In this document: positions 1-64,000 of the stretch, piece by piece
Layout of the letters: each line of letters begins with the position of its first letter
Numbering within the stretch: the first letter of the stretch is position 1
DNA from: Saprospiraceae bacterium
Lineage (GTDB): Bacteria; Bacteroidota; Bacteroidia; Chitinophagales; Saprospiraceae
Reading direction: 5' to 3'
NCBI GenBank assembly: GCA_022841345.1
Contig: JALHRR010000001.1
Location: 1 to 64,000, forward strand
DNA: 64,000 bases
Translations under genes and position numbers: made by a program
The notes under the pieces: generated by a model
The model's input: the letters and a program-made list of their open reading frames with translations, nothing else
What the model was told of the DNA's origin: nothing
The model's database searches: none

Positions 1-263
1 TCGCGATCGAGTTCTTTTTAACATCAATGGTTCCCTCGGATTCTTTGGCCGCTTGGACTAAATTCGTTACTTTTTATTGTTTGTGAATTTTTTTTTCACT
101 GTGTGACTCGCGATGAACAACCGAAAGAAGTTACAACCCTCAAGCATGGGAACAGCCCACACACCCAATGCTTCCCGTCGCTTTCAGCTACGGGCACTCA
201 CACCCTCACAGCCGGTAGAAGTTGCTTATTTCACTCAACTTCTACTTAATCACACGCAGATAG

Positions 264-338
264 TCCGGGTCTCCTGACCCGGATTAAAAACTCACACTCA
301 ATACTCACTCTCTCCACAAGCTAGCGTCTCCTGACGCT
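264..338 (+). repeat. Family G two-hairpin module, copy 1
   Basis: Two perfect hairpins with the same loop lie close together. TCCGGGTC (264-271) pairs with GACCCGGA (276-283) around TCCT, and AGCGTC (323-328) pairs with GACGCT (333-338) around TCCT. The linker is rich in CTCACACTC-like sequence. A related module in inverse orientation sits at 42972-43041, with the same order of stems once reversed and a similar GAGTGTGAGTTTTTAAT linker. Function unknown. Confidence 0.7.
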
Positions 339-384
339 GTATTGCAAAGCTTCACATAAGGAAAACAGCCAAATGTGCCGAACA

Positions 385-475
385 AGTGGCGGAGACATCA
401 CTTTTTCATGGCTTGTACCAAGAAAAAACATCACCTATCAAGCCGCAGGCGCAGATAGACATCACAGCTTCGGGT
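385..475 (-). repeat. Family B (GTGATGT variant) hairpin module, copy 1
   Basis: Read on the minus strand, this stretch has GTGATGT three times (ACATCAC on plus near 393, 429 and 460), separated by partly palindromic segments that include CATGGC and GCCTGCGGC-like pieces. The same layout with GTGATG linkers is at 42612-42720, and GTGACG-linked versions are at 32.4, 39.7, 41.3 and 45.8 kb. The stems in this copy are imperfect. Confidence 0.5.
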
Positions 476-481
476 ATTACA

Positions 482-3400
482 TCAATTCTGAACAATCAAT
501 TTCTTGATCGCCACCCCCGCATTCGTCTGAATTCTCACAAAATAAACTCCTCCCGGAATTCCATCAATTGCAACATTGAAATTATTCATAGTGTCAATAT
601 TTCGTTTTTGAACAATTGATCCATTCATATGAATAATTTCAACAGATGAAGCGAGCAGATTTCCATTCAATTTGAATGAAACCAGTTCATTTGCCGGATT
701 AGGGAAGAGCAGGATGTTGGAGTGAAGTTCAATATTATTTGTGGCTACCATCTCATCAACCACTATCACTATTGAATCAGTTTTGATGCAACTTCCATTA
801 ATGGCATAAAGGATGACCAGATACTCTCCTGCTTCAGTATATGTATGAGAAGGATTTTCATCATCGGATCCTGATCCATCCCCAAAACTCCATTCATACC
901 TGTCAGCTCCTTCACTTCCATTGGTGAATGTAACGCTTGGATCTACATTTATATCAACAAGAACTGAGGAAGCTGTAAAGTCTGCAACCGGGGCTTCATC
1001 TCCTGCTTCTATTTCGAATTGCAAAATCCGGGTACATCCCTGCTCATTGGTAACAGTTACAGTATATTGTCCTGCACAGAGACTGTCCGCATTTGGACCG
1101 TTAGAAATATTTTCAGACCAGACATAAGTATTGGACAGACTTCCCTGAATGACGATGCGACCATCGCACTCATCAAAACATTTTTCATCAATAACATCAA
1201 ACTCAACATTGACTCCGGAAACTGTTTCTATTCTGAATTCCCGTACTCTTCTGCAACCATTTTGATCCTCGACTGTAACAGCATACGCTCCCGCTTCCAG
1301 ATTACAGATGGTGGTAGTATCTGATTGTCCCGTACTCCATGTAATAATGTATGGGGCGGTACCCCCTGATGGATTAATAGAAGCACAGCCGGTTTCTTCA
1401 TTGCATCCGATATGATCCAGGATAAGATTTAGGTCAATAAAACCACCTGGGTGAATTACGAATACTGTGTCCGCCGTACATCCATTTTGATCACTTATTG
1501 TCAGACCATATTCACCGGGACATAAATTATCTTCATTGGGAGAATCTGAACCATTGCTCCAATTATAAGTAAAAGGTCCGGAACCACTGACGGAAGTGAT
1601 TATAATACCACTGCATTCTTCATTGCACTGTGCCTGTGTAATATCGGCTGTAATGACTATAGGAGAAAAAGGAGCAACCGTAAATGAAAAAGTATTACTA
1701 CAACCATTACCGTCCTCTACAGATACAGTGTGTTCTCCAACAGGAATGCCACAAACATTCAAGGTGTCGGTTTGTCCGGTGCTCCAGATAATTGAAAATG
1801 GCTCTTGACCTCCGTTTATAAATAACTGTGCACATGCACTTGAATCTTCACAATTAATGTCGAGTTCCATTTCAAGACTAATAGCATCATTCTGTTCTAT
1901 TTCGATTGCTCTGTCTGCTACACAACCTACAGCGTCCGTTACAATTACAAAGAATGAAGGAGCATAGCACAAGTCTGAAATAATGTCTGTTGTGCCTCCG
2001 TTTGACCACATATAGGTATAAGGTGCCGTTCCTCCGGTTACTACTGCTATCAGTTCACCAGTGCAATCATTAGTGCAGGAGAATTCAGAAGTCTGAGTGA
2101 TCGAAACCTCAGGTCTGTCTCCCACTGTTATATAGTCTGTAATGGTGATACTCTCTGTATTTTGTCCGTCAGAAATCTGAAGGCTTACTGCATATGTTCC
2201 CGGGAAATTATAAGTAACATTCGGGTTTTGGTTGTCTGACATGGCAGGCGTTCCTCCCGGGAAGGTCCATGTCCAGGATGTTGGATCACCGGTACTATTG
2301 TCTTCAAATTGCACTGATTGACCGCGACAAATACTCTGAGTGGAGGATTCAAAGGCAGGAACCAACGTTTGACCTTCAATGCAAAATGGATGGATAGCTT
2401 CATCTCCAAAAGCTCCGTTTGGAGCTGTCATTTCAAATAATACATTTCCTTCGGAATCAATCAAAAAATAGTCTCCATCAACATTACAATCATTGTATTG
2501 ACTACCATTCAGACCATCTCCATAAGAATCAATGATAATAAAAGTATAACATCCTACTGGCAGACAAACTGTTTGTTCTATGGTTTCACCACCGGAAATG
2601 TCCTGATATGGTCCTCCTTCGATGATCATATTTCCATCGGCATCTGCAATACCCCAGGCAATTTCGGAGCCCCAACAATCTGTGATGAGCGTAAACTCAG
2701 CCTCCAGTCCGGCTTCTACTATGGTAATTGTAAATTCCTGAATATTATTTTCAGGATTCTCATCCTGCATTCCGTTGGGCTCTAAAACATGCATAGTCAA
2801 TTGATTCAATCCTGCCGGAAAATCAATTGCCGGTAACTCCAGGTTTATAATCTCTCCTGAAGCAAGAGATCCTGTCCACTGAAAATCAAGAAGTACATTT
2901 GCGCCGTTTCTCACCTCTATTTGAAATTGTGTAATGGTCATAGATCCCAGGTTACGAATGGCGGGCACAAGTTCAATATTGGATGCACAGGATGGAGCGA
3001 TTGGGTTTCCGGCATTGAGCAAAGCAACATCAATCTCTGAATTAGATATGGCAGGATCATACCCATCCAAAACCATCAAACCAGTGTTATTAGGATCCAG
3101 CCAATCTCTAAGTCTGGTGCTGGCACCACCGCCATTCCATGAAATAGCAAATCTGCCATATACATCATACAGGCCATTGTTTTGAGTGGAATTGCTGTTA
3201 ATACAAGCTGCCTCACCTCCAAAAAGTTGGCCAATAATTCTGCCTGCCGGATCAAAAAGAGGTGAACCTGAAGAACCGGGCTCAGTTACTCCGAGCTCCC
3301 ATTCATTGATCCTCCATACCTGGGCCGCACCGTCAGTTGACTTTGTGGGAGCATTATTGTCTCTGCAAATTTTCTTAATATCTCCGGAAGGGTGATGTAT

Positions 3401-4426
3401 TCCTGTCGTGAAGGCCGGAGCTATATCCGTTCTGTCCCAACCGGCAAAATATACTCCCCAATCCGTCGGAATTGTATTATTTAATTCCACAAGGGCAAAA
3501 TCAGAACCCTCACTGCTGGCCCTAAGCGTTGAAGTGAATGTTGATTGAAAAAAGGGGCCATTTCCGCTGGGAGCAGTAGTGGCACACGAAGGATTTGTGC
3601 TGTGCCAGTTGAACCTGAAAACCCAATTCGCAGGATTTCCCAGACAGTGATCAGCCGTGAGAAAGAAAGGTCGTCCATCGCCGGCCGTATTATTAATAAG
3701 TGCTCCTGAACAACCGGCATTTCCATTGACAATGATCAAACCTGCAGAGCGAATTTGATTTTCCCAACCATTACCCAATGGACAAAGTACATCGATATTA
3801 CAGGCACCTGAATCATTGAGGCCTTTAAGTATTTTATCCGCTAATAGTGAAAGACTGCGATATCCGTGCGTGATGGTTCCAATGTTTAATTTGACTTTTT
3901 CCTTTGTATTTGCAGGCTCATAATATTCCAGCGTAATATAATCTCCCTGTACCAGTTCTGTTCCAAGAATCTGAGCTTCATTATTCAAAATATGGGTGTA
4001 GGCTCCTACCAAATGAGTTCTGTCCTGGTTATACATATGCAGGTAAGCGCCATCGGGAATATAAAACTGGTCAAAAATCACATTGACTGATTTTGCACCC
4101 GGGGCATGGATATTCAATATCCAGATTTTATCCCCATTTTTCAATTGTATCCATTCTCCTGCATTCTCTGTCCCAAAATTTACTTCATAATTGTACCCAA
4201 AGCGCCATGGTCTGGTTTTGTCTCTGTCATTGATAGCATCTTCCTGCAGGATCGATTGCAGATCAAAGCCCTTCATTATCAAAACATTATCTTTTTTTGC
4301 AGGACTTATTTTTCCTTTCCAACTATGTGGTACGCCTCTGTTCTCTAATTGAGCCGAGACATTGAATGATATTAAAAATAAAAAAAGGAAGAAAATGTGA
4401 GCCAGAAGTTTACCATTCAGTTGCAT
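482..4426 (-). CDS. Secreted trypsin-like serine endopeptidase with PKD/SprB-type repeats and T9SS sorting domain
   Basis: This is a 1314-aa exported protease. Residues 1-25 form a signal peptide (hydrophobic run, cleavage near NVSAQ). A trypsin/lysyl-endopeptidase-like domain spans about 205-445. Its likely triad is His260 (LTADHC), Asp309 (SDFALVEL) and Ser386 (GSSGSP), and cysteines lie nearby (GCSGAL, GEAAC). After it come a CARDB-like segment, a PKD domain (about 715-800), four or five SprB-like repeats of the form GGTAPYTYMWSNG with paired Cys, a second PKD domain, and a C-terminal type A T9SS signal (FPNPANELVSFKLNG to the end). The fold and triad are read from motifs. The substrate is unknown; secretion through T9SS is inferred from the C-terminus. 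It is divergent from the next gene. Confidence 0.9.
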   Translation of the reverse strand: MQLNGKLLAHIFFLFLFLISFNVSAQLENRGVPHSWKGKISPAKKDNVLIMKGFDLQSILQEDAINDRDKTRPWRFGYNYEVNFGTENAGEWIQLKNGDKIWILNIHAPGAKSVNVIFDQFYIPDGAYLHMYNQDRTHLVGAYTHILNNEAQILGTELVQGDYITLEYYEPANTKEKVKLNIGTITHGYRSLSLLADKILKGLNDSGACNIDVLCPLGNGWENQIRSAGLIIVNGNAGCSGALINNTAGDGRPFFLTADHCLGNPANWVFRFNWHSTNPSCATTAPSGNGPFFQSTFTSTLRASSEGSDFALVELNNTIPTDWGVYFAGWDRTDIAPAFTTGIHHPSGDIKKICRDNNAPTKSTDGAAQVWRINEWELGVTEPGSSGSPLFDPAGRIIGQLFGGEAACINSNSTQNNGLYDVYGRFAISWNGGGASTRLRDWLDPNNTGLMVLDGYDPAISNSEIDVALLNAGNPIAPSCASNIELVPAIRNLGSMTITQFQIEVRNGANVLLDFQWTGSLASGEIINLELPAIDFPAGLNQLTMHVLEPNGMQDENPENNIQEFTITIVEAGLEAEFTLITDCWGSEIAWGIADADGNMIIEGGPYQDISGGETIEQTVCLPVGCYTFIIIDSYGDGLNGSQYNDCNVDGDYFLIDSEGNVLFEMTAPNGAFGDEAIHPFCIEGQTLVPAFESSTQSICRGQSVQFEDNSTGDPTSWTWTFPGGTPAMSDNQNPNVTYNFPGTYAVSLQISDGQNTESITITDYITVGDRPEVSITQTSEFSCTNDCTGELIAVVTGGTAPYTYMWSNGGTTDIISDLCYAPSFFVIVTDAVGCVADRAIEIEQNDAISLEMELDINCEDSSACAQLFINGGQEPFSIIWSTGQTDTLNVCGIPVGEHTVSVEDGNGCSNTFSFTVAPFSPIVITADITQAQCNEECSGIIITSVSGSGPFTYNWSNGSDSPNEDNLCPGEYGLTISDQNGCTADTVFVIHPGGFIDLNLILDHIGCNEETGCASINPSGGTAPYIITWSTGQSDTTTICNLEAGAYAVTVEDQNGCRRVREFRIETVSGVNVEFDVIDEKCFDECDGRIVIQGSLSNTYVWSENISNGPNADSLCAGQYTVTVTNEQGCTRILQFEIEAGDEAPVADFTASSVLVDINVDPSVTFTNGSEGADRYEWSFGDGSGSDDENPSHTYTEAGEYLVILYAINGSCIKTDSIVIVVDEMVATNNIELHSNILLFPNPANELVSFKLNGNLLASSVEIIHMNGSIVQKRNIDTMNNFNVAIDGIPGGVYFVRIQTNAGVAIKKLIVQN

Positions 4427-4488
4427 TGGAATGATTTGATTTAGTTGAGGAAAGCTGTAAAAGTAAATATTCTATTCAAGGTTTTAGT

Positions 4489-4512
4489 ATTACAATCCCT
4501 TTGAATTGTAAT
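4489..4512. promoter_or_regulatory. Perfect 8-bp inverted repeat, operator-like
   Basis: ATTACAAT (4489-4496) and ATTGTAAT (4505-4512) are exact reverse complements separated by 8 bases. The site is about 63 bases upstream of the protease start. The spacing suits a dimeric regulator, but the partner is unknown and the site could be chance in AT-rich DNA. Confidence 0.35.
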
Positions 4513-4799
4513 CTATCATTAAGATTCAAATAATACTCCTTTTGTGTCCTTCTGTTAAATATTTATTTCTCATTGATTTAGCCAATTCTTAAAACCTGAT
4601 GCCTGCATATTGCTTACAATAACTTCACGTTTTGCAGAGGACATAAGCTCAACTTTAGTCCGGTTGATATAAAATGAGAATATCACATAGCGATAATTTT
4701 ATATATGGCTTAATCAGAATTATTCCAAATAATCAATGGCACAATTGTTGGTGTGTAATTATTTTCTTAACAAAAAATTAACCAGATCAAAATCTTGCA

Positions 4800-4807
4800 T
4801 ATATTTG
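4800..4807 (+). promoter_or_regulatory. Bacteroidota -7 box (TATATTTG)
   Basis: TATATTTG fits TAnnTTTG and lies about 137 bases before the start at 4944, implying a leader of about 130 nt. No convincing TTG is seen 19-21 bases upstream, so support is moderate. Confidence 0.4.
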
Positions 4808-4943
4808 AGCTCAAAGGGGTTTGGGATAGACGAGAGATTAATATAATTCCACACTTTTTGATGATGAGATGCTTGCTTTTTCCTGGAGTTGTCCATTGAA
4901 AAACAGGCTTTTACGCTTTTAACTGACTTAAAAAAATGAAGAA

Positions 4944-7900
4944 ATGAAAAAACTTTTTACACTGAATCCTAAGTATTCCATAATAGCAATTCTTTTGCTG
5001 TTGGGGTTTCAATCCTGGGCTCAACCTGCAAATAATGAATGCAGTGCAGCTCAAACTTTAACTGTCGGGGCTACATGTGTTCCTGTTGCAGGTACAAATG
5101 TAGCTGCAACGCAATCAATAGCTTCAATTACTTGTGGTGGTTTTACATCAACTTCTGCGCTGGATGTTTGGTATCAGTTTGTAGCAACTGCAACTGCTAT
5201 TAATGTTACGGTTGTAGGAGGTACAGGACTTGATGTTATAATTGATGTTCGTAGCGGTGCCTGCGATGGAACTAACATTGCTTGCGCAGATGCAACCACC
5301 TCGGCAGGGACAGAAGTAGCCAGTTTAGCAGGGTTGACAATTGGCAATACCTATTTAGTTAGAGTATATGGATGGGGAGGAGGTACAGGTACCTTTACAA
5401 TTTGTGCTAACACGCCCCCTCCCCCTCCTGCAAATGATAATTGTGCAGGGGCCATTGCCTTGACTGTCAATGCAGATTTTTTATGTGCCTCTAGTGCAGC
5501 TGGAACTACAGTTAGTGCCACCGCTTCGACTGAGACAGCACCAAGTTGTTCAGCAACAGGGGTCAATGATGATGTTTGGTATAGTTTTACAGCCACCGCT
5601 GCTACTCATCGAGTGGCTATCACCGGAGCGACAAACACAACCGCCGCAGCTGTTTATTCAGGATTATGTGGAGCTCTAACTCAACTCCCAAGTGCTTGTA
5701 ATTCCACATTATCTGGAGCATTGAATTTAAATCTTACAGGATTAACTGCCGGTACAACATATTTGGTCAGAGTTTATACTACTTCTGCAACTGCAGGTAT
5801 TACATCAAATTTTACAATTTGCATAGGTTCAACACCACCGCCCCCTGTCAACGACGAATGCATCAATGCAATTCAATTGACTGTAAACCCTGATCTTAAC
5901 TGTGGAACAGTAACTCCCGGAACTACCACAAGTGCTACAGGTACTGCTGATGCAACCTGCACAGGAACTGAGGATGATGATGTTTGGTTTAAATTTACCG
6001 CTACTGCTACCAGCCATAAGATTGATTTACTCAATGTTGTTGGTTCTGTAACTGATATGGCGCATCAGGTCTTAAGCGCATGTGGTGGTATGAGTTTGCT
6101 TTGTAGTGACCCTAATACCAGCACGGTTTCAGGACTAACAATTGGAAATATGTATTTTTTAAGGGTTTATACCTTTACTTCTACAGGTGGGCAGAGTACT
6201 ACCTTTAATGTTTGCATAGGAACTGCACCACCACCTCCTGCCAACGATGATTGTGTGAATGCTACAACACTTACAGTAAATGCGGATTTGAACTGTGGAA
6301 CAGTTACTCCCGGAACTGTTGTCAGCGCTACCGGTGTTGCAGATGCAACATGCACAGGTACTGAAGACGATGATGTTTGGTTCAAATTTATAGCAACTGC
6401 AACTAGCCACAAGATTGATCTCCTCAATGTAACTGGTTCTACAACAGATCTGGTACATCAGGTGCTTTCTGCTTGTGGGGGAACCAATTTACTTTGCAGT
6501 GATCCCAACACCAGTACTGTATCCGGATTAACAATCGGGAATGAATATCTTCTAAGAGTTTATACCTGGACGTCAACAACTGGTCAGACGTCCAGCTTCA
6601 ATGTTTGTATAGGTACTTTCCCGCCACCACCTGCAAATGATGAATGCGCCGGAGCTATTCCATTATCTGTGGGTATTTCTTGTAATTTTAACCAATACAC
6701 TAATGTAGGCGCAACCGGATCAGTCGGACCTCCTGCTCCGGGTTGTTCAAGTTTTCTAGGCGGGGATGTTTGGTTCAGTGCCATAGTTCCTGCAACAGGA
6801 CGCTTGATTATAGATACAAATACAGGTGTAATTACTGACGGTGGAATGGCTATTTATTCCGGTAACTGTGGCGTATTGACATTGATTGAATGTGATGATG
6901 ATGATAGCGCAAATGGACTAATGCCATTGATTGATCGTTCCGGGCTGACTCCGGGGTCAACTATTTATATCCGTTTCTTTGAATTTGGAAATGACAACAA
7001 CGGAACATTTAGTATATGTGCCTGGGCACCTGCTCCACCTTGCAACGCCCCTGGCATACCGGTTGTTTCTAATATTACCAGCAATAGTGCCTCTGTGAGC
7101 TGGTCCGCTGCAGCTGGTGCTGTTTCCTACGACTGGACAGTAGGTACAGGCGCAAGTTGCCCAACAGGTACAGGTGCTAATACAGCAGCCACATCTATAA
7201 ATTTGAGTAACCTCATTCCTAATACTACGTACCGCGTTTGTGTACGCACAAGTACTTGTGGTGGTGGTTCTGCCAGCAGCTATGAAACAGTTACTTTCAG
7301 CACTGCTCCTCTTGCAAACGATGCTTGTGCCGGTGCTATCCCTCTTGTTTGTAATAGCACAGTAAATGGATCAACAGTAGGAGCTGTTTCTGATAGCGGA
7401 CAGGGATCATGCGGATCTGCCGGAGTACCGGGAAATGGAGTCTGGTACAGTCTTGCCGGTGATGGATCTCAGATTACACTGGATCTTTGTGGTTCTGCTT
7501 ATGATACAAAAATACACGTGTACTCCGGTTCTTGTGCAGGCTTGGCTTGTGTAATCAGCAATGATGACAACGCAGCAATCTGCACATCTGCAACTACACG
7601 CTCTCAGGTTGTTTTCAATACCACTGCGGGTACGACCTATTACATTCTTGTGAGTGGTTTTGGAACTGCTACAGGAGCGTTCAGTATGAATGTTGGATGT
7701 GTCTGTGGAGCACCTTTAAGTTTCCCATGGTCTAATAACGCAATTGGAGCAGGAACAACCGGTGAAGGAATAGATAATGTTTGCGGAGGAAGTATTGACA
7801 TATCTTCAACAGGTTATTCACCTTCTCTGGCTAGTGATGCATTGTTCTTCTCCAGCCAGTCACTTTGTGGCAACCAATCTATCACTGTAAAAGTCCAGAG

Positions 7901-8567
7901 TATTACAAATGGAGGATTTGCTGGAATCATGTTCAGAGACTCTGTGAATGCAGGCTCAAGATTTGTTGCCATTAAAACGCAATTGAATCCTTTTGTTCAT
8001 CGCGAAATGAGAACAGTTTTAAATGGTGTAAGACAAGTTCAGCAATTACCTGCACACGGACACACATGGCTTAGACTTACAAGAAGTGGCAATACTTTTA
8101 CCGGCTTTACTTCTCACAACGGAGTTAACTGGAGCCAGGCATTTTCTGTAAATGTTGTGTTGAATTCCTGTATCAGGGTAGGATTATTTGCTCAGGGTTT
8201 GAATCCTTCTTCCACCGCACAGGCTCGCTTCAGCATGATTACAGGTTTCCCTCCTGCCTTCATTCCTATACTTGATATAAATACTTCTGTCAATGAAGGA
8301 ACACAAGGTTTGACAGTTTTCCCTAACCCTACCAGTAATGAACTCAATCTGAAAATCGGAACGGAGTATCTTGGAAAGAATATCACAATCAATGTGATGG
8401 ATCAAATGGGAAGAACTGTGCTGAGAAGGAATATTAATGAGCTTCAAACGCAAATGGATCAGATCAACGTCAGCAATTTACCTGCTGGCATGTATATCTT
8501 GTCACTTGTGGCAGAAGGTCAAACAGCTCAGGTACAGAAATTTATTGTGTCCGGAAACAGACCATAA
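4944..8567 (+). CDS. Large secreted multi-module protein with T9SS sorting domain
   Basis: This 1207-aa exported protein of unknown function starts with a signal peptide (1-26, ending FQSWAQ). Six related modules of about 130 residues follow, each opening with (A/V)N(D/N)xC and containing a DVW(Y/F)xF strand and a closing TFxxC; this resembles pre-peptidase C-terminal-like jelly-roll modules. Five are in tandem to about residue 693. A fibronectin type III-like domain follows (about 695-787), then the sixth module (790-920), a DUF1349/concanavalin-like domain (about 920-1105), and a type A T9SS signal beginning VFPNPTSNELNLK. Proline-rich linkers (PPPP) join the first modules. The DUF1349-like domain is closely related to one in the 2561-aa protein at 14508-22193. 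Adhesion or glycan binding is an inference. Confidence 0.85.
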   Translation: MKKLFTLNPKYSIIAILLLLGFQSWAQPANNECSAAQTLTVGATCVPVAGTNVAATQSIASITCGGFTSTSALDVWYQFVATATAINVTVVGGTGLDVIIDVRSGACDGTNIACADATTSAGTEVASLAGLTIGNTYLVRVYGWGGGTGTFTICANTPPPPPANDNCAGAIALTVNADFLCASSAAGTTVSATASTETAPSCSATGVNDDVWYSFTATAATHRVAITGATNTTAAAVYSGLCGALTQLPSACNSTLSGALNLNLTGLTAGTTYLVRVYTTSATAGITSNFTICIGSTPPPPVNDECINAIQLTVNPDLNCGTVTPGTTTSATGTADATCTGTEDDDVWFKFTATATSHKIDLLNVVGSVTDMAHQVLSACGGMSLLCSDPNTSTVSGLTIGNMYFLRVYTFTSTGGQSTTFNVCIGTAPPPPANDDCVNATTLTVNADLNCGTVTPGTVVSATGVADATCTGTEDDDVWFKFIATATSHKIDLLNVTGSTTDLVHQVLSACGGTNLLCSDPNTSTVSGLTIGNEYLLRVYTWTSTTGQTSSFNVCIGTFPPPPANDECAGAIPLSVGISCNFNQYTNVGATGSVGPPAPGCSSFLGGDVWFSAIVPATGRLIIDTNTGVITDGGMAIYSGNCGVLTLIECDDDDSANGLMPLIDRSGLTPGSTIYIRFFEFGNDNNGTFSICAWAPAPPCNAPGIPVVSNITSNSASVSWSAAAGAVSYDWTVGTGASCPTGTGANTAATSINLSNLIPNTTYRVCVRTSTCGGGSASSYETVTFSTAPLANDACAGAIPLVCNSTVNGSTVGAVSDSGQGSCGSAGVPGNGVWYSLAGDGSQITLDLCGSAYDTKIHVYSGSCAGLACVISNDDNAAICTSATTRSQVVFNTTAGTTYYILVSGFGTATGAFSMNVGCVCGAPLSFPWSNNAIGAGTTGEGIDNVCGGSIDISSTGYSPSLASDALFFSSQSLCGNQSITVKVQSITNGGFAGIMFRDSVNAGSRFVAIKTQLNPFVHREMRTVLNGVRQVQQLPAHGHTWLRLTRSGNTFTGFTSHNGVNWSQAFSVNVVLNSCIRVGLFAQGLNPSSTAQARFSMITGFPPAFIPILDINTSVNEGTQGLTVFPNPTSNELNLKIGTEYLGKNITINVMDQMGRTVLRRNINELQTQMDQINVSNLPAGMYILSLVAEGQTAQVQKFIVSGNRP

Positions 8568-8603
8568 TAATTTGATAATCTGACCAAAACAGGTCAAAAT
8601 ATT

Positions 8604-8637
8604 AGCGCCGCTTGTAACTTACAGGCGGCGCTTTTTA
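8604..8637 (+). terminator. Rho-independent terminator
   Basis: AGCGCCGC (8604-8611) pairs with GCGGCGCT (8625-8632) and is followed by TTTTAATTTTT. It ends the 4944-8567 gene, and lies between it and convergent rlmN. Confidence 0.85.
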
Positions 8638-8726
8638 ATTTTTGCAAAGCAGAAAGATTCTGATAACAATAAGCTGTTATGGTTTTTAACAGATCTCATA
8701 TGGTAGTTATTACAGACTCAAGATCC

Positions 8727-9770
8727 TCAGGCCTTATTTGCCAGCTGCCCGCAAGCAGCATCTATATCCTTACCCCGGCTGCGTCTTAGTGTAACAGCCA
8801 CTCCTTTTTCTGCCAAATAAGCAGCAAATTGATTGATCACAGAATCATCGGATTTGGAAAACACTTCTCCTTCAATAGGATTGTATTCAATAATATTCAG
8901 CTTTACAGGAAATCTACGGCAGAGTTTAAGCAATTGAGCTGCATCTTCAAGTGTGTCATTGAACCCGTTCAGCGCAATGTACTCATAAGTAATTCTATTG
9001 CCGGTCTGTTGATAAAAAGCATCCAGAGCTTCCATCAAAACCTGGAGACTATTCTGCTCATTGATAGGCATGATATCATTTCGTTTGGTATCATTTGCTG
9101 CATGAAGTGAAAGTGCGAGATTGAATTTCACCTGATCTTCCGCTAGTTTGTGTATCATTTTTGCAATACCTGCAGTACTTACCGTGATCCTTTTGGGCGA
9201 CATTCCGAGGCCATCCGGAGAGGTAATCCGCTCTATGCTTTTCATTACATTTTGATAAGTCAGCAAAGGCTCGCCCATTCCCATATAGACAATATTGGTC
9301 AGCGGATGATCGAAGTGTTCCAGACACTGTTTATTTACTTCCACCACCTGATCTACTATTTCTCCCGGATCGAGATTTCTGACCCGCTTCATTTTTCCTG
9401 TGGCACAGAATTTACAAGTCAGGCTGCAACCCACCTGACAAGACACACATACCGTATATCGATTATCATTTGGGACAGGGATTAGAACGGATTCTATAAA
9501 ATGGCCATCATGAAGTTGAAATCTGGTCTTGATTGTACCGTCACTGCTCAACTGAATTTTTTCAGTTTTAATTGGCTTCATTTCATAATGTAAGCTCAAA
9601 AATTGTCTTAATTCCACAGAGAGGTTGGTCATTTCTTCAAATGAACGGGCGCCTTTTTGCCATATCCATTGCCAGATCTGTTTGGCTCTGAATTTTTGTT
9701 CACCAGCTTCTAGGAGTTGCTCCCCGAGCTCTGTAAGGCTTAATAATCGTATGTCTCTTTGCGTTTCCAT
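8727..9770 (-). CDS. rlmN: 23S rRNA (adenine2503-C2)/tRNA A37 methyltransferase RlmN
   Basis: This is a 347-aa radical-SAM enzyme that methylates C2 of A2503 in 23S rRNA and A37 in some tRNAs. The CX3CX2C cluster motif is Cys115, Cys119, Cys122 (GCSLTCKFC). GMGEPL follows near residue 166, and the catalytic methyl-accepting cysteine is near the C-terminus (AACGQL, about Cys341). An N-terminal helical accessory domain (QKFRAKQIWQWIWQKG) is present. Length matches the family (340-390 aa). It is a single gene with its own -7 box upstream. The assignment is secure from motifs. Confidence 0.97.
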   Translation of the reverse strand: METQRDIRLLSLTELGEQLLEAGEQKFRAKQIWQWIWQKGARSFEEMTNLSVELRQFLSLHYEMKPIKTEKIQLSSDGTIKTRFQLHDGHFIESVLIPVPNDNRYTVCVSCQVGCSLTCKFCATGKMKRVRNLDPGEIVDQVVEVNKQCLEHFDHPLTNIVYMGMGEPLLTYQNVMKSIERITSPDGLGMSPKRITVSTAGIAKMIHKLAEDQVKFNLALSLHAANDTKRNDIMPINEQNSLQVLMEALDAFYQQTGNRITYEYIALNGFNDTLEDAAQLLKLCRRFPVKLNIIEYNPIEGEVFSKSDDSVINQFAAYLAEKGVAVTLRRSRGKDIDAACGQLANKA

Positions 9771-9796
9771 AATCTGTCTTCATGCGTAATACCCTG

Positions 9797-9804
9797 CAAA
9801 AATA
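9797..9804 (-). promoter_or_regulatory. -7 box (TATTTTTG) for rlmN
   Basis: On the minus strand TATTTTTG matches TAnnTTTG, 27 bases before the rlmN start. No clear TTG is seen at the expected -33 distance. Confidence 0.4.
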
Positions 9805-9942
9805 CGCTATTATAAATTGAGTTCGTTTTAGAATCTGAAAATGGCAGCACAATTGGCAGGATTGTTGCTACTTTCGGCAGGAATTCAGTTGAGTTGTAGT
9901 AAAATGAAATTTAATCTGATGCGTTTGATAGCTCATCATCTG

Positions 9943-9950
9943 TATATTTG
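9943..9950 (+). promoter_or_regulatory. -7 box (TATATTTG) for the sensor kinase
   Basis: TATATTTG lies 45 bases before the ATG at 9995. A TTTG at 9924-9927 is nearby but its spacer (15) is shorter than usual. Confidence 0.4.
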
Positions 9951-9994
9951 CAGCTCCCTGTGCATGCGAATTCGATGTGTCTCTTAAATCAATT

Positions 9995-11155
9995 ATGAAT
10001 ATATATCAACGTAAATCAAGGTGGAAAATATATCTCGCAGTAGTGGGTATCACCATCATTGGCTTATCAATGGGCTACACCCAGCATATAGCATCCAAAA
10101 TGGCCCAAAGAGAGAGAGATGCTATGGATATTTGGGTAGGGGCCTATGAGTTTCTCAATAATCTTCCCGATAATTCTGACGCAGATGTAACCTTCCAAAG
10201 TGATATCATGGCCGGCAACCAGCACATTCCTGTTATAGTAACGGATGGAAATGGGGAGATTCAATTGGCTAATAATTTTGGTGATAATGTTTCTGACGCT
10301 TATATCGCAAAACAACTTGAAAAGATAAAGAAGTCGGGCCACCCCCCAATTAAGCTGGACATATTGGGTGAAGTAACCTTTATTTATTACAAAAACTCTA
10401 TTATTCTGGACCGGCTTCGCTTTTTCCCTATCATTCAGGTTTTTCTTATTGCTGCATTTATCTCCCTCGGTTATCTTGGCTTTAGCAATGCTAGAAGAGC
10501 GGAGCAAAACAGAGTATGGGTCGGAATGGCAAAAGAAACAGCGCACCAACTGGGTACTCCTATCAGTGCGATGATAGCCTGGGTAGAATATCTGAGAACG
10601 CAGGATGATATGACTCCCTCTCATCATGAGATTTTGGGTGAATTGGAAAAGGATATCGTGAGATTAGAATTAATTGCGGATCGCTTTTCTAAAATAGGTT
10701 CAGCGCCTGAATTGAAGGAGGCAAATATTTTTGATGAATTGTTGAAGGTGAAGGAATACATGGAGAAACGTGCATCCAGAAAAGTTCGCTTTGTTTTTCC
10801 GGATAGCCGTCAGGAGCCTGTTTTGATCAAAATCAATGCACACCTTTTTGAGTGGGTAGTAGAAAATTTAATTCGGAATGCGCTGGATGCTATGGAGGGT
10901 GAAGGTGAAATTAAAGCCGAGGTTTCTCAGGAAGTTCATCACGTGGCGATAGATATTACAGATTCCGGTAAAGGAATTCCTACCAGTATGTTCAGAACTG
11001 TTTTCCAGCCTGGTTTTACCACGAAACAACGGGGCTGGGGTCTGGGACTCTCTCTGGCCAAAAGAATCATTGAAAATTACCATAGAGGAAAAATCTTCGT
11101 TAAAAGATCTGATCCCGGAAGAGGAACAACTTTCACTATCAAGCTACCTAAATAA
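9995..11155 (+). CDS. Membrane sensor histidine kinase
   Basis: A GTG start at 9977 would add six residues; ATG at 9995 (MNIYQRKSRWK) looks more natural. Two membrane segments (about residues 11-30 and 150-170) bracket a periplasmic sensor region of about 115 residues. The H-box is AKETAHQLGTP with phospho-acceptor His near 184. The HATPase domain shows an N-box (ENLIRNALDAM), G1 (DSGKGIP) and G2 (WGLGLSLAKRI). There is no receiver domain and no adjacent response regulator, so its partner is encoded elsewhere. It ends where mutY ends on the other strand, leaving no gap. The signal sensed is unknown. Confidence 0.9.
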   Translation: MNIYQRKSRWKIYLAVVGITIIGLSMGYTQHIASKMAQRERDAMDIWVGAYEFLNNLPDNSDADVTFQSDIMAGNQHIPVIVTDGNGEIQLANNFGDNVSDAYIAKQLEKIKKSGHPPIKLDILGEVTFIYYKNSIILDRLRFFPIIQVFLIAAFISLGYLGFSNARRAEQNRVWVGMAKETAHQLGTPISAMIAWVEYLRTQDDMTPSHHEILGELEKDIVRLELIADRFSKIGSAPELKEANIFDELLKVKEYMEKRASRKVRFVFPDSRQEPVLIKINAHLFEWVVENLIRNALDAMEGEGEIKAEVSQEVHHVAIDITDSGKGIPTSMFRTVFQPGFTTKQRGWGLGLSLAKRIIENYHRGKIFVKRSDPGRGTTFTIKLPK

Positions 11156-12229
11156 TTACTTTTCTCCGGAATTAAAAAGAAGCAACCACTCTTTTCGATT
11201 CATATAATCATGTATAATTCGTGGGAAGGGATATTCCTGCAATCTGCTAAGTTCAACTTTAATCCAGGAATCAGGTATCTCTTTTAAACGCGTTCTCGCC
11301 AACCTGTAAAAGGCTGCATAAATTGTGCGATGAGTGAGTTGTTGTTTTGTAGAAAACACAGGTATTATGTCCTGATAATTAATTCCGGTCCACAATACGG
11401 AGCCAGCATCGGGTAAAGGGTCTGTACTTTCAATGTGGGGATATTGATACAATCCTTGCCAAATATCCTTAGCTATGCGTTTTTCAATCCATACATGCCC
11501 GCCATCAATTACTTCAAAGAAATGAAAATATCGGCTCTGTTTGACAAGTCGCTTTGCTTTTACAGGTAATTCTTTTACCCTGCCGGTCTGATATGCCATA
11601 CATATAGATTGCATGTTACAATCCGGGCAATTGGGATTTTGTGGAACGCATTGCAAGGCTCCGAAATCCATGATTGCCTGATTAAATTGGGAAGCATGTT
11701 CAGAAGGCAACAAAGAACCGGCAAGCTTTTGAAAGCTCTTTTTACCCTCAGGAAGATCTATAGCTTGCTCTATCCCAAAAACCCTGGATAAAACCCTGAA
11801 TACATTCCCGTCTAAAACAGCACGCGGAAGTTCGTAAGCAAAACTGGCAATCGCTGCTGCAGTATAGGGTCCAATACCTTTTAATGATAGTAAACCTTCA
11901 TAAGTCTTTGGGAATTCACCACTGTATATATCCGCAACTTCTTTGGCAGTATGGTGTAGATTTCTTGCCCTGGAATAGTAACCAAGCCCTTCCCAGGCTT
12001 TGAATACATCTGATTCATCTGCAGCAGCCAGCTCAAAAACTGTTGGGAAAAGTTGAAGAAACCGCTCATAGTAGGGTAATCCCTGGGCTACACGAGTTTG
12101 TTGAAGGATGATTTCAGACAACCAGATCTGATAGGGGTCCTTACTGACCTTCCAGGGTAATTGCCTGTCATTTTCATGGTGCCAGGAGAGCAGGGTATGT
12201 ACAAAAAGGTAATTGGATTCAGGAAGCAT
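11156..12229 (-). CDS. mutY: A/G-specific adenine DNA glycosylase MutY
   Basis: MutY removes adenine mispaired with 8-oxoguanine. Visible features are the HhH region LKGIGPYTAAAIASFAY, followed by the catalytic VLDGNVFRVLSR Asp region, the 4Fe-4S ligands C-x6-C-x2-C-x5-C (CVPQNPNCPDCNMQSIC) and a C-terminal NUDIX-like 8-oxoG recognition domain. The open frame extends to 12262, but I choose ATG at 12229 (MLPESNYLF). The extra 11 codons overlap a terminator hairpin for the upstream sigma gene (12245-12272), and family members usually start just before this helix. Confidence 0.95.
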   Translation of the reverse strand: MLPESNYLFVHTLLSWHHENDRQLPWKVSKDPYQIWLSEIILQQTRVAQGLPYYERFLQLFPTVFELAAADESDVFKAWEGLGYYSRARNLHHTAKEVADIYSGEFPKTYEGLLSLKGIGPYTAAAIASFAYELPRAVLDGNVFRVLSRVFGIEQAIDLPEGKKSFQKLAGSLLPSEHASQFNQAIMDFGALQCVPQNPNCPDCNMQSICMAYQTGRVKELPVKAKRLVKQSRYFHFFEVIDGGHVWIEKRIAKDIWQGLYQYPHIESTDPLPDAGSVLWTGINYQDIIPVFSTKQQLTHRTIYAAFYRLARTRLKEIPDSWIKVELSRLQEYPFPRIIHDYMNRKEWLLLFNSGEK

Positions 12230-12244
12230 AGATGTAAAAGTAAA

Positions 12245-12272
12245 GAGTCTCCACTTTTTCAAGTGAAGACTC
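12245..12272 (-). terminator. Terminator of the ECF sigma gene
   Basis: GAGTCT-c-CACTT and AAGTG-a-AGACTC form an 11-bp stem with one mismatch and a 4-base loop. On the minus strand it is followed by TTTACTTTTA. It sits between the sigma gene stop (12304) and the chosen mutY start (12229). Confidence 0.65.
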
Positions 12273-12303
12273 TCAATTATTAACCCTAAAAATACTTAAA
12301 TTC

Positions 12304-12855
12304 TTAATTGTTAAGTGCCGGAGATTCTTTATCCCATGGCATAAACATTTTATCGTATCTGCGGTGGATTTGATCCTTCAGTTCTTTTCTGGCAAAAAAT
12401 ATTCTGCTCTTCACTGTTCCTAAAGGTAAGCTCAGTTCATCCGCTATTTCCTGATATTTGAAACCTTCATAGTGCATGACAAACGGCACTTTGAGGCTAT
12501 CATCCAGACTTTCTACCATTCCATTTAATTCATCCATGAGGATATTTGAATTGGCATCATTTTTTACAGTGACACTACCGGAATTAATATAGTGCATATT
12601 ATCGGTAGAATCCATTATGGTATTCGCCTTTACTTTCTTTCTGTAGTTATTTATGAAAATGTTTTTCATTATCGTAAACAACCAGGCTTTGAAATTGGTA
12701 CCCGGACGAAATTTATCTCTATTGGTCATCGCCCTGAATGCAGTCTCCTGGAACAAGTCCTTTGCGTCTTCCACATTTTTAGTGAGGCTGTAGGCAAATG
12801 ATTGAAGGATTCTTGACAACTGGCCGAATTGGACATTAAATTCAATTGTGGACAT
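12304..12855 (-). CDS. ECF-family RNA polymerase sigma factor
   Basis: This 183-aa sigma-70 factor has region 2 at about 15-80 (DLFQETAFRAM, FKAWLFTIMKNIFINNYRK) and region 4 at about 115-170 (MHYEGFKYQEIADELSLPLGTVKSRIFFARKEL). The intact helix-turn-helix suggests it is functional. No anti-sigma gene is adjacent. A good TTG-N20-TAnnTTTG promoter lies upstream, so transcription by the housekeeping sigma is likely. Regulon unknown. Confidence 0.95.
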   Translation of the reverse strand: MSTIEFNVQFGQLSRILQSFAYSLTKNVEDAKDLFQETAFRAMTNRDKFRPGTNFKAWLFTIMKNIFINNYRKKVKANTIMDSTDNMHYINSGSVTVKNDANSNILMDELNGMVESLDDSLKVPFVMHYEGFKYQEIADELSLPLGTVKSRIFFARKELKDQIHRRYDKMFMPWDKESPALNN

Positions 12856-12893
12856 GACAAGCGTTTTTTGTTTAATAATTAATTAAGACCTTC

Positions 12894-12924
12894 CAAAAAT
12901 ACGGTTTTGTTTAACAGAAAGCAA
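12894..12924 (-). promoter_or_regulatory. Promoter of the ECF sigma gene
   Basis: On the minus strand TTG (12924-12922) is followed after 20 bases by TATTTTTG (12901-12894), matching the Bacteroidota consensus. The start codon at 12855 is 38 bases downstream. Confidence 0.6.
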
Positions 12925-13047
12925 GTAACAATTAAACAAAACTTCAAATAATGTCCCTCCGGAAATCCATTTTAATACAACATAGCACTATAAAGACAAG
13001 ACAATCAACCAAATAGGAACAAAAAATTAAATGGTTAAGGTTATGTT

Positions 13048-13071
13048 AATTTTCAATTTAAATTGAAAATT
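13048..13071. promoter_or_regulatory. Perfect 24-base palindrome
   Basis: AATTTTCAATTT (13048-13059) is followed directly by its exact reverse complement (13060-13071). It lies in the 393-base gap between the divergent sigma and lpxK genes. It could be an operator for either gene. No T-tract of terminator type is positioned for a known gene. The rest of this gap shows only the two promoters. Confidence 0.5.
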
Positions 13072-13195
13072 GCGAAAAACTATAAGTGTACTGTTTATGT
13101 TTTGGCTGGTATTAGGGACATAACAATTAACAAATTCTGTTTAAGCTAAACAAACTGATTTTGTTTAAGTCAGCTGAAGCAGATCTTGAAAGCAA

Positions 13196-13224
13196 TTGCT
13201 ATTGAGATATTTCTATTACTTTTG
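13196..13224 (+). promoter_or_regulatory. Promoter of lpxK
   Basis: TTG (13196-13198), 18 bases, then TACTTTTG (13217-13224). It places transcription about 18 bases before ATG 13249 and so argues against the longer TTG-started frame at 13186. Confidence 0.5.
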
Positions 13225-13248
13225 AAAGCATTATTCACAAACAACATT

Positions 13249-14316
13249 ATGTTCAGAACAAGGATTATACAAATTTTATTGCTCCCTTTCTCCCTTATAT
13301 ACGGAGTAGGTGTGGCATTCAGAAACTGGATGTACAATAATGATTTGTTAAAAGGCGTAAAATTTGATCTTCCTGTCATCTCAGTTGGAAACCTCAGCGT
13401 CGGAGGAGCTGGAAAAACACCTCACATAGAATACCTGATTATTTTACTGAAGGACCATATTCAGTTAGGAACAATGAGCAGGGGTTACAAAAGAAAAACA
13501 ACCGGGTTTTTAGAAGTAACCGGCATGATGGATGCTGAAACCAGTGGTGATGAACCTTTACAGTTCAAACGAAAATTTCCCGAAGTAGCTGTTTCAGTTT
13601 CAGAAAGCCGGTCATTGGGGATACCAAGGCTGGTAGGATTGTATCCTGATATGCAATGTATATTGCTTGATGATGCATTTCAGCACCGTGGTGTAATTCC
13701 CGGTAAGAATATCCTGTTAACTGATTATAGCCATCTGTACACCAGAGATTTTTTATTACCATCAGGAAGGCTGAGAGAATGGCCTTCAGCTGCTAAGAGG
13801 GCAGACATCATTATAGTTACAAAATGTCCTTCTGACCCTGCATTGATGGATCGTGAGGCAGTCATTAAAGAGTTGAAACCCCTTCCCAATCAGAAAGTTT
13901 ATTTCTCTTATTATGAATACGGACATCCCTATTATATATACAATGGCAATCAAAGGGTCCGTCTGAACCCTGAGCTGAATGTATTGCTCGTAAGTGCCAT
14001 TGCAGGGACAGATTATCTTACGCAATATCTTGAAAAACATACAAATGTGCTGAAATCTCTTTCCTTTGAAGATCACCATGACTTTACAAATCATGAAATG
14101 GGTCAGCTCAAAAAAGTGTACGATAACATGGGTGTAGAAAACAGGATAATTCTGACGACTGAAAAAGATGCTATTCGGATGGATAAACATAGAACGTTTT
14201 TGCATCAGGAGCAACTACCTGTCTTTGCACTGCCTTTGAGAGTGAAGTTCCACGGGGAAGATGGAGATTTATTTGATGAAGAGATCAGAAATTATTTATT
14301 GGAATTTACAGTGTAA
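13249..14316 (+). CDS. lpxK: Tetraacyldisaccharide 4'-kinase LpxK
   Basis: LpxK phosphorylates the 4' position of the lipid A precursor disaccharide-1-phosphate at the inner membrane. The 355-aa product has an N-terminal membrane-associated helix (FRTRIIQILLLPFSLIYG), the Walker A motif GNLSVGGAGKTP and, further on, DDAFQHRGVIP, which carries the family DDxxQHR signature. The start at ATG 13249 is preferred over TTG 13186 because of the promoter position and family length. A weak hairpin AAGAAC/GTTCTT with TT follows the stop (about 14327-14344). A lipid A pathway implies a Gram-negative envelope. Confidence 0.95.
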   Translation: MFRTRIIQILLLPFSLIYGVGVAFRNWMYNNDLLKGVKFDLPVISVGNLSVGGAGKTPHIEYLIILLKDHIQLGTMSRGYKRKTTGFLEVTGMMDAETSGDEPLQFKRKFPEVAVSVSESRSLGIPRLVGLYPDMQCILLDDAFQHRGVIPGKNILLTDYSHLYTRDFLLPSGRLREWPSAAKRADIIIVTKCPSDPALMDREAVIKELKPLPNQKVYFSYYEYGHPYYIYNGNQRVRLNPELNVLLVSAIAGTDYLTQYLEKHTNVLKSLSFEDHHDFTNHEMGQLKKVYDNMGVENRIILTTEKDAIRMDKHRTFLHQEQLPVFALPLRVKFHGEDGDLFDEEIRNYLLEFTV

Positions 14317-14452
14317 GCTTATACAAGAACATAAGTTCTTTTAAAACTTGCCCCTTTGATGTAGTGTCAAACGGCTTTCTTTCAAGATTTATTTCTATTG
14401 CATTTTTCACAATGCCAGCAGCAGCTTCTTTTACCAGCCATAAATAAAAAAA
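14314..14452 (-). pseudogene. Probable orphan C-terminal coding remnant
   Basis: On the minus strand an open frame of about 46 codons without a start reads LWLVKEAAAGIVKNAIEI, then NLERKPFDTTSKGQVLKE, and ends at a TAA overlapping the lpxK stop. It has a protein-like, helical composition quite unlike a random frame. It begins abruptly at the terminator of the 2561-aa gene. I cannot name the family. It may be the truncated tail of a gene that once lay convergent with lpxK; chance is possible at this length. Confidence 0.4.
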
Positions 14453-14482
14453 GGATCAACTGTGTTATCAGCTGATCCTTTT
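14449..14482 (-). terminator. Rho-independent terminator of the 2561-aa gene
   Basis: AAAGGATCA and TGATCCTTT form a 9-bp stem. On the minus strand it is followed by a run of seven T's. It lies 26 bases past the stop of the giant secreted protein gene. Confidence 0.8.
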
Positions 14483-14507
14483 CTTATAAGGTTAAAATAA
14501 ATAGGGC

Positions 14508-17500
14508 TTAATGCATCTTGATCAATTTCTTAGTCACTGATTTACCATCCAGTTCAACTTTTATCCAGTAAACGCCCGGAAGCCAGTTAGTAATATCGAG
14601 TGAAGTATGACCACCCGCGAGCCTTTGCTGATCCATAACATTTCCCAGAGCATTGAATGCTGTTACGGTTAATATTTTAGAATCTGACACTTCAGGTGTT
14701 GCAACCATCACCCATTGTTGGGCAGGGTTTGGATACAATTCGACCAATAATTCATCTTCCATATCTTCAGGAATATCACCTTTAAATGGACGAGGAATAC
14801 TATTAGTGCCCACCACAGTGACATTATCAAACCAGGCCTGATTGTTGACGGAATTGTTGATGCTTTCAGAAAGCATACCTACAGTAATACAATTGGCCAT
14901 GGAAATAGTGGCAGTAAATGCGAAATCCCAATCTACCCCATTTACACTGGTAAATCCGGTAAATACATTTCCTACTCTCGTCATTCTCAACCAACTTGGC
15001 GGATTTGGTTTGTTCAATAAAACCTGTTGCATAGCCCCGTTAGTGACCAATCTAACTTGTCTTCTAAGGATATTTGTAAGCTGAGTTTTTAAGCTGGCTC
15101 TTTTGGATCCCGGAAGCAAAGTTTCTCTGAATTCAACCCCGGCTAATCCACCTCCAATGATGTTTGACACATGGACCGTTATTGAACCATCACCACAAAT
15201 TGTTTGGTGCAGGTAATTCTGTTTGTCTGCTGTAGGTGTTGGGAAGCCTGTACTGCTTACCTCAAATGTACCTTCAGCCAGACAAGGAATGGCTTGAGCT
15301 CCTCCGGGAGCACCTCCTATAGAAGTGTTAGTCCATGGTGCAGGAATTGAATTGTCTTCATCTACAGTAATCATAGCAATACAAGTATCTCTGTATCCAC
15401 ATGAATCTCTCACAATTACCTGTACCGGAATTGTTTGATCAAGTACATCACAATCAACTGTAGCAGGAGTAATGCTCAGGACTGTAAGTGGTCCCGGACA
15501 GTTATCTGAAGAAGCTCCTGCATCAAATACATCCGAAGGCAGTAATTGATAAGGTCCTGAAATATTGACAAACACAGTTCCGGTCTTGCACACAGCTACC
15601 GGCGGAGTGTTATCTATGCGTGTAAAGTATGTATATGAAGAGCTATTGCTGCATCCGTCTGTCACTGTAACGACTACCTGGGCATCACATACCCCCGTTG
15701 TAGAAACGCTGAAAGTAAGTGAACTTGGACAGTCATCTTCTGCTGTAGTTGCAGCCAATGCTGCTGCTTCGGCTGCAGCTTGATTAGGATAACATCCTGC
15801 TATTGTACCCGGAATGATGGTAGGGCCTACACTGTCGACTCTTGTGTTATAATTTACGCTGGAACTGTTTCCACATTCGTCAGTAACGGTTACAGTAATG
15901 ACAGCCTGGCAAGATCCCACTGTCGAAGCAGTTTCAGTTAATACACCCGGGCAATTGTCAGTTGCCGTGGTAGCTGCTATGGCGGCGGCTTCAGCAGCCG
16001 ATACATTATTATAGCAGGCAGCAATAGTTCCGGCTGTGACAACAGGAGGAGTATTATCAATTCTGGTGTTATATGATGTGGAAGAAGAATTACCACAGAA
16101 ATCTGTAGCTGTTACGGTTATCAGGGCACTGCAATCCCCACTTGTTGTTACTGAAAAGCTAATCGTCCCCGGACAATTATCTGTTGCAGTTGTAGCTGCA
16201 AGTGCAGCAGCCTCAGCGGCTGCCTGTGTCAGATAACATGATTCGATAGTACCTGTAGTAATAACTGGAGCAGTATTATCAATTCGTGTATTATAGGTGG
16301 TAGTGGACGAATTTCCGCAACCATCGGTGGCGGTAACTGTGATGACAGCACTACAATCTCCGGAAGTAATCGCAAAATAATTAATTGTTCCAGGACAATT
16401 ATCCGTGGCACTGGTTGCTGAAATTGCTGCCGCTTCAGCTAAAGCGACTGATGGGTAGCAACTTGCAATCGTTCCTGTTGTGATTACCGGTGGAGTATTA
16501 TCAATTCTGGTATTATAAGTTACAGAGGCACTGTTGCCACAACCATCAGTTGTAGTTACTGTGATGACCGCACTGCAGCTCCCTGCTGTGCTGGCAGTTT
16601 CTGTAAGAGTACCAGGGCAATTATCGGTGGCTGATGTGGCTGCTAAAGCAGCGGCTTCTGCAGCTGCAACTGTCGGATAACATGCAGCAATACCTCCGCT
16701 TGTAACTGTCGGAGGAGTATTGTCAATTCTGGTATCATAGGTAGTAAAGGCAGAATTACCACAACCATCCGTTACGGTGACTGTAATAACGGCCGCGCAA
16801 GTACCTGTCGTAGTTGCAGTAAATGTTAAGGAAGAAGGACAATCATCAGAAGCACCTGTTGCTGCAATAGCGGCAGCTTCAGCTGCTGCTACTGTTGGGT
16901 AGCATGAAGCGATACTTCCTTTTACAACTATTGGTCCGGCATTATCTATTCTGGTATTGTAAATGACACTTGCAGAGTTACCGCATTCATCAGTTGTTGT
17001 TACAGTAATTACTGCGTCACATGTACCTGTGGTTGATACGGTTTCGTTTAGCACTCCCGGGCAATTGTCTGTAGCCGTCGTAGCTGTTAAAGCAGCCGCT
17101 TCAGCAGCTGCTACCGTTGGATAGCAAGCGGCAATAGTGCCCTGTGTGACAGTTGGTGCTGTATTATCAATTCTGGTATTATATGTTGTTGTCGCAGAAT
17201 TACCACAGAAATCAGTTCCGGTTACAGTTACAATTGCTGAACAGTCACCTGTTGTACTGGCAGTCAAAGTCACAGATCCAAGGCAATTGTCAGATGCAGT
17301 GGTAGCTGCAATGGCAGCCGCTTCAGCAGCTGCAACGCTCGGATAACATGCACTTATCATCCCCGGAGTCAAGACTGGTGGAGTATTATCTATAATAGTA
17401 TTATAAGTCACCGAACTGGAATTTCCACATCCGTCTGTCGTAGTAACAGTGATAATTGCTGCGCAAGTCCCAACTGTAGATGCAGTTTCAGTCAGGGTTC

Positions 17501-20500
17501 CGGGGCAATTATCTGTAGCTGTGGTAGCTGCCAAAGCAGCAGCTTCGGCAGCTGCAACAGTTGGATAACATGATGCTATAGTTCCCGGCGTAACGTCAGG
17601 TGGAGTATTGTCAATTCTTGTGTTATAGGTAGTGCTTGACTGATTTCCACATCCATCTGTAGCTGTTACCGTTACGATGGCGCTGCAATCACCGGCAGTA
17701 CTAACACCATATGTCACAGGGCCGCTACAATTATCCATAGCTGAAGTCGCAGCGAGTGCGGCAGCTTCTGCTGCTGCCACTGTTGGATAGCAAGCAGCTA
17801 TGGTTCCTGTAGTAATAACAGGTGCTGTATTATCAATTCTCGTAGAATAGGTGGTCTGGTCTGTTCTGCTGCATCCATCTGTAACAGTTACTGTGATAAT
17901 AGCAGTACAGTCCCCGGCTGTTGATGCAGTATAAATTAAGGAACCCGGACAATTGTCTGTGGCAGTTGTCGCAGCAATAGCGGCTGCCTCAGCTAATGCC
18001 GCTGTTGGATAGCATGCAGCAATGGTACCGGTACCAGTGATCTCAGGATCTGAGTCATCAATGACTGTTGAATATGTTGTGGTAGAAAAGTTACCGCATA
18101 TATCTGTGGCACTTACCGTAATGATGGCAGTACAGGTTCCTGAAGTCGAAGCAGCATAAGTAATGGTTCCTGGACAGTTATCCATTGCACTGGTTGCAGC
18201 CACAGCTGCTGCTTCCGCCAGACCTACTGAATTGTAACAGGAATTGATGGTTCCCGGTGTAATAACAGGAGGTGTATTATCAACTCTTGATTCATAGGTT
18301 GTCGTGGATGAATTGCCGGCCAAATCAGTTACTGTTACAGTAACAATTGCAGTGCAGGTACCGGCTGTACTTGCTGTGAAAGCCAATGCACCCGGACAAT
18401 TATCCATTGCTGTTGTATTGGCAATAGCAGCAGTTTCCAAAGCAGCTACTGTAGGATAGCATGCTGCTACTGTTCCCGGGGTAATGACCGGCGGTGTAAG
18501 GTCATTGACAGTGACTGTATGGGTGCAGGACGCCATATTTCCGTTTACATCACTGATTTGGTAAGTGCGTGTATAAACATTAACTAATACAGTTTCACCC
18601 AGGTACGTAAAACTACCATTATTAATACCACAATTATCACTCACGCTACCTCCTGCAGCGGTAAAGGCGGTCAGATCCGCGTAAGGAGGAAAGTCATTAA
18701 TATCACATGGAGTGGATGCAGGTGCAGGACAATTAATTGTAGGCAGGTCATCGTCATTTACTTCCACTATGATGGCACATGTATTGGTATTATTGTTAGC
18801 ATCTGTCACAGTCCAGAGAATCTGGGTTGATCCTATAGGTAAAACTGCTCCCGCAAGTGAAGCTGCGCCATTAAAGTCATTGCTGAGAGTGGCTCCGGGG
18901 CAGTTATCAGAAAAACTTGGGTTAAATTCTGTACCCTGAACAGTATAACTACAATTACCCAGATTCGTTCCACGGCTAAAAGGTCCCCCGGGGCAAGTAA
19001 CAGTAGGAATTTGATTATCTGTAACGGTCACTGTAAATGAACATGTTGCATTTGGAAGGTTTCCATTGCTCGCAGTAACGTCAACCGTCGTAGTACCAAT
19101 TGGGAACACATGAGGCGAAGTAATTACTGTCATACCGATCCTGTAGGTCAAAGTCGGACTTGGACATCCAACTGCAATGGCGGCAAAAGTTTCTGAAGCC
19201 GTACAGGCATCCGGATCCGTATCTGTGTTAATATTGCCGGGACAAGATGTAATTGTTGGTGCAATTTGTAATGCAGTCACGGTGGGATTAGCAGGTCCTG
19301 CCACACCCGGATCATCGGTCAGTACACTTGTGAAATTTCCTCCGGATACGGTACCCTGATTACTCACTGAACATACTCCCAATGGAAAAGGATCATTGAC
19401 GGTAACATCAAATTGGATAGTAATATCCTTGGCAGGCGGTAAATTAAAGCCTGTTGGGGCACCTACGATTACTGTTTCACCGGCCATCATGGAGAAAGCA
19501 ATTTCCGGCTCTTCTATGCCAAAATCAGTATTTTCATCATCTGTAGCTACTTCCGGATTGAATATGGCTTGTTCAGGAGTCACTCCGGCTTCATCAATAG
19601 CTAAAGCGTCGATCATACCTCCTGCAAGTGGCGTTGCATGAGCAGGTGCATTACAAGTGTTCCCAAAAGTAATTGCTGCAGGTGCAGTTGCGGATCCAAC
19701 AATGTTACCATTTGGTGGTGCAGTGTTACCCAGCCCAGTCCACCACGCTAATCCAACCGGACCCGTTCCATGCAAATTCATAAATCCTGTAGGGTCTATA
19801 ATCCTTGCTCTGAAGGCACGGGAAACCCCGGGAGATAACGTAATAGAATTGTTTATGATATTGCCGCAAATTGTGTTGGTTTGTGTACCGGAAGTAGATG
19901 ATCCCACTCTTAATTCAACACCTTCTAAACCAGCAGCATTTACATCACTAATGTCATTATTATCTAAGGTTAAGTCTAGTCTGCTGCTGGAATTAGTTCC
20001 TAAACGGGATACTAATATAACGGGTATTTCCAAATTAGTGGAAGAAATCACAGGATTATTTTTCACCTCGACCCTTGATGTTCCGTTCCCTTCCTGGAGT
20101 ATTCTAATATTAGAGAAATTTGTGGCACCAGGCGAATTGTGAGTAATTGATGCATTGTTGTTTACCCTTCCATTTATGACAGATGTATTCTGAGTGGATG
20201 CAAGGACAGCCACTTCTCCCTGAGCTTCAATTGCAGTGTTATTATTGATATTGTAGTTCATTGTGGAGGTTCCAACGGATCCAACTTCAACACCCGCCAT
20301 TGGATTACCAAAATTTTGAATACTGGAATTGGTGATGTTTAAGTCGAAAGTTGAATTTCCTTCCGCTAAGCATTGTATTGCTTTGCTACCTGCTCTGTGG
20401 AAGGAGCTGTTATTTAAAGTTACTGTGGCAGAAGAATTGCTCAAGGTTCTCATTTCAAAGCAGTCAAACCTGGCTACATCATAAGCGGTATTAGAAAAAC

Positions 20501-22193
20501 TACAGTTTTGTACGTTCAGGTTGAGGTTCCCAACATCATTTCTAATATGGGTATTTCTTCTGGCTGAGTTAGAAAAAGTACATCCGGTAAAGCTGCAAGT
20601 ACCTGTTAAATTAATAAACTTAAGTCCATTTTCTTCTATATCACCTCCAGAGCCCGCATTGTTTACAGTACAATTTGTCAGGGTAAGATTCGCCACCCCA
20701 TTACCATTAATTCCTTGTTCTACAGTACCATTGATGTCTACATTGTTGAATAAATTTGTACCTGAAACGTTTTGCATATAAATTGCGGCATGGCATGCAA
20801 GATTTTGATCTTCATCACAGACACCATCTCCTCCCGCATCAGTTGTATTCGCATTATTCATCGTAATATTTCGGAGCGTAATGTTAGTTGCAGTAATTAA
20901 TTCAATACCTCTCAAAGAAATATTTGAAAATGTACCCCCACTTCCATCTGTGGTTGCTGAACCGGTGATTTCAAATGATCCTGTAGTACTTGACAACCTG
21001 ATACCATAAGTACCATTGGAAGCAGATACTGATTGTACGATAACGTCTAATACACCTGTTCCTAGATTGATGGCAATTCCTCCTGTGTTGGCGATGGTTA
21101 GCTGTCTGGCAGTAAGAGTACCGAAATTACTGCCGGATAAAGCTGTGCCACTTGTATTATTGATATTAAAACCCCGGACTTGATTAGTATTTCCAAGGAC
21201 AATCGAATTGCCTGCCTGATTGATTGTTGGATTTGTACCGCCCACAGCAGGAATAGTCGCCGGAGAAATAGGTGGATGCACGGAAAAAGTTACTCCTGTT
21301 AATGCTGCCAAACTTGCTCCCACAGCACCCTGCCCTATTAGCCTTTGGTTGGCCAGCAAAGTTGTGCTTGAAGTGTTTGTATAGGTTCCGGTATAAACAA
21401 ATATATTGTCACCCGGATCATCCATAGCAGTTGTGTTAAATGCATTCATGGTATTAAAAGGTGTGTTCAACCGGCCATCTCCCCCTGCTGCCGCAGAAGC
21501 ATTAATGAACCATATCATGCCGGATACTGTGATAGTGACTGTGGCAGTTCGTGAAAACAAACCGTCTGTACCAGTGTAAGTGAAAGTGGTTGAACCCGTA
21601 AAACCGGGAGCAGGATTAAATGTGAATGAACCATTTGTCATGAAAGTAACATCACCCTGGGTTCCGGCTGTATTAACCGCTGTTACAGTAATAACGTCTC
21701 CGTCCAGGTCAGTATCATTTGCTAAAAGACCTGTGCCCGCAGGAACACTGATGGACACATTTCCGACCGTGCTGTATGAGTCATTTCTCAGGATAGGAGA
21801 GGATTCAAGTGAGCCGGCGACCAGGGTTGTGTTGAGATCAATCATGTCAGAAAACAGGACTCCATTGGCATCCATATCGCCGGTGTTGGTGATATTTACT
21901 GTGTATCTCAGCACATCGCCCGGGCCTGCACCTGTTGGTGCATTATCTGTAAAAAGCACATAAGTTTTAGTAGCTGTAATGATAGGCGCCAAAAATGAAG
22001 GCAAATGATTGTGGCCGGGTATGTCTGCGATGGCAGGTTTTCCTATATAAATCGTTTTTGAGTCTGATGGAACATTTTGTGCTTCTGCACAAATGTCATG
22101 ACATTGATCTGCTTGAACCTGTTGATTAGGCCGGTCTGCTGTCACAAACAAAGAAAGCAGGGCTGATAGAATTGCGGTGGAGAAGTGTTGCAC
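14508..22193 (-). CDS. Giant secreted protein: DUF11, beta-helix, HYR, 13 tandem Cys-rich repeats, DUF1349-like, T9SS
   Basis: This is a 2561-aa surface or secreted protein. A signal peptide (about 1-20) is followed by a DUF11-like domain (about 65-120), a cadherin-like module (about 125-225, GLLANDTDLDGDVITV), a right-handed parallel beta-helix rich in N and T (about 230-800), a second DUF11-like part, two or three HYR domains (about 990-1180) and 13 tandem repeats of 74 residues (about 1234-2196). Each repeat follows the pattern PPVITPGTIAACYPTVAAAE...DNCPG...GTC...TDGCGN, giving four conserved cysteines. A DUF1349-like domain follows (about 2290-2455), then a type A T9SS signal (ELYPNPAQQWVMV). 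The repeats are 222 bp each at DNA level. The likely role is an extracellular adhesin or glycan-binding fibre, which is inference. It is a single gene with its own terminator. Confidence 0.88.
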   Translation of the reverse strand: MQHFSTAILSALLSLFVTADRPNQQVQADQCHDICAEAQNVPSDSKTIYIGKPAIADIPGHNHLPSFLAPIITATKTYVLFTDNAPTGAGPGDVLRYTVNITNTGDMDANGVLFSDMIDLNTTLVAGSLESSPILRNDSYSTVGNVSISVPAGTGLLANDTDLDGDVITVTAVNTAGTQGDVTFMTNGSFTFNPAPGFTGSTTFTYTGTDGLFSRTATVTITVSGMIWFINASAAAGGDGRLNTPFNTMNAFNTTAMDDPGDNIFVYTGTYTNTSSTTLLANQRLIGQGAVGASLAALTGVTFSVHPPISPATIPAVGGTNPTINQAGNSIVLGNTNQVRGFNINNTSGTALSGSNFGTLTARQLTIANTGGIAINLGTGVLDVIVQSVSASNGTYGIRLSSTTGSFEITGSATTDGSGGTFSNISLRGIELITATNITLRNITMNNANTTDAGGDGVCDEDQNLACHAAIYMQNVSGTNLFNNVDINGTVEQGINGNGVANLTLTNCTVNNAGSGGDIEENGLKFINLTGTCSFTGCTFSNSARRNTHIRNDVGNLNLNVQNCSFSNTAYDVARFDCFEMRTLSNSSATVTLNNSSFHRAGSKAIQCLAEGNSTFDLNITNSSIQNFGNPMAGVEVGSVGTSTMNYNINNNTAIEAQGEVAVLASTQNTSVINGRVNNNASITHNSPGATNFSNIRILQEGNGTSRVEVKNNPVISSTNLEIPVILVSRLGTNSSSRLDLTLDNNDISDVNAAGLEGVELRVGSSTSGTQTNTICGNIINNSITLSPGVSRAFRARIIDPTGFMNLHGTGPVGLAWWTGLGNTAPPNGNIVGSATAPAAITFGNTCNAPAHATPLAGGMIDALAIDEAGVTPEQAIFNPEVATDDENTDFGIEEPEIAFSMMAGETVIVGAPTGFNLPPAKDITIQFDVTVNDPFPLGVCSVSNQGTVSGGNFTSVLTDDPGVAGPANPTVTALQIAPTITSCPGNINTDTDPDACTASETFAAIAVGCPSPTLTYRIGMTVITSPHVFPIGTTTVDVTASNGNLPNATCSFTVTVTDNQIPTVTCPGGPFSRGTNLGNCSYTVQGTEFNPSFSDNCPGATLSNDFNGAASLAGAVLPIGSTQILWTVTDANNNTNTCAIIVEVNDDDLPTINCPAPASTPCDINDFPPYADLTAFTAAGGSVSDNCGINNGSFTYLGETVLVNVYTRTYQISDVNGNMASCTHTVTVNDLTPPVITPGTVAACYPTVAALETAAIANTTAMDNCPGALAFTASTAGTCTAIVTVTVTDLAGNSSTTTYESRVDNTPPVITPGTINSCYNSVGLAEAAAVAATSAMDNCPGTITYAASTSGTCTAIITVSATDICGNFSTTTYSTVIDDSDPEITGTGTIAACYPTAALAEAAAIAATTATDNCPGSLIYTASTAGDCTAIITVTVTDGCSRTDQTTYSTRIDNTAPVITTGTIAACYPTVAAAEAAALAATSAMDNCSGPVTYGVSTAGDCSAIVTVTATDGCGNQSSTTYNTRIDNTPPDVTPGTIASCYPTVAAAEAAALAATTATDNCPGTLTETASTVGTCAAIITVTTTDGCGNSSSVTYNTIIDNTPPVLTPGMISACYPSVAAAEAAAIAATTASDNCLGSVTLTASTTGDCSAIVTVTGTDFCGNSATTTYNTRIDNTAPTVTQGTIAACYPTVAAAEAAALTATTATDNCPGVLNETVSTTGTCDAVITVTTTDECGNSASVIYNTRIDNAGPIVVKGSIASCYPTVAAAEAAAIAATGASDDCPSSLTFTATTTGTCAAVITVTVTDGCGNSAFTTYDTRIDNTPPTVTSGGIAACYPTVAAAEAAALAATSATDNCPGTLTETASTAGSCSAVITVTTTDGCGNSASVTYNTRIDNTPPVITTGTIASCYPSVALAEAAAISATSATDNCPGTINYFAITSGDCSAVITVTATDGCGNSSTTTYNTRIDNTAPVITTGTIESCYLTQAAAEAAALAATTATDNCPGTISFSVTTSGDCSALITVTATDFCGNSSSTSYNTRIDNTPPVVTAGTIAACYNNVSAAEAAAIAATTATDNCPGVLTETASTVGSCQAVITVTVTDECGNSSSVNYNTRVDSVGPTIIPGTIAGCYPNQAAAEAAALAATTAEDDCPSSLTFSVSTTGVCDAQVVVTVTDGCSNSSSYTYFTRIDNTPPVAVCKTGTVFVNISGPYQLLPSDVFDAGASSDNCPGPLTVLSITPATVDCDVLDQTIPVQVIVRDSCGYRDTCIAMITVDEDNSIPAPWTNTSIGGAPGGAQAIPCLAEGTFEVSSTGFPTPTADKQNYLHQTICGDGSITVHVSNIIGGGLAGVEFRETLLPGSKRASLKTQLTNILRRQVRLVTNGAMQQVLLNKPNPPSWLRMTRVGNVFTGFTSVNGVDWDFAFTATISMANCITVGMLSESINNSVNNQAWFDNVTVVGTNSIPRPFKGDIPEDMEDELLVELYPNPAQQWVMVATPEVSDSKILTVTAFNALGNVMDQQRLAGGHTSLDITNWLPGVYWIKVELDGKSVTKKLIKMH
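15605..18494 (-). repeat. Thirteen in-gene tandem repeats of 222 bp
   Basis: These encode thirteen 74-residue units of the 2561-aa protein. Units are alike in Cys positions and in the AAAEAAA(L/I)AATTATDNCPG core. They differ at many codons, so the array is old or diversified rather than freshly amplified. Confidence 0.9.
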
Positions 22194-22302
22194 AATAATA
22201 AGATTGTCAGGGTTATGAATTGATTACTGAGACAGAAAACAAAGATATCCAATGAAATAAATATTCAGTAGAAAATTTCTTACAAAATAATATAATTATT
22301 AA

Positions 22303-22332
22303 TTGCCCAAATGATTACAATATGTATATTTG
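22303..22332 (+). promoter_or_regulatory. Promoter of the tail-collar operon
   Basis: TTG (22303-22305), a 19-base spacer, then TATATTTG (22325-22332). This is a full match to the Bacteroidota consensus, about 55 bases before the first start codon. Confidence 0.7.
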
Positions 22333-22387
22333 CTTTGCTTACAAAAAATGCCTTAATTCGTTTTATAAAATGTAGCACTACCCTACC

Positions 22388-22999
22388 ATGATGCAAAGAC
22401 GGACATTTATCCACAAGGCTTCATTCGGATTTCTTTTGTTTGGTAATCCGGGATTTATATCAGGAATATCTGCAAATGCAAATACCTTCGATAATCTTGC
22501 GCACGATATTATTTCTGTGGGCGGATTTAAGCCCGTGTCAATTTTGGAATATGATCCGCAAGTTGACAGAATCATTTCAAAAGAGGCACATTCACTGATT
22601 AAGATGGGCTATACACCTGAAAATGCAGGTTATTTGATTTCTGGGGATAGAAAACAAATTCTTTCTTTGTTTTCGATTGCTGCAACCAATAAGATGCCCA
22701 TTGGGCTGGTTTTGAAAAAGTCCGGCAAAACCTGGAAACTTCTCCATTCAATTGATTTATTTGAAATACAGGCCAGATCTCAAGCTGTAAGGACTTTAAC
22801 TGATCAGCCAGATTCAGCCTTGAACTCAGAAAATATCTTAAGCATGCCTAAACTGAATAACTACTTGGGAATTCAACAAAAAGGCAGACCATACTTCAAG
22901 TGCGATACTTATGTTGAAGGCAAAACTGCCAAAACTTCCGCTTCAATTGTAGTGGATAAGCAAACCTTCTGGTCAAAAGAATTTCACACTGATTTTTAA
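22388..22999 (+). CDS. Exported protein of unknown function, first gene of tail-collar operon
   Basis: This 203-aa protein is not recognised. The N-terminus MMQRRTFIHKASFGFLLFG carries a twin-arginine followed by a hydrophobic stretch, so Tat export is plausible. The rest is a small mixed alpha/beta protein without obvious catalytic motifs, ending QTFWSKEFHTDF. It is 18 bases upstream of the first tail-collar gene and shares its promoter, so it probably works with those proteins. A start at 22391 (second ATG) is equally possible. Confidence 0.7.
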   Translation: MMQRRTFIHKASFGFLLFGNPGFISGISANANTFDNLAHDIISVGGFKPVSILEYDPQVDRIISKEAHSLIKMGYTPENAGYLISGDRKQILSLFSIAATNKMPIGLVLKKSGKTWKLLHSIDLFEIQARSQAVRTLTDQPDSALNSENILSMPKLNNYLGIQQKGRPYFKCDTYVEGKTAKTSASIVVDKQTFWSKEFHTDF

Positions 23000-23017
23000 A
23001 TTTTAAATAAACTTATC

Positions 23018-23518
23018 ATGGCAGAGCCTTTTTTAAGTGAAATTCGCATCATGTCTTTTGTTTTTGCCCCTAAAGGTTGGGCACTTTGCAATGGACAACT
23101 ACTTCCTATCAACCAAAATCAGGCCTTGTTTTCTTTGTTAGGAACTACTTTTGGCGGGGACGGCCGGGTAAATTTCGCATTACCTGATTTAAGGGGAAGA
23201 ACACCTATCCATGTGGGTAGTGGCCATACATTGGGTGAACGGGGAGGTGAACAGGCTCATACAATCAGTATAGCTGAATTGCCTCAGCACACGCATGTAG
23301 CTCGTGCAACCAGCGCTATTCAAAATAGCTTGCTGCCCACCAATAACTTTTTTGCTGCTACCACACCCTCTGAAGTCTATTCAGGCACCTTCGATGGAGC
23401 AATGTTGCCTCAGTCAATTGGAAATACAGGTGGAAGTCAGGCGCATTTAAATATGCAGCCGTTTTTAACACTGAACTTTTCTATAGCCCTTCAGGGTATA
23501 TTTCCTTCACCCACTTAA
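23018..23518 (+). CDS. Phage tail collar domain protein (MdpB-like), paralogue 1
   Basis: 166 aa. The tail collar fold is indicated by FAPKGWALCNGQLLPINQNQ, then ALFSLLGTTFGGDGRVNFALPDLRGR, then IHVGSGHTLGERGGEQAHT and ELPQHTH. These match the microcystin-dependent-protein/tail-fibre family. It is the first of three tandem paralogues (12 and 58 bases apart). No other phage structural genes are nearby, so this is probably a domesticated or contractile-injection-like surface component rather than a prophage. The partner and localisation are unknown. Confidence 0.9.
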   Translation: MAEPFLSEIRIMSFVFAPKGWALCNGQLLPINQNQALFSLLGTTFGGDGRVNFALPDLRGRTPIHVGSGHTLGERGGEQAHTISIAELPQHTHVARATSAIQNSLLPTNNFFAATTPSEVYSGTFDGAMLPQSIGNTGGSQAHLNMQPFLTLNFSIALQGIFPSPT

Positions 23519-23530
23519 ATTTAAGATTCA

Positions 23531-24040
23531 ATGGCACAACCTTATGTTGGCGAAATAAGAATGTTTGCAGGGAATTTTGCTCCTGCCGGATGGATGTTTT
23601 GTGAGGGGCAATTATTGCCTATTTCAGAAAATGAAACCCTTTTTCAACTAATTGGCACTACCTATGGTGGAGACGGTGAAAGTACATTTGCACTACCAGA
23701 TCTTAGAGGAAGAATCCCCATTCATCAGGGGAATGGATTTATATTGGCAGAAACTGGTGGGGCTGAAGAAATAACATTGACAGTTAATCAAATACCAGCT
23801 CACAGTCACCCAATGCTTGCAAATGGAACAACTAGCGGCGGAACAAGTCCTGCGGGCTCTTTTTTGGGCAGAAATCCATCCGCCGACTTTTATTCAAGCG
23901 ACACTTCCGGTGGACTTTTACAAATGAATGGAAATGTGGTCGGTCCTGTCGGAGGATCTCAGCCACATACTAACTTTCAGCCTTATCTCTGTGTTGATTT
24001 TATCATTTCTCTCTTTGGTATTTTTCCTTCACCGACTTGA
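23531..24040 (+). CDS. Phage tail collar domain protein, paralogue 2
   Basis: 169 aa, the same architecture as its neighbours: FAPAGWMFCEGQLLPISENE, then TYGGDGESTFALPDLRGRIP, then QIPAHSHPM and a glycine/serine-rich tip before the conserved C-terminal FQPYLCVDFIISLFGIFPSPT. It starts 12 bases after the previous stop, so the two are co-transcribed. The variable segment at about residues 100-145 is where the three paralogues differ most. Confidence 0.9.
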   Translation: MAQPYVGEIRMFAGNFAPAGWMFCEGQLLPISENETLFQLIGTTYGGDGESTFALPDLRGRIPIHQGNGFILAETGGAEEITLTVNQIPAHSHPMLANGTTSGGTSPAGSFLGRNPSADFYSSDTSGGLLQMNGNVVGPVGGSQPHTNFQPYLCVDFIISLFGIFPSPT

Positions 24041-24098
24041 GTTGAATTGGTAATATCATCTGTTTAACTCATTTTGTTTACTTTCTAGAATCATAATC

Positions 24099-24611
24099 AT
24101 GACAGATCCATTTGTTGCAGAAATAAGAATTTTTCCTTTCAACTTTGCACCCAAAGGTTGGGCTTGGTGTGACGGACAGTTATTGCCGCTTTCACAAAAT
24201 ACTGCTTTATTCTCACTACTAGGCACCACATACGGTGGTAATGGGCTAAGCAATTTTGCCCTTCCAGACTTGCAGGGACGAGCCCCTATGCATCCGGGCC
24301 AGGGTCCGGGATTATCTCTGCACGATTTAGGAGAAACAGGCGGGTCAGAAACAGTCAGCCTGCTGGAGTCAGAAATACCTTCACATTCTCATGGAGTTTT
24401 TGGTGTTAATGACTCCGGATTGCAATCATCTCCGGTCGGAGCAGTTATCGCGAGAGCTAACATTTTTCAAACTGTGGCGAACCCACAAGTTAACATGGCG
24501 GTGCAAATGCTTTCTCCTGCAGGTGGAGATCAACCTCATAATAATATGCAGCCATATCTGACATTCTACTTCTGTATTGCACTACAGGGCGTTTTCCCTC
24601 CGAGGACTTGA
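24099..24611 (+). CDS. Phage tail collar domain protein, paralogue 3
   Basis: 170 aa with FAPKGWAWCDGQLLPLSQNT, TYGGNGLSNFALPDLQGRAP and EIPSHSHGVFG, ending FCIALQGVFPPRT. It is the third of the tandem set. A 58-base gap separates it from paralogue 2, and the acetyltransferase ATG follows 4 bases after its stop. Confidence 0.9.
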   Translation: MTDPFVAEIRIFPFNFAPKGWAWCDGQLLPLSQNTALFSLLGTTYGGNGLSNFALPDLQGRAPMHPGQGPGLSLHDLGETGGSETVSLLESEIPSHSHGVFGVNDSGLQSSPVGAVIARANIFQTVANPQVNMAVQMLSPAGGDQPHNNMQPYLTFYFCIALQGVFPPRT

Positions 24612-24615
24612 TGAA

Positions 24616-25131
24616 ATGATTGTTTCTATTTTATTTGCAACGCACAGAAATATTACCATCAAATCAATTCCTGAATTTACTCAGGAATATTTAATGATAT
24701 TGTCTGAAATCTATGCTTCCACAAGGATGCAGGAATTAATGCAAACAGGCTGGACGGATGAACAGAAAAAACTATTCACTGATCATCAGTTCCAGGCGCA
24801 ACACGATTATTATCAAAAGGTATATCCGGATGCATCTTATAATGTCATCATACAGGGAGATAAAGTAATCGGGCGTCTCTACGTCAACTTGTACCATCCT
24901 TCCGATATCAGAATTATAGATATTGCACTGTTACCTGATTACAGAAATCAATCAATAGGATCATCTATTTTAAAAGACTTGCAACAGCATTGCAGATCGG
25001 TTGGGAAAGTATTAAGCATTCATGTTGAGCAATTCAATCCAGCCAAATCCCTATATGAGCGATTGGGGTTTATTCACGCAGAAACTTATGATCAGGTTTA
25101 TATCCTGATGAAATGGTACCCTGAAAATTAA
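24616..25131 (+). CDS. GNAT-family N-acetyltransferase
   Basis: The 171-aa product has a GNAT core: RLYVNLYHPSDIRIIDIALL, then the acetyl-CoA loop PDYRNQSIGSSILKDL (Q/RxxGxG/S-like) and the C-terminal NPAKSLYERLGF strand-helix. The frame opens at 24577, but ATG 24616 (MIVSILFATHRN) is chosen because the earlier codons overlap the tail-collar gene. The substrate is unknown. Its place between tail-collar genes and a DUF6916-like gene suggests it belongs to the same functional unit. Confidence 0.9.
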   Translation: MIVSILFATHRNITIKSIPEFTQEYLMILSEIYASTRMQELMQTGWTDEQKKLFTDHQFQAQHDYYQKVYPDASYNVIIQGDKVIGRLYVNLYHPSDIRIIDIALLPDYRNQSIGSSILKDLQQHCRSVGKVLSIHVEQFNPAKSLYERLGFIHAETYDQVYILMKWYPEN

Positions 25132-25138
25132 ATAAGTT

Positions 25139-25456
25139 ATGGAACAAACCGATATAATTACTCAATTACAAGCTTCAGATTTTACTATTGATCCTGAACA
25201 AAAATGGCAAATTATAGTGCATGAGACTATTGCACCCATTGAAGCGAGACTAACAAAAGTCATGAACCACATTCCCAGAGAAGGAAATTTCAGAGATGGA
25301 TTTTCTTTGACATTTGTTACAGACCTGAAAGACAAATATTACTTACAGGGAAATTATCAGCTTATACATCCTCAAAAAGGAGCTTTACTTCTTTTTATGG
25401 TACCAATTGGTCCTGATAAAGAAGGATTCATTCAATATGAAATCATTTTTACCTGA
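25139..25456 (+). CDS. DUF6916-like small protein
   Basis: 105 aa. The pattern REGNFRDGFSLTFVTD, then LQGNYQLIHPQKGALLLFMV, then PIGPDKEGFIQYEIIFT resembles the DUF6916 family often found beside tail-collar genes. No catalytic motif is visible. It is the last gene of the operon, 7 bases after the acetyltransferase, and ends 2 bases before the convergent GH5 gene stop. Confidence 0.75.
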   Translation: MEQTDIITQLQASDFTIDPEQKWQIIVHETIAPIEARLTKVMNHIPREGNFRDGFSLTFVTDLKDKYYLQGNYQLIHPQKGALLLFMVPIGPDKEGFIQYEIIFT

Positions 25457-25458
25457 TG

Positions 25459-27513
25459 TCAGAGAATAATGAATCCTGCATTCCTTACCACGCCATTATT
25501 TTGAATCATCCTCACGTAATATTGCCCGGAAATTAAGCCAGTTAAAGGTATCTCCTGATTCATTTCAGCAATTTCTTTTCCAGTAAAATGTCTGATTATC
25601 TGACCCAGTGAATTCAGAATAATGATTTCTTCAAACCTGCTATCTTTGTATTCTGAATTTCCCCCATTGATGATGATATAATCCTTTGCAGGATTAGGAA
25701 AGACTTTTACTTTACCTTTTTCTTCACAACGTACTGACTGAATACCGGAATAATAAATCTCCAGATTGCCCGGGGTGACTTTCAGACGGTAATAAGACAG
25801 TGGAACACCTGCCTCAATGGGAATTTCCAGCTCCATCTTTCCATTATCTGCCAGCATATGACGAATCGTTTTCCATGAGTATGCATCTAAACTGCTTTGT
25901 ATCTCAACATGCGCGTGAAGCTCATCCAATTGCCACTTCAACCTGACCAGATCTTTGGTACAATCAATACTACTTCCAAATTCTATAATCGACAGGGGCG
26001 AAAAATTTAAATGCATCGCTTCTTCAAAACACGGGATTACTGATGATGGGACCAGATTATTGGGATCTGCAAACCCGAAACCATCATTGACTGAGAAAAC
26101 ATCCCAATAGGCAAAAGGCATATCATACAAATCAATCTGATCCATAATTGCTTCTACATAATTACACCTGCTCTGCAAGGCTGCACTATTGGCGACTCCA
26201 AATTCCCCCATCCAGACAGGCACATCGTATAACTCTGACCAGGCATTGACAGTAGAGAAAAGTGCAGCAATATTTGCCATATCATTACCTTGTGGAAAAG
26301 ACACAGGAGGAAAAAAGGGGGGACTCGTCCATGACATTCCCTGATGTGTGAAGAAATATGGCTCATATGAATGAAAGGTGTATATGATATTGTTATCATC
26401 ATATGGATCAGATGCTGCCAGGGCTGCTCCGCTATTGTAAGAATTGGCACCCACAACAATGGTGTGATTCGGCACGTATAATCGAATAGTATCTATAATT
26501 GCCTGCTGGACATAATGAAGATTGTTTTTTGAAATGGCATGCGGCTCATTCAGGATCTCAAATAAAGTACTTGCAGCAGGCAAATGACCATAACGCTGGA
26601 CAATCTGTCTCCAGACAGCACATAACCTGGGAGTTTCCTGCAAGTAATTGGCATCATTCAACTCATAGCCGTGATGATTGTCAATACTTAAAATAAGCCC
26701 GTAATCCTGTGCCCACAAAATGCAGGAGTCAATCAATCTAAAGGCTTCATGGTCTACATTCAGAGTGTAAGGGGGTGCCGTATCCGCCATTCGCTCGAAT
26801 GTTACCGGCATACGCATAGTCTTGATACCACCTGATGCCAGAAAAGCAATATGTTCACGACGAAATTTATTCACCTCCGGGTAGGCATTAAATGGAATTA
26901 ACCAGTATGCTTCGAGCCAGTTATTGAGATTGAATCCCTGAGACATTGCTGCCGCCATGGGCCAGGCTATAGACGGAGGAGGAGGGGCAATATTGACTAA
27001 CTCTATCGCATCAAAATATAATGTTCCGCTTCCCGAGGCATTATTGCTGACCACACTGATATCAATTTCAGTGATCTCTGACAATGAAATAGTGGTTCCG
27101 GCAGTCAAAACAATAATTGGAATATCTATTACTGTATAATTCTGTGCCGTGCCCCCCACATCATATAATGCACCAAAATCGTTGCCGGACCTCAGTTGTA
27201 TTCTGAACGTATGCTGAGCTGATACTCCCCGATAAACCAGGCGCAGGTGTGTGAATCCTGTAAAATCAACAGGAGCAGTTGTACCCCAATTGTCCATATT
27301 CAGACCTAATCCTGACCAGTGATCTGTAAAATTGTAGGTAAATCTGTAATGTTGCCCGCCTTCATAGGGATTTTCAGTTGTGATTTCTGAAAGTACTCCC
27401 TGCTCATCCCAGAAGCCGGTAATGAGGGAGGTACCAGATTTATATATCGGGTTCCCGGATGCTAAATAGGAAAAGAATGTTAGCAGGCATATTATGTAAA
27501 TGAGGTATTTCAT
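25459..27513 (-). CDS. Secreted GH5-family glycoside hydrolase with N-terminal CBM-like domain and T9SS signal
   Basis: This 684-aa enzyme probably acts on a beta-1,4-glucan or mannan. ATG 27513 gives a proper signal peptide (MKYLIYIICLLTFFSYLASG); the frame upstream to 27591 does not. Residues about 25-175 look like a galactose-binding/CBM11-type jelly roll. The catalytic (beta/alpha)8 domain (about 185-520) has the acid/base in ILNEPH (Glu323) and the nucleophile in VWMGEFGV (Glu437), plus MRMPVTFERM and NHHGYEL. The C-terminus is a beta-sandwich and a type A T9SS signal (VFPNPAKDYIIING). The exact substrate cannot be read from sequence. It is convergent with the tail-collar operon. Confidence 0.9.
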   Translation of the reverse strand: MKYLIYIICLLTFFSYLASGNPIYKSGTSLITGFWDEQGVLSEITTENPYEGGQHYRFTYNFTDHWSGLGLNMDNWGTTAPVDFTGFTHLRLVYRGVSAQHTFRIQLRSGNDFGALYDVGGTAQNYTVIDIPIIVLTAGTTISLSEITEIDISVVSNNASGSGTLYFDAIELVNIAPPPPSIAWPMAAAMSQGFNLNNWLEAYWLIPFNAYPEVNKFRREHIAFLASGGIKTMRMPVTFERMADTAPPYTLNVDHEAFRLIDSCILWAQDYGLILSIDNHHGYELNDANYLQETPRLCAVWRQIVQRYGHLPAASTLFEILNEPHAISKNNLHYVQQAIIDTIRLYVPNHTIVVGANSYNSGAALAASDPYDDNNIIYTFHSYEPYFFTHQGMSWTSPPFFPPVSFPQGNDMANIAALFSTVNAWSELYDVPVWMGEFGVANSAALQSRCNYVEAIMDQIDLYDMPFAYWDVFSVNDGFGFADPNNLVPSSVIPCFEEAMHLNFSPLSIIEFGSSIDCTKDLVRLKWQLDELHAHVEIQSSLDAYSWKTIRHMLADNGKMELEIPIEAGVPLSYYRLKVTPGNLEIYYSGIQSVRCEEKGKVKVFPNPAKDYIIINGGNSEYKDSRFEEIIILNSLGQIIRHFTGKEIAEMNQEIPLTGLISGQYYVRMIQNNGVVRNAGFIIL

Positions 27514-27926
27514 AAAATGAAAAGTTTTAAGGTTGAGCGGGATAGCTATTAAGACCTGAATGGCCGGCATTCTGTTGGTAAGATATTGCATTTTTAATCG
27601 TAATAATTTTGTTTGAATAAAATTGGACAGGAAGTTGGTAAAATCATATCAGAGAAATGGGGGATGAGAAGATACAAATGAATGTACATTTTATTAAATG
27701 TTTGTTAATTGATATGGTTCGGGAACCTGTATTTGTTAAGAAACTCCAGCCTGCGATGAGATAGGCTGCGCTAGTGGAATGCTCGTTGCTAGTTGAACAG
27801 CCAGAGTGGAGGCAGGCTGCGCCTTCGGGATACGAGTAGAGATCGTGTGTGTCGCTGCGCGCCGTGTGTGCTGATATTTAAGGTCTGAACGCCAGCTTAT
27901 TTGGTATCATTCTGGTTTCTACGTAG

Positions 27927-27998
27927 CCGAACATCTTCACTCAGCGGAGCTCGTTTGATGTTCGGTTCGCTCCGGCACAATGTACATTTAGTACAATG
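27927..27998 (+). repeat. Family C double hairpin, copy 1
   Basis: CCGAACATC (27927-27935) pairs with GATGTTCGG (27957-27965). Next, ACAATGTAC pairs, with one mismatch, with GTACAATGT across an ATTTA loop. The linker GGTTCGCT between the hairpins is shared with copies at 28193, 49427 and 50991. Confidence 0.75.
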
Positions 27999-28192
27999 TT
28001 TAGTCGCTCATGACGCGGGATGTGGTTCGACATGCTCACGGGCTTCGACATATCCAAAATCATACTAAAAAGCTGGTCTGAAAACAGCCAGCTATTGGCT
28101 TTAGGCGAACAGCCGTGATGTATACACTATACTCGGTGTGTCATTGAGATCATTGGACGTTAATTGTTCCTATTATTAGGAGCTTGTCGTAG

Positions 28193-28264
28193 CCGAGTAG
28201 TTGCGCTCGGCGGGGCTCACTTACTACTCGGTTCGCTTCCTTGAAAAGTACATTTAGTACTTTT
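28193..28264 (+). repeat. Family C double hairpin, copy 2 with different stems
   Basis: It keeps the family loop and linker sequence (GGGCTC, GGTTCGCT, ATTTA), but both stems are different. CCGAGTAGT (28193-28201) pairs with ACTACTCGG (28223-28231), and AAAAGTAC (28244-28251) pairs with GTACTTTT (28257-28264). Both are perfect, a compensatory exchange relative to copies 1 and 3. Confidence 0.75.
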
Positions 28265-28430
28265 CGTCCCTCATCCCGTGAACGAAGTGAACCACATCCC
28301 GCGCGGCCGCAGGCCGCAAGCTCACACGAGCCGGGCGTAGCCCGAGCTCACACACCGTGACAGGAGTTACCTTCTAACGCGCCTTAGGCGCGCTACTCCT
28401 CTCTCTACGTGCTTTTCTCTTATTACAAGG

Positions 28431-28837
28431 AAATGCAGCGAACTACGAAGCAGCCCGAGATTCTTCCCAAACTCCACACAAAACACACGCACTCCCAACC
28501 TCAATCTCCATCAATCTTCCCAAACACTTCACAATAAACTCAAACACACGACCTCAATCTCATCAATCTTTCTAATATATGTTAAATAAATAATATGTAT
28601 CGCGGCTTTTAGCCATTACTTTTCACAGGAATATTCGTCTTCGAAGTATGCGATCCGGAGGAGCAGAATAGTTGGGATGATGGGTCGCTGCCGGAAGAAT
28701 TGTGGGAGAGAATTAGTGAATGAAGAAAGTGGTGATGAGACACAAATCTTCCGGCTAAATTGACACCAATATGAAAGCATAGGAGTGCGGCTGCGGAAAG
28801 ATTGAAAATTGCGTCAGTGATGTGAAGTAGTGCCGAC
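28431..28837. other. Non-coding region without recognised element
   Basis: AC-rich low-complexity sequence (for example CACACAAAACACACGCACTCC) is followed by AT-rich sequence and a stretch shared in style with family E. The minus-strand open frame 28609-28971 is composed of repeat sequence and is not a gene. No RNA gene is seen. Confidence 0.5.
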
Positions 28838-28967
28838 CAAAGGAAGGCAGACCCGAAGCATGAGGGGCCGAGCGAATAGCGAGCTACGAAACGTAACGAC
28901 CCCCGGCAGGATACTTTTAAGCCACGGTGTGACTTGAGTAAATTAAATCCTGCCGGGGGTGACGCCA
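28838..28967 (-). repeat. Family E repeat, copy 1
   Basis: The core GAGCGAATAGCGAGC...TAACGACC is followed by a 13-bp perfect stem: CCCCCGGCAGGAT (28900-28912) with ATCCTGCCGGGGG (28947-28959). The 3' arm runs directly into GTGACGCC, the same linker used in family B. Related copies are near 45.93-46.11 kb and, more distantly, 35.96-36.08 kb. Confidence 0.65.
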
Positions 28968-29057
28968 TCAAAAAAAATTCAATTCAAAAAGAGCTGTTTC
29001 CTATAAAATAAGAAGCTAAATAAAATACCATAGATTTAAACCTTCAAACCAAACAAA

Positions 29058-32000
29058 ATGAAAACGCTCACCCAAACCCGCCGCATTTTCATCTTCGCGA
29101 TGATGAGCTTATTGTCTTTACCTCTTTTTGCTCAAAGAGTCAACACACTGCGTCCGGGCTGGTACACGCTGGGGATCAACGCGGGTCTCAGCTATCAGCA
29201 AAGTGATGTCGCTGCCCGTCTTCGTGGAGCTGGACTCGGTATCACGCTGGCCAAAAACCTGAACAGCCGTCATGGTCAGCTGCTGGAAGTGGACCTGAGA
29301 GGTCGCCTGATGTACTCCACTTCCTATGGACTGGATGCGGATCGCAATTATCTGGTAGATGAAAATTCCGCAGTCAACGGCACCCAATTGTGGGACTATC
29401 GTGAATATCCTTCTGAACTGGAGGAACCCAATGGCTTCATATTCAATAACCACCGCACTCAAATGGGAGAGCTGGGACTGGAAGCAGTATTTACGCTTGG
29501 CAGACTCAGACAGAGGACAGGAATCAATCTTTCTGTATTTGGTGGTATAGGCATTGACTGGTATCGTGTGAAAACGGATCAGGGCAATGAAGCAAACAAT
29601 ACAAACTATGCTGCCGAATATAGTGCACTCGATACGATGGCCACATTTGCCCAAAGACGTTCTTTGCTTCGCAATGATATTTTGAATGGAACTTATGAAT
29701 CCCTGGGAGAAGGGTTTGAGGATGACTCTAATGGTAAAGTCACTCTAATGCCAAACTGGGGAGTAGAGCTGGGTTATGATATCACCCCCCGCTGGGGAAT
29801 AGGTCTGGGTCATAAGGTAACGTACACAGGAGTTGATATTTTTGATGGTGTTAAATTGCCAAGTACAAAGAATGATATTCACCACTATACTTATCTGCAA
29901 CTGTACTACAGATTCAATGTGGACGAAAAGGAAGAATTGCCTCCTACGGTGCGATTCACCGATCCTGAATACAGCCCTTACATGACGAAGGAGCCTTATA
30001 AAGCGGTGGAAGTGGAAATCACGAATGTAAAAGATCAAAGTCAGATCAACCTGACCCATAATGGACGTCCGCTAAGTTTTACCTACAGAAAGGGATCTTT
30101 GAAAGCAACTATTATTCTGGATGAAGGCACCAATGTTGTAAAAGCTGTCGCCACCAACGGCGGTGGTTCAGGTGAAGATGAAGTCCGGATCATCGTGGAA
30201 GAACCTGAAACGGACGATCCACCTGTGATCAGGTTCATTCGCCCTGAGGTAAGCGGACAGATTGTGAGCAATGCAAAATATGATGTGTTGGCGGAGATCT
30301 TGTACATGGAAACCGACAAGAACATTGTGTACACATTGAATGGGAGAGAAAACAAATCATGGAAATTTGATACAAGAACAGGAATGTTCAATAGCAGCAT
30401 TACGCTTGCAGAAGGTGAAAATATCATCATTCTGGATGCCAGAAATCGCCGCGGTAGTGATCGTCAGACGATGAAAATTATCTATGAAGCTCCGGTGTAT
30501 CCGCCTTCCATTCAGTTTATAACACCTTCTGTGTCTCCCTATCGGACAACTGTACCGGGTCAGGCACTCGAGCTGGGCTTGAAAGAAATCAAGCGTACGG
30601 ATAATATTCAGCTGACGTACAATGGATATGCATTTACACGCTTTGAATATAATGAGCGCAGTGGTCGCCTGACTTCTCAATTGTCACTGCAAAGGGGGCA
30701 AAACTTCCTGACAATTGTAGTAAGTAATAAGGCAGGACAAGCAAGAGAGGATATGATTATCATCCTGGATGAGGTGCCTCCTCCTCCTGTTTTTCCCCCA
30801 AGAGTCACGATTCAAAGTGTGAGCAATCCTGTATATAATAACAGCAGCAGAAACTGCACAGTGAATGTTACTGCCAGAGTGGAATATGTCAAATTTGCCT
30901 CTGAACTGGATATCAGGATTGGCGGGACAAGAATTACAAATTTTGATTTTAATCCTAATACAGCCAGTTTGAGTTTTCAGGCTAATATCAAAGAGGGAAG
31001 CAGTAATTTAATCATCATTGCCCGCAATCCATCCGGCGAATCCCGTGATGAAAGATTACTGACTTGCAATGCGCCAGCTGTTCCCCGCCCTGTAGTAAGT
31101 ATTCAGAGCCCGGCGAATCTGTCTGTGAGCACTGTTGCCAATGTAACCCTGAGAGCCAATGTGAAAAACGTGAATCAAAAGAGTGAGATTACACTAAGCC
31201 TGAATGGTAGAAATACCACAAGCTTTACATACAATGCCGCCAGCGGAGCTGTAGAGAGTAATCTGGTTTTGAGTACAGGCAGGAATACTATTACTATAAG
31301 TGCCAGCAATTCAGGAGGAAGTGCCAATGCATCCGTAGAAGTAGAATTTAAAGCACCTGCGCTGCCAATTCTTTCGATTACTTCTCCTGCAAATGGAGCA
31401 ATTGTCACTGATCCTGCAATAAAAATCACAGGTAATGTGACCAATATCAGCTCAGGCAGTCAGATTAAAATATATCTGAACAATCAATTGCAAAACACTC
31501 CAATATTAAGAGCCGGACAATACAGCCTGAATCTGACTTTGAAAAACGGTGAAAATACGCTGCGCGCAGTGGCTGACAATGGAAATGGAAATTCTGAGCA
31601 AACTATAAAAGTGCGTTACGAAATCAACTATGAAAAGCCGGAAATTACATTTGTGAATCCACCTCAAAATACAAGCGTGGAACTTGCCCGTCTGGACCTG
31701 AAAGCAAGAGTGACGAATATTGACAGACCAGATCAGATCAAGCTGATACTCAATGGAAGAAATCAGGCTGGAGTCACTTTTGATAAAGAAACGGGATTAT
31801 TGAGCAGAGCCCTGACACTGAAAATTGGCAGGAATACCATTGAAATTGAAGCGCTAAATCCTGCCGGATCTGCCAAAGAAAGTATTGAGGTGATATTTGA
31901 TCCAACGATTTCAGCACTACCTGTTCCGGAGGTAAAAATTGAATCTGCTTCCAGACCTGTTTCCGATCCTTTCAATCCGAATAAACCGCCGTCATCCAAT

Positions 32001-32204
32001 GTTCTGGCAACTTTGAAAGGAGTAAATAATGTGAGTCAGATTACATTTTCTGTCAATGGGACAATGGAAAGGGGCTTCAGCTTCGATCCGGTAAGCGGCA
32101 AACTCGAGCATGTCATTGGCCTGAATAAAGGAGACAATGTCATCATCATCACCGCAACCAATGCTAAAGGAACAAGCAGTGATACTACGAATGTAAAACT
32201 CTGA
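29058..32204 (+). CDS. Outer-membrane beta-barrel protein with about eight C-terminal Ig-like repeats
   Basis: This 1048-aa envelope protein has a signal peptide at 1-25 (SLPLFAQ). Residues about 30-290 have the alternating aromatic/glycine strands of an outer-membrane barrel (WGVELGYDITPRWGIGLGHK, YTYLQLYYRFNV). From about 300 to the end there are about eight repeats of 85-95 residues of the form PPxIxFxxPxxSP...LNGRxxxxFxYN..SGxL...L.xGxNxIxIxAxNxxG, typical of bacterial Ig-like domains. No T9SS C-terminal signal is visible; the protein ends with the last repeat. Function unknown; envelope anchoring or gliding/adhesion is an inference. A strong terminator follows. Confidence 0.8.
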   Translation: MKTLTQTRRIFIFAMMSLLSLPLFAQRVNTLRPGWYTLGINAGLSYQQSDVAARLRGAGLGITLAKNLNSRHGQLLEVDLRGRLMYSTSYGLDADRNYLVDENSAVNGTQLWDYREYPSELEEPNGFIFNNHRTQMGELGLEAVFTLGRLRQRTGINLSVFGGIGIDWYRVKTDQGNEANNTNYAAEYSALDTMATFAQRRSLLRNDILNGTYESLGEGFEDDSNGKVTLMPNWGVELGYDITPRWGIGLGHKVTYTGVDIFDGVKLPSTKNDIHHYTYLQLYYRFNVDEKEELPPTVRFTDPEYSPYMTKEPYKAVEVEITNVKDQSQINLTHNGRPLSFTYRKGSLKATIILDEGTNVVKAVATNGGGSGEDEVRIIVEEPETDDPPVIRFIRPEVSGQIVSNAKYDVLAEILYMETDKNIVYTLNGRENKSWKFDTRTGMFNSSITLAEGENIIILDARNRRGSDRQTMKIIYEAPVYPPSIQFITPSVSPYRTTVPGQALELGLKEIKRTDNIQLTYNGYAFTRFEYNERSGRLTSQLSLQRGQNFLTIVVSNKAGQAREDMIIILDEVPPPPVFPPRVTIQSVSNPVYNNSSRNCTVNVTARVEYVKFASELDIRIGGTRITNFDFNPNTASLSFQANIKEGSSNLIIIARNPSGESRDERLLTCNAPAVPRPVVSIQSPANLSVSTVANVTLRANVKNVNQKSEITLSLNGRNTTSFTYNAASGAVESNLVLSTGRNTITISASNSGGSANASVEVEFKAPALPILSITSPANGAIVTDPAIKITGNVTNISSGSQIKIYLNNQLQNTPILRAGQYSLNLTLKNGENTLRAVADNGNGNSEQTIKVRYEINYEKPEITFVNPPQNTSVELARLDLKARVTNIDRPDQIKLILNGRNQAGVTFDKETGLLSRALTLKIGRNTIEIEALNPAGSAKESIEVIFDPTISALPVPEVKIESASRPVSDPFNPNKPPSSNVLATLKGVNNVSQITFSVNGTMERGFSFDPVSGKLEHVIGLNKGDNVIIITATNAKGTSSDTTNVKL

Positions 32205-32224
32205 TAAGTATCGAATAACCTTTT

Positions 32225-32263
32225 GCCCTTCTCAGGCTCATGTAGCCTGGGAAGGGCATTTTT
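32225..32263 (+). terminator. Rho-independent terminator
   Basis: GCCCTTC-t-CAGGCT and AGCCTG-g-GAAGGGC form a long stem with a CATGT loop, followed by ATTTTT. It lies 20 bases after the stop of the barrel/Ig protein. Confidence 0.9.
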
Positions 32264-32394
32264 ATGTCCCTGCCCGCCTCCCGGTCAACTTTTTTGTTTC
32301 GACTGCTCACTCAGTTCACGGGTTTTTCAACCCGGCTGTTTTCTTACGACTACTCCGTGTCTCTTTTCTCCGTTTGTAGCAGCTCACGCCGGAA

Positions 32395-32530
32395 CTTAGC
32401 CGTAGCCCGCGTGACGCCCCTTTAAGGCTGCGCCTTTAAAGGGGTGACGTTTTCTGGCGAAGCCTGAAGGTGACATCTCCGAAATTAATTGACTGCTTAG
32501 CAGCCAATTAATTTCGGAGGTGACAGCTAG
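32395..32530 (+). repeat. Family B GTGAC-linked hairpin string, copy 2
   Basis: CGTAG, then GTGACG, stem CCCCTTTAAGGC/GCCTTTAAAGGGG (32417-32444, one bulge), then GTGACG, stem TTCTGGC/GCCTGAA (one mismatch), then GTGAC, stem CTCCGAAATTAATTG (32477-32491) with CAATTAATTTCGGAG (32505-32519), 15 bp perfect, then GTGAC. The stems are unlike those of other copies but the linkers are the same. Confidence 0.8.
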
Positions 32531-32749
32531 CGCTCAATACGAGCAGGCAGGTCACATACATTACATCATGTAGCTTCTTGGGCAGTTGCATCCCAACACA
32601 CACCACCCAAACAGGCTGTTGAGCCAGATGCCAGCAGCCAGCAGCGGCTGTTTGACTCTTAAACTTGAATATTGAAGCTTGCAGCTTCTTTCTGGCTGTT
32701 CAACTCATAATTCATAACTCTTTCCCGGCTGTTCGTCAAAAGCCTCCGA

Positions 32750-32838
32750 TGGTCGAAGTCTGCGACTTCGATCAGGTACTTTATGAATTTGTAATTCATC
32801 TACGAAATATTCTGCCCTATCACGAAAATGCTGTTCAA
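32750..32838 (+). repeat. Family F double hairpin, copy 1
   Basis: ATGG, then TCGAAGTC tgc GACTTCGA, then ATGAATT tgt AATTCAT, then a tail ending just before GCTGTTC. Nearly identical to copy 2 at 33167. Confidence 0.8.
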
Positions 32839-33166
32839 CATAACTCATAACTCATAACTCATAATTCATAACTCTCACCCGGCTGTTCATCTAATCTCTT
32901 ATCTCTTTTATCTCATATCTGGATGCTCCACTCGGCACCGTTAACTTCACACCGGCTGTTCGCCAACAGCTAAGGGCCAAAAGCCAACAGCTGGCTGTTT
33001 CCCTTACAGCTTGAAGCTTGCAGCTTCTTTCCGGCTGTTCAACTCATAATTCATAACTCATAACTCTCACCCGGCTGCTCATCTTATCTCTTATCTCTTT
33101 TATCTCATATTAGGATGCTCCACTCGGCACCGTTAACTTCACACCGGCTGTTCGCCAACAGCCTCC

Positions 33167-33254
33167 TATGGTCGAAGTCTGCGACTTCGATCAGGTACTT
33201 TATGAATTTGTAATTCATCTAAGAAATATTCTGCCCTATCACGAAAATGGCTGT
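33167..33254 (+). repeat. Family F double hairpin, copy 2
   Basis: The same two hairpins as copy 1 (TCGAAGTC/GACTTCGA and ATGAATT/AATTCAT), differing at one or two positions in the tail, and ending in GGCTGTTC. Confidence 0.8.
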
Positions 33255-33338
33255 TCAACTCATAATTCATAATTCATAATTCATAACTCATAATTCATAA
33301 TCCCCAAACCTTTTTCACACTTTTATAGTATATAAACT

Positions 33339-33368
33339 TTGTATACATTGCACAAAGAACTACCTTTG
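33339..33368 (+). promoter_or_regulatory. Promoter of the polysaccharide locus
   Basis: TTG (33339-33341), 19 bases, TACCTTTG (33361-33368). Transcription would start about 22 bases before the ATG at 33397. This is the clearest promoter ahead of the capsule genes. Confidence 0.7.
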
Positions 33369-33396
33369 TTTTTGAGCAATATTTTTACTCAATATC

Positions 33397-33951
33397 ATGC
33401 TTGAATCACTCATACCTTCCAAAATGCGCGTCAAACTGCTGCTGAGGTTCTTCCTCAATCAGCATGCTGAAGGATACCTCCGCGGACTGGAATCCGAAAT
33501 GGGCGACTCCAGCAATGCCATTCGCGTAGAACTCAATCACCTCGAACGCTCCGGATTACTTACTTCCTTTCTCAAAGGCAACAAAAAATTCTTTAGAGCG
33601 AATCCTTCACATCCCCTTTTTGGAGACATACAGAATATACTGCACAAATATCTCGGCATCGATCAGATACTCGAGCGTGTAGTCAACCGCCTCGGCGAAG
33701 TGGAGAAAGTATATCTCACAGGAAGCTTTGCCAAAGGAAAAGACAGCCCAGTTATGGATCTCGTTATCCAGGGAAAAATTGATATTAATTATCTGGTCGA
33801 ACTCATAGAAAAAGCAGAAAAACATCTTGCCCGCAAAATCCGCTACCTTGTTGTAGAGTCTGAAACCGAACTCCTCAGCAGCGGCGCACTGGGCTCCAAG
33901 GATGATCATTTGCTGATCTGGAGTGCCGATCCACCCGATTTACGTATATAG
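33397..33951 (+). CDS. Winged-helix regulator fused to a nucleotidyltransferase-like domain
   Basis: 184 aa. Residues about 10-75 form an ArsR-like winged helix (VELNHLERSGLLTSFLKGNKKFFRAN). Residues about 105-165 resemble a minimal nucleotidyltransferase fold with GSFAKGKDSPVMDLVI, where the usual second Asp region is DLVIQG, so activity is uncertain. Proteins of this type commonly precede UDP-sugar dehydrogenase genes in Bacteroidota capsule loci. It is 42 bases upstream of the dehydrogenase with its own promoter, so a regulatory role for the locus is likely. Confidence 0.8.
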   Translation: MLESLIPSKMRVKLLLRFFLNQHAEGYLRGLESEMGDSSNAIRVELNHLERSGLLTSFLKGNKKFFRANPSHPLFGDIQNILHKYLGIDQILERVVNRLGEVEKVYLTGSFAKGKDSPVMDLVIQGKIDINYLVELIEKAEKHLARKIRYLVVESETELLSSGALGSKDDHLLIWSADPPDLRI

Positions 33952-33993
33952 ACCTACTCCACTGACCCCCATTAAAACCATACTTTTCAAATA

Positions 33994-35292
33994 ATGAGCA
34001 TTTATCAGGCATTAAAAAATAAAGAAAAATCCATCTCAGTCATCGGTCTGGGCTATGTTGGCCTTCCCCTTGCCCTTGTTTTTGCCAAATATTTTAAAGT
34101 AATTGGCTTTGACATCAGTGCAGAAAGAGTGCGGATGATGCAGGAAGGTATCGACCCTTCCCGCGAATTGGACTCCTCAGCATTCGAAGGACGTGATATT
34201 ATCTTCACCGCTGACGAGAATGAACTGGATAATGCACATTTTCATATAGTAGCAGTTCCAACGCCGGTGGACGAGCATTGCGTGCCGGATCTCAAACCTG
34301 TCCTCGGGGCCAGCCGCTCCGTAGGCCGTCATTTAAAAAATGGTGATTTTGTCATCTTTGAATCCACCGTTTACCCAGGCTGCACAGAAGAAGATTGCGT
34401 CCCCATTCTTGAAGAACTCAGCAGACTGACCTTCGGCACAGATTTCAAAGTGGGTTATTCTCCTGAACGCATCAACCCCGGTGACAAAGAACATACAGTA
34501 GAAAAAATACTCAAGATTGTATCGGGTTCAGATCCCGATGCAACCGAAGAAATTGCCAAAGTGTACGGTGAAGTGATACAGGCCGGAATCTATAAAGCTT
34601 CCTCCATCAAAGTAGCAGAAGCTGCCAAAGTCATAGAAAACACCCAGCGAGATATCAATATTGCCCTGATGAATGAACTTTCCATGATATTCGACAAGCT
34701 CAAAATCGATACAAAGGAAGTCCTCGAAGCAGCCGGCACAAAGTGGAATTTCCTGAAGTTCACCCCTGGCCTGGTAGGCGGACATTGCATCGGCGTTGAT
34801 CCATATTATCTCGTTCACAAGGCAAGGGAAATCGGTATGGATCCACAGATCATTACCAGCGGACGACGCATCAATGATGGTATGCCCGCATTCATCGCCA
34901 AAAAACTGGTTCAGACACTGATAAAGAAAGGTAAAAATCCTGCCCAGTGCAAAGTACTCGTGATGGGAATCACATTCAAGGAAAACGTGAGTGACATCCG
35001 CAACTCCAAAGTAGCAGACCTCATTCGTGAAATGATGGGATTTAGCATGAACGTCCATATCATAGATCCCCAGGCTTCACCCAATGAAGTTGCTCACGAA
35101 TACGGACTTTCCATGATCGATTCTGCGCTGCCTCCATATGATGCCATCATGGTCGCAGTGAATCATAAGGAATTTATGGATTACGATGCAACATATTATG
35201 AAGAATTGATGAGTGATGATCCTGTTTTATTCGACCTGAAAGGCGTATATTCCAGAGATTTTTCAGATACCATTACCTATTGGCGACTATGA
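33994..35292 (+). CDS. UDP-N-acetylhexosamine 6-dehydrogenase (TviB/WbpO-type)
   Basis: This 432-aa enzyme oxidises C6 of a UDP-HexNAc to the uronate with two NAD+. The Rossmann motif is VIGLGYVGLPLA (about 16-27). STVYPGCTEEDCVPILE is characteristic of the TviB/WbpO group. The catalytic cysteine is in GGHCIGVDP (Cys265), and GITFKENVSDIRNSK marks the C-terminal UDP-binding domain. With the 4-epimerase at 40337 it could form the TviB-TviC pair making UDP-GalNAcA; it could also feed the WlbA-type pathway. The stop overlaps the next start (ATGA). Confidence 0.93.
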   Translation: MSIYQALKNKEKSISVIGLGYVGLPLALVFAKYFKVIGFDISAERVRMMQEGIDPSRELDSSAFEGRDIIFTADENELDNAHFHIVAVPTPVDEHCVPDLKPVLGASRSVGRHLKNGDFVIFESTVYPGCTEEDCVPILEELSRLTFGTDFKVGYSPERINPGDKEHTVEKILKIVSGSDPDATEEIAKVYGEVIQAGIYKASSIKVAEAAKVIENTQRDINIALMNELSMIFDKLKIDTKEVLEAAGTKWNFLKFTPGLVGGHCIGVDPYYLVHKAREIGMDPQIITSGRRINDGMPAFIAKKLVQTLIKKGKNPAQCKVLVMGITFKENVSDIRNSKVADLIREMMGFSMNVHIIDPQASPNEVAHEYGLSMIDSALPPYDAIMVAVNHKEFMDYDATYYEELMSDDPVLFDLKGVYSRDFSDTITYWRL

Positions 35293-35837
35293 CCACGGCA
35301 GCATCCATATCACCCTATACAAGGACGCTCGATTCATGTGAAAAACGATGGTTTGCCATACAGGTTCGACCCAGATGTGAACGCCTGGTCTCCAGATATT
35401 TACAGCAAAAAGAAGTCACTGCATATGCACCCATGCAGCAGATTGTCCGTCAATACACCCGCAAACGAAAAATAGTAGAAAAGCCTTTGCTTTCATGTTA
35501 TGTCCTGATAAACATTTGCCAGTCAGACTATGTAAGTGTACTTGAGACAGAGAACGTCATCGGATTCGTCCGCCACGACAAAGCACCAGCACTCATACCG
35601 CAGGAACAGATAGATTTACTCAGACGGGTTGCCGGAAGCCATTTAGAGGCAGACATCGTGCGACTCGACCAGATAGAGCCGGGAGACTGGCTCGAGATTA
35701 TAGGAGGAGACCTGACCGGCATGCGGGGCCGTATGGTCGCATTCAAAGGAAAATCATACGTATCCATAGAATTGATGCAGCTCGACAGCGCCATCATCCT
35801 TGATATTGACGCCAAATACCTGCGCCCTTTTAGATAA
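35289..35837 (+). CDS. UpxY-family NusG-like transcription antiterminator
   Basis: This 182-aa paralogue of NusG/RfaH probably binds RNA polymerase to carry transcription through the capsule operon. ATG 35289 overlaps the dehydrogenase stop; an upstream TTG (35280) is less likely. The NGN domain is about 14-110 (KRWFAIQVRPRCERLVSRYL, LLSCYVLINI), and a KOW-like domain is about 125-170 (GDWLEIIGGDLTGMRGRMV). It sits early in the locus, as in Bacteroides capsule operons. The downstream 920-base hairpin-rich gap is a natural place for its action, but this is inference. Confidence 0.9.
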   Translation: MTTAASISPYTRTLDSCEKRWFAIQVRPRCERLVSRYLQQKEVTAYAPMQQIVRQYTRKRKIVEKPLLSCYVLINICQSDYVSVLETENVIGFVRHDKAPALIPQEQIDLLRRVAGSHLEADIVRLDQIEPGDWLEIIGGDLTGMRGRMVAFKGKSYVSIELMQLDSAIILDIDAKYLRPFR

Positions 35838-36144
35838 TAAAAGCGCGCCGACTACATATGACGCCGACCACATACACCGGCCATTACCCCATAGGGGGAA
35901 GATCTTGTTGCGACTGATCGACGGCGAAGCCATGTTTATTTTTTTAAGATTATTTGGGCATCCCCCCGAGGTGATATGCAGAATCAATCCTGGTAAAACA
36001 TGCAATTTATGTGCATATCACCCGGGGTCGCGCTATCCGCTTTACTTCGCAGAGCTGCATTGTGATGCATCTCTGCTTCGTGCCCGCTCCTATCGCTGAT
36101 GCAGTGTGTGTGAGCTCGGGCTGTTTGTAGTTCGTACGATTTCC
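35838..36144 (+). repeat. Hairpin-rich leader after upxY (family E-like)
   Basis: GGTGATATGCA (35970-35980) pairs perfectly with TGCATATCACC (36012-36022), with flanking CCCC/GGGG extending the stem. A second hairpin has GCAGA-gc-TGCAT (36049-36060) and ATGCA-tc-TCTGC (36065-36076). The segment CGGGGTCGCGCTATCCGC resembles, in reverse, the family E core. No gene is supported. Confidence 0.65.
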
Positions 36145-36610
36145 TCGCGTAAAGAGAAAAACTCCGAGAGGTGTAGCGCGCCTAGGGCGCGTTAGTGAGG
36201 ATCTCCTTGCCCGGTGTGTGAGCTCGGGCGCTGCCCGGCTCGTGTGAGCTTGCGGCCTTCGGCCGCGCGGGATGTGGTTCCCTTCGGTCACGGGATGTGT
36301 AACAGCCAATGATCGTCTCCGACGATCAAATTTCATATATAGAATCATGTCTTACCGGCTATTTTCGGCTGCTCACACCCTTACTCACAACCTTCACTGG
36401 CTGTTCCAACTCATAATTCATCACTCAAAACTCATAACTCAACTCTGGCTGTTTCCACACTCTTACTCACCACTCACAATTCATCCCGTGAGCTGAGCGA
36501 ACCACATCCCGCAGACGCTGCAAAGCAAGCGGCTGCAGCACACGGCGCAAGCAACGCGCAGCGACACACACGATCTCTACTCGGATCCCGAAGCGCAGCC
36601 GGCCTCAACT
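36145..36610 (+). repeat. Composite hairpin element K2 (families A and I)
   Basis: In order: TAGCGCGCCTAGGGCGCGTTA hairpin, CCCGGTGTGTGAGCTCGGG linker, GCGGCC ttc GGCCGC (36252-36266), GGGATGTGGTTC...TCACGGGATG, AACAGCC, GATCGTC tcc GACGATC, a GGCTGTT-punctuated insert, then CATCCCGTGAGC...GAACCACATCCCGC (inverse of the earlier part), the GCAGACGC/GCGGCTGC hairpin and the CACACGATCTCTACTCGGAT tail. The two halves can pair as one large inverted repeat. Confidence 0.75.
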
Positions 36611-36759
36611 CGGGCTGTTTTTCTCGAAGCTCGAAGCTCGTGGCTCGTAGCTTCGGCTTACGGCTGTGACTTCTCTTTCATTCGAGATTTGAGTAGCCGA
36701 GTAGCCTTGCTCGAAAGCTTGTTCACTCATAATTCATAACTCATAATTCATAACTTCTA
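36611..36759 (+). repeat. Low-complexity tract before the aminotransferase start
   Basis: GGCTGTT is followed by CTCGAAGCTCGAAGCTCGTGG-type and CATAATTCATAACTCATAA-type tracts that run to within a few bases of ATG 36760. They therefore probably form the 5' leader. Confidence 0.6.
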
Positions 36760-37899
36760 ATGATGACTACTTCCCGACCCCTTCAAATGGTCGATCTTAA
36801 AACACAGTACGAAAAAATTCAATCCGAAATTGATGAAGCAGTTCTCAATGTAATTCGCTCCACCATGTTCATCGGAGGACCTGAAGTCAAAGGATTTCAG
36901 GACGAACTCGAAGCATACCTTAATGTAAAACATGTCATCCCCTGCGCCAATGGAACAGATGCATTGCAGATTGCATTTATGGCACTTGGACTTCAACCTG
37001 GCGATGAAGTCATTGTACCGGCATTTACTTATGTTGCCACAGCTGAAGTCATTGCTTTGCTGAAGCTGACACCCATTATGGTGGATGTCGATCCCGATAC
37101 ATTCAATCTAACCCCCGAATCATTTGAAGCTGCCATTACACCCAAAACCAAAGCTGTCGTACCTGTACACCTCTTTGGTCAATGTGCTGATATGGAAGGA
37201 ATCATAAAGGTGGCTGAGAAACATGGTATATATGTCATTGAAGATAATGCACAGGGAATTGGAGCAGATTACACATACAGTGATGGGAGAGTAGCCAAAT
37301 CAGGAACCATCGGACATATTGGCTGCACCTCCTTTTTTCCCAGTAAAAATTTGGGATGTTACGGTGATGGAGGAGCCATCTTCACCAATGACACAGCCCT
37401 TGCAGACAAAATCAGAATTGTAGCCAATCATGGTCAATCCCGCAGATATTATCACGATGAAGTAGGTGTCAATTCCAGATTGGATGCGATCCAGGCAGCT
37501 ATTTTGCGAATCAAACTGCGCCACCTCGACAACTATAATACTGCCAGAACAACAGCTGCGGATTACTACGACGCAGCATTTAGTCAAATTCCTGCAATCA
37601 GCACCCCTGTCCGATCAGCATTTAGCTCCCACGTTTTTCACCAATACACCCTTCGCCTCACAAATGGAAAAAGAGACGAACTCGTGCAGTACCTGACTGA
37701 TAAACAAGTTCCTTGTATGATCTATTATCCGGTACCACTGCACCATCAAAATGCATTCAAGGAATCAGCCAAACCCGGTCTCGTCCTTCCCGTTACCGAG
37801 CAACTTTGCCGCGAAGTCTTCAGTCTTCCCATCCACTCCGAACTCACACCCGACATCCAGGACATCATCATCAGCGCCGTCCAGTCTTATTTCGAGTAA
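36760..37899 (+). CDS. DegT/DnrJ/EryC1/StrS sugar aminotransferase (WbpE/WlbC-like)
   Basis: This 379-aa PLP enzyme probably aminates a UDP-3-keto-GlcNAc-uronate at C3. The N-terminal MVDLKTQYEKIQSEID, ANGTDALQIAFMALGLQPGD and PAFTYVATAEVI motifs are typical. The PLP lysine is Lys196 in FFPSKNLGCYGDGG, and NSRLDAIQAAIL follows. The match to WbpE/WlbC-type enzymes and the WlbA-like gene two positions down support a di-N-acetylated uronate pathway. The required N-acetyltransferase (WbpD/WlbB) is not in the window. It is isolated by mosaics on both sides. Confidence 0.9.
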   Translation: MMTTSRPLQMVDLKTQYEKIQSEIDEAVLNVIRSTMFIGGPEVKGFQDELEAYLNVKHVIPCANGTDALQIAFMALGLQPGDEVIVPAFTYVATAEVIALLKLTPIMVDVDPDTFNLTPESFEAAITPKTKAVVPVHLFGQCADMEGIIKVAEKHGIYVIEDNAQGIGADYTYSDGRVAKSGTIGHIGCTSFFPSKNLGCYGDGGAIFTNDTALADKIRIVANHGQSRRYYHDEVGVNSRLDAIQAAILRIKLRHLDNYNTARTTAADYYDAAFSQIPAISTPVRSAFSSHVFHQYTLRLTNGKRDELVQYLTDKQVPCMIYYPVPLHHQNAFKESAKPGLVLPVTEQLCREVFSLPIHSELTPDIQDIIISAVQSYFE

Positions 37900-37919
37900 T
37901 TTCAGGAAGGATTTTGCTT

Positions 37920-38120
37920 TGGCTGTTAACTCCGGCCTTTTAAAATTTCAATAGTTTTTCAAATTCTAAATAAGTGCATTGCTCAAGCCCCCGAAGTCCG
38001 CAGATGGCGCAGTGAGTGAAAAGAACCTCGCCATGGGGCGATTCCAAAGAGTAGCCCCGGATGAAAATCCGGGGTATAAAAAACACAAAGAATTCCAACC
38101 CCGAAGCGGGTTGAACGAAG
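37920..38120 (+). repeat. Family D repeat, copy 1
   Basis: GGCTGTTAACTCCGGCC, CTTTTAAAATTTC, AGTTTTTCAA, then CGATTCCAAAG, hairpin CCCCGGAT gaaa ATCCGGGG (38055-38074), ACACAAAGAATT, hairpin CAACCC/GGGTTG (38096-38113), GAACGAA. The first hairpin of the family (CCCCGAAGTGGGG) is broken in this copy. Confidence 0.8.
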
Positions 38121-38173
38121 CAGCACACGAACACCTAAAAACGTTTTTGCCGAACGCCCCCGGTTATCCTGGC

Positions 38174-38412
38174 TGTTCGGCTGTTAACCCCGGCCTTTTA
38201 AAATTTCCGTAGTTTTTCAAGCTGCTCGTAACACAGGTGTCTATCTGAATTTGACGACAAGCAAGCAAGCATAGAAGTCGAGCTAAAAAATAAGCTTCGA
38301 CCATCTCTTTACCCGAGCCCTCGAAGTGGGGCGATTCCAAAGAATAGCCCCGGATGAAAATCCGGGGTATCAAAAACACAAAGTATTCCAACCCCAAAGT
38401 GGGTTGAACGAA
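38174..38412 (+). repeat. Family D repeat, copy 2
   Basis: The same ordered blocks as copy 1, with GGCTGTTAACCCCGGCC at the left and an extra 80-base segment (GCTCGTAACACAGGTG...) before the CGAAGTGGGGCGATTCCAAAG block. It ends GTGGGTTGAACGAA. Confidence 0.8.
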
Positions 38413-38468
38413 AAAGGCCGAAAGTAGATGCCTTGAGAAGGGAAGTAATTGTGCACCTTTTAAGTTGC

Positions 38469-38630
38469 CGGCTGTTAACCCCGGCCTTTTAAAATTTCAG
38501 TAGTTTTCAATTCTAAATAAGCTCCTTGCTCGAGCCCCCGAAGTGGGGCGATTCCAGCGATTAGCCCCGGATGAAAATCCGGGGTTGGAAAACAAAAAGA
38601 ATTCCAACCCCGAAGTGGGTTGAACCAATG
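38469..38630 (+). repeat. Family D repeat, copy 3
   Basis: The most complete and compact copy, with all three hairpins: GCCCC cgaagt GGGGC, CCCCGGAT gaaa ATCCGGGG and CAACCC cgaagt GGGTTG. It ends GTGGGTTGAACCAA, 84 bases before the next gene. Confidence 0.8.
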
Positions 38631-38713
38631 GTACAAATAAAAATGCAATTGAAGAGGTTTTTTTGTTAAACAACCTTTACAGCACAGACATCCGAAAACA
38701 CGTTTAACCTAAA

Positions 38714-39673
38714 ATGAAAAACTTTGCCCTAATCGGCGCCGCCGGCTACATTGCCCCCCGCCACTTGCAAGCCATACGTGATACGGGAAATAAGTTAGTA
38801 GCCGCATTCGACAAATCCGATTCCGTTGGAATCCTTGATGCCTATTTTCCGGAGGCTGATTTCTTTCTGGAATTTGAGCGCTTCGACAGACATCTGGAAA
38901 AACTTAAAAGGCAGGGGAATGCCATAGACTTTATCGTAGTTGCATCCCCCAATTATTTACATGATGCACATATCCGCTTTGGTCTGAGATACGGTGCAGA
39001 TGTCATTTGCGAAAAACCATTGGTGATCAACCCTTGGAATGCCAATGCGCTTCTTGAAATGGAATCAGAAACCGGCAAAAGAGTTTACCCCATTCTCCAG
39101 CTTAGACTGCATCCTGTCATTCAGGCTCTTAAAGAAAGAATCAACACTTCAAAGCGGTACGACATTGACCTGACCTACATAACCTCACGTGGAAAATGGT
39201 ATTTCAGCAGCTGGAAAGGAGATGAATCCAAATCCGGTGGTATCGCCACCAACATTGGAATCCATTTCTTTGATATGCTGATCTCTATTTTTGGTCCGGT
39301 GCAGGAGGTAGAAGTTCACAGAAAAAGCCACGATTCCGTCGCCGGCAAACTTGTCCTGGAGAAAGCAGATGTACGCTGGTTTTTATCTATCAATGCGGAC
39401 CATCTGCCTCCCGACATCAGCAAACACGGGAAACGCACATATCGCAATATCCTGATTGACGGAGAAGCATTAGAGTTCAGCGATGGATTTACTGAATTAC
39501 ATACCCATAGCTATCAAAATATACTGGATGGTACCGGATTTTCGGTCTCTGACGCATTACCATCCATCGACATGGTCCACCGCATCCGACAATCAGACAT
39601 CACTGATTCCGGTGACAAGCACGCATTTGCAGATCTCCCGCAATCGGCACACCCATTTTCAATTTCGAAGTAA
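38714..39673 (+). CDS. Gfo/Idh/MocA oxidoreductase, WlbA/WbpB-like UDP-GlcNAcA 3-dehydrogenase
   Basis: This 319-aa NAD-dependent enzyme probably oxidises C3 of UDP-GlcNAc-uronate, supplying the substrate for the aminotransferase at 36760. MKNFALIGAAGYIAPRHLQ is a close match to the WlbA/WbpB N-terminus. CEKPLV carries the conserved Lys101, and GGIATNIGIHFFDML carries the catalytic His region. Length matches the family. The gene stands alone, with 814 bases of family D repeats upstream and 663 bases of mosaic downstream. Confidence 0.9.
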   Translation: MKNFALIGAAGYIAPRHLQAIRDTGNKLVAAFDKSDSVGILDAYFPEADFFLEFERFDRHLEKLKRQGNAIDFIVVASPNYLHDAHIRFGLRYGADVICEKPLVINPWNANALLEMESETGKRVYPILQLRLHPVIQALKERINTSKRYDIDLTYITSRGKWYFSSWKGDESKSGGIATNIGIHFFDMLISIFGPVQEVEVHRKSHDSVAGKLVLEKADVRWFLSINADHLPPDISKHGKRTYRNILIDGEALEFSDGFTELHTHSYQNILDGTGFSVSDALPSIDMVHRIRQSDITDSGDKHAFADLPQSAHPFSISK

Positions 39674-39704
39674 GTTGTTTGTTCAGAACATCAATTTTTG
39701 GTGC

Positions 39705-39850
39705 ACTAACAGGCTTATGTCGTAGACCCGGTGACGCCCAGGCACGGCTGCGCCTGGCCTGGGTGACATCTTTTTGCTGACACAAAAAGGTGACGCTTTT
39801 TGACAGCAAGCTGTCAAAGTGACGCTTTTGCTTGCATGACAGAAGCAACT
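39705..39850 (+). repeat. Family B GTGAC-linked hairpin string, copy 3
   Basis: GTCGTAG, then GTGACG, stem CCCAGGC (39737-39743)/GCCTGGG (39757-39763), then GTGAC, stem TTTTTG (39771-39776)/CAAAAA (39783-39788), then GTGACG, stem TTTGACAGC (39799-39807)/GCTGTCAAA (39810-39818), then GTGACGCTTTTGC. Three consecutive hairpins, all perfect. Confidence 0.85.
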
Positions 39851-39912
39851 CTTAAGTAAGCTAGGTTTGTATAAGGAGGCATTTTGTTCACATCCGGCTT
39901 TTTATTACGAAA

Positions 39913-40000
39913 ATCGATGGTCCAAGTCTGCGACTTGGATTCAGTATTTCATGAATTTGCAATTCATGAACGACAAATTCACTTCTATATTCAAAATGGC
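39913..40000 (+). repeat. Family F double hairpin, copy 3
   Basis: CGATGG, TCCAAGTC tgc GACTTGGA, then ATGAATT tgc AATTCAT. In the first stem two base pairs are changed on both arms compared with copies 1, 2 and 5 (TCGAAGTC/GACTTCGA), keeping pairing. Confidence 0.85.
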
Positions 40001-40336
40001 TGCTTTTTGGCTGTTTCAACTCATAACTCACAACTCACACCCGGCTGCTCAGCCAGATGCCAGAAGCTAGTAGCCAGAAGCTGGCTGTTCGGCTGTTCCC
40101 TTGCGGCTTGCGGCTTGTAGCTTCTTCACCGACTGTTTTCTCGAAGCTCGCGGCTCGAAGCTCCTAGCTTTTTCACCCAGCTGTTCGCCAGAAGCCAGAA
40201 GCTTTCTTCCGGCTGTTCGCCAATAGCCAAAGGCCAAAAGCCAACAGCGGCTGTTATCTCGAATCTCGTGGCTCGCAGCTTCTTAACTAGCAACTAGCAA
40301 CCAGCAACCAGCAACCCAGCAACCAGCAACTAATAC

Positions 40337-41281
40337 ATGAACATCCTCATCACCGGCGGTGCCGGCTTCATCGGCACTAATCTTGTAGAAAAACTCCTCT
40401 CCGACCAAAGAGTCTCTCTGGTTAGGGTATTGGATGATTTCTCGACCGGCCTGAGAGAAAATGTAGAGGCTTTTCAAGATCACCCTAAATATGAATTTCT
40501 GGAAGGAGATATCTGCGATTTTGAGATGTGTACAAAAGCAATGAGAGACATTCAACTGGTAAGTCATCAGGCTGCATTAGGATCTGTTCCCCGTTCCATT
40601 GAAAATCCTCTCCGTACAAATACTGTAAACATAGGAGGTACTCTTAATATCCTGAAAGCAGCCGTAGATGCCGGTGTAAAAAGAGTAGTCTTAGCTTGCT
40701 CATCAAGTACTTACGGAGATCATCCGGATTTGCCAAAAGTCGAAGATAAAATTGGCCGGCCATTATCTCCTTATGCTGTGACCAAAGCTACAATAGAACA
40801 ATATGCCTCAGTTTTTAAAGAGACCTATGGTTTAGATTATGTCGGCCTCAGATATTTCAACATTTTCGGACCCAGACAAAGTCCGGACAATCCCTATGCA
40901 GCAGTAATTCCTTTATTCTGCAGAGCATTTTTAAAAGACACTTCACCAACAATCAACGGCGATGGAGCCACTTCGCGCGATTTCACTTATGTGGATAATG
41001 CAGTTCAAGCTAATGTACTTGCCCTGTTCACTGAAAATCAGGAAGCCCTGAATCAGATCTACAACATCGCCTGCGGTGAACAAACTACGCTCAACGAGAT
41101 GATCACATATCTTCAGGATATCAGTGGGAAGAATATTGAAGCTACTCATGGGCCTGCAAGAGCTGGTGACATTCGCCACTCTCTTGCCTCCATCGACAAA
41201 GCACAAAAATTACTCGGATACCGCCCCGATGTATTCTTCAAAGAGGGATTGGCGCGGGTATATTCCTGGTACCACAGATAG
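40337..41281 (+). CDS. UDP-GlcNAc C4-epimerase, WbpP/TviC-like extended SDR
   Basis: 314 aa. The Rossmann motif is GGAGFIG (8-14). HQAALGSVPRSIENP and SSSTYGDHPDLPKVED are near-diagnostic for WbpP/TviC. The catalytic pair is Tyr146-x3-Lys150 (SPYAVTK), and RYFNIFGPRQSPDNPYAAVIP and NGDGATSRDFTYV follow. It interconverts UDP-GlcNAc and UDP-GalNAc, or the uronates. Paired with the TviB-like enzyme at 33994 it would provide UDP-GalNAcA. It is flanked by mosaics. Confidence 0.92.
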   Translation: MNILITGGAGFIGTNLVEKLLSDQRVSLVRVLDDFSTGLRENVEAFQDHPKYEFLEGDICDFEMCTKAMRDIQLVSHQAALGSVPRSIENPLRTNTVNIGGTLNILKAAVDAGVKRVVLACSSSTYGDHPDLPKVEDKIGRPLSPYAVTKATIEQYASVFKETYGLDYVGLRYFNIFGPRQSPDNPYAAVIPLFCRAFLKDTSPTINGDGATSRDFTYVDNAVQANVLALFTENQEALNQIYNIACGEQTTLNEMITYLQDISGKNIEATHGPARAGDIRHSLASIDKAQKLLGYRPDVFFKEGLARVYSWYHR

Positions 41282-41311
41282 AGTGCATATGTTGCCTAGG
41301 TTTGCAGGCTT

Positions 41312-41420
41312 AGGTCGTAGCTCCGGTGACGCCCCTTCCGGACTCCGTCCCGGAAGGGGTGACGTTTTTTGCCTCCGGCAAAAGGTGACGTTTTTTGACA
41401 GCGAGCTGTCAAAGTGACGC
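41312..41420 (+). repeat. Family B GTGAC-linked hairpin string, copy 4
   Basis: GTCGTAG, then GTGACG, stem CCCCTTCCGG (41332-41341)/CCGGAAGGGG (41350-41359), then GTGACG, stem TTTTGCC (41367-41373)/GGCAAAA (41377-41383), then GTGACG, stem TTTGACAGC (41394-41402)/GCTGTCAAA (41405-41413), then GTGACGCTTTTGC. The third stem is shared with copy 3; the first two are not. Confidence 0.85.
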
Positions 41421-41488
41421 TTTTGCTAGCAGGACAGAGGCAACATACTAATAGCCTATCCAGTACAATTTGCAAATTTTCCTTAAAC

Positions 41489-41578
41489 ATCGATGGTCCA
41501 AGTCTGCGACTTGGATTCAATATTTCATGAATTTGCAATTCATAGACGACAAATTCACTTCTATATACAAAATGGCTG
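41489..41578 (+). repeat. Family F double hairpin, copy 4
   Basis: The same stems as copy 3 (TCCAAGTC/GACTTGGA and ATGAATT/AATTCAT), with a tail ending AAAATGGCTGTTT. Confidence 0.85.
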
Positions 41579-41928
41579 TTTCAAACTCATCACTCAGAAA
41601 CTTACTCACCGCTGCACAGCTAGAGGCAGAGACACTCATACTTCGGTCTCTATCTGCGACCAGAAGCAAGAAGCTTTCTTCCGGCTGTTTTCTCGAGGCT
41701 CTTGGCTCGCAGCTTCTTCCCGGCTGTTTTCCTTTCCCTTCGAAAGGGAAAGGGCAGGGATAGGGTTCACACCCGCACTCGCAACCCACACACGGCCGTT
41801 TTCTCGAAAATCGCAGCTCGCAGCTTCTTCAACCGGCTGTTCAGCTAGAGGCCAGAAGCTAGAGGCTACCAGCGGCCATTCTCCTGAAGCTTGTGGCTTG
41901 CAGCCCATTAACAACCAGCAACCATTTT

Positions 41929-42132
41929 ATGTCTTACCAATTCGACAAAACTGCTTTCAAAATTCAAACCTTCGAAGAAGCATCTAACCAGACAGCCTAT
42001 TGGAGAACTAAAACCCCTGCAGAGCGTATCAGGGCAGCAACATATCTCAGTCTGATAGCCTGGAATCTGGACCCCGAAAATCCACCCAAAATGGACCGAA
42101 CAGCATTCAAAATGCGCAAACGTGAGCAATAG
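41929..42132 (+). CDS. Small protein paired with nucleotidyltransferase
   Basis: 67 aa (MSYQFDKTAFKIQTFEEASN...), chosen at ATG 41929 rather than 41893 because the earlier codons are repeat sequence. It contains TPAERIRAATYLSLIAWNLD, a pattern found in small proteins encoded just before DUF6036-type nucleotidyltransferases. Its stop overlaps the next start by 11 bases. A two-gene, toxin-antitoxin-like unit is plausible but unproven. Confidence 0.75.
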   Translation: MSYQFDKTAFKIQTFEEASNQTAYWRTKTPAERIRAATYLSLIAWNLDPENPPKMDRTAFKMRKREQ

Positions 42133-42577
42133 TATATTTCACGAGGAATTTCTTGCCTTTTTGGATGCCTTAAATCAGGCGCATGTAAAGTATATTTTGG
42201 TTAGAGGATATAGTGTAATCCTTCATGGTTACAACAGAAGTACGGGTGATATGGATGTGTGGATTAAGCCCGATGCTGAAAATTATGCCAGATTAAAACA
42301 AGCATTTAATCTATTTCAAATGCCTGTGTTCGATATGACTGAAGACAAATTTTTGGACCCCAATGATGATGTTTTCACTTTCGGAAGACCTCCTTTGAGT
42401 ATTGATATAATGACTGCGGTAAAAGGACTTGATTTTGATGAAACTTTTAGTTTAGCTGAAGTGCATATCTTTGAAAATATTGCAATCCGGGTTATTCATC
42501 TTAACCATTTGAAGCTCGCAAAAAGAGCATCCAACAGGCCAAAGGATTTGGACGATCTTCTAAACCTGCCGGACTAG
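42122..42577 (+). CDS. DUF6036-like nucleotidyltransferase-fold protein
   Basis: 151 aa, GTG start overlapping the upstream small gene. The fold is indicated by VRGYSVILHGYNRSTGDMDVWI, with the metal-binding D-x-D (DMDVW), and by SIDIMTAVKGLDF. Relatives usually read GGYAV at the start of the motif; here it is RGYSV, so the first glycine of the GG pair is replaced by Arg. Such proteins can act as one half of a two-gene module. Substrate unknown. Confidence 0.8.
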   Translation: MSNSIFHEEFLAFLDALNQAHVKYILVRGYSVILHGYNRSTGDMDVWIKPDAENYARLKQAFNLFQMPVFDMTEDKFLDPNDDVFTFGRPPLSIDIMTAVKGLDFDETFSLAEVHIFENIAIRVIHLNHLKLAKRASNRPKDLDDLLNLPD

Positions 42578-42604
42578 GACACAGCAGGTTTATTCCTGAT
42601 ATCG

Positions 42605-42730
42605 GTCGTAGCGGGGTGATGTTTTGCTGCGCCTGCGACTTGCAAAGTGATGTTTTTTCATGGAGCAAGCCATTAAAAGTGATGTCTTTTCATGGCATAA
42701 ACCATCAAAAGGTGATGGCTAGCGCAAAAA
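42605..42730 (+). repeat. Family B (GTGATG variant) hairpin string, copy 6
   Basis: GTCGTAG, then GTGATG, stem TTTGC (42623-42627)/GCAAA (42642-42646), then GTGATG, CATGG/CCAT-type stem, then GTGATG, another CATGG/CCAT-type stem with TTTT/AAAA, then GTGATGGCTAGCGC. Weaker pairing than copies 3 and 4. Confidence 0.6.
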
Positions 42731-43266
42731 AGAAGTAGGCATCGCATCCCGTTGATCCATATCAATTTGCAAGTTTTCCTTCATAGGCTGCAAGAAATGT
42801 ACCGCTAGAATTTGCAAGTTTTCGTCATAGGCAGCAAGAAATGTAAATTTCATTGAAAGTCCAAACAGGAATTTGACTCATAAAAACTGGCAAATTTATA
42901 CTAGCCAGCAGCGTAAGGACTAGTACATCGGACTCCGACCAGCTGATGACTGCTTCCAGCACTCCTCTTCTGCGTCTGGAGACGCCAGTTAGTGGTGAGT
43001 TTGAGTTTTGAGTGTGAGTTTTTAATCAGGGTCAGAGACCCGGACTATCGTAGGTACTATGAAAGGCAAGTGGAGTAACAATTGGAGCTTCTTCCGGGCA
43101 ATTCACACTCACACCCAGAACCCCCACCCGGCAGTTTTCTCGAAGCTCGCGGCTCGTGGCTCGCAGCTTCTTCAACCCGCTGTTCGCCAATAGCCAATAA
43201 CTAACTTCCAAAAGCGGCTGTTCAAAGCAGCAACCAGCAACTATTCTAACTTCTAATTTCTACCTT
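42731..43266. other. Non-coding mosaic before the molybdoenzyme gene
   Basis: It has a short direct repeat (AATTTGCAAGTTTTC...CATAGGC.GCAAGAAATGTA, near 42771-42800 and 42809-42846), a family G module (42972-43041), then GGCAGTT/GCTGTT/GGCTGTT marks with CTCGCGGCTCGTGGCTCGC tracts and CAACCAGCAACTA up to the coding region. No gene is seen. Confidence 0.6.
42972..43041 (-). repeat. Family G two-hairpin module, copy 2
   Basis: GCGTC tgga GACGC (42972-42985) and GGGTC aga GACCC (43029-43041), separated by a GAGTTTTGAGTGTGAGTTTTTAAT-type linker. It is the reverse-orientation relative of 264-338. Confidence 0.7.
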
Positions 43267-44490
43267 CTGAATTCCCGCCGTTCCTTCCTCTCCAAATCCA
43301 CCCTCGCAGCGATCGCAACGATCCTGGGAACCAGAATTGTATTTGGAAACAATGCTCCCGAAAACTGGAGACCTGTCGGATGGGAAGATCTTGGAATCGA
43401 CCCGCTAAAGGACAAGCATCCGGACCTGAAACTGCTCAATGATAAACCATTGAACGTAGAAACACCGGCACATTTACTGGATGATGACATTACTCCCGCT
43501 GAGAAAATGTTCATCCGGAACAATGGCTTGATCCCCGAAAATATAGATGCAGGTAAATGGACACTGAGCATAGAAGGAGAAGCAGTAAAAAAAGCAATGT
43601 CTTTAACCCTTGCTCAGCTCAAAAAGCAATTCAAGCCATACACTTATCAATTAGTATTGGAATGTGGAGGAAATGGAAGAGCAGGATTCAATCCCCCTAC
43701 CCGCGGTAATCAATGGTCCTACGGTGCCGTTTCATGCGCGCAGTGGACCGGAGCAAGACTAAAAGATATTTTAGACTTTGTAGGAATCAAGCCAGGTGCA
43801 GAGTATATAGGCTATTACGGCAAAGACACGCATATATCCGGAGACCTGAGTAAAGTAGTTATTTCCAGAGGAGTTCCCATCCGCAAAGCACTCGAAGATC
43901 AAACGCTTGTAGCATGGCAGATGAATGGAAAAGATATCCCGCTAGTCCATGGATTTCCACTACGTCTGGTGATTGGAGGCTGGCCTGCCTCCGTGTCCGG
44001 AAAATGGCTGCATAAAATTGCTGTTAGAGATAAAGTGCACGATGGAGCTAAAATGAAACCACCATCTTACGCTGTCCCGATTCACCCGGTAGCTCCCGGT
44101 GAAACAGTGGACCCCGGCAAGATGCGTATCATCGAAGCCATGCCCGTCAAGTCTCTGATCACTTACCCCAAGTCCGGTGGCATCCTCCGTAAAAGAAAAA
44201 CCCTTGACATCCGCGGACATGCCTGGGCTGGCGATCGCAGCATCAGCAAAATGGAAATTTCCATCGACTTCGGCGCCACCTGGCAAATTTGTCAATTGGA
44301 TCCCGCAGTCAACTTCCTGGCCTGGCAACATTGGTCGGCGCATCTCACATTTCCCGGCTCCGGTTACTACGAAGTTTGGGCCAAAGCTACCGACAGCGCA
44401 GGAATCTCCCAGCCTGTCAGTATCCCAAATTGGAACCCACAAGGATATCTCAATAACTCTTGTCACCGTATTGCCATCAAAGTCGCGTGA
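43267..44490 (+). CDS. Tat-exported sulfite-oxidase-like molybdopterin oxidoreductase, apparent CTG start
   Basis: The 407-aa product is of the SUOX/SorA type and probably oxidises sulfite in the periplasm. From 43267 the frame reads (L/M)NSRRSFLSKSTLAAIATI, a textbook twin-arginine signal, but its first codon is CTG. The frame is open back to 43201 with no ATG, GTG or TTG in a sensible place before it. The first ATG, 43450, would delete the signal peptide and the start of the mature protein. The molybdopterin-binding Cys is in LVLECGGNGRAGF (about Cys133), and the Mo-co dimerisation domain is C-terminal (about 290-405, DIRGHAWAGD). It pairs with the cytochrome c at 44875. Confidence 0.85.
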   Translation: MNSRRSFLSKSTLAAIATILGTRIVFGNNAPENWRPVGWEDLGIDPLKDKHPDLKLLNDKPLNVETPAHLLDDDITPAEKMFIRNNGLIPENIDAGKWTLSIEGEAVKKAMSLTLAQLKKQFKPYTYQLVLECGGNGRAGFNPPTRGNQWSYGAVSCAQWTGARLKDILDFVGIKPGAEYIGYYGKDTHISGDLSKVVISRGVPIRKALEDQTLVAWQMNGKDIPLVHGFPLRLVIGGWPASVSGKWLHKIAVRDKVHDGAKMKPPSYAVPIHPVAPGETVDPGKMRIIEAMPVKSLITYPKSGGILRKRKTLDIRGHAWAGDRSISKMEISIDFGATWQICQLDPAVNFLAWQHWSAHLTFPGSGYYEVWAKATDSAGISQPVSIPNWNPQGYLNNSCHRIAIKVA

Positions 44491-44874
44491 ACAGCCGCCT
44501 CTAGCTTCTAGCTCCTGGCCTCTGGCTGAAACAGCCCAAACAGCTAATTCCTCTTTAAAGCAACTCTTAACGTCACAGACTCGATGGTCGAAGTCTTTGA
44601 CTTCGATCCAATTTTTTATGAATTTTTAATTCATTTACAATAAATCTAAATTTACAACCGGCTGTTTCTAATGTTTACTGATAACTACTCGAAAAATGAA
44701 TTTGACGACTTACCCTGCCTTTTTACGACAGGCGGGTTTTGTATATCCATGTGGCTATTTTGCGAGGGGCTATACCGCCTCGCTGATATATGTCGCCCCT
44801 TCAGGGCTTGCAGCAAACTCTCAAGGGGCTGTTAGCCAGAAGCTAGAAGCCAGAAGCTAGAAGCATTTCTTAAT
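44491..44874. other. Non-coding mosaic between molybdoenzyme and cytochrome
   Basis: It has a family F hairpin pair (44582-44670), a GGCTGTT, a CGCCCCTTCAGGGCTTGCA-type palindromic stretch, and GGGGCTGTTAGCC followed by AGAAGCTAGAAGCCAGAAGC up to 14 bases before ATG 44875. No gene is seen. Confidence 0.6.
44582..44670 (+). repeat. Family F double hairpin, copy 5
   Basis: CGATGG, TCGAAGTC ttt GACTTCGA, ATGAATT ttt AATTCAT, ending CCGGCTGTTT. Stem sequence as in copies 1 and 2, but both loops changed to TTT. Confidence 0.8.
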
Positions 44875-45339
44875 ATGGAGCAACTCGACAACGAAATCAC
44901 AAAACGACTAATAAAGCAAACCAATCGTCTCGGCTGGCTGATCATTCTCGTTTGTATCGTCACCATCTGGCTATTAATGGGTGCTCCGGGAACTGATTAT
45001 AAAAATAAAGCGGTAGCCTCTCCTCCCAAAATAGAGGAAGAAGACTTCCCACTCGACAGCTCAAAGATCGGTCAAATCGACCCCGAAAGCGGAATGATCA
45101 TCGACACACATTGGGAAGTAACTAAAGTAACATGCAACCAATGCCATTCCCCAAAACTCTTCACCCAAACCCGCGCAACCCGCGAAGGCTGGAAAGAAAT
45201 GTTCGTCTGGATGCAGGAAACGCAGGGCCTCTGGGACCTCGGAGAAAGCGAGCCCAAAATCCTGGATTATCTCAGCAAACATTATGGATACAGCAATCCC
45301 CAAACCCTTCAAGTCGATGAATGGTATGAGTTGGATTAG
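44875..45339 (+). CDS. Membrane-anchored monoheme cytochrome c
   Basis: 154 aa. One N-terminal membrane helix (about 19-36, LGWLIILVCIVTIWLLMG) anchors a periplasmic domain with the heme motif CNQCH (Cys87, Cys90, His91). The C-terminal region ETQGLWDLGESEPKILDYLS is typical of the small cytochromes that follow sulfite-oxidase-like molybdoenzymes (SorB-like). It probably accepts electrons from the enzyme at 43267 and passes them to the respiratory chain. The axial Met is not certain (MFVWMQ is the best candidate). Confidence 0.85.
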   Translation: MEQLDNEITKRLIKQTNRLGWLIILVCIVTIWLLMGAPGTDYKNKAVASPPKIEEEDFPLDSSKIGQIDPESGMIIDTHWEVTKVTCNQCHSPKLFTQTRATREGWKEMFVWMQETQGLWDLGESEPKILDYLSKHYGYSNPQTLQVDEWYELD

Positions 45340-45754
45340 AAATTTGGAAGTTAGAAGGCAGAAATTAGAAGGATAAACAGCCGGGGAGTTTAGGAGGTTA
45401 GAAGACTAGGTAACAGCCGGGGATCGGTTATTCGGTGAAGCGGTTAATCGTTAACAGCCAGGTAACGGCCGGGGGCAATAGGCACGTAAAGGCGCATTAC
45501 TTTGTGTCTAAAAACCTCAGACCATAGGCGTTGAATCTTGCGTCAGTCCCATAGGGACACAATATCGGTAGCTCCGGTCATATGGAAATAATTAGTGTGC
45601 CGTAGGTACACAATAAAACCGAATTCCGTATTATGACATCAAGAGGTAAACAGCCGTTTGCCCGGTTAAGGGTTGATCGGTTAATCGAAAACAGCAGAAT
45701 AGGAAGCTACGCAGTGTCCCTGGTTATTCTGCAAGTGTATTATAATAAATATGG
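45340..45754. other. Non-coding mosaic with reversed AACAGCC marks
   Basis: Here the punctuation heptamer appears as AACAGCC (about 45376, 45415, 45457 and 45649), opposite to most of the locus, with GAAGTTAGAAGGCAGAAATTAG and GGTTATTCGGTGAAGCGG tracts. Two family H palindromes lie at 45546-45620. The open frame beginning 45633 is repeat-derived. Confidence 0.6.
45546..45620 (+). repeat. Family H small palindromes, two copies
   Basis: GTCCC ata GGGAC followed by ACAATA, and GTGCC gta GGTAC followed by ACAATA. The arms differ between the two copies but pair in both (one G-T pair in the second). Confidence 0.6.
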
Positions 45755-45870
45755 GGACGTCACCTTTGGCAGCGTAGCTGTCAAAGATGTCATCTTTTTG
45801 CGAAGCAAAAAGGCGTCACCCCTTCCACGGCGTAGCCAGGAAGGGGCGTCACGTCACCGTTTTTACGACT
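45755..45870 (-). repeat. Family B GTGAC-linked hairpin string, copy 5 (inverted)
   Basis: On the minus strand: GTCGTA, GTGACGTGACG, stem CCCCTTCC (45839-45846)/GGAAGGGG (45819-45826), then GTGACG, stem TTTTTGC/GCAAAAA (45795-45811), then GATGACATC, stem TTTGACAGC/GCTGCCAAA (45765-45785), then GTGACGTCCC. Order of stems matches copy 4. Confidence 0.85.
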
Positions 45871-45929
45871 TATCCCGATTAGAAGTTCCAAGCAGATCGG
45901 CTAATTTGTTTATGTAGGTGAATTTGTCG

Positions 45930-46112
45930 TGACACGGATGCCGGAATCGAGGCCCCAGCATGAGCGCTGCGAAAGGGTGGCCCGGAGGGCCAGTCCCCAA
46001 AGCATTGGGGACCGAGCGAACAGCGAGCCCTGAAGCATAGCGACCACAAGTGAGCCCGCAATATCTTTGTAGCTGCAAGCGACTCTAAAACATCCCGGCG
46101 AAGCTTGTGGGC
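45930..46112 (+). repeat. Family E repeat, copy 2
   Basis: Hairpins TGGCCC gga GGGCCA (45978-45992) and CCCCAA agca TTGGGG (45995-46010), then the core GAGCGAACAGCGAGC...TAGCGACC, then CCACAAG (46044-46050) with CTTGTGG (46104-46110). Open frames on the minus strand here are repeat-derived. Confidence 0.65.
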
Positions 46113-46147
46113 ATGCCCTCAAATTAATAATTTTTTCAAATCATCCG

Positions 46148-47062
46148 GTGTTGAAATATTACAGTGTCCTTACTTTTTTAAGTGTCGCAGTACTGACGCT
46201 TTTGGCTTGTCAGCAGCAAGTCCTGCCACCGGATTTCAAGAGTAAGTTGCTGGAAGTGGAGCATTTGAATGGATTGTCAAAGAGTGAAGGTCATTTGTTA
46301 TTTGTGGATGCAAGGGAGAAAGAGCAATATGGGAATGGGCATATAGAAGGCGCCATCCATATCTGGAGAGATGAACTCTCCGATTCCCTGCAAATGATGC
46401 GATCAGTAGAAGAGATTGAGAAAATTCTGGGGAATAAGGGGATTTCACCACAGGATACACTCATTATCTATGATGACCACGGTTGCGCAGAATCAGCCAG
46501 ATTATGGTGGGTCCTGCATTTTTGCGGTTTTGACAACACCTATTTGCTCAATGGTGGTTATTCACACTGGAAACGGCACAAGCTTCCAGTCAGCAACAGT
46601 GTGGTCAGAAGAACTTCAAAGGAATTTCGATTTCCAACAGACATCCAGGCAGATTTCTACATCACCCAATCTGAACTGGAAACGGAACTTTCCAATGCTG
46701 ATCTGGTAATACTCGACTCCCGCACCAAAGCAGAATTCGACGGGGCTTTTAATAAAAAGGGAGCCTTATCAGCAGGCCACATTCCGGGAAGCATTTGGCT
46801 GGACTACATGGAAACCGTTGACCAAAATCCAGATTCCGACAAACGTATTTTACCATTAGAAGATTTAAACAGCCTGTTTGAATCGCGTGGAATTACCTCT
46901 TCAGATAACATCGTCACTTACTGCCACAGTGGCGCACGATCTGCGCAGACTACCTTCATCCTGACCCAGCTTTTGAAATATCCGAATGTCCGCAATTACG
47001 ACGGTTCCTGGATCGAATGGTCGCGAAGACAAGTGGCGCTGAATCAGGCTCCTGGCGAGTAA
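46148..47062 (+). CDS. Lipoprotein thiosulfate/3-mercaptopyruvate sulfurtransferase (double rhodanese)
   Basis: 304 aa. GTG at 46148 (or TTG 46151) starts a lipoprotein signal ending LLAC (Cys21), so it is an envelope protein. The N-terminal rhodanese domain (about 35-155, DAREKEQYGNGHIEGA, IIYDDHGCAESARLWW) lacks the active loop. The C-terminal domain (about 170-300, DSRTKAEFDG, GHIPGSIWLDY) has the catalytic TYCHSGARSAQT loop. It transfers sulfane sulfur from thiosulfate or mercaptopyruvate to a thiophilic acceptor. Near the sulfite oxidase and cytochrome genes, it suggests periplasmic inorganic sulfur metabolism, though 800 bases of repeats lie between. Confidence 0.9.
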   Translation: MLKYYSVLTFLSVAVLTLLACQQQVLPPDFKSKLLEVEHLNGLSKSEGHLLFVDAREKEQYGNGHIEGAIHIWRDELSDSLQMMRSVEEIEKILGNKGISPQDTLIIYDDHGCAESARLWWVLHFCGFDNTYLLNGGYSHWKRHKLPVSNSVVRRTSKEFRFPTDIQADFYITQSELETELSNADLVILDSRTKAEFDGAFNKKGALSAGHIPGSIWLDYMETVDQNPDSDKRILPLEDLNSLFESRGITSSDNIVTYCHSGARSAQTTFILTQLLKYPNVRNYDGSWIEWSRRQVALNQAPGE

Positions 47063-47258
47063 GCAGCCGCTTCTAGCTTCTAGCCCCTGGCCTCTGGCTG
47101 GAACAGCCCTAACAGCCATTAGCCACTGTAAAGCAACACTTGAGTCATAAACTCTCTACCAACTCACACAGGCTGTTAGCTAGATGCCAGATGCGAGTAG
47201 CCTTCGTCAAGATTATTTATCAAAACGTATCACAGTCGATACAATAAATTACCAAAAG
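47063..47258 (+). other. Short repeat gap before the first DUF4143 ATPase
   Basis: CTAGCTTCTAGCCCCTGGCC-type sequence, AACAGCC marks and one GGCTGTTAGCTAGATGCCAG, then AT-rich DNA. The frame open from 47184 is not used as coding because it consists of this sequence. Confidence 0.5.
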
Positions 47259-47276
47259 TGTATCTTTGAAGATACA
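47259..47276 (+). promoter_or_regulatory. 18-base palindrome over -7 box, abutting the start codon
   Basis: TGTATCTT (47259-47266), TG, AAGATACA (47269-47276) is a perfect inverted repeat. It contains TATCTTTG (47261-47268), a TAnnTTTG box, and ends exactly before ATG 47277. It could be an operator, with a very short or absent leader. Confidence 0.5.
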
Positions 47277-48473
47277 ATGGATGCACTGATTCAAAAATAT
47301 AGAGGCCTATTACGTCAAAGTCACAAACCATTTGTGAGGCAACTCGCTACTCAGATCAACTGGAACGCAAGAGCAATCTGCATTGAAGGAGCGAGAGGGA
47401 CGGGCAAATCAACCCTTATGATCCAGCAAATCAGAAATCATCTTTCACATGATCAATCTTTATATTTGTCATTGGATGATTTGTACTTCAGACAGTATAC
47501 TCTAAGTGAGGTAGCTGAAGAATTCATAGGATTGGGAGGAAAATATCTTTTCATTGATGAAGTTCATAAGTATAAAAACTGGCAAATTGAAGTAAAGAAC
47601 CTCTATGATTTTCATTCCGAACTAATGATGACCATATCAGGCTCTTCAATACTTGCTTTGCAGGCATCAGAAGCTGATCTGAGCAGAAGGATGTTAAGGT
47701 ATCAATTACCTGAACTTTCGTTCAGAGAATTCATTGCTTTAAAAGAAAATGTCTCTTTAGCCTCATATGCACTTAATGATATTTTAAATAATCATTCAGA
47801 AATAGTAGATGAAATATTATCTATTGTCCCATTCCCATTAAACGCCATCAGAGAATATCATGCCTTCGGTGCATATCCATTCTTTTTGGAAGGTTCTGAA
47901 GATTATCCGATGAGATTGAATCAACTAATCAATGTTATTATTGATTATGATCTACCGGAATCAAAAGCAATTGAAACAAGCACTCTGGCTAAATTAAAAT
48001 TGCTTCTGTATATTATTTCCACTTGTGTTCCATTCATGCCAAATATTAGCAAGTTGGCCAATCAGGTAGGTACATCCAGAATTAGGTTGTTAGAAATGCT
48101 TCATTTACTTGAAAAAGCGCAACTAATCCACAACCTTCGCTCCGCTGCTCATGGCATAAGCCTTATGAATAAACCGGAAAAAATATTCTTACACAATACA
48201 AATCTTATTACTTGCCTTGCGAATGGCAAACCTGATTCCGGAAATATAAGAGAAACCTTTTTTCTGTCTCAACTAAGCAACGCCGGTCATCAGGTCTTAC
48301 ATCCAAAATCAGGGGATTTTATTGTAGATGATCAATATGTTTTTGAGGTTGGCGGAAAAAACAAAAAATCAGTCCAAATAAAAGGTATTACCAATTCATA
48401 CGTCGTCGCAGATGATATCATCCATGGTGCTGGTAACAAAATACCTCTTTGGCTTTTTGGATTTCTTTATTAA
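47277..48473 (+). CDS. AAA ATPase with DUF4143-like C-terminal domain, copy A
   Basis: 398 aa from ATG 47277. The Walker A motif is GARGTGKSTLM (about residue 40-50), Walker B is YLFIDEVHKYKNW (about 105), and sensor-like TISGSSILAL follows. The C-terminal half has the winged-helix (NISKLANQVGTSRIRLLEML) and nuclease-like region (YVFEVGGKNKK) of DUF4143 ATPases. The role of this common family is unknown. It is unrelated to polysaccharide synthesis and probably an accessory insertion; a second, different member is at 54304. Confidence 0.88.
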   Translation: MDALIQKYRGLLRQSHKPFVRQLATQINWNARAICIEGARGTGKSTLMIQQIRNHLSHDQSLYLSLDDLYFRQYTLSEVAEEFIGLGGKYLFIDEVHKYKNWQIEVKNLYDFHSELMMTISGSSILALQASEADLSRRMLRYQLPELSFREFIALKENVSLASYALNDILNNHSEIVDEILSIVPFPLNAIREYHAFGAYPFFLEGSEDYPMRLNQLINVIIDYDLPESKAIETSTLAKLKLLLYIISTCVPFMPNISKLANQVGTSRIRLLEMLHLLEKAQLIHNLRSAAHGISLMNKPEKIFLHNTNLITCLANGKPDSGNIRETFFLSQLSNAGHQVLHPKSGDFIVDDQYVFEVGGKNKKSVQIKGITNSYVVADDIIHGAGNKIPLWLFGFLY

Positions 48474-48600
48474 TCTGGCTGTTAGCTAGAGGCCAGAAGC
48501 CAGAAGCTAGAAGCCTTCTTTGGGTGTTTGCCAGTCGCTAGAGGCCAGCAGCCAGAAGCGGCTGTTCAACTAGTCACGACTTTTCATCTTACAACAAGCA
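48474..48600 (+). repeat. GGCTGTT tract before cpsB-type gene
   Basis: GGCTGTTAGCTAGAGGCCAG, AAGCTAGAAGCC and a second GGCTGTTC, ending 34 bases before ATG 48601. Confidence 0.6.
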
Positions 48601-49326
48601 ATGTTTTCCTTCTTCAAAAAATCATCTCTCATCTCCTTCCCCGCAGCTGAAATCCTGCAATCAGACATGCACAATCATGTTCTGCCGGGGATAGATGACG
48701 GTTCTCCGGACATAGAAAGCAGCATGGAGTTGATTGGGACTATGGTAGATGCAGGATACAAAAAGATAGTAGCTACTCCACATATTTACAAAGAATTTTA
48801 TCCCAATTCCAGAGACACCGTTTCAGAGGCATTTGACACCATAGTTGAAAAAGTAAAAGAGAAACACCCTCAATTATCCTTCAGCTTCGCAGCTGAATAC
48901 TTCCTGGACGAACACTTTGAAGATCTCCTAGATCAAAAAGTCCTGATGCCCTTCAGAGACAATCATGTCCTGATCGAACAAGGATTTTTTGCTCCGTATA
49001 AAAAATTGAAAGAAGTCATCTTCAACATCCAAACAAAAGGATACGTCCCTGTCCTGGCGCATCCTGAACGTTACCCATACTATTATGGCAAGCCGGAAAA
49101 ATTGCAGGATCTCCAGGAAAATGGCGTTTTACTCCAATTGAATCTCCTCGCTTTCGCCGGTCGTTACGGCAAAGAAGGCCGCCAACAAGCGGAATGGCTC
49201 CTTTCACGGGGTCTCGTCAGCTATCTCGGAACCGACGCCCACCGCATGGAGCATTTGCAACTTCTTTCTCAGGTGAAAGTACCGTCAAAGATGCTCCCTC
49301 AGATTGAAGCTTGTTTTTGGGAGTAA
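48601..49326 (+). CDS. CpsB/CapC-family PHP-domain protein tyrosine phosphatase
   Basis: This 241-aa metal-dependent phosphatase probably dephosphorylates the tyrosine cluster of Wzc at 51700. PHP metal ligands are visible in DMHNHVLPGIDDGS (about 22-36), VATPHIYKEFY, LAHPERYPYYYG and GTDAHRMEH. Length is close to the family norm (about 240-255). A hydrophilic lysine-rich N-terminus (FSFFKKSS) could be membrane-associated. It belongs functionally with wza and wzc, though 700 bases of composite repeat separate it from wza. Confidence 0.93.
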   Translation: MFSFFKKSSLISFPAAEILQSDMHNHVLPGIDDGSPDIESSMELIGTMVDAGYKKIVATPHIYKEFYPNSRDTVSEAFDTIVEKVKEKHPQLSFSFAAEYFLDEHFEDLLDQKVLMPFRDNHVLIEQGFFAPYKKLKEVIFNIQTKGYVPVLAHPERYPYYYGKPEKLQDLQENGVLLQLNLLAFAGRYGKEGRQQAEWLLSRGLVSYLGTDAHRMEHLQLLSQVKVPSKMLPQIEACFWE

Positions 49327-50022
49327 CGCGCCTGGTGCGCGCAGAGTGATCCAACAAGCCCGGTGTGTTATTCAGTTCTGAGTTTATAGATTATATATAG
49401 TCTCTTTGTTATTTATTCGTAGCCTCACAGCTGCATTCGACTGAGCTCATTTGCTGTTCGGTTCGCTACTGGACAATGTACATTTAGTACATTCTCCAGC
49501 AGCTCATGCCTCGCTCGTGTGCTGCTTGGCGGTCTACGACCGCGTGGGATGTGGTTCACTTCGTTCACGGGATGTGTAACAGCCAATGAATGTCTCCGAC
49601 AATCAAAAAAATACAAACGCACACTAACAACTCTTACACTGGCTGTTTCCACACTCAAACTCACCACTCACAATTCGTCCTGTGAGCTTGACAATTGCTT
49701 GATTGAAATTTAAAAGACAGAAATATGTCCCACTTCCCAATTAATTTGGAATCTTGAAGCGAACCACATCCCGCGCTGCAGAATGCAGCAAGCACACACC
49801 GGGCAAAGCCCGACACACTATCTCTACTCGTATCCCGAAGGCGCAGCCTACCTCAACACAGGCTGTTCCCTCGCAATGAGGAATCCAGTATCGCAGCGAC
49901 ACACACGGTCTCTACACTGAATCCTATGGCGCAGTTACCTCAACTTCGGCTGTTCAAACTAGCAACTAGCAACCAACATCCAGAAAACCACTAATTTTAC
50001 TTCGACTCTCAAACATACCCTT
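49323..50022 (+). repeat. Composite hairpin element K3 (families A, C, I) plus low-complexity leader
   Basis: ACGCGCCTGGTGCGCGC hairpin, CCCGGTGTGT, family C double hairpin copy 4 (49427-49493, first stem ACAGC/GCTGT), GCGGTC tac GACCGC (49529-49543), GGGATGTGGTTCACTTCG, AACAGCC, a GTCTCCGAC hairpin, GGCTGTT, then the inverse half with GAACCACATCCCGC, GATCTCTACTCGTATCCCGAAGG, and two GGCTGTTC marks. CTAGCAACTAGCAACC lies about 60 bases before wza. Confidence 0.75.
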
Positions 50023-50829
50023 ATGCGCTACTTACTCCTCTTCGCACTGATCATCTTCCTCTTTCCTTCCTGTCTGAAATACAGAGAAATTGTAAACTTC
50101 AGAGAAGGAAAAGGCCTGGAAGCCAATCAAATCGACAGCATCGCCAATTATCAGCAGGTGCGCATCCAGCCGGACGATATTCTTCAGATAAATGTATTCA
50201 GTTACAACATCGAAGAAGCGGCCCGATTCAATACCATCAATGTGCAGGCTCAAATGCAGGCACAAATGCAGGGAGGTGCAGGTGCATCTTTAGCAGATCC
50301 GATGGGATACAGAGTAGATTCCAAAGGAGAGGTGGATATGCCCGTCATCGGAAAAGTAAAATTAAACGGAATGACCATCGAAGAGGCACAGGCTTTCGTC
50401 TCTCAAAAAATTGGTGCAACAGGATACCTCAATGATCACAACGTACAGGTTCGCTTTTTATCTTTCAGAATTACAGTCCTTGGAGAAGTGAACGCTCCCG
50501 GCACCTTCACCATCCCCAGCCAGAAAATTACTGTTTTGGAAGCTATGGGTATGGCCCGTGACCTCACGCTTTTCGCTAACCGGGACAACATCCTTGTCAT
50601 CCGCGAGAAAGATAATCTGCGCTACTACGGCCGCTTAAACTTAAAATCAAAGGACATCTTTTACTCTCCTTACTATTATCTTCAGCCAAACGATATCGTT
50701 TACGTTGAACCACATAAAGCAAAAATCCTTGCTGCTCCGGATCCTGCGAGTAGATATTTATCTATCATAGTCGGAGTACTTTCGGTTGCTACGATTATTG
50801 TCACTTTATCGTCTCGGGGAGGAATGTGA
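50023..50829 (+). CDS. Wza-type polysaccharide export lipoprotein
   Basis: 268-aa outer-membrane export protein. A lipoprotein signal (MRYLLLFALIIFLFPSC, Cys17) is followed by the poly-export domain (about 40-140, RIQPDDILQINVFSY, YRVDSKGEVDMPVIGKVKLN) and an SLBB domain (about 150-230, VLGEVNAPGTFTIPSQKITV). A C-terminal hydrophobic helix (YLSIIVGVLSVATIIVTL) is shorter and simpler than in E. coli Wza, as common in Bacteroidota. It works with Wzc at 51700. Confidence 0.93.
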   Translation: MRYLLLFALIIFLFPSCLKYREIVNFREGKGLEANQIDSIANYQQVRIQPDDILQINVFSYNIEEAARFNTINVQAQMQAQMQGGAGASLADPMGYRVDSKGEVDMPVIGKVKLNGMTIEEAQAFVSQKIGATGYLNDHNVQVRFLSFRITVLGEVNAPGTFTIPSQKITVLEAMGMARDLTLFANRDNILVIREKDNLRYYGRLNLKSKDIFYSPYYYLQPNDIVYVEPHKAKILAAPDPASRYLSIIVGVLSVATIIVTLSSRGGM

Positions 50830-50849
50830 AACAATTCACTCGTAACAAC

Positions 50850-51300
50850 GGTAGGTGTAGCGCGCCTAGGGCGCGTTAGAATGGAGCTCCTGGCCCGGTG
50901 TGTGAGCGTCGGCTGCGCCTCGCTCGTGTGCTGCTAAGTTGATCTGGACTGGGGAGCAAGTTTTGAGTATCATGTTGAAATGCAACGAAGCCGAACATCC
51001 GCACTCGACAGGGCTCGTTTGATGTTCGGTTCGCTCGGTCACAATGTACATTTAGTACATTGTTTGCTCGCTCAAGCGCGGGATGTGGTTCACTTCGTTC
51101 ACGGGATGTGTAACAGCCAATGATCGTCTTCGAAGATCAAATTAGATACACACTCAACACACTCCACTCACAATTCATCCCGTGAGCTGAGCGAACCACA
51201 TCCCGCAGCCGCTGCAAAGCAAGCGGCTGCACACACGGCGCGCAGCGACACACACGATCTCTACTCGAAGCCCACAGGCGCAGCCTACCTCAACCCGGCT
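50850..51300 (+). repeat. Composite hairpin element K4 (families A, C, I)
   Basis: TAGCGCGCCTAGGGCGCGTTA, CCCGGTGTGTGAGCG, family C double hairpin copy 3 (CCGAACATC 50991-50999 with GATGTTCGG 51021-51029; ACAATGTAC 51041-51049 with GTACATTGT 51055-51063, both perfect), GGGATGTGGTTCACTTCG, AACAGCC, GATCGTC/GAAGATC, then the inverse half with GAACCACATCCCGC, GCAGCCGC/GCGGCTGC and CACACGATCTCTACTCGAAG. Confidence 0.8.
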
Positions 51301-51665
51301 GTTTGCTAGAAGCCAGAAGCTCGCAGCTCGAAGCTTTCTTCCGGCTGTTCGAGGCTTTCAGCTAACCCGGGGCAAAACTCACCCCCGACCCATCTCTTGA
51401 AAAGAGAGGGGAGAAAAGCCAGTGCTGAATAAGCAGTTTTCATGCACCACACCCACACTCACACCCACACTCACACCCATTTTTAGGGATAGGGTTCACA
51501 CTCTCACTCACAACTCACACTGGCTGTTAGCTAGAAGCCAGAAGCCAGAAGCTTGAAGCCTTCTTTGGCTGTTCACTTGAAGCTTGAAGCTTGCGGCCAG
51601 AAGCCTTCTTCCGGCTGTTTACTCGAAGCTCGAAGCTCGTGGCTCGAAGCTCGAAGCTTTCTTAG
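51301..51665 (+). repeat. GGCTGTT-punctuated low-complexity leader of wzc
   Basis: Six or more GGCTGTT marks with GCTCGAAGCTCGTGGCTCG, AGCCAGAAGCCAGAAGC and ACCCACACTCACACCC tracts. No gene is seen. Confidence 0.65.
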
Positions 51666-51673
51666 TATCTTTG
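51666..51673 (+). promoter_or_regulatory. -7 box (TATCTTTG) before wzc
   Basis: TATCTTTG lies 27-34 bases before the TTG start at 51700, directly after the repeat tract. No TTG is seen at the expected distance upstream. Confidence 0.4.
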
Positions 51674-51699
51674 TAAATGCACGATAAAAAAAGACCATC

Positions 51700-54087
51700 T
51701 TGAAAAAGTCAACAGACTTCGACAACAATCTCCAACAGGAAGATAACCCCATCGACCTCAGGAAATTGTTCTGGAAAATGCTCAGGTACTGGTACCTGTT
51801 CATACTCTTTCCGGCTATCACACTCACAGGTGCTTATCTATATTTAAGGTACACCCCACCTACCTACCAGGCGAAGCTCAAGCTACTCATCAAGGATGAA
51901 AAATCCTCCGGTCAGGTATCAGAGGCCAATGTTTTGAAGGAGATGGGATTCACTGCCAGTAGCCGGAATATAGAGAATGAAGTACTGATTCTGCAATCCT
52001 CCAAGCTGATGGAAGAAGTTGTCAAAGACCTCAATCTGCAATATCGTTACTGGCAAAAGGGCCGTATCCGCAACAGCGATTTATATCAATTTTCTCCTGT
52101 AGAAGTTGTGTCCTGGGTACCCGACTCTACATTCAAGGGAACGGTAACTTTACAAATTGAAGAATTAGATAATAATAACTATAATCTCAGTATTGGTGAC
52201 ACTCTGAAAAAAGGAGAATTTGGTAAAGTACTTGTCATCCCCGGTGGCAAAGTAACCCTCTCCCAGACCTTTGAAGGACAAGCCCTGAACGGAAAAGAAA
52301 ATCCACTATTCATTGACATCAAAGATCCTCTCCAGCTGGCCAGACAATTGGCAGGACGGGTGCAGGCAGCAAAAATTGGCAAAAATTCTACCATGCTGGA
52401 TATCGCCATCGAAGATGGCGTGCCACAGCGGGCATCGGATATTTTGCGTGAATTGATTGATGTGTACAATGAAAAGGAGATTGAAGATAAAAACCGCATC
52501 TACGAAAACACCCTGCGCTTTATAGATGAGCGATTGAACCTGCTGACCGATGAATTGCAAACAGTAGAATCTGAAGTGCGAAATATCATGACCCGCAGTG
52601 GTCTGATAGATATGAGCACTCAGGGAAGCCTTCTGCTGACGGAACTCTCCCAATACAACAGGGAATACATTGACATTGAGGTTCAACGGGAAATCCTGGA
52701 ATCCATCGAAACATTTTTGAAAGCAAATCCCAATTCCTTCGAATTTGTTCCGACAAATATGTCTTTGACCAATCTCACTTTAACTGCCCTGCTTGGAAGA
52801 TTCAATGATTTGTTGATTGAGAGAGAACGTATTCAAAGTACCTTAGGCCCTAACCATCCCAATATTGCCATACTTGAAAAGCAATTATCTAATTTGAGAA
52901 GCAATATACTGGACAATGTAGCGGCGCTTAAAAAGGACATTCAGGTAGGTCGCAATGCGGTCAGTAACAGCCGAAATAATATACAGGCACGCATCAGCAG
53001 TCTTCCGAGAAAGGAACAGGAAATGCTGGAAGTCAAACGTCAGCAGGGCATCAAGGAAAATCTATACCTCTATTTATTGGAAAAAAGGGAGGAAGCTGCT
53101 CTGTCTCTCGCAGCGGCAGTCGCCGGTTCAAGAGTGATCGAAGCCGCATATAATCCTGCTGCACCGGTGAAGCCCAAGCGCCAGATTATTTGGCTGATTG
53201 CATTGAGCTTAGGTATAATCCTGCCATTGGGATTAGTGTATCTGATAGATATGCTCAATGATAAACTGGACAATGAAGAGGATATCAAAACCATCACAGC
53301 TACTCCTATAGCTGGTGTAGTGGCATACAACAAGAAATATGGCGAAATAGCCATCAAGGAAAAGAGCCGTTCTGCAGTTGCTGAAATGTTCCGATTGCTC
53401 AGAACCAATCTGCAGTTTGTAGCTTCCGGACAGCTCAATCAGGTATTTCTCGTGACTTCCAGCAGCTCGGGAGAAGGAAAAAGCTTTGTCACGCTCAATC
53501 TGGGAATCACTATGTCACTTACCGGCAAAAAAGTACTCCTGATAGAGCTTGACTTACGTAAACCCAAACTGGTGAAATATCTGGGCGAAGGTGCCAAAAA
53601 CAAAGGAAAAGGACTTACACACTATCTCGTAGATTCTGAATTGACTCCTGAAGATATCATTCATCCTTCCGGCATTCAGGATAATCTGTATTATATTGCC
53701 TCCGGTCCCATCCCACCGAATCCGGGTGAACTCATCATGTCCGAACGCATGGAATCCCTAATAATCAAGCTCCGCGAGCAATTTGATTATATACTCATTG
53801 ATTCCTCTCCGGTAGGTCTTGTAGCGGATGCCCTCCTCATGCACAAGTGGGTGGACACCTCATTATATGTAGTACGTCAGGGACTTACCAAGCAGGGACA
53901 ACTCCGTATCATCGACGATATCTTCACCCAGGGCAAACTTCCGCGTCCATACATCATCCTTAATGCTGTCAAGCTCAATAAACGTGGCTCTTATGGTTAT
54001 GGATACGGATATGGTTACGGCTACGGATATGGCTATGGATATTACGAAGAAGATGAGAAGAAGCCCTGGTGGAAGTTTGGGAAGTAA
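51700..54087 (+). CDS. Wzc-type polysaccharide co-polymerase and BY-kinase with YG-repeat tail
   Basis: 795 aa from a TTG start (MKKSTDFDNN). It has a Wzz domain with a membrane helix (about 27-48), coiled-coil and GNVR-type region (about 260-480), a second membrane helix (about 490-510) and a BY-kinase domain with Walker A SSSSGEGKSFVTLN (about 587-600), Walker A' LIELDLRKPK and Walker B YILIDSSPVG. The C-terminal tyrosine cluster is an unusually regular string of YG units (about 766-781) followed by YYEEDEKKPWWKFGK. Autophosphorylation of these tyrosines, reversed by the 48601 phosphatase, would control polymer length and export. A diverged copy of this tail lies at 59821-59904. Confidence 0.95.
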   Translation: MKKSTDFDNNLQQEDNPIDLRKLFWKMLRYWYLFILFPAITLTGAYLYLRYTPPTYQAKLKLLIKDEKSSGQVSEANVLKEMGFTASSRNIENEVLILQSSKLMEEVVKDLNLQYRYWQKGRIRNSDLYQFSPVEVVSWVPDSTFKGTVTLQIEELDNNNYNLSIGDTLKKGEFGKVLVIPGGKVTLSQTFEGQALNGKENPLFIDIKDPLQLARQLAGRVQAAKIGKNSTMLDIAIEDGVPQRASDILRELIDVYNEKEIEDKNRIYENTLRFIDERLNLLTDELQTVESEVRNIMTRSGLIDMSTQGSLLLTELSQYNREYIDIEVQREILESIETFLKANPNSFEFVPTNMSLTNLTLTALLGRFNDLLIERERIQSTLGPNHPNIAILEKQLSNLRSNILDNVAALKKDIQVGRNAVSNSRNNIQARISSLPRKEQEMLEVKRQQGIKENLYLYLLEKREEAALSLAAAVAGSRVIEAAYNPAAPVKPKRQIIWLIALSLGIILPLGLVYLIDMLNDKLDNEEDIKTITATPIAGVVAYNKKYGEIAIKEKSRSAVAEMFRLLRTNLQFVASGQLNQVFLVTSSSSGEGKSFVTLNLGITMSLTGKKVLLIELDLRKPKLVKYLGEGAKNKGKGLTHYLVDSELTPEDIIHPSGIQDNLYYIASGPIPPNPGELIMSERMESLIIKLREQFDYILIDSSPVGLVADALLMHKWVDTSLYVVRQGLTKQGQLRIIDDIFTQGKLPRPYIILNAVKLNKRGSYGYGYGYGYGYGYGYGYYEEDEKKPWWKFGK

Positions 54088-54254
54088 TACAATCGCTAAG
54101 TCGCTAAAATGCAAAATCGCTAAGCTGCTAACTCCCTAAGCTACCAGACACCCGGCTGTTCATTTAGCAAATCCAAATATATTGCCACTTTTTCGGATTG
54201 TATTCCAAATATATCGCCACTTTTTCGGATTTCATTCCAAAATTATCGCGTATT
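54088..54254 (+). repeat. Low-complexity tract and 31-base tandem repeats
   Basis: CGCTAAGTCGCTAAAATGC-type sequence and one GGCTGTT, then two and a half copies of a unit of about 31 bases (54171-54201, 54202-54233, 54234-54254) with the core CCAAATATATCGCCACTTTT and TTCGGATT. They lie immediately before the ATPase promoter and could be regulator-binding sites. Confidence 0.65.
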
Positions 54255-54286
54255 TTGAAGAAGTATCCTGAAAAAAGCTATCTTTG
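54255..54286 (+). promoter_or_regulatory. Promoter of the second DUF4143 ATPase
   Basis: TTG (54255-54257), 21 bases, TATCTTTG (54279-54286), 17 bases before ATG 54304. A full consensus match directly after the tandem repeats. Confidence 0.7.
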
Positions 54287-54303
54287 AATAGAAAATATCA
54301 GAT

Positions 54304-55425
54304 ATGATAGCAAGGATTCTGGAAAATATAATAGAAGGCAAATTAAATAAAGGAAAAGCAATTCTCATTATGGGTGCCAGGCAGGTAGGCAAGTCAACGC
54401 TGTTACGAATGATGTTTGCCAATAGAGAAAAGGTACTTTGGTTAAATGGGGATGAATTAGATATTCAGCAATTGTTTTCATCGGCTTCAGGTAGCCGCTT
54501 AAAATCTATTTTCGGTAACAACAAGATTGTAATCATTGATGAAGCTCAACGAATCCAAAATATTGGCCTTCGTCTCAAATTAATTATAGATTCCATACCT
54601 GAGATACAACTTATCGTTACAGGCAGTTCCTCATTTGACCTGGCAAATCAAGTCAACGAACCACTAACAGGTAGAAAATGGGAGTACAGAATGTTTCCCT
54701 TATCATTTCAGGAGATGGTAGACCACCATGGACTCCTGGAAGAAAAAAGATTGCTTCCACATCGCTTAGTCTATGGATATTACCCGGAGATTGTCAGTTT
54801 TAAGGGAGAAGAAATTGAGAGATTGAAGCTTCTCTCCGACAGTTACTTATATAAAGACATTTTCCTCTGGGAGCGGATTCAAAAACCGGATAAACTGATT
54901 AGCCTTTTACAAGCATTGGCATATCAGACAGGCAACCAGATTTCCTTCAATGAATTGGGCAATTTATGTAGTTTGGACTCTAAGACTGTGGAAAAATATA
55001 TCATTCTGCTGGAACAGGCTTATGTAATCTTCCGGGTTGGATCATTCAGCAAGAACCTTAGAAACGAATTAAAAAACAGTAAGAAGATATATTTTTTTGA
55101 CAATGGAATCAGAAATTCATTGATCAACAGCTTTAATGAGCTTGAAAAAAGGCAGGATATCGGCTCGCTATGGGAAAATTTCCTGATGTCAGAAAGAGCA
55201 AAATTTCTTCACTACAGACAAATTTCAGCCATGCAGAAGTTCTGGCGAACAAAGGATCAAAACGAAATAGACTACGTGGAAACTGATGGGAGCAATTTAA
55301 GTGCATATGAGTTCAAATGGAATCCGGCAGCTAAAGTAAGAACTCCTCATACTTTTTTAAATGCTTACCCACATTCCTCATATACCGTCATCCATCGGGA
55401 GAATTTTGAAGATTTTTTGACTTAA
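54304..55425 (+). CDS. AAA ATPase with DUF4143 domain, copy B
   Basis: 373 aa. Walker A is MGARQVGKSTLLRM (about 21-34), Walker B is IVIIDEAQRIQNIG (about 77-90), sensor I is LIVTGSSSFDL, and the arginine-finger-like LTGRKWEYRMFPLSF follows. The C-terminal DUF4143 region (about 180-340) has NELGNLCSLDSKTVEKYIILLEQ and the nuclease-like NEIDYVE...YEFKW motif. It is a complete family member, distinct from copy A at 47277. It begins the insertion-like block between wzc and wzx. Confidence 0.93.
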   Translation: MIARILENIIEGKLNKGKAILIMGARQVGKSTLLRMMFANREKVLWLNGDELDIQQLFSSASGSRLKSIFGNNKIVIIDEAQRIQNIGLRLKLIIDSIPEIQLIVTGSSSFDLANQVNEPLTGRKWEYRMFPLSFQEMVDHHGLLEEKRLLPHRLVYGYYPEIVSFKGEEIERLKLLSDSYLYKDIFLWERIQKPDKLISLLQALAYQTGNQISFNELGNLCSLDSKTVEKYIILLEQAYVIFRVGSFSKNLRNELKNSKKIYFFDNGIRNSLINSFNELEKRQDIGSLWENFLMSERAKFLHYRQISAMQKFWRTKDQNEIDYVETDGSNLSAYEFKWNPAAKVRTPHTFLNAYPHSSYTVIHRENFEDFLT

Positions 55426-55639
55426 AGTCAGATGTAAAAGCTGCAAAATTGCTAATTCACTAACAGCCAAAATGTTAATTCGCCAATCTGCATATTAGCG
55501 GCTGTTCATTCTGCCGGCTGTTTCTTCAGCGCATTAGCAAATCAGCAAATTAGCGCATTGGCGCATTAGCAAATCAGCGGCTGTTCAAAGCAAATCAGCA
55601 CATTAGCGAATCAAATCAACGAATTTGCATTCAAAAGGC
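55426..55639 (+). repeat. GCTAATTCGC/AGCAAATCAGC mosaic
   Basis: GGCTGTT marks (about 55500, 55516, 55579) between AGCAAATCAGCAAATTAGCG tracts. The tracts run to about 15 bases before the S23 gene. Confidence 0.6.
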
Positions 55640-55999
55640 ATGAAAGAATTCTACTTTGAAAAATTGGATGTTTGGCAGACTGCAAGGGAATTTGTGAAAG
55701 ACCTTTATCTGGTTACCCATAAATTTCCTACTGAAGAGAAATATGGTATTGTGTCCCAAATCAGGAGATCTGCGCTTAGTATTTCAGCCAATATTGCAGA
55801 GGGAATGACCAGAAAATCGGACAAGGACAAAGCAAGATTTATCAACATAGCTTTCAGCTCTGCAATCGAAACAATCAATTTTTTGATCATCTCAAACGAT
55901 CTGGGAATTCTAACTAATGATCAATATAACACCTTAAGAGATAAAGTAGAAAAAATCACCAACCAGCTCAATAGCCTCTACATTACACTGAAACAATGA
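55640..55999 (+). CDS. S23 / four-helix-bundle protein
   Basis: 119 aa from ATG 55640 (MKEFYFEKLDVWQTA); the TTG at 55625 is less likely. The family signature is LDVWQTAREFVKDLYLVTHKFP, IRRSALSISANIAEGM and the amphipathic helices that follow. It is related to proteins encoded in 23S rRNA intervening sequences but often found alone, including in surface-polysaccharide loci. Molecular role unknown; nucleic acid binding is often suspected. Confidence 0.92.
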   Translation: MKEFYFEKLDVWQTAREFVKDLYLVTHKFPTEEKYGIVSQIRRSALSISANIAEGMTRKSDKDKARFINIAFSSAIETINFLIISNDLGILTNDQYNTLRDKVEKITNQLNSLYITLKQ

Positions 56000-56276
56000 A
56001 GAAAGATGGAAAACCGCAAAGCCGCTAAACAGCCAAAAATGCAAAAACCCTGATTCACTAATTCGCCAATTTGCAAAATCGCTAATTCGCAAAACCGCCA
56101 AATTCATAAATCAGCTATCAACGCGTTCGCAAATCTGCTCCACACTCACGACACACACCCGGCTGTTTCTTAAGCAAATCAGCAAATCAGCAAATCAGCG
56201 CATTAGCATTTAGCAAATCAGCGGCTGTTTCTTAAGCAAATCAACACATCAACAAACAACAAGCAACTAGCATCAC
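56000..56276 (+). repeat. AGCAAATCAGC / GCTAATTCGC mosaic before SNF2 gene
   Basis: GGCTGTT marks at about 56160 and 56223 and AACAGCC at about 56029, with CAGCAAATCAGCAAATCAGC tracts. It ends CAAGCAACTAGCATCAC before ATG 56277. Confidence 0.6.
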
Positions 56277-59200
56277 ATGGCCATAAGTTTTGGTAAAACA
56301 TGGTGGGGAGGACAATGGCTCAATTCCCTGAACAATATAGACTATAGCAACAGGCTTCCAAGAGGAAGCAGCTATGCGCGCAAAGGCGCCGTGACTACCA
56401 TTAAAATCACGGAAAACAGGATCAATGCCAAAGTATCCGGTAGCCGACCCAGACCCTACTCGGTGGACATTATTCTTCCTCCGTTTTTTGAGCCGGAACT
56501 CACCAAGTTCATAGAGGAGCTCGTCAAACGGCCCGTAATCATATCAAAATTGCTCAACAGGGAACTGGACCCGGAGGTGCTGAGTATCGCCGAGAATATG
56601 CAGCTCAAAGTGTTCCCGCGGCAGTGGACAGATTTTAAAATGCAGTGCTCCTGTCCGGATTGGGCGGTACCCTGTAAACACCTGGCCGCTGTCATTTATA
56701 AGGTGAGCGCTGAAATTGACAACAATCCGTTTCTGGTGTTCAAGCTGCACAATGTGGATCTCATAGAAGAGATGAACAAGCGGGGTATCATAGTGAGGAA
56801 AAATGAATCAGAGATTCCGGCCATTTCGGATCTTTACTTTGAAAAAGGTGCATCCAAAAAGAAAGAAACTTTTGATTCTGAAAAAGCATATCAGAAGCTC
56901 TCTTTTGCCGGACTGCAGCCGATCTATGACCCGCTGATCGCATTACTCTCTGCGCATCCTCCGTTTTATCAGGGACATGGTGATTTCAAGGAAAAGTACA
57001 GAGACTCTATAGATAGTGTAGCCCGGAAAGCACAAAAAATCATCAAAGGAAAACTTAGCCTCGAACAAATATTGAAGTATGCTGAAATAGATCAGCAAAT
57101 AACCGTGCGTTCAGACAACAAGATCTCTATTGATGAGGACTATAAAGCCCGTGTGCTGTTGAATGATAAAGATTTTTCTTTTACGCGGTTTTTGACGCAG
57201 ATAGCCGCTATCCCGGGTAACAAAACTCCGGATTATCAGCCTTCGACTGCATCACTGCATACCGTCTTCAGTTTTGCACTTCATCTGCTGGCAAATGGCG
57301 CAGTCGTGCCTCAAATTGTCAGAAATACACAAAAGAAATATGCCGTCAGATGGCTTCCTGCATTGCTGAGTAAAGAGGTCAATGATCTGTGCAACAAATT
57401 GCAGGATATTCTGCCTCCCGGAATTTTTCTGTGGCAGGAAAAGGAAAAATTCAAAGCGATCAACAGGAATCCCGCATCCAATCTCTTGTCCGTTTTCCTC
57501 ACAGAGTTGATATCTGTACTGATGGAAAAAAATACCGGGGATATTTTCATGGACCTGTTCTTCAGAAAACATGACTACGATTTCAAACAACCGGGAGAGG
57601 ACTCACTGAGTGGAGGAATTGCAGCCTGGCTGCAAAAATACTACATCGCTCAGGGCATTTACAAGCCGCAGATCGTAGTAGAGGAAACAAAGACTGAGCA
57701 TTTTCTTATCAATATCAATGTCTTTGAAAAAGGAAAATCTATGGAAGCTCCTGTGGCTCTGAGTGATATACTGACAAAGCCCGAATACATAGCGCAACGA
57801 TATGATATTCTACAGTCATTGACTCAGCTTAGCAGTTTTATTCCTGGTCTTGATAAGTATATAAACTCCAATACAGCTCAGCGGATGGAAATGGATATAC
57901 AAACTTTCACTCCCTTTCTGATGCAGATGATTCCGGCCATCCAACTGCTGGATATAGATATTCTTCTGCCCAAATCATTGCGCGAAATACTCAAGCCCAA
58001 ACAAAGTCTCAAGATCAAAAAGAATCAGGGCAAGTCCTTCCTGCGCCTGGACAAATTGCTGGACTTTGAATGGCAAATAGCTATTGGTGACACACTGATG
58101 AGCGAGGCAGACTTCAGGCAAATGCTGAAAAACTCCGAGGGTCTCTTTAAATATAAGACCCAATATATCTATGTAAGCAAAGAAGAACTTGAAAAAATAC
58201 ACCGCCATTTTAACACTAAAGATGGTCTCTCTTCTTTTCAATTATTGCGCTCTGCACTAAGCGGTGAATACTTTGGTGCTAAGGTAAATCTCACAGATGA
58301 AGTCAGGGATTTGATAAAAGAACTGACCGAAGTAAAGGACATACCTCTTCCGGCCGGTATCCATGCGACTCTGCGCCCCTATCAGCAACGCGGCTATGCG
58401 TGGATGTACCGTAATGCCCGGATCGGATTTGGCTCGGTCATCGCAGATGATATGGGATTGGGAAAAACCCTGCAGGTCATTGCTACACTGCTGAAATATA
58501 AGGAAGACGGAATGCTGTCGGATAAAAAAGCACTCGTTATAGCTCCTACAGGTCTGTTGACCAACTGGGCAAGCGAAATAGAAAAATTTGCCCCTTCTCT
58601 GAAAATCCATATTTTTCATGGCACACACCGTAAAATAGAATCGGAGTTTGATATACTCCTGACCTCCTATGGTGTTGCAAGGTCGGAAGCATTGAGATTG
58701 AAAAAAATACCCTGGCATACCATGGTGATCGACGAAGCTCAGAATATCAAAAATATTGATACCAAACAAACGAAGGCCATCAAAACCATAGAAGCTGACA
58801 ATTTCATCGCCATGAGTGGCACTCCCGTTGAAAACCGCCTAAGTGAGATGTGGAGCATCATGGACTACAGCAATCGCGGCCTGCTGGGAACTCCTAAAGA
58901 ATTTCAGGATACTTTTGCCTCGCAGATCGAATCCTACAATGACCACGAAACTGCTGAAAAGCTGAAAAAAGTAACAGGCCCCTTCATGATGCGAAGGTTA
59001 AAATCTGACAAAAGCATTATTTCAGATCTGCCCGATAAGCTGGAAATGGACTGTTTTTCTACACTGGCAAAAGAACAGGCTACGCTCTACGAAAAAACAC
59101 TGGAAGAAGCCCTGAGGGAAATAGATGGAATAGATCCTGCTGACAGACAAAGTCTCTTTGTAAGACAGGGTCTCGTATTGCAAATGATTCTGGCATTGAA

Positions 59201-59780
59201 ACAAATCTGCAATCACCCGGCTCAATTCTTAAAAAACAAAATACTGGACCCTTCTCTGAGCGGAAAAATCTCCCTTTTGTTTGATAAGCTCGACAGTATT
59301 GTAGAGAGTAGTGAGAAAGTACTTGTATTTACCCAATTTGCAGAGATGGGAAAGATACTGCAGCAACTTGTCAGCGAAAGATATGGCGAACCCGCGCTGT
59401 TTTATCACGGCGGATGCAGTATCAAACAGAGAAAGGAAATGGTGGATGCTTTTCAGGGTAATCATGTAGACAAAATTTTCATATTATCTCTGAAAGCTGC
59501 CGGAACGGGATTGAATCTCACTCGCGCCAATCACGTCATTCATTATGATCTTTGGTGGAATCCCGCCGTCGAAGCGCAAGCCACCGACCGGGCATACCGT
59601 ATCGGACAAAAAAACAATGTCATGGTACATCGCTTCATCACCAAAAACACCTTCGAAGAGCGCATTAATGAAATGATCCAGTCCAAAAAAGCCCTCGCCG
59701 AAATGACAGTAGCCACCGGCGAAAACTGGATAGGCAACCTCAGCAATAAGGAGCTGAAGGATTTGTTTGTGATGAAGTAG
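56277..59780 (+). CDS. SWIM zinc-finger SNF2-family helicase
   Basis: This is a 1167-aa DNA translocase. The N-terminal FGKTWWGGQWLNSL and SWIM finger Cys124-x-Cys126...Cys133-x-His135 (CSCPDWAVPCKH) define the SWIM-SNF2 subgroup. A long bacterial SNF2-associated region is followed by the helicase core: motif I DDMGLGKTLQ (about 724-733), motif II DEAQNIKN (about 819), SGTPVENRL, and C-terminal motifs FTQFAEMG, SLKAAGTGLNLT and QATDRAYRIGQ. Activity looks intact. Possible roles are transcription/repair or defence. It lies in the block between wzc and wzx with no defence partner visible. Confidence 0.95.
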   Translation: MAISFGKTWWGGQWLNSLNNIDYSNRLPRGSSYARKGAVTTIKITENRINAKVSGSRPRPYSVDIILPPFFEPELTKFIEELVKRPVIISKLLNRELDPEVLSIAENMQLKVFPRQWTDFKMQCSCPDWAVPCKHLAAVIYKVSAEIDNNPFLVFKLHNVDLIEEMNKRGIIVRKNESEIPAISDLYFEKGASKKKETFDSEKAYQKLSFAGLQPIYDPLIALLSAHPPFYQGHGDFKEKYRDSIDSVARKAQKIIKGKLSLEQILKYAEIDQQITVRSDNKISIDEDYKARVLLNDKDFSFTRFLTQIAAIPGNKTPDYQPSTASLHTVFSFALHLLANGAVVPQIVRNTQKKYAVRWLPALLSKEVNDLCNKLQDILPPGIFLWQEKEKFKAINRNPASNLLSVFLTELISVLMEKNTGDIFMDLFFRKHDYDFKQPGEDSLSGGIAAWLQKYYIAQGIYKPQIVVEETKTEHFLININVFEKGKSMEAPVALSDILTKPEYIAQRYDILQSLTQLSSFIPGLDKYINSNTAQRMEMDIQTFTPFLMQMIPAIQLLDIDILLPKSLREILKPKQSLKIKKNQGKSFLRLDKLLDFEWQIAIGDTLMSEADFRQMLKNSEGLFKYKTQYIYVSKEELEKIHRHFNTKDGLSSFQLLRSALSGEYFGAKVNLTDEVRDLIKELTEVKDIPLPAGIHATLRPYQQRGYAWMYRNARIGFGSVIADDMGLGKTLQVIATLLKYKEDGMLSDKKALVIAPTGLLTNWASEIEKFAPSLKIHIFHGTHRKIESEFDILLTSYGVARSEALRLKKIPWHTMVIDEAQNIKNIDTKQTKAIKTIEADNFIAMSGTPVENRLSEMWSIMDYSNRGLLGTPKEFQDTFASQIESYNDHETAEKLKKVTGPFMMRRLKSDKSIISDLPDKLEMDCFSTLAKEQATLYEKTLEEALREIDGIDPADRQSLFVRQGLVLQMILALKQICNHPAQFLKNKILDPSLSGKISLLFDKLDSIVESSEKVLVFTQFAEMGKILQQLVSERYGEPALFYHGGCSIKQRKEMVDAFQGNHVDKIFILSLKAAGTGLNLTRANHVIHYDLWWNPAVEAQATDRAYRIGQKNNVMVHRFITKNTFEERINEMIQSKKALAEMTVATGENWIGNLSNKELKDLFVMK

Positions 59781-59820
59781 GGGGGATACACTCTAGAAAT
59801 CTCATTTACACTTCTACCTT

Positions 59821-59904
59821 CGTTATGATCGGGGTTCATTTGGATACAGCTACGGATATTATGAAGAAGATGAAAAGAAGCCATGGTGGAAGTTCGGGAA
59901 GTAG
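59821..59904 (+). pseudogene. Remnant of a second wzc 3' end
   Basis: In frame it reads RGSFGYSYGYYEEDEKKP, then WWKFGK and a stop, matching the last residues of the Wzc protein at 51700. The DNA differs mainly at third codon positions (TAC/TAT, GAA/GAG, CCA/CCC, TTC/TTT, TAG/TAA) plus one GGC-to-AGC change. Upstream of RGS the match disappears. So this is the 3' scrap of a separate, diverged wzc, 64 bases before wzx. Confidence 0.8.
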
Positions 59905-59967
59905 GAATGTTCATTTCAATATTTAACCATTGTTACTTGAGTTGAAAATTAAGAATAAATACTCCGA

Positions 59968-61428
59968 GTGTTTGATTTAAAGTCCAAGACTTTATCTGGA
60001 TTATTGTGGAGCTTTATAGGTAGTTTTGCTAATCAGATTGTAACTTTTATAGTAGGGATCATACTGGCCAGGCTAGTCACTCCTTACGATTATGGTCTAA
60101 TTGGAATGGTTTCAGTGCTGATAGTAATTGCCCAAACTTTTGTTGATGGGGGATTCAAGCAAGCGCTGCTTCGAAAAAAAAATTGTACAGAAAATGAATA
60201 TTCAACAGTGTTCATTTTTAATATTGCCACTGCAATTTTTTTATATGTTTTAATTTTCTTTAGTGCTGGTTTAATTGCGAACTTTTTTGAAGAGCCTCAA
60301 CTAAACCTTCTTGTAAAAGTGATTGCATTGAATCTGATAATTAATTCATTTTCAGTTATTCAGACAACTATTTTTTCAAAAGAAGTTGATTTCAAAATAC
60401 AAGCAAAAATTACTTTTGTTGCAGCATTAATTTCTGGAGTATTTGGAGTAGTGCTTGCTTACGAGGGGTATGGGGTTTGGAGTTTGGTTTATCGCGCAAT
60501 ATTAGCTTCAATTATAATGTCTGGGTTATTCTGGTTTTTCAGCACATGGAGACCAAAACTCATTTTTAGTTTAAGCTCTTTCAAAGAACTTTTTGGATTT
60601 GGCAGTAAACTACTTCTGAGCAGTCTGATTGATCAAGTTTATTGGAATATTTATTATGTGGTAATCGGGAAATATTTTTCCGTTCAAACTTTAGGATTTT
60701 ACACTCGTGCTGAAATGTTTAAGAATCTTCCATCGCAAAATTTAACTTCAATCATTAGTAATGTTAGTCTTCCTGTTTTAGCTCAATTACAGGATAAGCC
60801 TATAGAATTTAAAAATGCATTTAAAAGAATTTTGAGGCTGACAATGTATTTAACTTTTCTTTCTTTGGGGGGAATGATTGTACTTTCAGAGACTTTAATT
60901 TATGTCCTTATAGGACCAAAATGGGCTGAATCCATTGGATATTTACAATTGCTTTGCATTGCAGCTTTGTTTTTTCCGCCAAGTCTCTTAAATATCAATA
61001 TTATTAAAATCAAAGGAAGAGGTGATTTAATACTGAAGTTGGAAGTAATAAAAAAGTCATTGGCAATAGTATCAATAATTATTGGTGTTTTTCATGGGAT
61101 ATATGTTATGTTGTATATAATAATATTCAATTCAATGTTGGATTGTTTATTAAATAGTGCAATTGGCGGAAATCTTATGGGGTATAAATTGAAAGATCAA
61201 ATTTTCGATGTCATTCCGACTTTTTTTAATGCACTCGTTGCGGGTGTATTAGTATATCTTCTTTCAATTCCTTTTGATTCAAATTCAGTCTTGAATTTAA
61301 TTTTTTTAAGTCTGACTGGGCTTGTAGTATCAATTTTGATAGGTGAAATCTTTAGAGAGTCGACTTATATGTATATTAAAAACTTGCTATTAAGCAAGGT
61401 TAATTTTAGCCACAAACATAGAAGATAG
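59968..61428 (+). CDS. Polysaccharide repeat-unit flippase (Wzx/MOP superfamily)
   Basis: 486 aa from GTG 59968 (MFDLKSKTLSGLLWSFIGSF). It has about 12-14 membrane helices and the family N-terminus LARLVTPYDYGLIGMVSVLI, with FGSKLLLSSLIDQVYWNIYY in the middle. It would flip lipid-linked oligosaccharide units across the inner membrane before Wzc/Wza export. Base composition drops to strongly AT-rich from here to about 62.4 kb, usual for variable surface-sugar cassettes. It starts the compact distal operon. Confidence 0.92.
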   Translation: MFDLKSKTLSGLLWSFIGSFANQIVTFIVGIILARLVTPYDYGLIGMVSVLIVIAQTFVDGGFKQALLRKKNCTENEYSTVFIFNIATAIFLYVLIFFSAGLIANFFEEPQLNLLVKVIALNLIINSFSVIQTTIFSKEVDFKIQAKITFVAALISGVFGVVLAYEGYGVWSLVYRAILASIIMSGLFWFFSTWRPKLIFSLSSFKELFGFGSKLLLSSLIDQVYWNIYYVVIGKYFSVQTLGFYTRAEMFKNLPSQNLTSIISNVSLPVLAQLQDKPIEFKNAFKRILRLTMYLTFLSLGGMIVLSETLIYVLIGPKWAESIGYLQLLCIAALFFPPSLLNINIIKIKGRGDLILKLEVIKKSLAIVSIIIGVFHGIYVMLYIIIFNSMLDCLLNSAIGGNLMGYKLKDQIFDVIPTFFNALVAGVLVYLLSIPFDSNSVLNLIFLSLTGLVVSILIGEIFRESTYMYIKNLLLSKVNFSHKHRR

Positions 61429-61462
61429 CTTTTGCAATTTTATTAAAAATTGAAAATTAAAA

Positions 61463-62443
61463 ATGATTAAGTCGCTGGTTTCAGTGGTTGTTACAGCTTA
61501 CAACCAAGAGAAGTATATAGAGCAAACTCTGGAAAGTATTCTTGAACAAAACACAAATTTCGAATTTGAAATATTAATAGGAGAAGACTGTTCATTGGAC
61601 AGAACTAAATCCATTCTCCAAGAATATGAAGCAAGATTCCCTTCTAAAATTAAGGTGATTTATAATTCTAAGAATCTTGGAATTGTTGGAAACTGGACCA
61701 GTACGATAAATCATTGCAATTCAAAGTATGTAGCTTTATGCGAAGGGGATGACTATTGGACTGATAGAAATAAGTTACAAAAGCAAATAGACTTTCTCGA
61801 GAATAATAATGAGTTTGGAATGGTGTGTTCCAATTATAGTAAATATTTTGAAGGTGAAGGAACTAGAAAATTTGATTGTTTTAAAATTGAAAACTATAAG
61901 GAGGAGGTCAAACTACAAGATTATATCCATGACAGAGGTACAATAATGAGTGCGACTGTTGTCTTTTATAAAAGCTTATTTGACCAATACCAAAAAGAAA
62001 TTCCAGAATTAACGAGAATTAATTGGAAAATGCCTGATTCTCCTCTCTGGCTATTTATGGGTATCAAGTCAAGGATAGGTGTAATTCCTGACTCAACTGC
62101 AGAATACAGAATCCATAAAGTTTCTGGATCTAAAATGGGGAATAATGAGTTACAATTTCTTTTCGTAGAAAAAGGGTATGAGATTCCTTTATACTTTGCC
62201 GATAAATACAACTTGGGCATTCTTACTCGCCATCAGATATTAAGAAATAGGCAAAATTTTGTTTTTGAATATGCATTCTTTAAAGGCGACAAGGAATTAT
62301 ATATAAAGCTAAAACACAAATACTACTACAAGGAAGGGATAAAAAATAATAGAGTTTTGCTCTTCGACTTTGGTTTTTTAAATAAATGGACTCATAAGTG
62401 GGTTGTAAAACTCTTTGAATTTAAAAGAAGCACTAATCTTTAG
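61463..62443 (+). CDS. Family 2 glycosyltransferase
   Basis: This 326-aa cytoplasmic, GT-A fold enzyme has VSVVVTAYNQEKYIEQTLES at the N-terminus, IGEDCSLDRTK (nucleotide binding), NLGIVGNWTSTINHC and the metal/acceptor motif CEGDDYWTD (about 94-102). It is 34 bases after wzx and 5 bases before the dehydratase, AT-rich like wzx. Donor and acceptor are unknown; it probably adds one sugar of the repeat unit. Confidence 0.92.
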   Translation: MIKSLVSVVVTAYNQEKYIEQTLESILEQNTNFEFEILIGEDCSLDRTKSILQEYEARFPSKIKVIYNSKNLGIVGNWTSTINHCNSKYVALCEGDDYWTDRNKLQKQIDFLENNNEFGMVCSNYSKYFEGEGTRKFDCFKIENYKEEVKLQDYIHDRGTIMSATVVFYKSLFDQYQKEIPELTRINWKMPDSPLWLFMGIKSRIGVIPDSTAEYRIHKVSGSKMGNNELQFLFVEKGYEIPLYFADKYNLGILTRHQILRNRQNFVFEYAFFKGDKELYIKLKHKYYYKEGIKNNRVLLFDFGFLNKWTHKWVVKLFEFKRSTNL

Positions 62444-62448
62444 TTAAT

Positions 62449-63480
62449 ATGAATACTGAATTATTAAAAGGTAAAACCATTCTTATCACTGGTGGAACCG
62501 GATCATTTGGCAATGCTGTACTGAAAAAATTTCTAAATACAGGGATCCGAGAAATCCGTGTTTTTAGCAGAGATGAAAAGAAACAGGACGATATGAGGGT
62601 TTTTTATAAAAATGATAAAATCAAATATTACATAGGTGATGTCAGGGATCCATTGAGTGTGCTCCATGCGTCTAATGGTGTAGATTTTATTTTTCATGCG
62701 GCAGCTTTGAAGCAAGTGCCTTCATGTGAATTTTATCCGATGGAGGCAATCAAAACCAATGTTTTGGGTGCTGAAAACGTGCTGGATGCAGCATTAAGAA
62801 ATGGGGTAAAGAAAGTTATTGTATTGAGTACCGACAAAGCAGTGTATCCCATTAATGCGATGGGTCAAACAAAAGCATTGATGGAGAAATTAATGGTAGC
62901 AAAATCAAGGTTATTATCAAATACCGGTCAGGTTTTTTGCGCAACTAGATATGGAAACGTAATGGCTTCAAGAGGCTCAGTAATTCCATTGTTTATCAAA
63001 CAGATCAAGGAAGGAAAACCAATCACCATCACTGATCCTGAGATGACAAGGTTTATGATGTCTTTGGATGAATCTGTTACATTAGTTGAATTTGCATTTC
63101 AAAATGCCATGCCGGGAGATATTTTTGTTCAAAAAGCTCCGGCTGCTACTATTCACAATATTGCACTCGCACTCAAAGAGATTTTTAAATCCGACACAGA
63201 TATTCAAATTATAGGTACGCGTCACGGAGAGAAGCTTTACGAAACGCTTTGTACAAGAGAAGAGATGGCCGTTGCTAAAGAATATGATAACTTTTACTGT
63301 ATTCCAGCCGATAACAGAGACCTGAACTATGCAAAATACTTTGAAGAAGGGGATACCCAAAAATCTGAATTTGTAGATTATCATTCACACAATACTCAAA
63401 GATTGTCTCTGAAGGAGACAATTTCTTTATTAAGTAGCTTGGAATATGTTAATAAAGAATTGATTAATAGCCAATTGTAA
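62449..63480 (+). CDS. UDP-GlcNAc 4,6-dehydratase/5-epimerase, CapE/WbjB-like
   Basis: 343-aa SDR of the FlaA1/CapE group. The Rossmann motif is TGGTGSFGNAV, and AALKQVPSCEFYPMEAIKTN and LSTDKAVYPINAMGQTKALMEK follow. The usual Tyr of YxxxK is replaced by Met (AMGQTK), as is known for CapE-type enzymes, so this is not a defect. RYGNVMASRGSVIPLFI is also typical. It starts deoxy-HexNAc synthesis (for example toward L-FucNAc), and the 2-epimerase follows 4 bases later. CapF is not in the window. Confidence 0.9.
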   Translation: MNTELLKGKTILITGGTGSFGNAVLKKFLNTGIREIRVFSRDEKKQDDMRVFYKNDKIKYYIGDVRDPLSVLHASNGVDFIFHAAALKQVPSCEFYPMEAIKTNVLGAENVLDAALRNGVKKVIVLSTDKAVYPINAMGQTKALMEKLMVAKSRLLSNTGQVFCATRYGNVMASRGSVIPLFIKQIKEGKPITITDPEMTRFMMSLDESVTLVEFAFQNAMPGDIFVQKAPAATIHNIALALKEIFKSDTDIQIIGTRHGEKLYETLCTREEMAVAKEYDNFYCIPADNRDLNYAKYFEEGDTQKSEFVDYHSHNTQRLSLKETISLLSSLEYVNKELINSQL

Positions 63481-63484
63481 TTAA

Positions 63485-64000
63485 ATGAAAATTCTCACTA
63501 TAGTAGGAACAAGACCTGAACTCATTAAATTGTCGCGAGTCCTGAGTGTGTTGGAGTTATATTCTGAACATATTTTAGTCCATACAGGACAAAATTTTGA
63601 TTACGAATTAAATCAGGTATTTTTTGATCAGCTGATGATTAAAAAACCTGATTACTTTCTTAAAGCAGCTGGGAAAAATGCAGCCGAGTCTATTGCTAAC
63701 ATCATATCAAAATCTGATGAGGTTTTGGAAAAGGAACAACCGGATGCAGTTCTCATATATGGAGACACTAATAGTTGTCTTTCTGCTCTTTCTGCTAAGC
63801 GTCGTAAAATACCTGTCTTTCACATGGAAGCAGGAAATCGCTGTTTTGACTTAAGAGTTCCTGAGGAAATTAACCGCAAAATTATTGATCATCTCAGTGA
63901 TATCAATATGGTGATTTCTGAACAGGCAAGACATCATTTGATGCAAGAAGGTATCCGCCCCGAGACAATAGTTAAAACAGGTTCATCAATGAAGGAAGTC
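63485..64000 (+). CDS. Non-hydrolysing UDP-GlcNAc 2-epimerase, WecB/CapG-like (partial, runs off the end)
   Basis: 172 codons are present, without a stop. It begins MKILTIVGTRPELIKLSRV, with HTGQNFDYELNQVFFDQL, VLIYGDTNSCLSAL and HMEAGNRCFDLRVPEEINRK, all family signatures. Directly after a CapE-like gene, the CapG role (last C2 epimerisation in UDP-L-FucNAc synthesis) is more likely than WecB, but the rest of the operon is outside the window. Confidence 0.92.
   Translation, partial: MKILTIVGTRPELIKLSRVLSVLELYSEHILVHTGQNFDYELNQVFFDQLMIKKPDYFLKAAGKNAAESIANIISKSDEVLEKEQPDAVLIYGDTNSCLSALSAKRRKIPVFHMEAGNRCFDLRVPEEINRKIIDHLSDINMVISEQARHHLMQEGIRPETIVKTGSSMKEV

Follow-up and report, generated by a model that had tools for sequence, protein, structure and literature searches.

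Some genomic islands use the 3′ end of a gene as their insertion site, displacing the old end. In Salmonella, the galactose-initiated O-antigen clusters contain gene remnants and sharp junctions, and the flanking sequence is reported to stay with its own variable block (PMC3715488). For the capsule loci of Elizabethkingia, the portions of the published description considered here report conserved secretory genes and, in a highly variable adjoining region, the glycan-specific genes (PMC5458099). Here, in a 64,000-nucleotide stretch of a Saprospiraceae genome (the window), we found a 75-base element directly 5′ of the flippase gene wzx of a Wzx/Wzy polysaccharide locus, and we are confident that it is a relic of a diverged wzc lying at a recombination seam. 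Like the Salmonella O-antigen clusters (PMC3715488), this locus has a truncated gene remnant at or near the junction between blocks of different origin. Unlike in Salmonella, the remnant derives from the export kinase gene wzc, it lies in a Bacteroidota genome, and between it and the intact copy lie three unrelated genes; moreover, the present case rests on one genome instead of a strain series. The conserved wza/wzc arm beside a variable module is reminiscent of the arrangement in the considered portions of the Elizabethkingia report, but a displaced wzc tail was not found among the features described in them (PMC5458099). The scar is ordinary in kind, such scars being already known from other polysaccharide loci, and its place is new. 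The features of the locus are, in window coordinates:

51700-54087, + strand: intact and probably resident wzc, with Wzz, GNVR and tyrosine-kinase-type ATPase parts and a Tyr-rich tail; the reference for the relic comparison.
54304-55425, + strand: AAA_14/DUF4143 ATPase gene, which opens the block lying between wzc and the relic.
55640-55999, + strand: S23 protein gene of the block (23S rRNA intervening-sequence protein, four-helix bundle).
56277-59780, + strand: SNF2-type helicase gene of the block with a SWIM domain, complete to its C-terminus, GC3 of 0.49 like wzc.
59781-59829, no strand assigned: the seam, 49 bp from the SNF2 stop to the start of the wzc homology, unique in the genome (BLAST, codon alignment).
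59830-59904, + strand: wzc relic, 24 terminal codons plus stop from a diverged second allele of wzc, without a start codon (repeat, protein and codon comparison).
59968-61428, + strand: wzx flippase gene, the first of a compact low-GC3 module, GC3 of 0.26.
61463-64000, + strand: continuation of the low-GC3 module with a glycosyltransferase-like gene, a sugar epimerase/dehydratase and a UDP-GlcNAc 2-epimerase.

The counterpart of the relic is the 3′ end of wzc. A repeat finder paired 54025-54086 with 59842-59903 (62 nt, 89%), a protein search of the genome placed Wzc residues 774-795 at 59836-59901 (86%), and a BLAST search with 59781-59967 as query in all 5.87 Mb of the genome returned, besides the query itself, the end of wzc as the sole real match (E 3.2e-16). 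In a codon-by-codon alignment the homology starts at 59830 and ends with the stop at 59902-59904. The relic comprises 25 codons, RGSFGYSYGYYEEDEKKPWWKFGK*, and its partner in wzc (53983-54087) 35 codons, RGSYGYGYGYGYGYGYGYGYYEEDEKKPWWKFGK*, the Gly-Tyr repeat being ten codons shorter in the relic; the two tails are nowhere identical over more than 11 nt. A preliminary description of this DNA had stated that the last 25 or so residues of Wzc reappear in frame with a stop and with mostly third-position differences, and this we can confirm, with a shifted left border: the codons at 59821-59829 (RYD) have no homology to the wzc codons preceding RGS, so the relic begins at about 59830, nine bases inside the interval reported earlier.

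The relic and wzc differ at 13 of 75 bases, and 11 of these 13 differences fall on codon position 3 (P = 2e-4 under equal chances for the three positions). Eleven codon changes are synonymous, one of them being TAA/TAG, and only two residues are replaced (Y/F and G/S). Judged from this pattern, wzc and the relic diverged as constrained coding sequence and the truncation came late, because the relic contains neither a frameshift nor an early stop and at most two replacements. Coding-type divergence before the truncation points to another wzc allele as the source. A fresh duplication is ruled out by the 13 differing positions, nearly all of them third positions. The protein search revealed no second wzc of the same kind in this genome, the next Wzc matches being 23-29% identical. 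Allele, or xenologue, is thus a more apt term than the paralogue of the preliminary description, of which the once-functional and diverged nature of the relic does hold. An orthologous wzc is absent from the one congener, and a Wzc scan of the collected genome contigs gave distant matches only. As the wzc tails within the family are very unlike each other, we infer that the similar tail of the relic comes from the wzc of a close relative.

Is the present gene order the original one? We compared 31 wzc loci of relatives from the same family and order. In four of them (L093, L095, L096 and L152) a wzx homologous to the present one directly follows wzc, with a gap of -1 to 42 bp; elsewhere wzc is followed by other polysaccharide-locus genes, the next gene normally being co-directional and close by. 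An AAA_14, S23 or SNF2 gene is found among the three genes after wzc in 0 of the 31 loci, and no examined locus other than this one has the block between wzc and wzx. Full-length relatives of the SNF2 gene are present in seven genomes, in all cases away from wza and wzc. Based on the wzx adjacency in four loci, the absence of the block from all 31 and the location of the SNF2 relatives, we regard wzc-wzx as most likely ancestral and the present order, with three unrelated genes in between, as derived. The comparison with wzc-wzx junctions of relatives thus agrees with the ancestral junction that the preliminary description had suggested for this place. Displaced tails elsewhere were searched for by comparing the last 45 residues of the 31 wzc products with their own downstream DNA, which gave only weak or low-complexity matches.

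The base composition changes sharply across the seam. Using contig C1 and 29 sampled 20-kb stretches as genome baselines, we found that cpsB, wza, wzc and SNF2 have a GC3 of 0.48-0.49, which corresponds to the 97-99th percentile of 499 genes sampled from the genome. The low-GC3 module starts at 59.97 kb and extends past the window to 78.86 kb of the contig; its 17 ORFs from wzx onwards have a GC3 of 0.24-0.34 (0-22nd percentile for the ORFs of sufficient length to be ranked). At 79.16-80.78 kb, the genes of the ATP-grasp protein and the initiating sugar transferase return to 0.43-0.46 (90th-94th percentile). There is no GC3 shift within wzc. Modules of wzx and glycosyltransferase genes are typically low in GC, recently arrived or not. 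In the module beyond the window, an asparagine-synthase-type gene is divided over two ORFs covering consecutive portions of PF00733 (L108:12118-13997; contig C1 70118-71997) and is therefore probably broken, and a complete homologue lies at 75813-77693.

The spacers change at the same place. Those of the left arm are long (cpsB-wza 696 bp, wza-wzc 870 bp), whereas most relatives have a few tens of bases, and they are made up of GGCTGTT separators and 7-8 bp tandem words. Such word spacers, in which GGCTGTT alternates with stretches of degenerate words (among them ACTCATA, GCTCGAA, ACTTATT, AACCAGC and, in the block, AGCAAATC), form strand-biased clusters throughout the genome, e.g. at 28-56 kb of the window, at 84-97 kb of contig C1 and on other contigs (L126, L136, L144 and L150). 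The density of GGCTGTT is 4.0 per 10 kb in the sampled contigs, compared with a median of 0.6 for permuted 7-mers and 1.3 in the loci of relatives. This style is present in the left arm and in all three spacers of the block, and resumes at 84 kb. Word spacers are absent from the wzx module, in which the gene junctions measure -118 to 41 bp; compact operons elsewhere in the genome likewise lack them. At E 1e-5 the block spacers did not match other sampled contigs despite the same GGCTGTT separator, and the block spacer word AGCAAATC was not seen elsewhere in the sampled DNA. Taken together, GC3, gene spacing and spacer style all switch at the relic, which marks the border of the conserved arm and the variable module. 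A self-comparison of 26-110 kb revealed no second relic at the right edge of the module.

How could a second wzc tail have come to lie behind the SNF2 gene? Directly visible are the repeat, the coding-type nature of its divergence, the lack of a start codon, the adjacency of wzc and wzx in relatives and the change of composition at the seam; the direction of the exchange is what we infer from them. On balance, we favour the view that the 75-nt element is the displaced 3′ end of the wzc of a related strain, left as a recombination scar when the neighbouring module was swapped in. The resident locus would have consisted of wzc, followed by the AAA_14, S23 and SNF2 genes and then by a variable module. 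This module would then have been lost in exchange for DNA from a related strain whose wzc was immediately followed by wzx. The left end of the donor DNA would have broken about 24 codons before its wzc stop and been joined behind SNF2 without homology, presumably by end-joining, and recombination at its right end may have taken place at about 79 kb or farther on. The kinase is still encoded by the intact wzc. The left arm and the block carry the spacer style of the genome and GC3 breaks at the relic, so the simplest reading is a long-resident left arm and an exchanged low-GC3 module. Hence it is probably the wzx/wzy module, and not the block with wzc, that is the newcomer. Against this weigh the low GC of such modules in general, the compact operons of the genome that lack word spacers as well, and the block word AGCAAATC, so that the direction is read from indirect signs.

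The same final structure, with exactly the observed gene order, would also result from the reverse course of events, which the preliminary description had suggested. In that case a native wzc′-wzx locus would have received the present wzc together with the AAA_14, S23 and SNF2 genes, which replaced the native wzc except for its last 24 codons; in a variant, a single crossover of block-carrying DNA in the 3′ end of wzc would have generated a hybrid wzc and displaced the native tail. The occurrence of wzc-wzx adjacency in relatives is compatible with this course, and the left-arm genes are themselves GC3 outliers for the genome. However, the spacers of the left arm and the block are in the genome's own style, SNF2 shares its GC3 with wzc, wza and cpsB, the low-GC3 module begins beyond the relic and GC3 is high again past it, as if the module lay inserted between two resident arms, and GC3 shows no shift within wzc. 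We therefore regard an arrival of the block with the present wzc as rather unlikely and not as the best reading.

A mistaken joining of contigs from two co-occurring strains at about 59.8 kb would likewise let the composition break coincide with a foreign wzc tail, and the genome is a fragmented draft, possibly metagenome-derived, with 310 contigs and 4.94% contamination. Yet the two tails share at most 11 nt exactly and 59781-59967 matches nothing else in the genome; as there is no repeat at the joint, nothing was present through which an assembler would join, which makes such an artefact improbable. The geometry of an intact gene on one side of a block and a displaced, diverged 3′ end on the other is shared with the islands mentioned above, and an element integrating site-specifically into the 3′ end of wzc could have restored the gene while displacing its old end. 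Unlike such islands, the block encodes no recombinase or integrase (AAA_14/DUF4143, S23 and SNF2 only), and its ends show no exact att-like direct repeat longer than 11 nt; an integrative origin is largely refuted and, in our view, very improbable. Finally, the in-frame stop and the conserved residues might suggest a small gene for a Wzc-tail-like peptide. Upstream, the frame stays open as far as a TAG at 59794, but ATG, GTG and TTG are all missing from it, so the relic is not a gene. Short tails conserved as a small gene in relatives, which the preliminary description had named as the finding that would speak against it, were looked for: no comparable copy was found in about 400 genomes of the family, in about 400 of the order or downstream of the 31 wzc genes. 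Within the genomes searched the small-gene reading is refuted, with hardly any probability left to it, and the missing start codon together with the missing copies identifies the element as a relic: it is a dead scar that is not translated on its own.

With the module exchange as the preferred reading, the seam shows, to the base, where the conserved export arm meets the variable sugar module in a Bacteroidota-type polysaccharide locus. It suggests that when a module moves, the final codons of the adjacent kinase gene can go with it. The relic is a useful marker for reconstructing the history of the locus, the process itself being well known in other bacteria. One could go further and imagine the Tyr-rich 3′ end of wzc as a recurrent joining point for the exchange of polysaccharide modules in this lineage, the kinase tail moving along with the module it serves, so that tail and glycan types co-segregate, a speculation to which we give little credence.

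Further observations concern the spacers and the block. Heptamer direct repeats (TAACTGA) are known in some Bacteroidetes and other bacteria (PMC4679880); for the mixed arrangement of GGCTGTT and varied 7-8 bp words we found no description in the literature. AAA_14/DUF4143-type ATPase genes and the S23 gene lie inside word-filled spacers (window 47184-48473 and 54304-55999; contig C1 84693-86060, L109:6693-8060), with a GC3 below that of their neighbours, as if these spacers collected genes of the two types. Just upstream of the AAA_14 ATPase gene of the block, a 32-bp sequence ending in CCACTTTTTCGGATT is present in two tandem copies (54172-54235), has no exact third copy in the genome and is possibly an operator.
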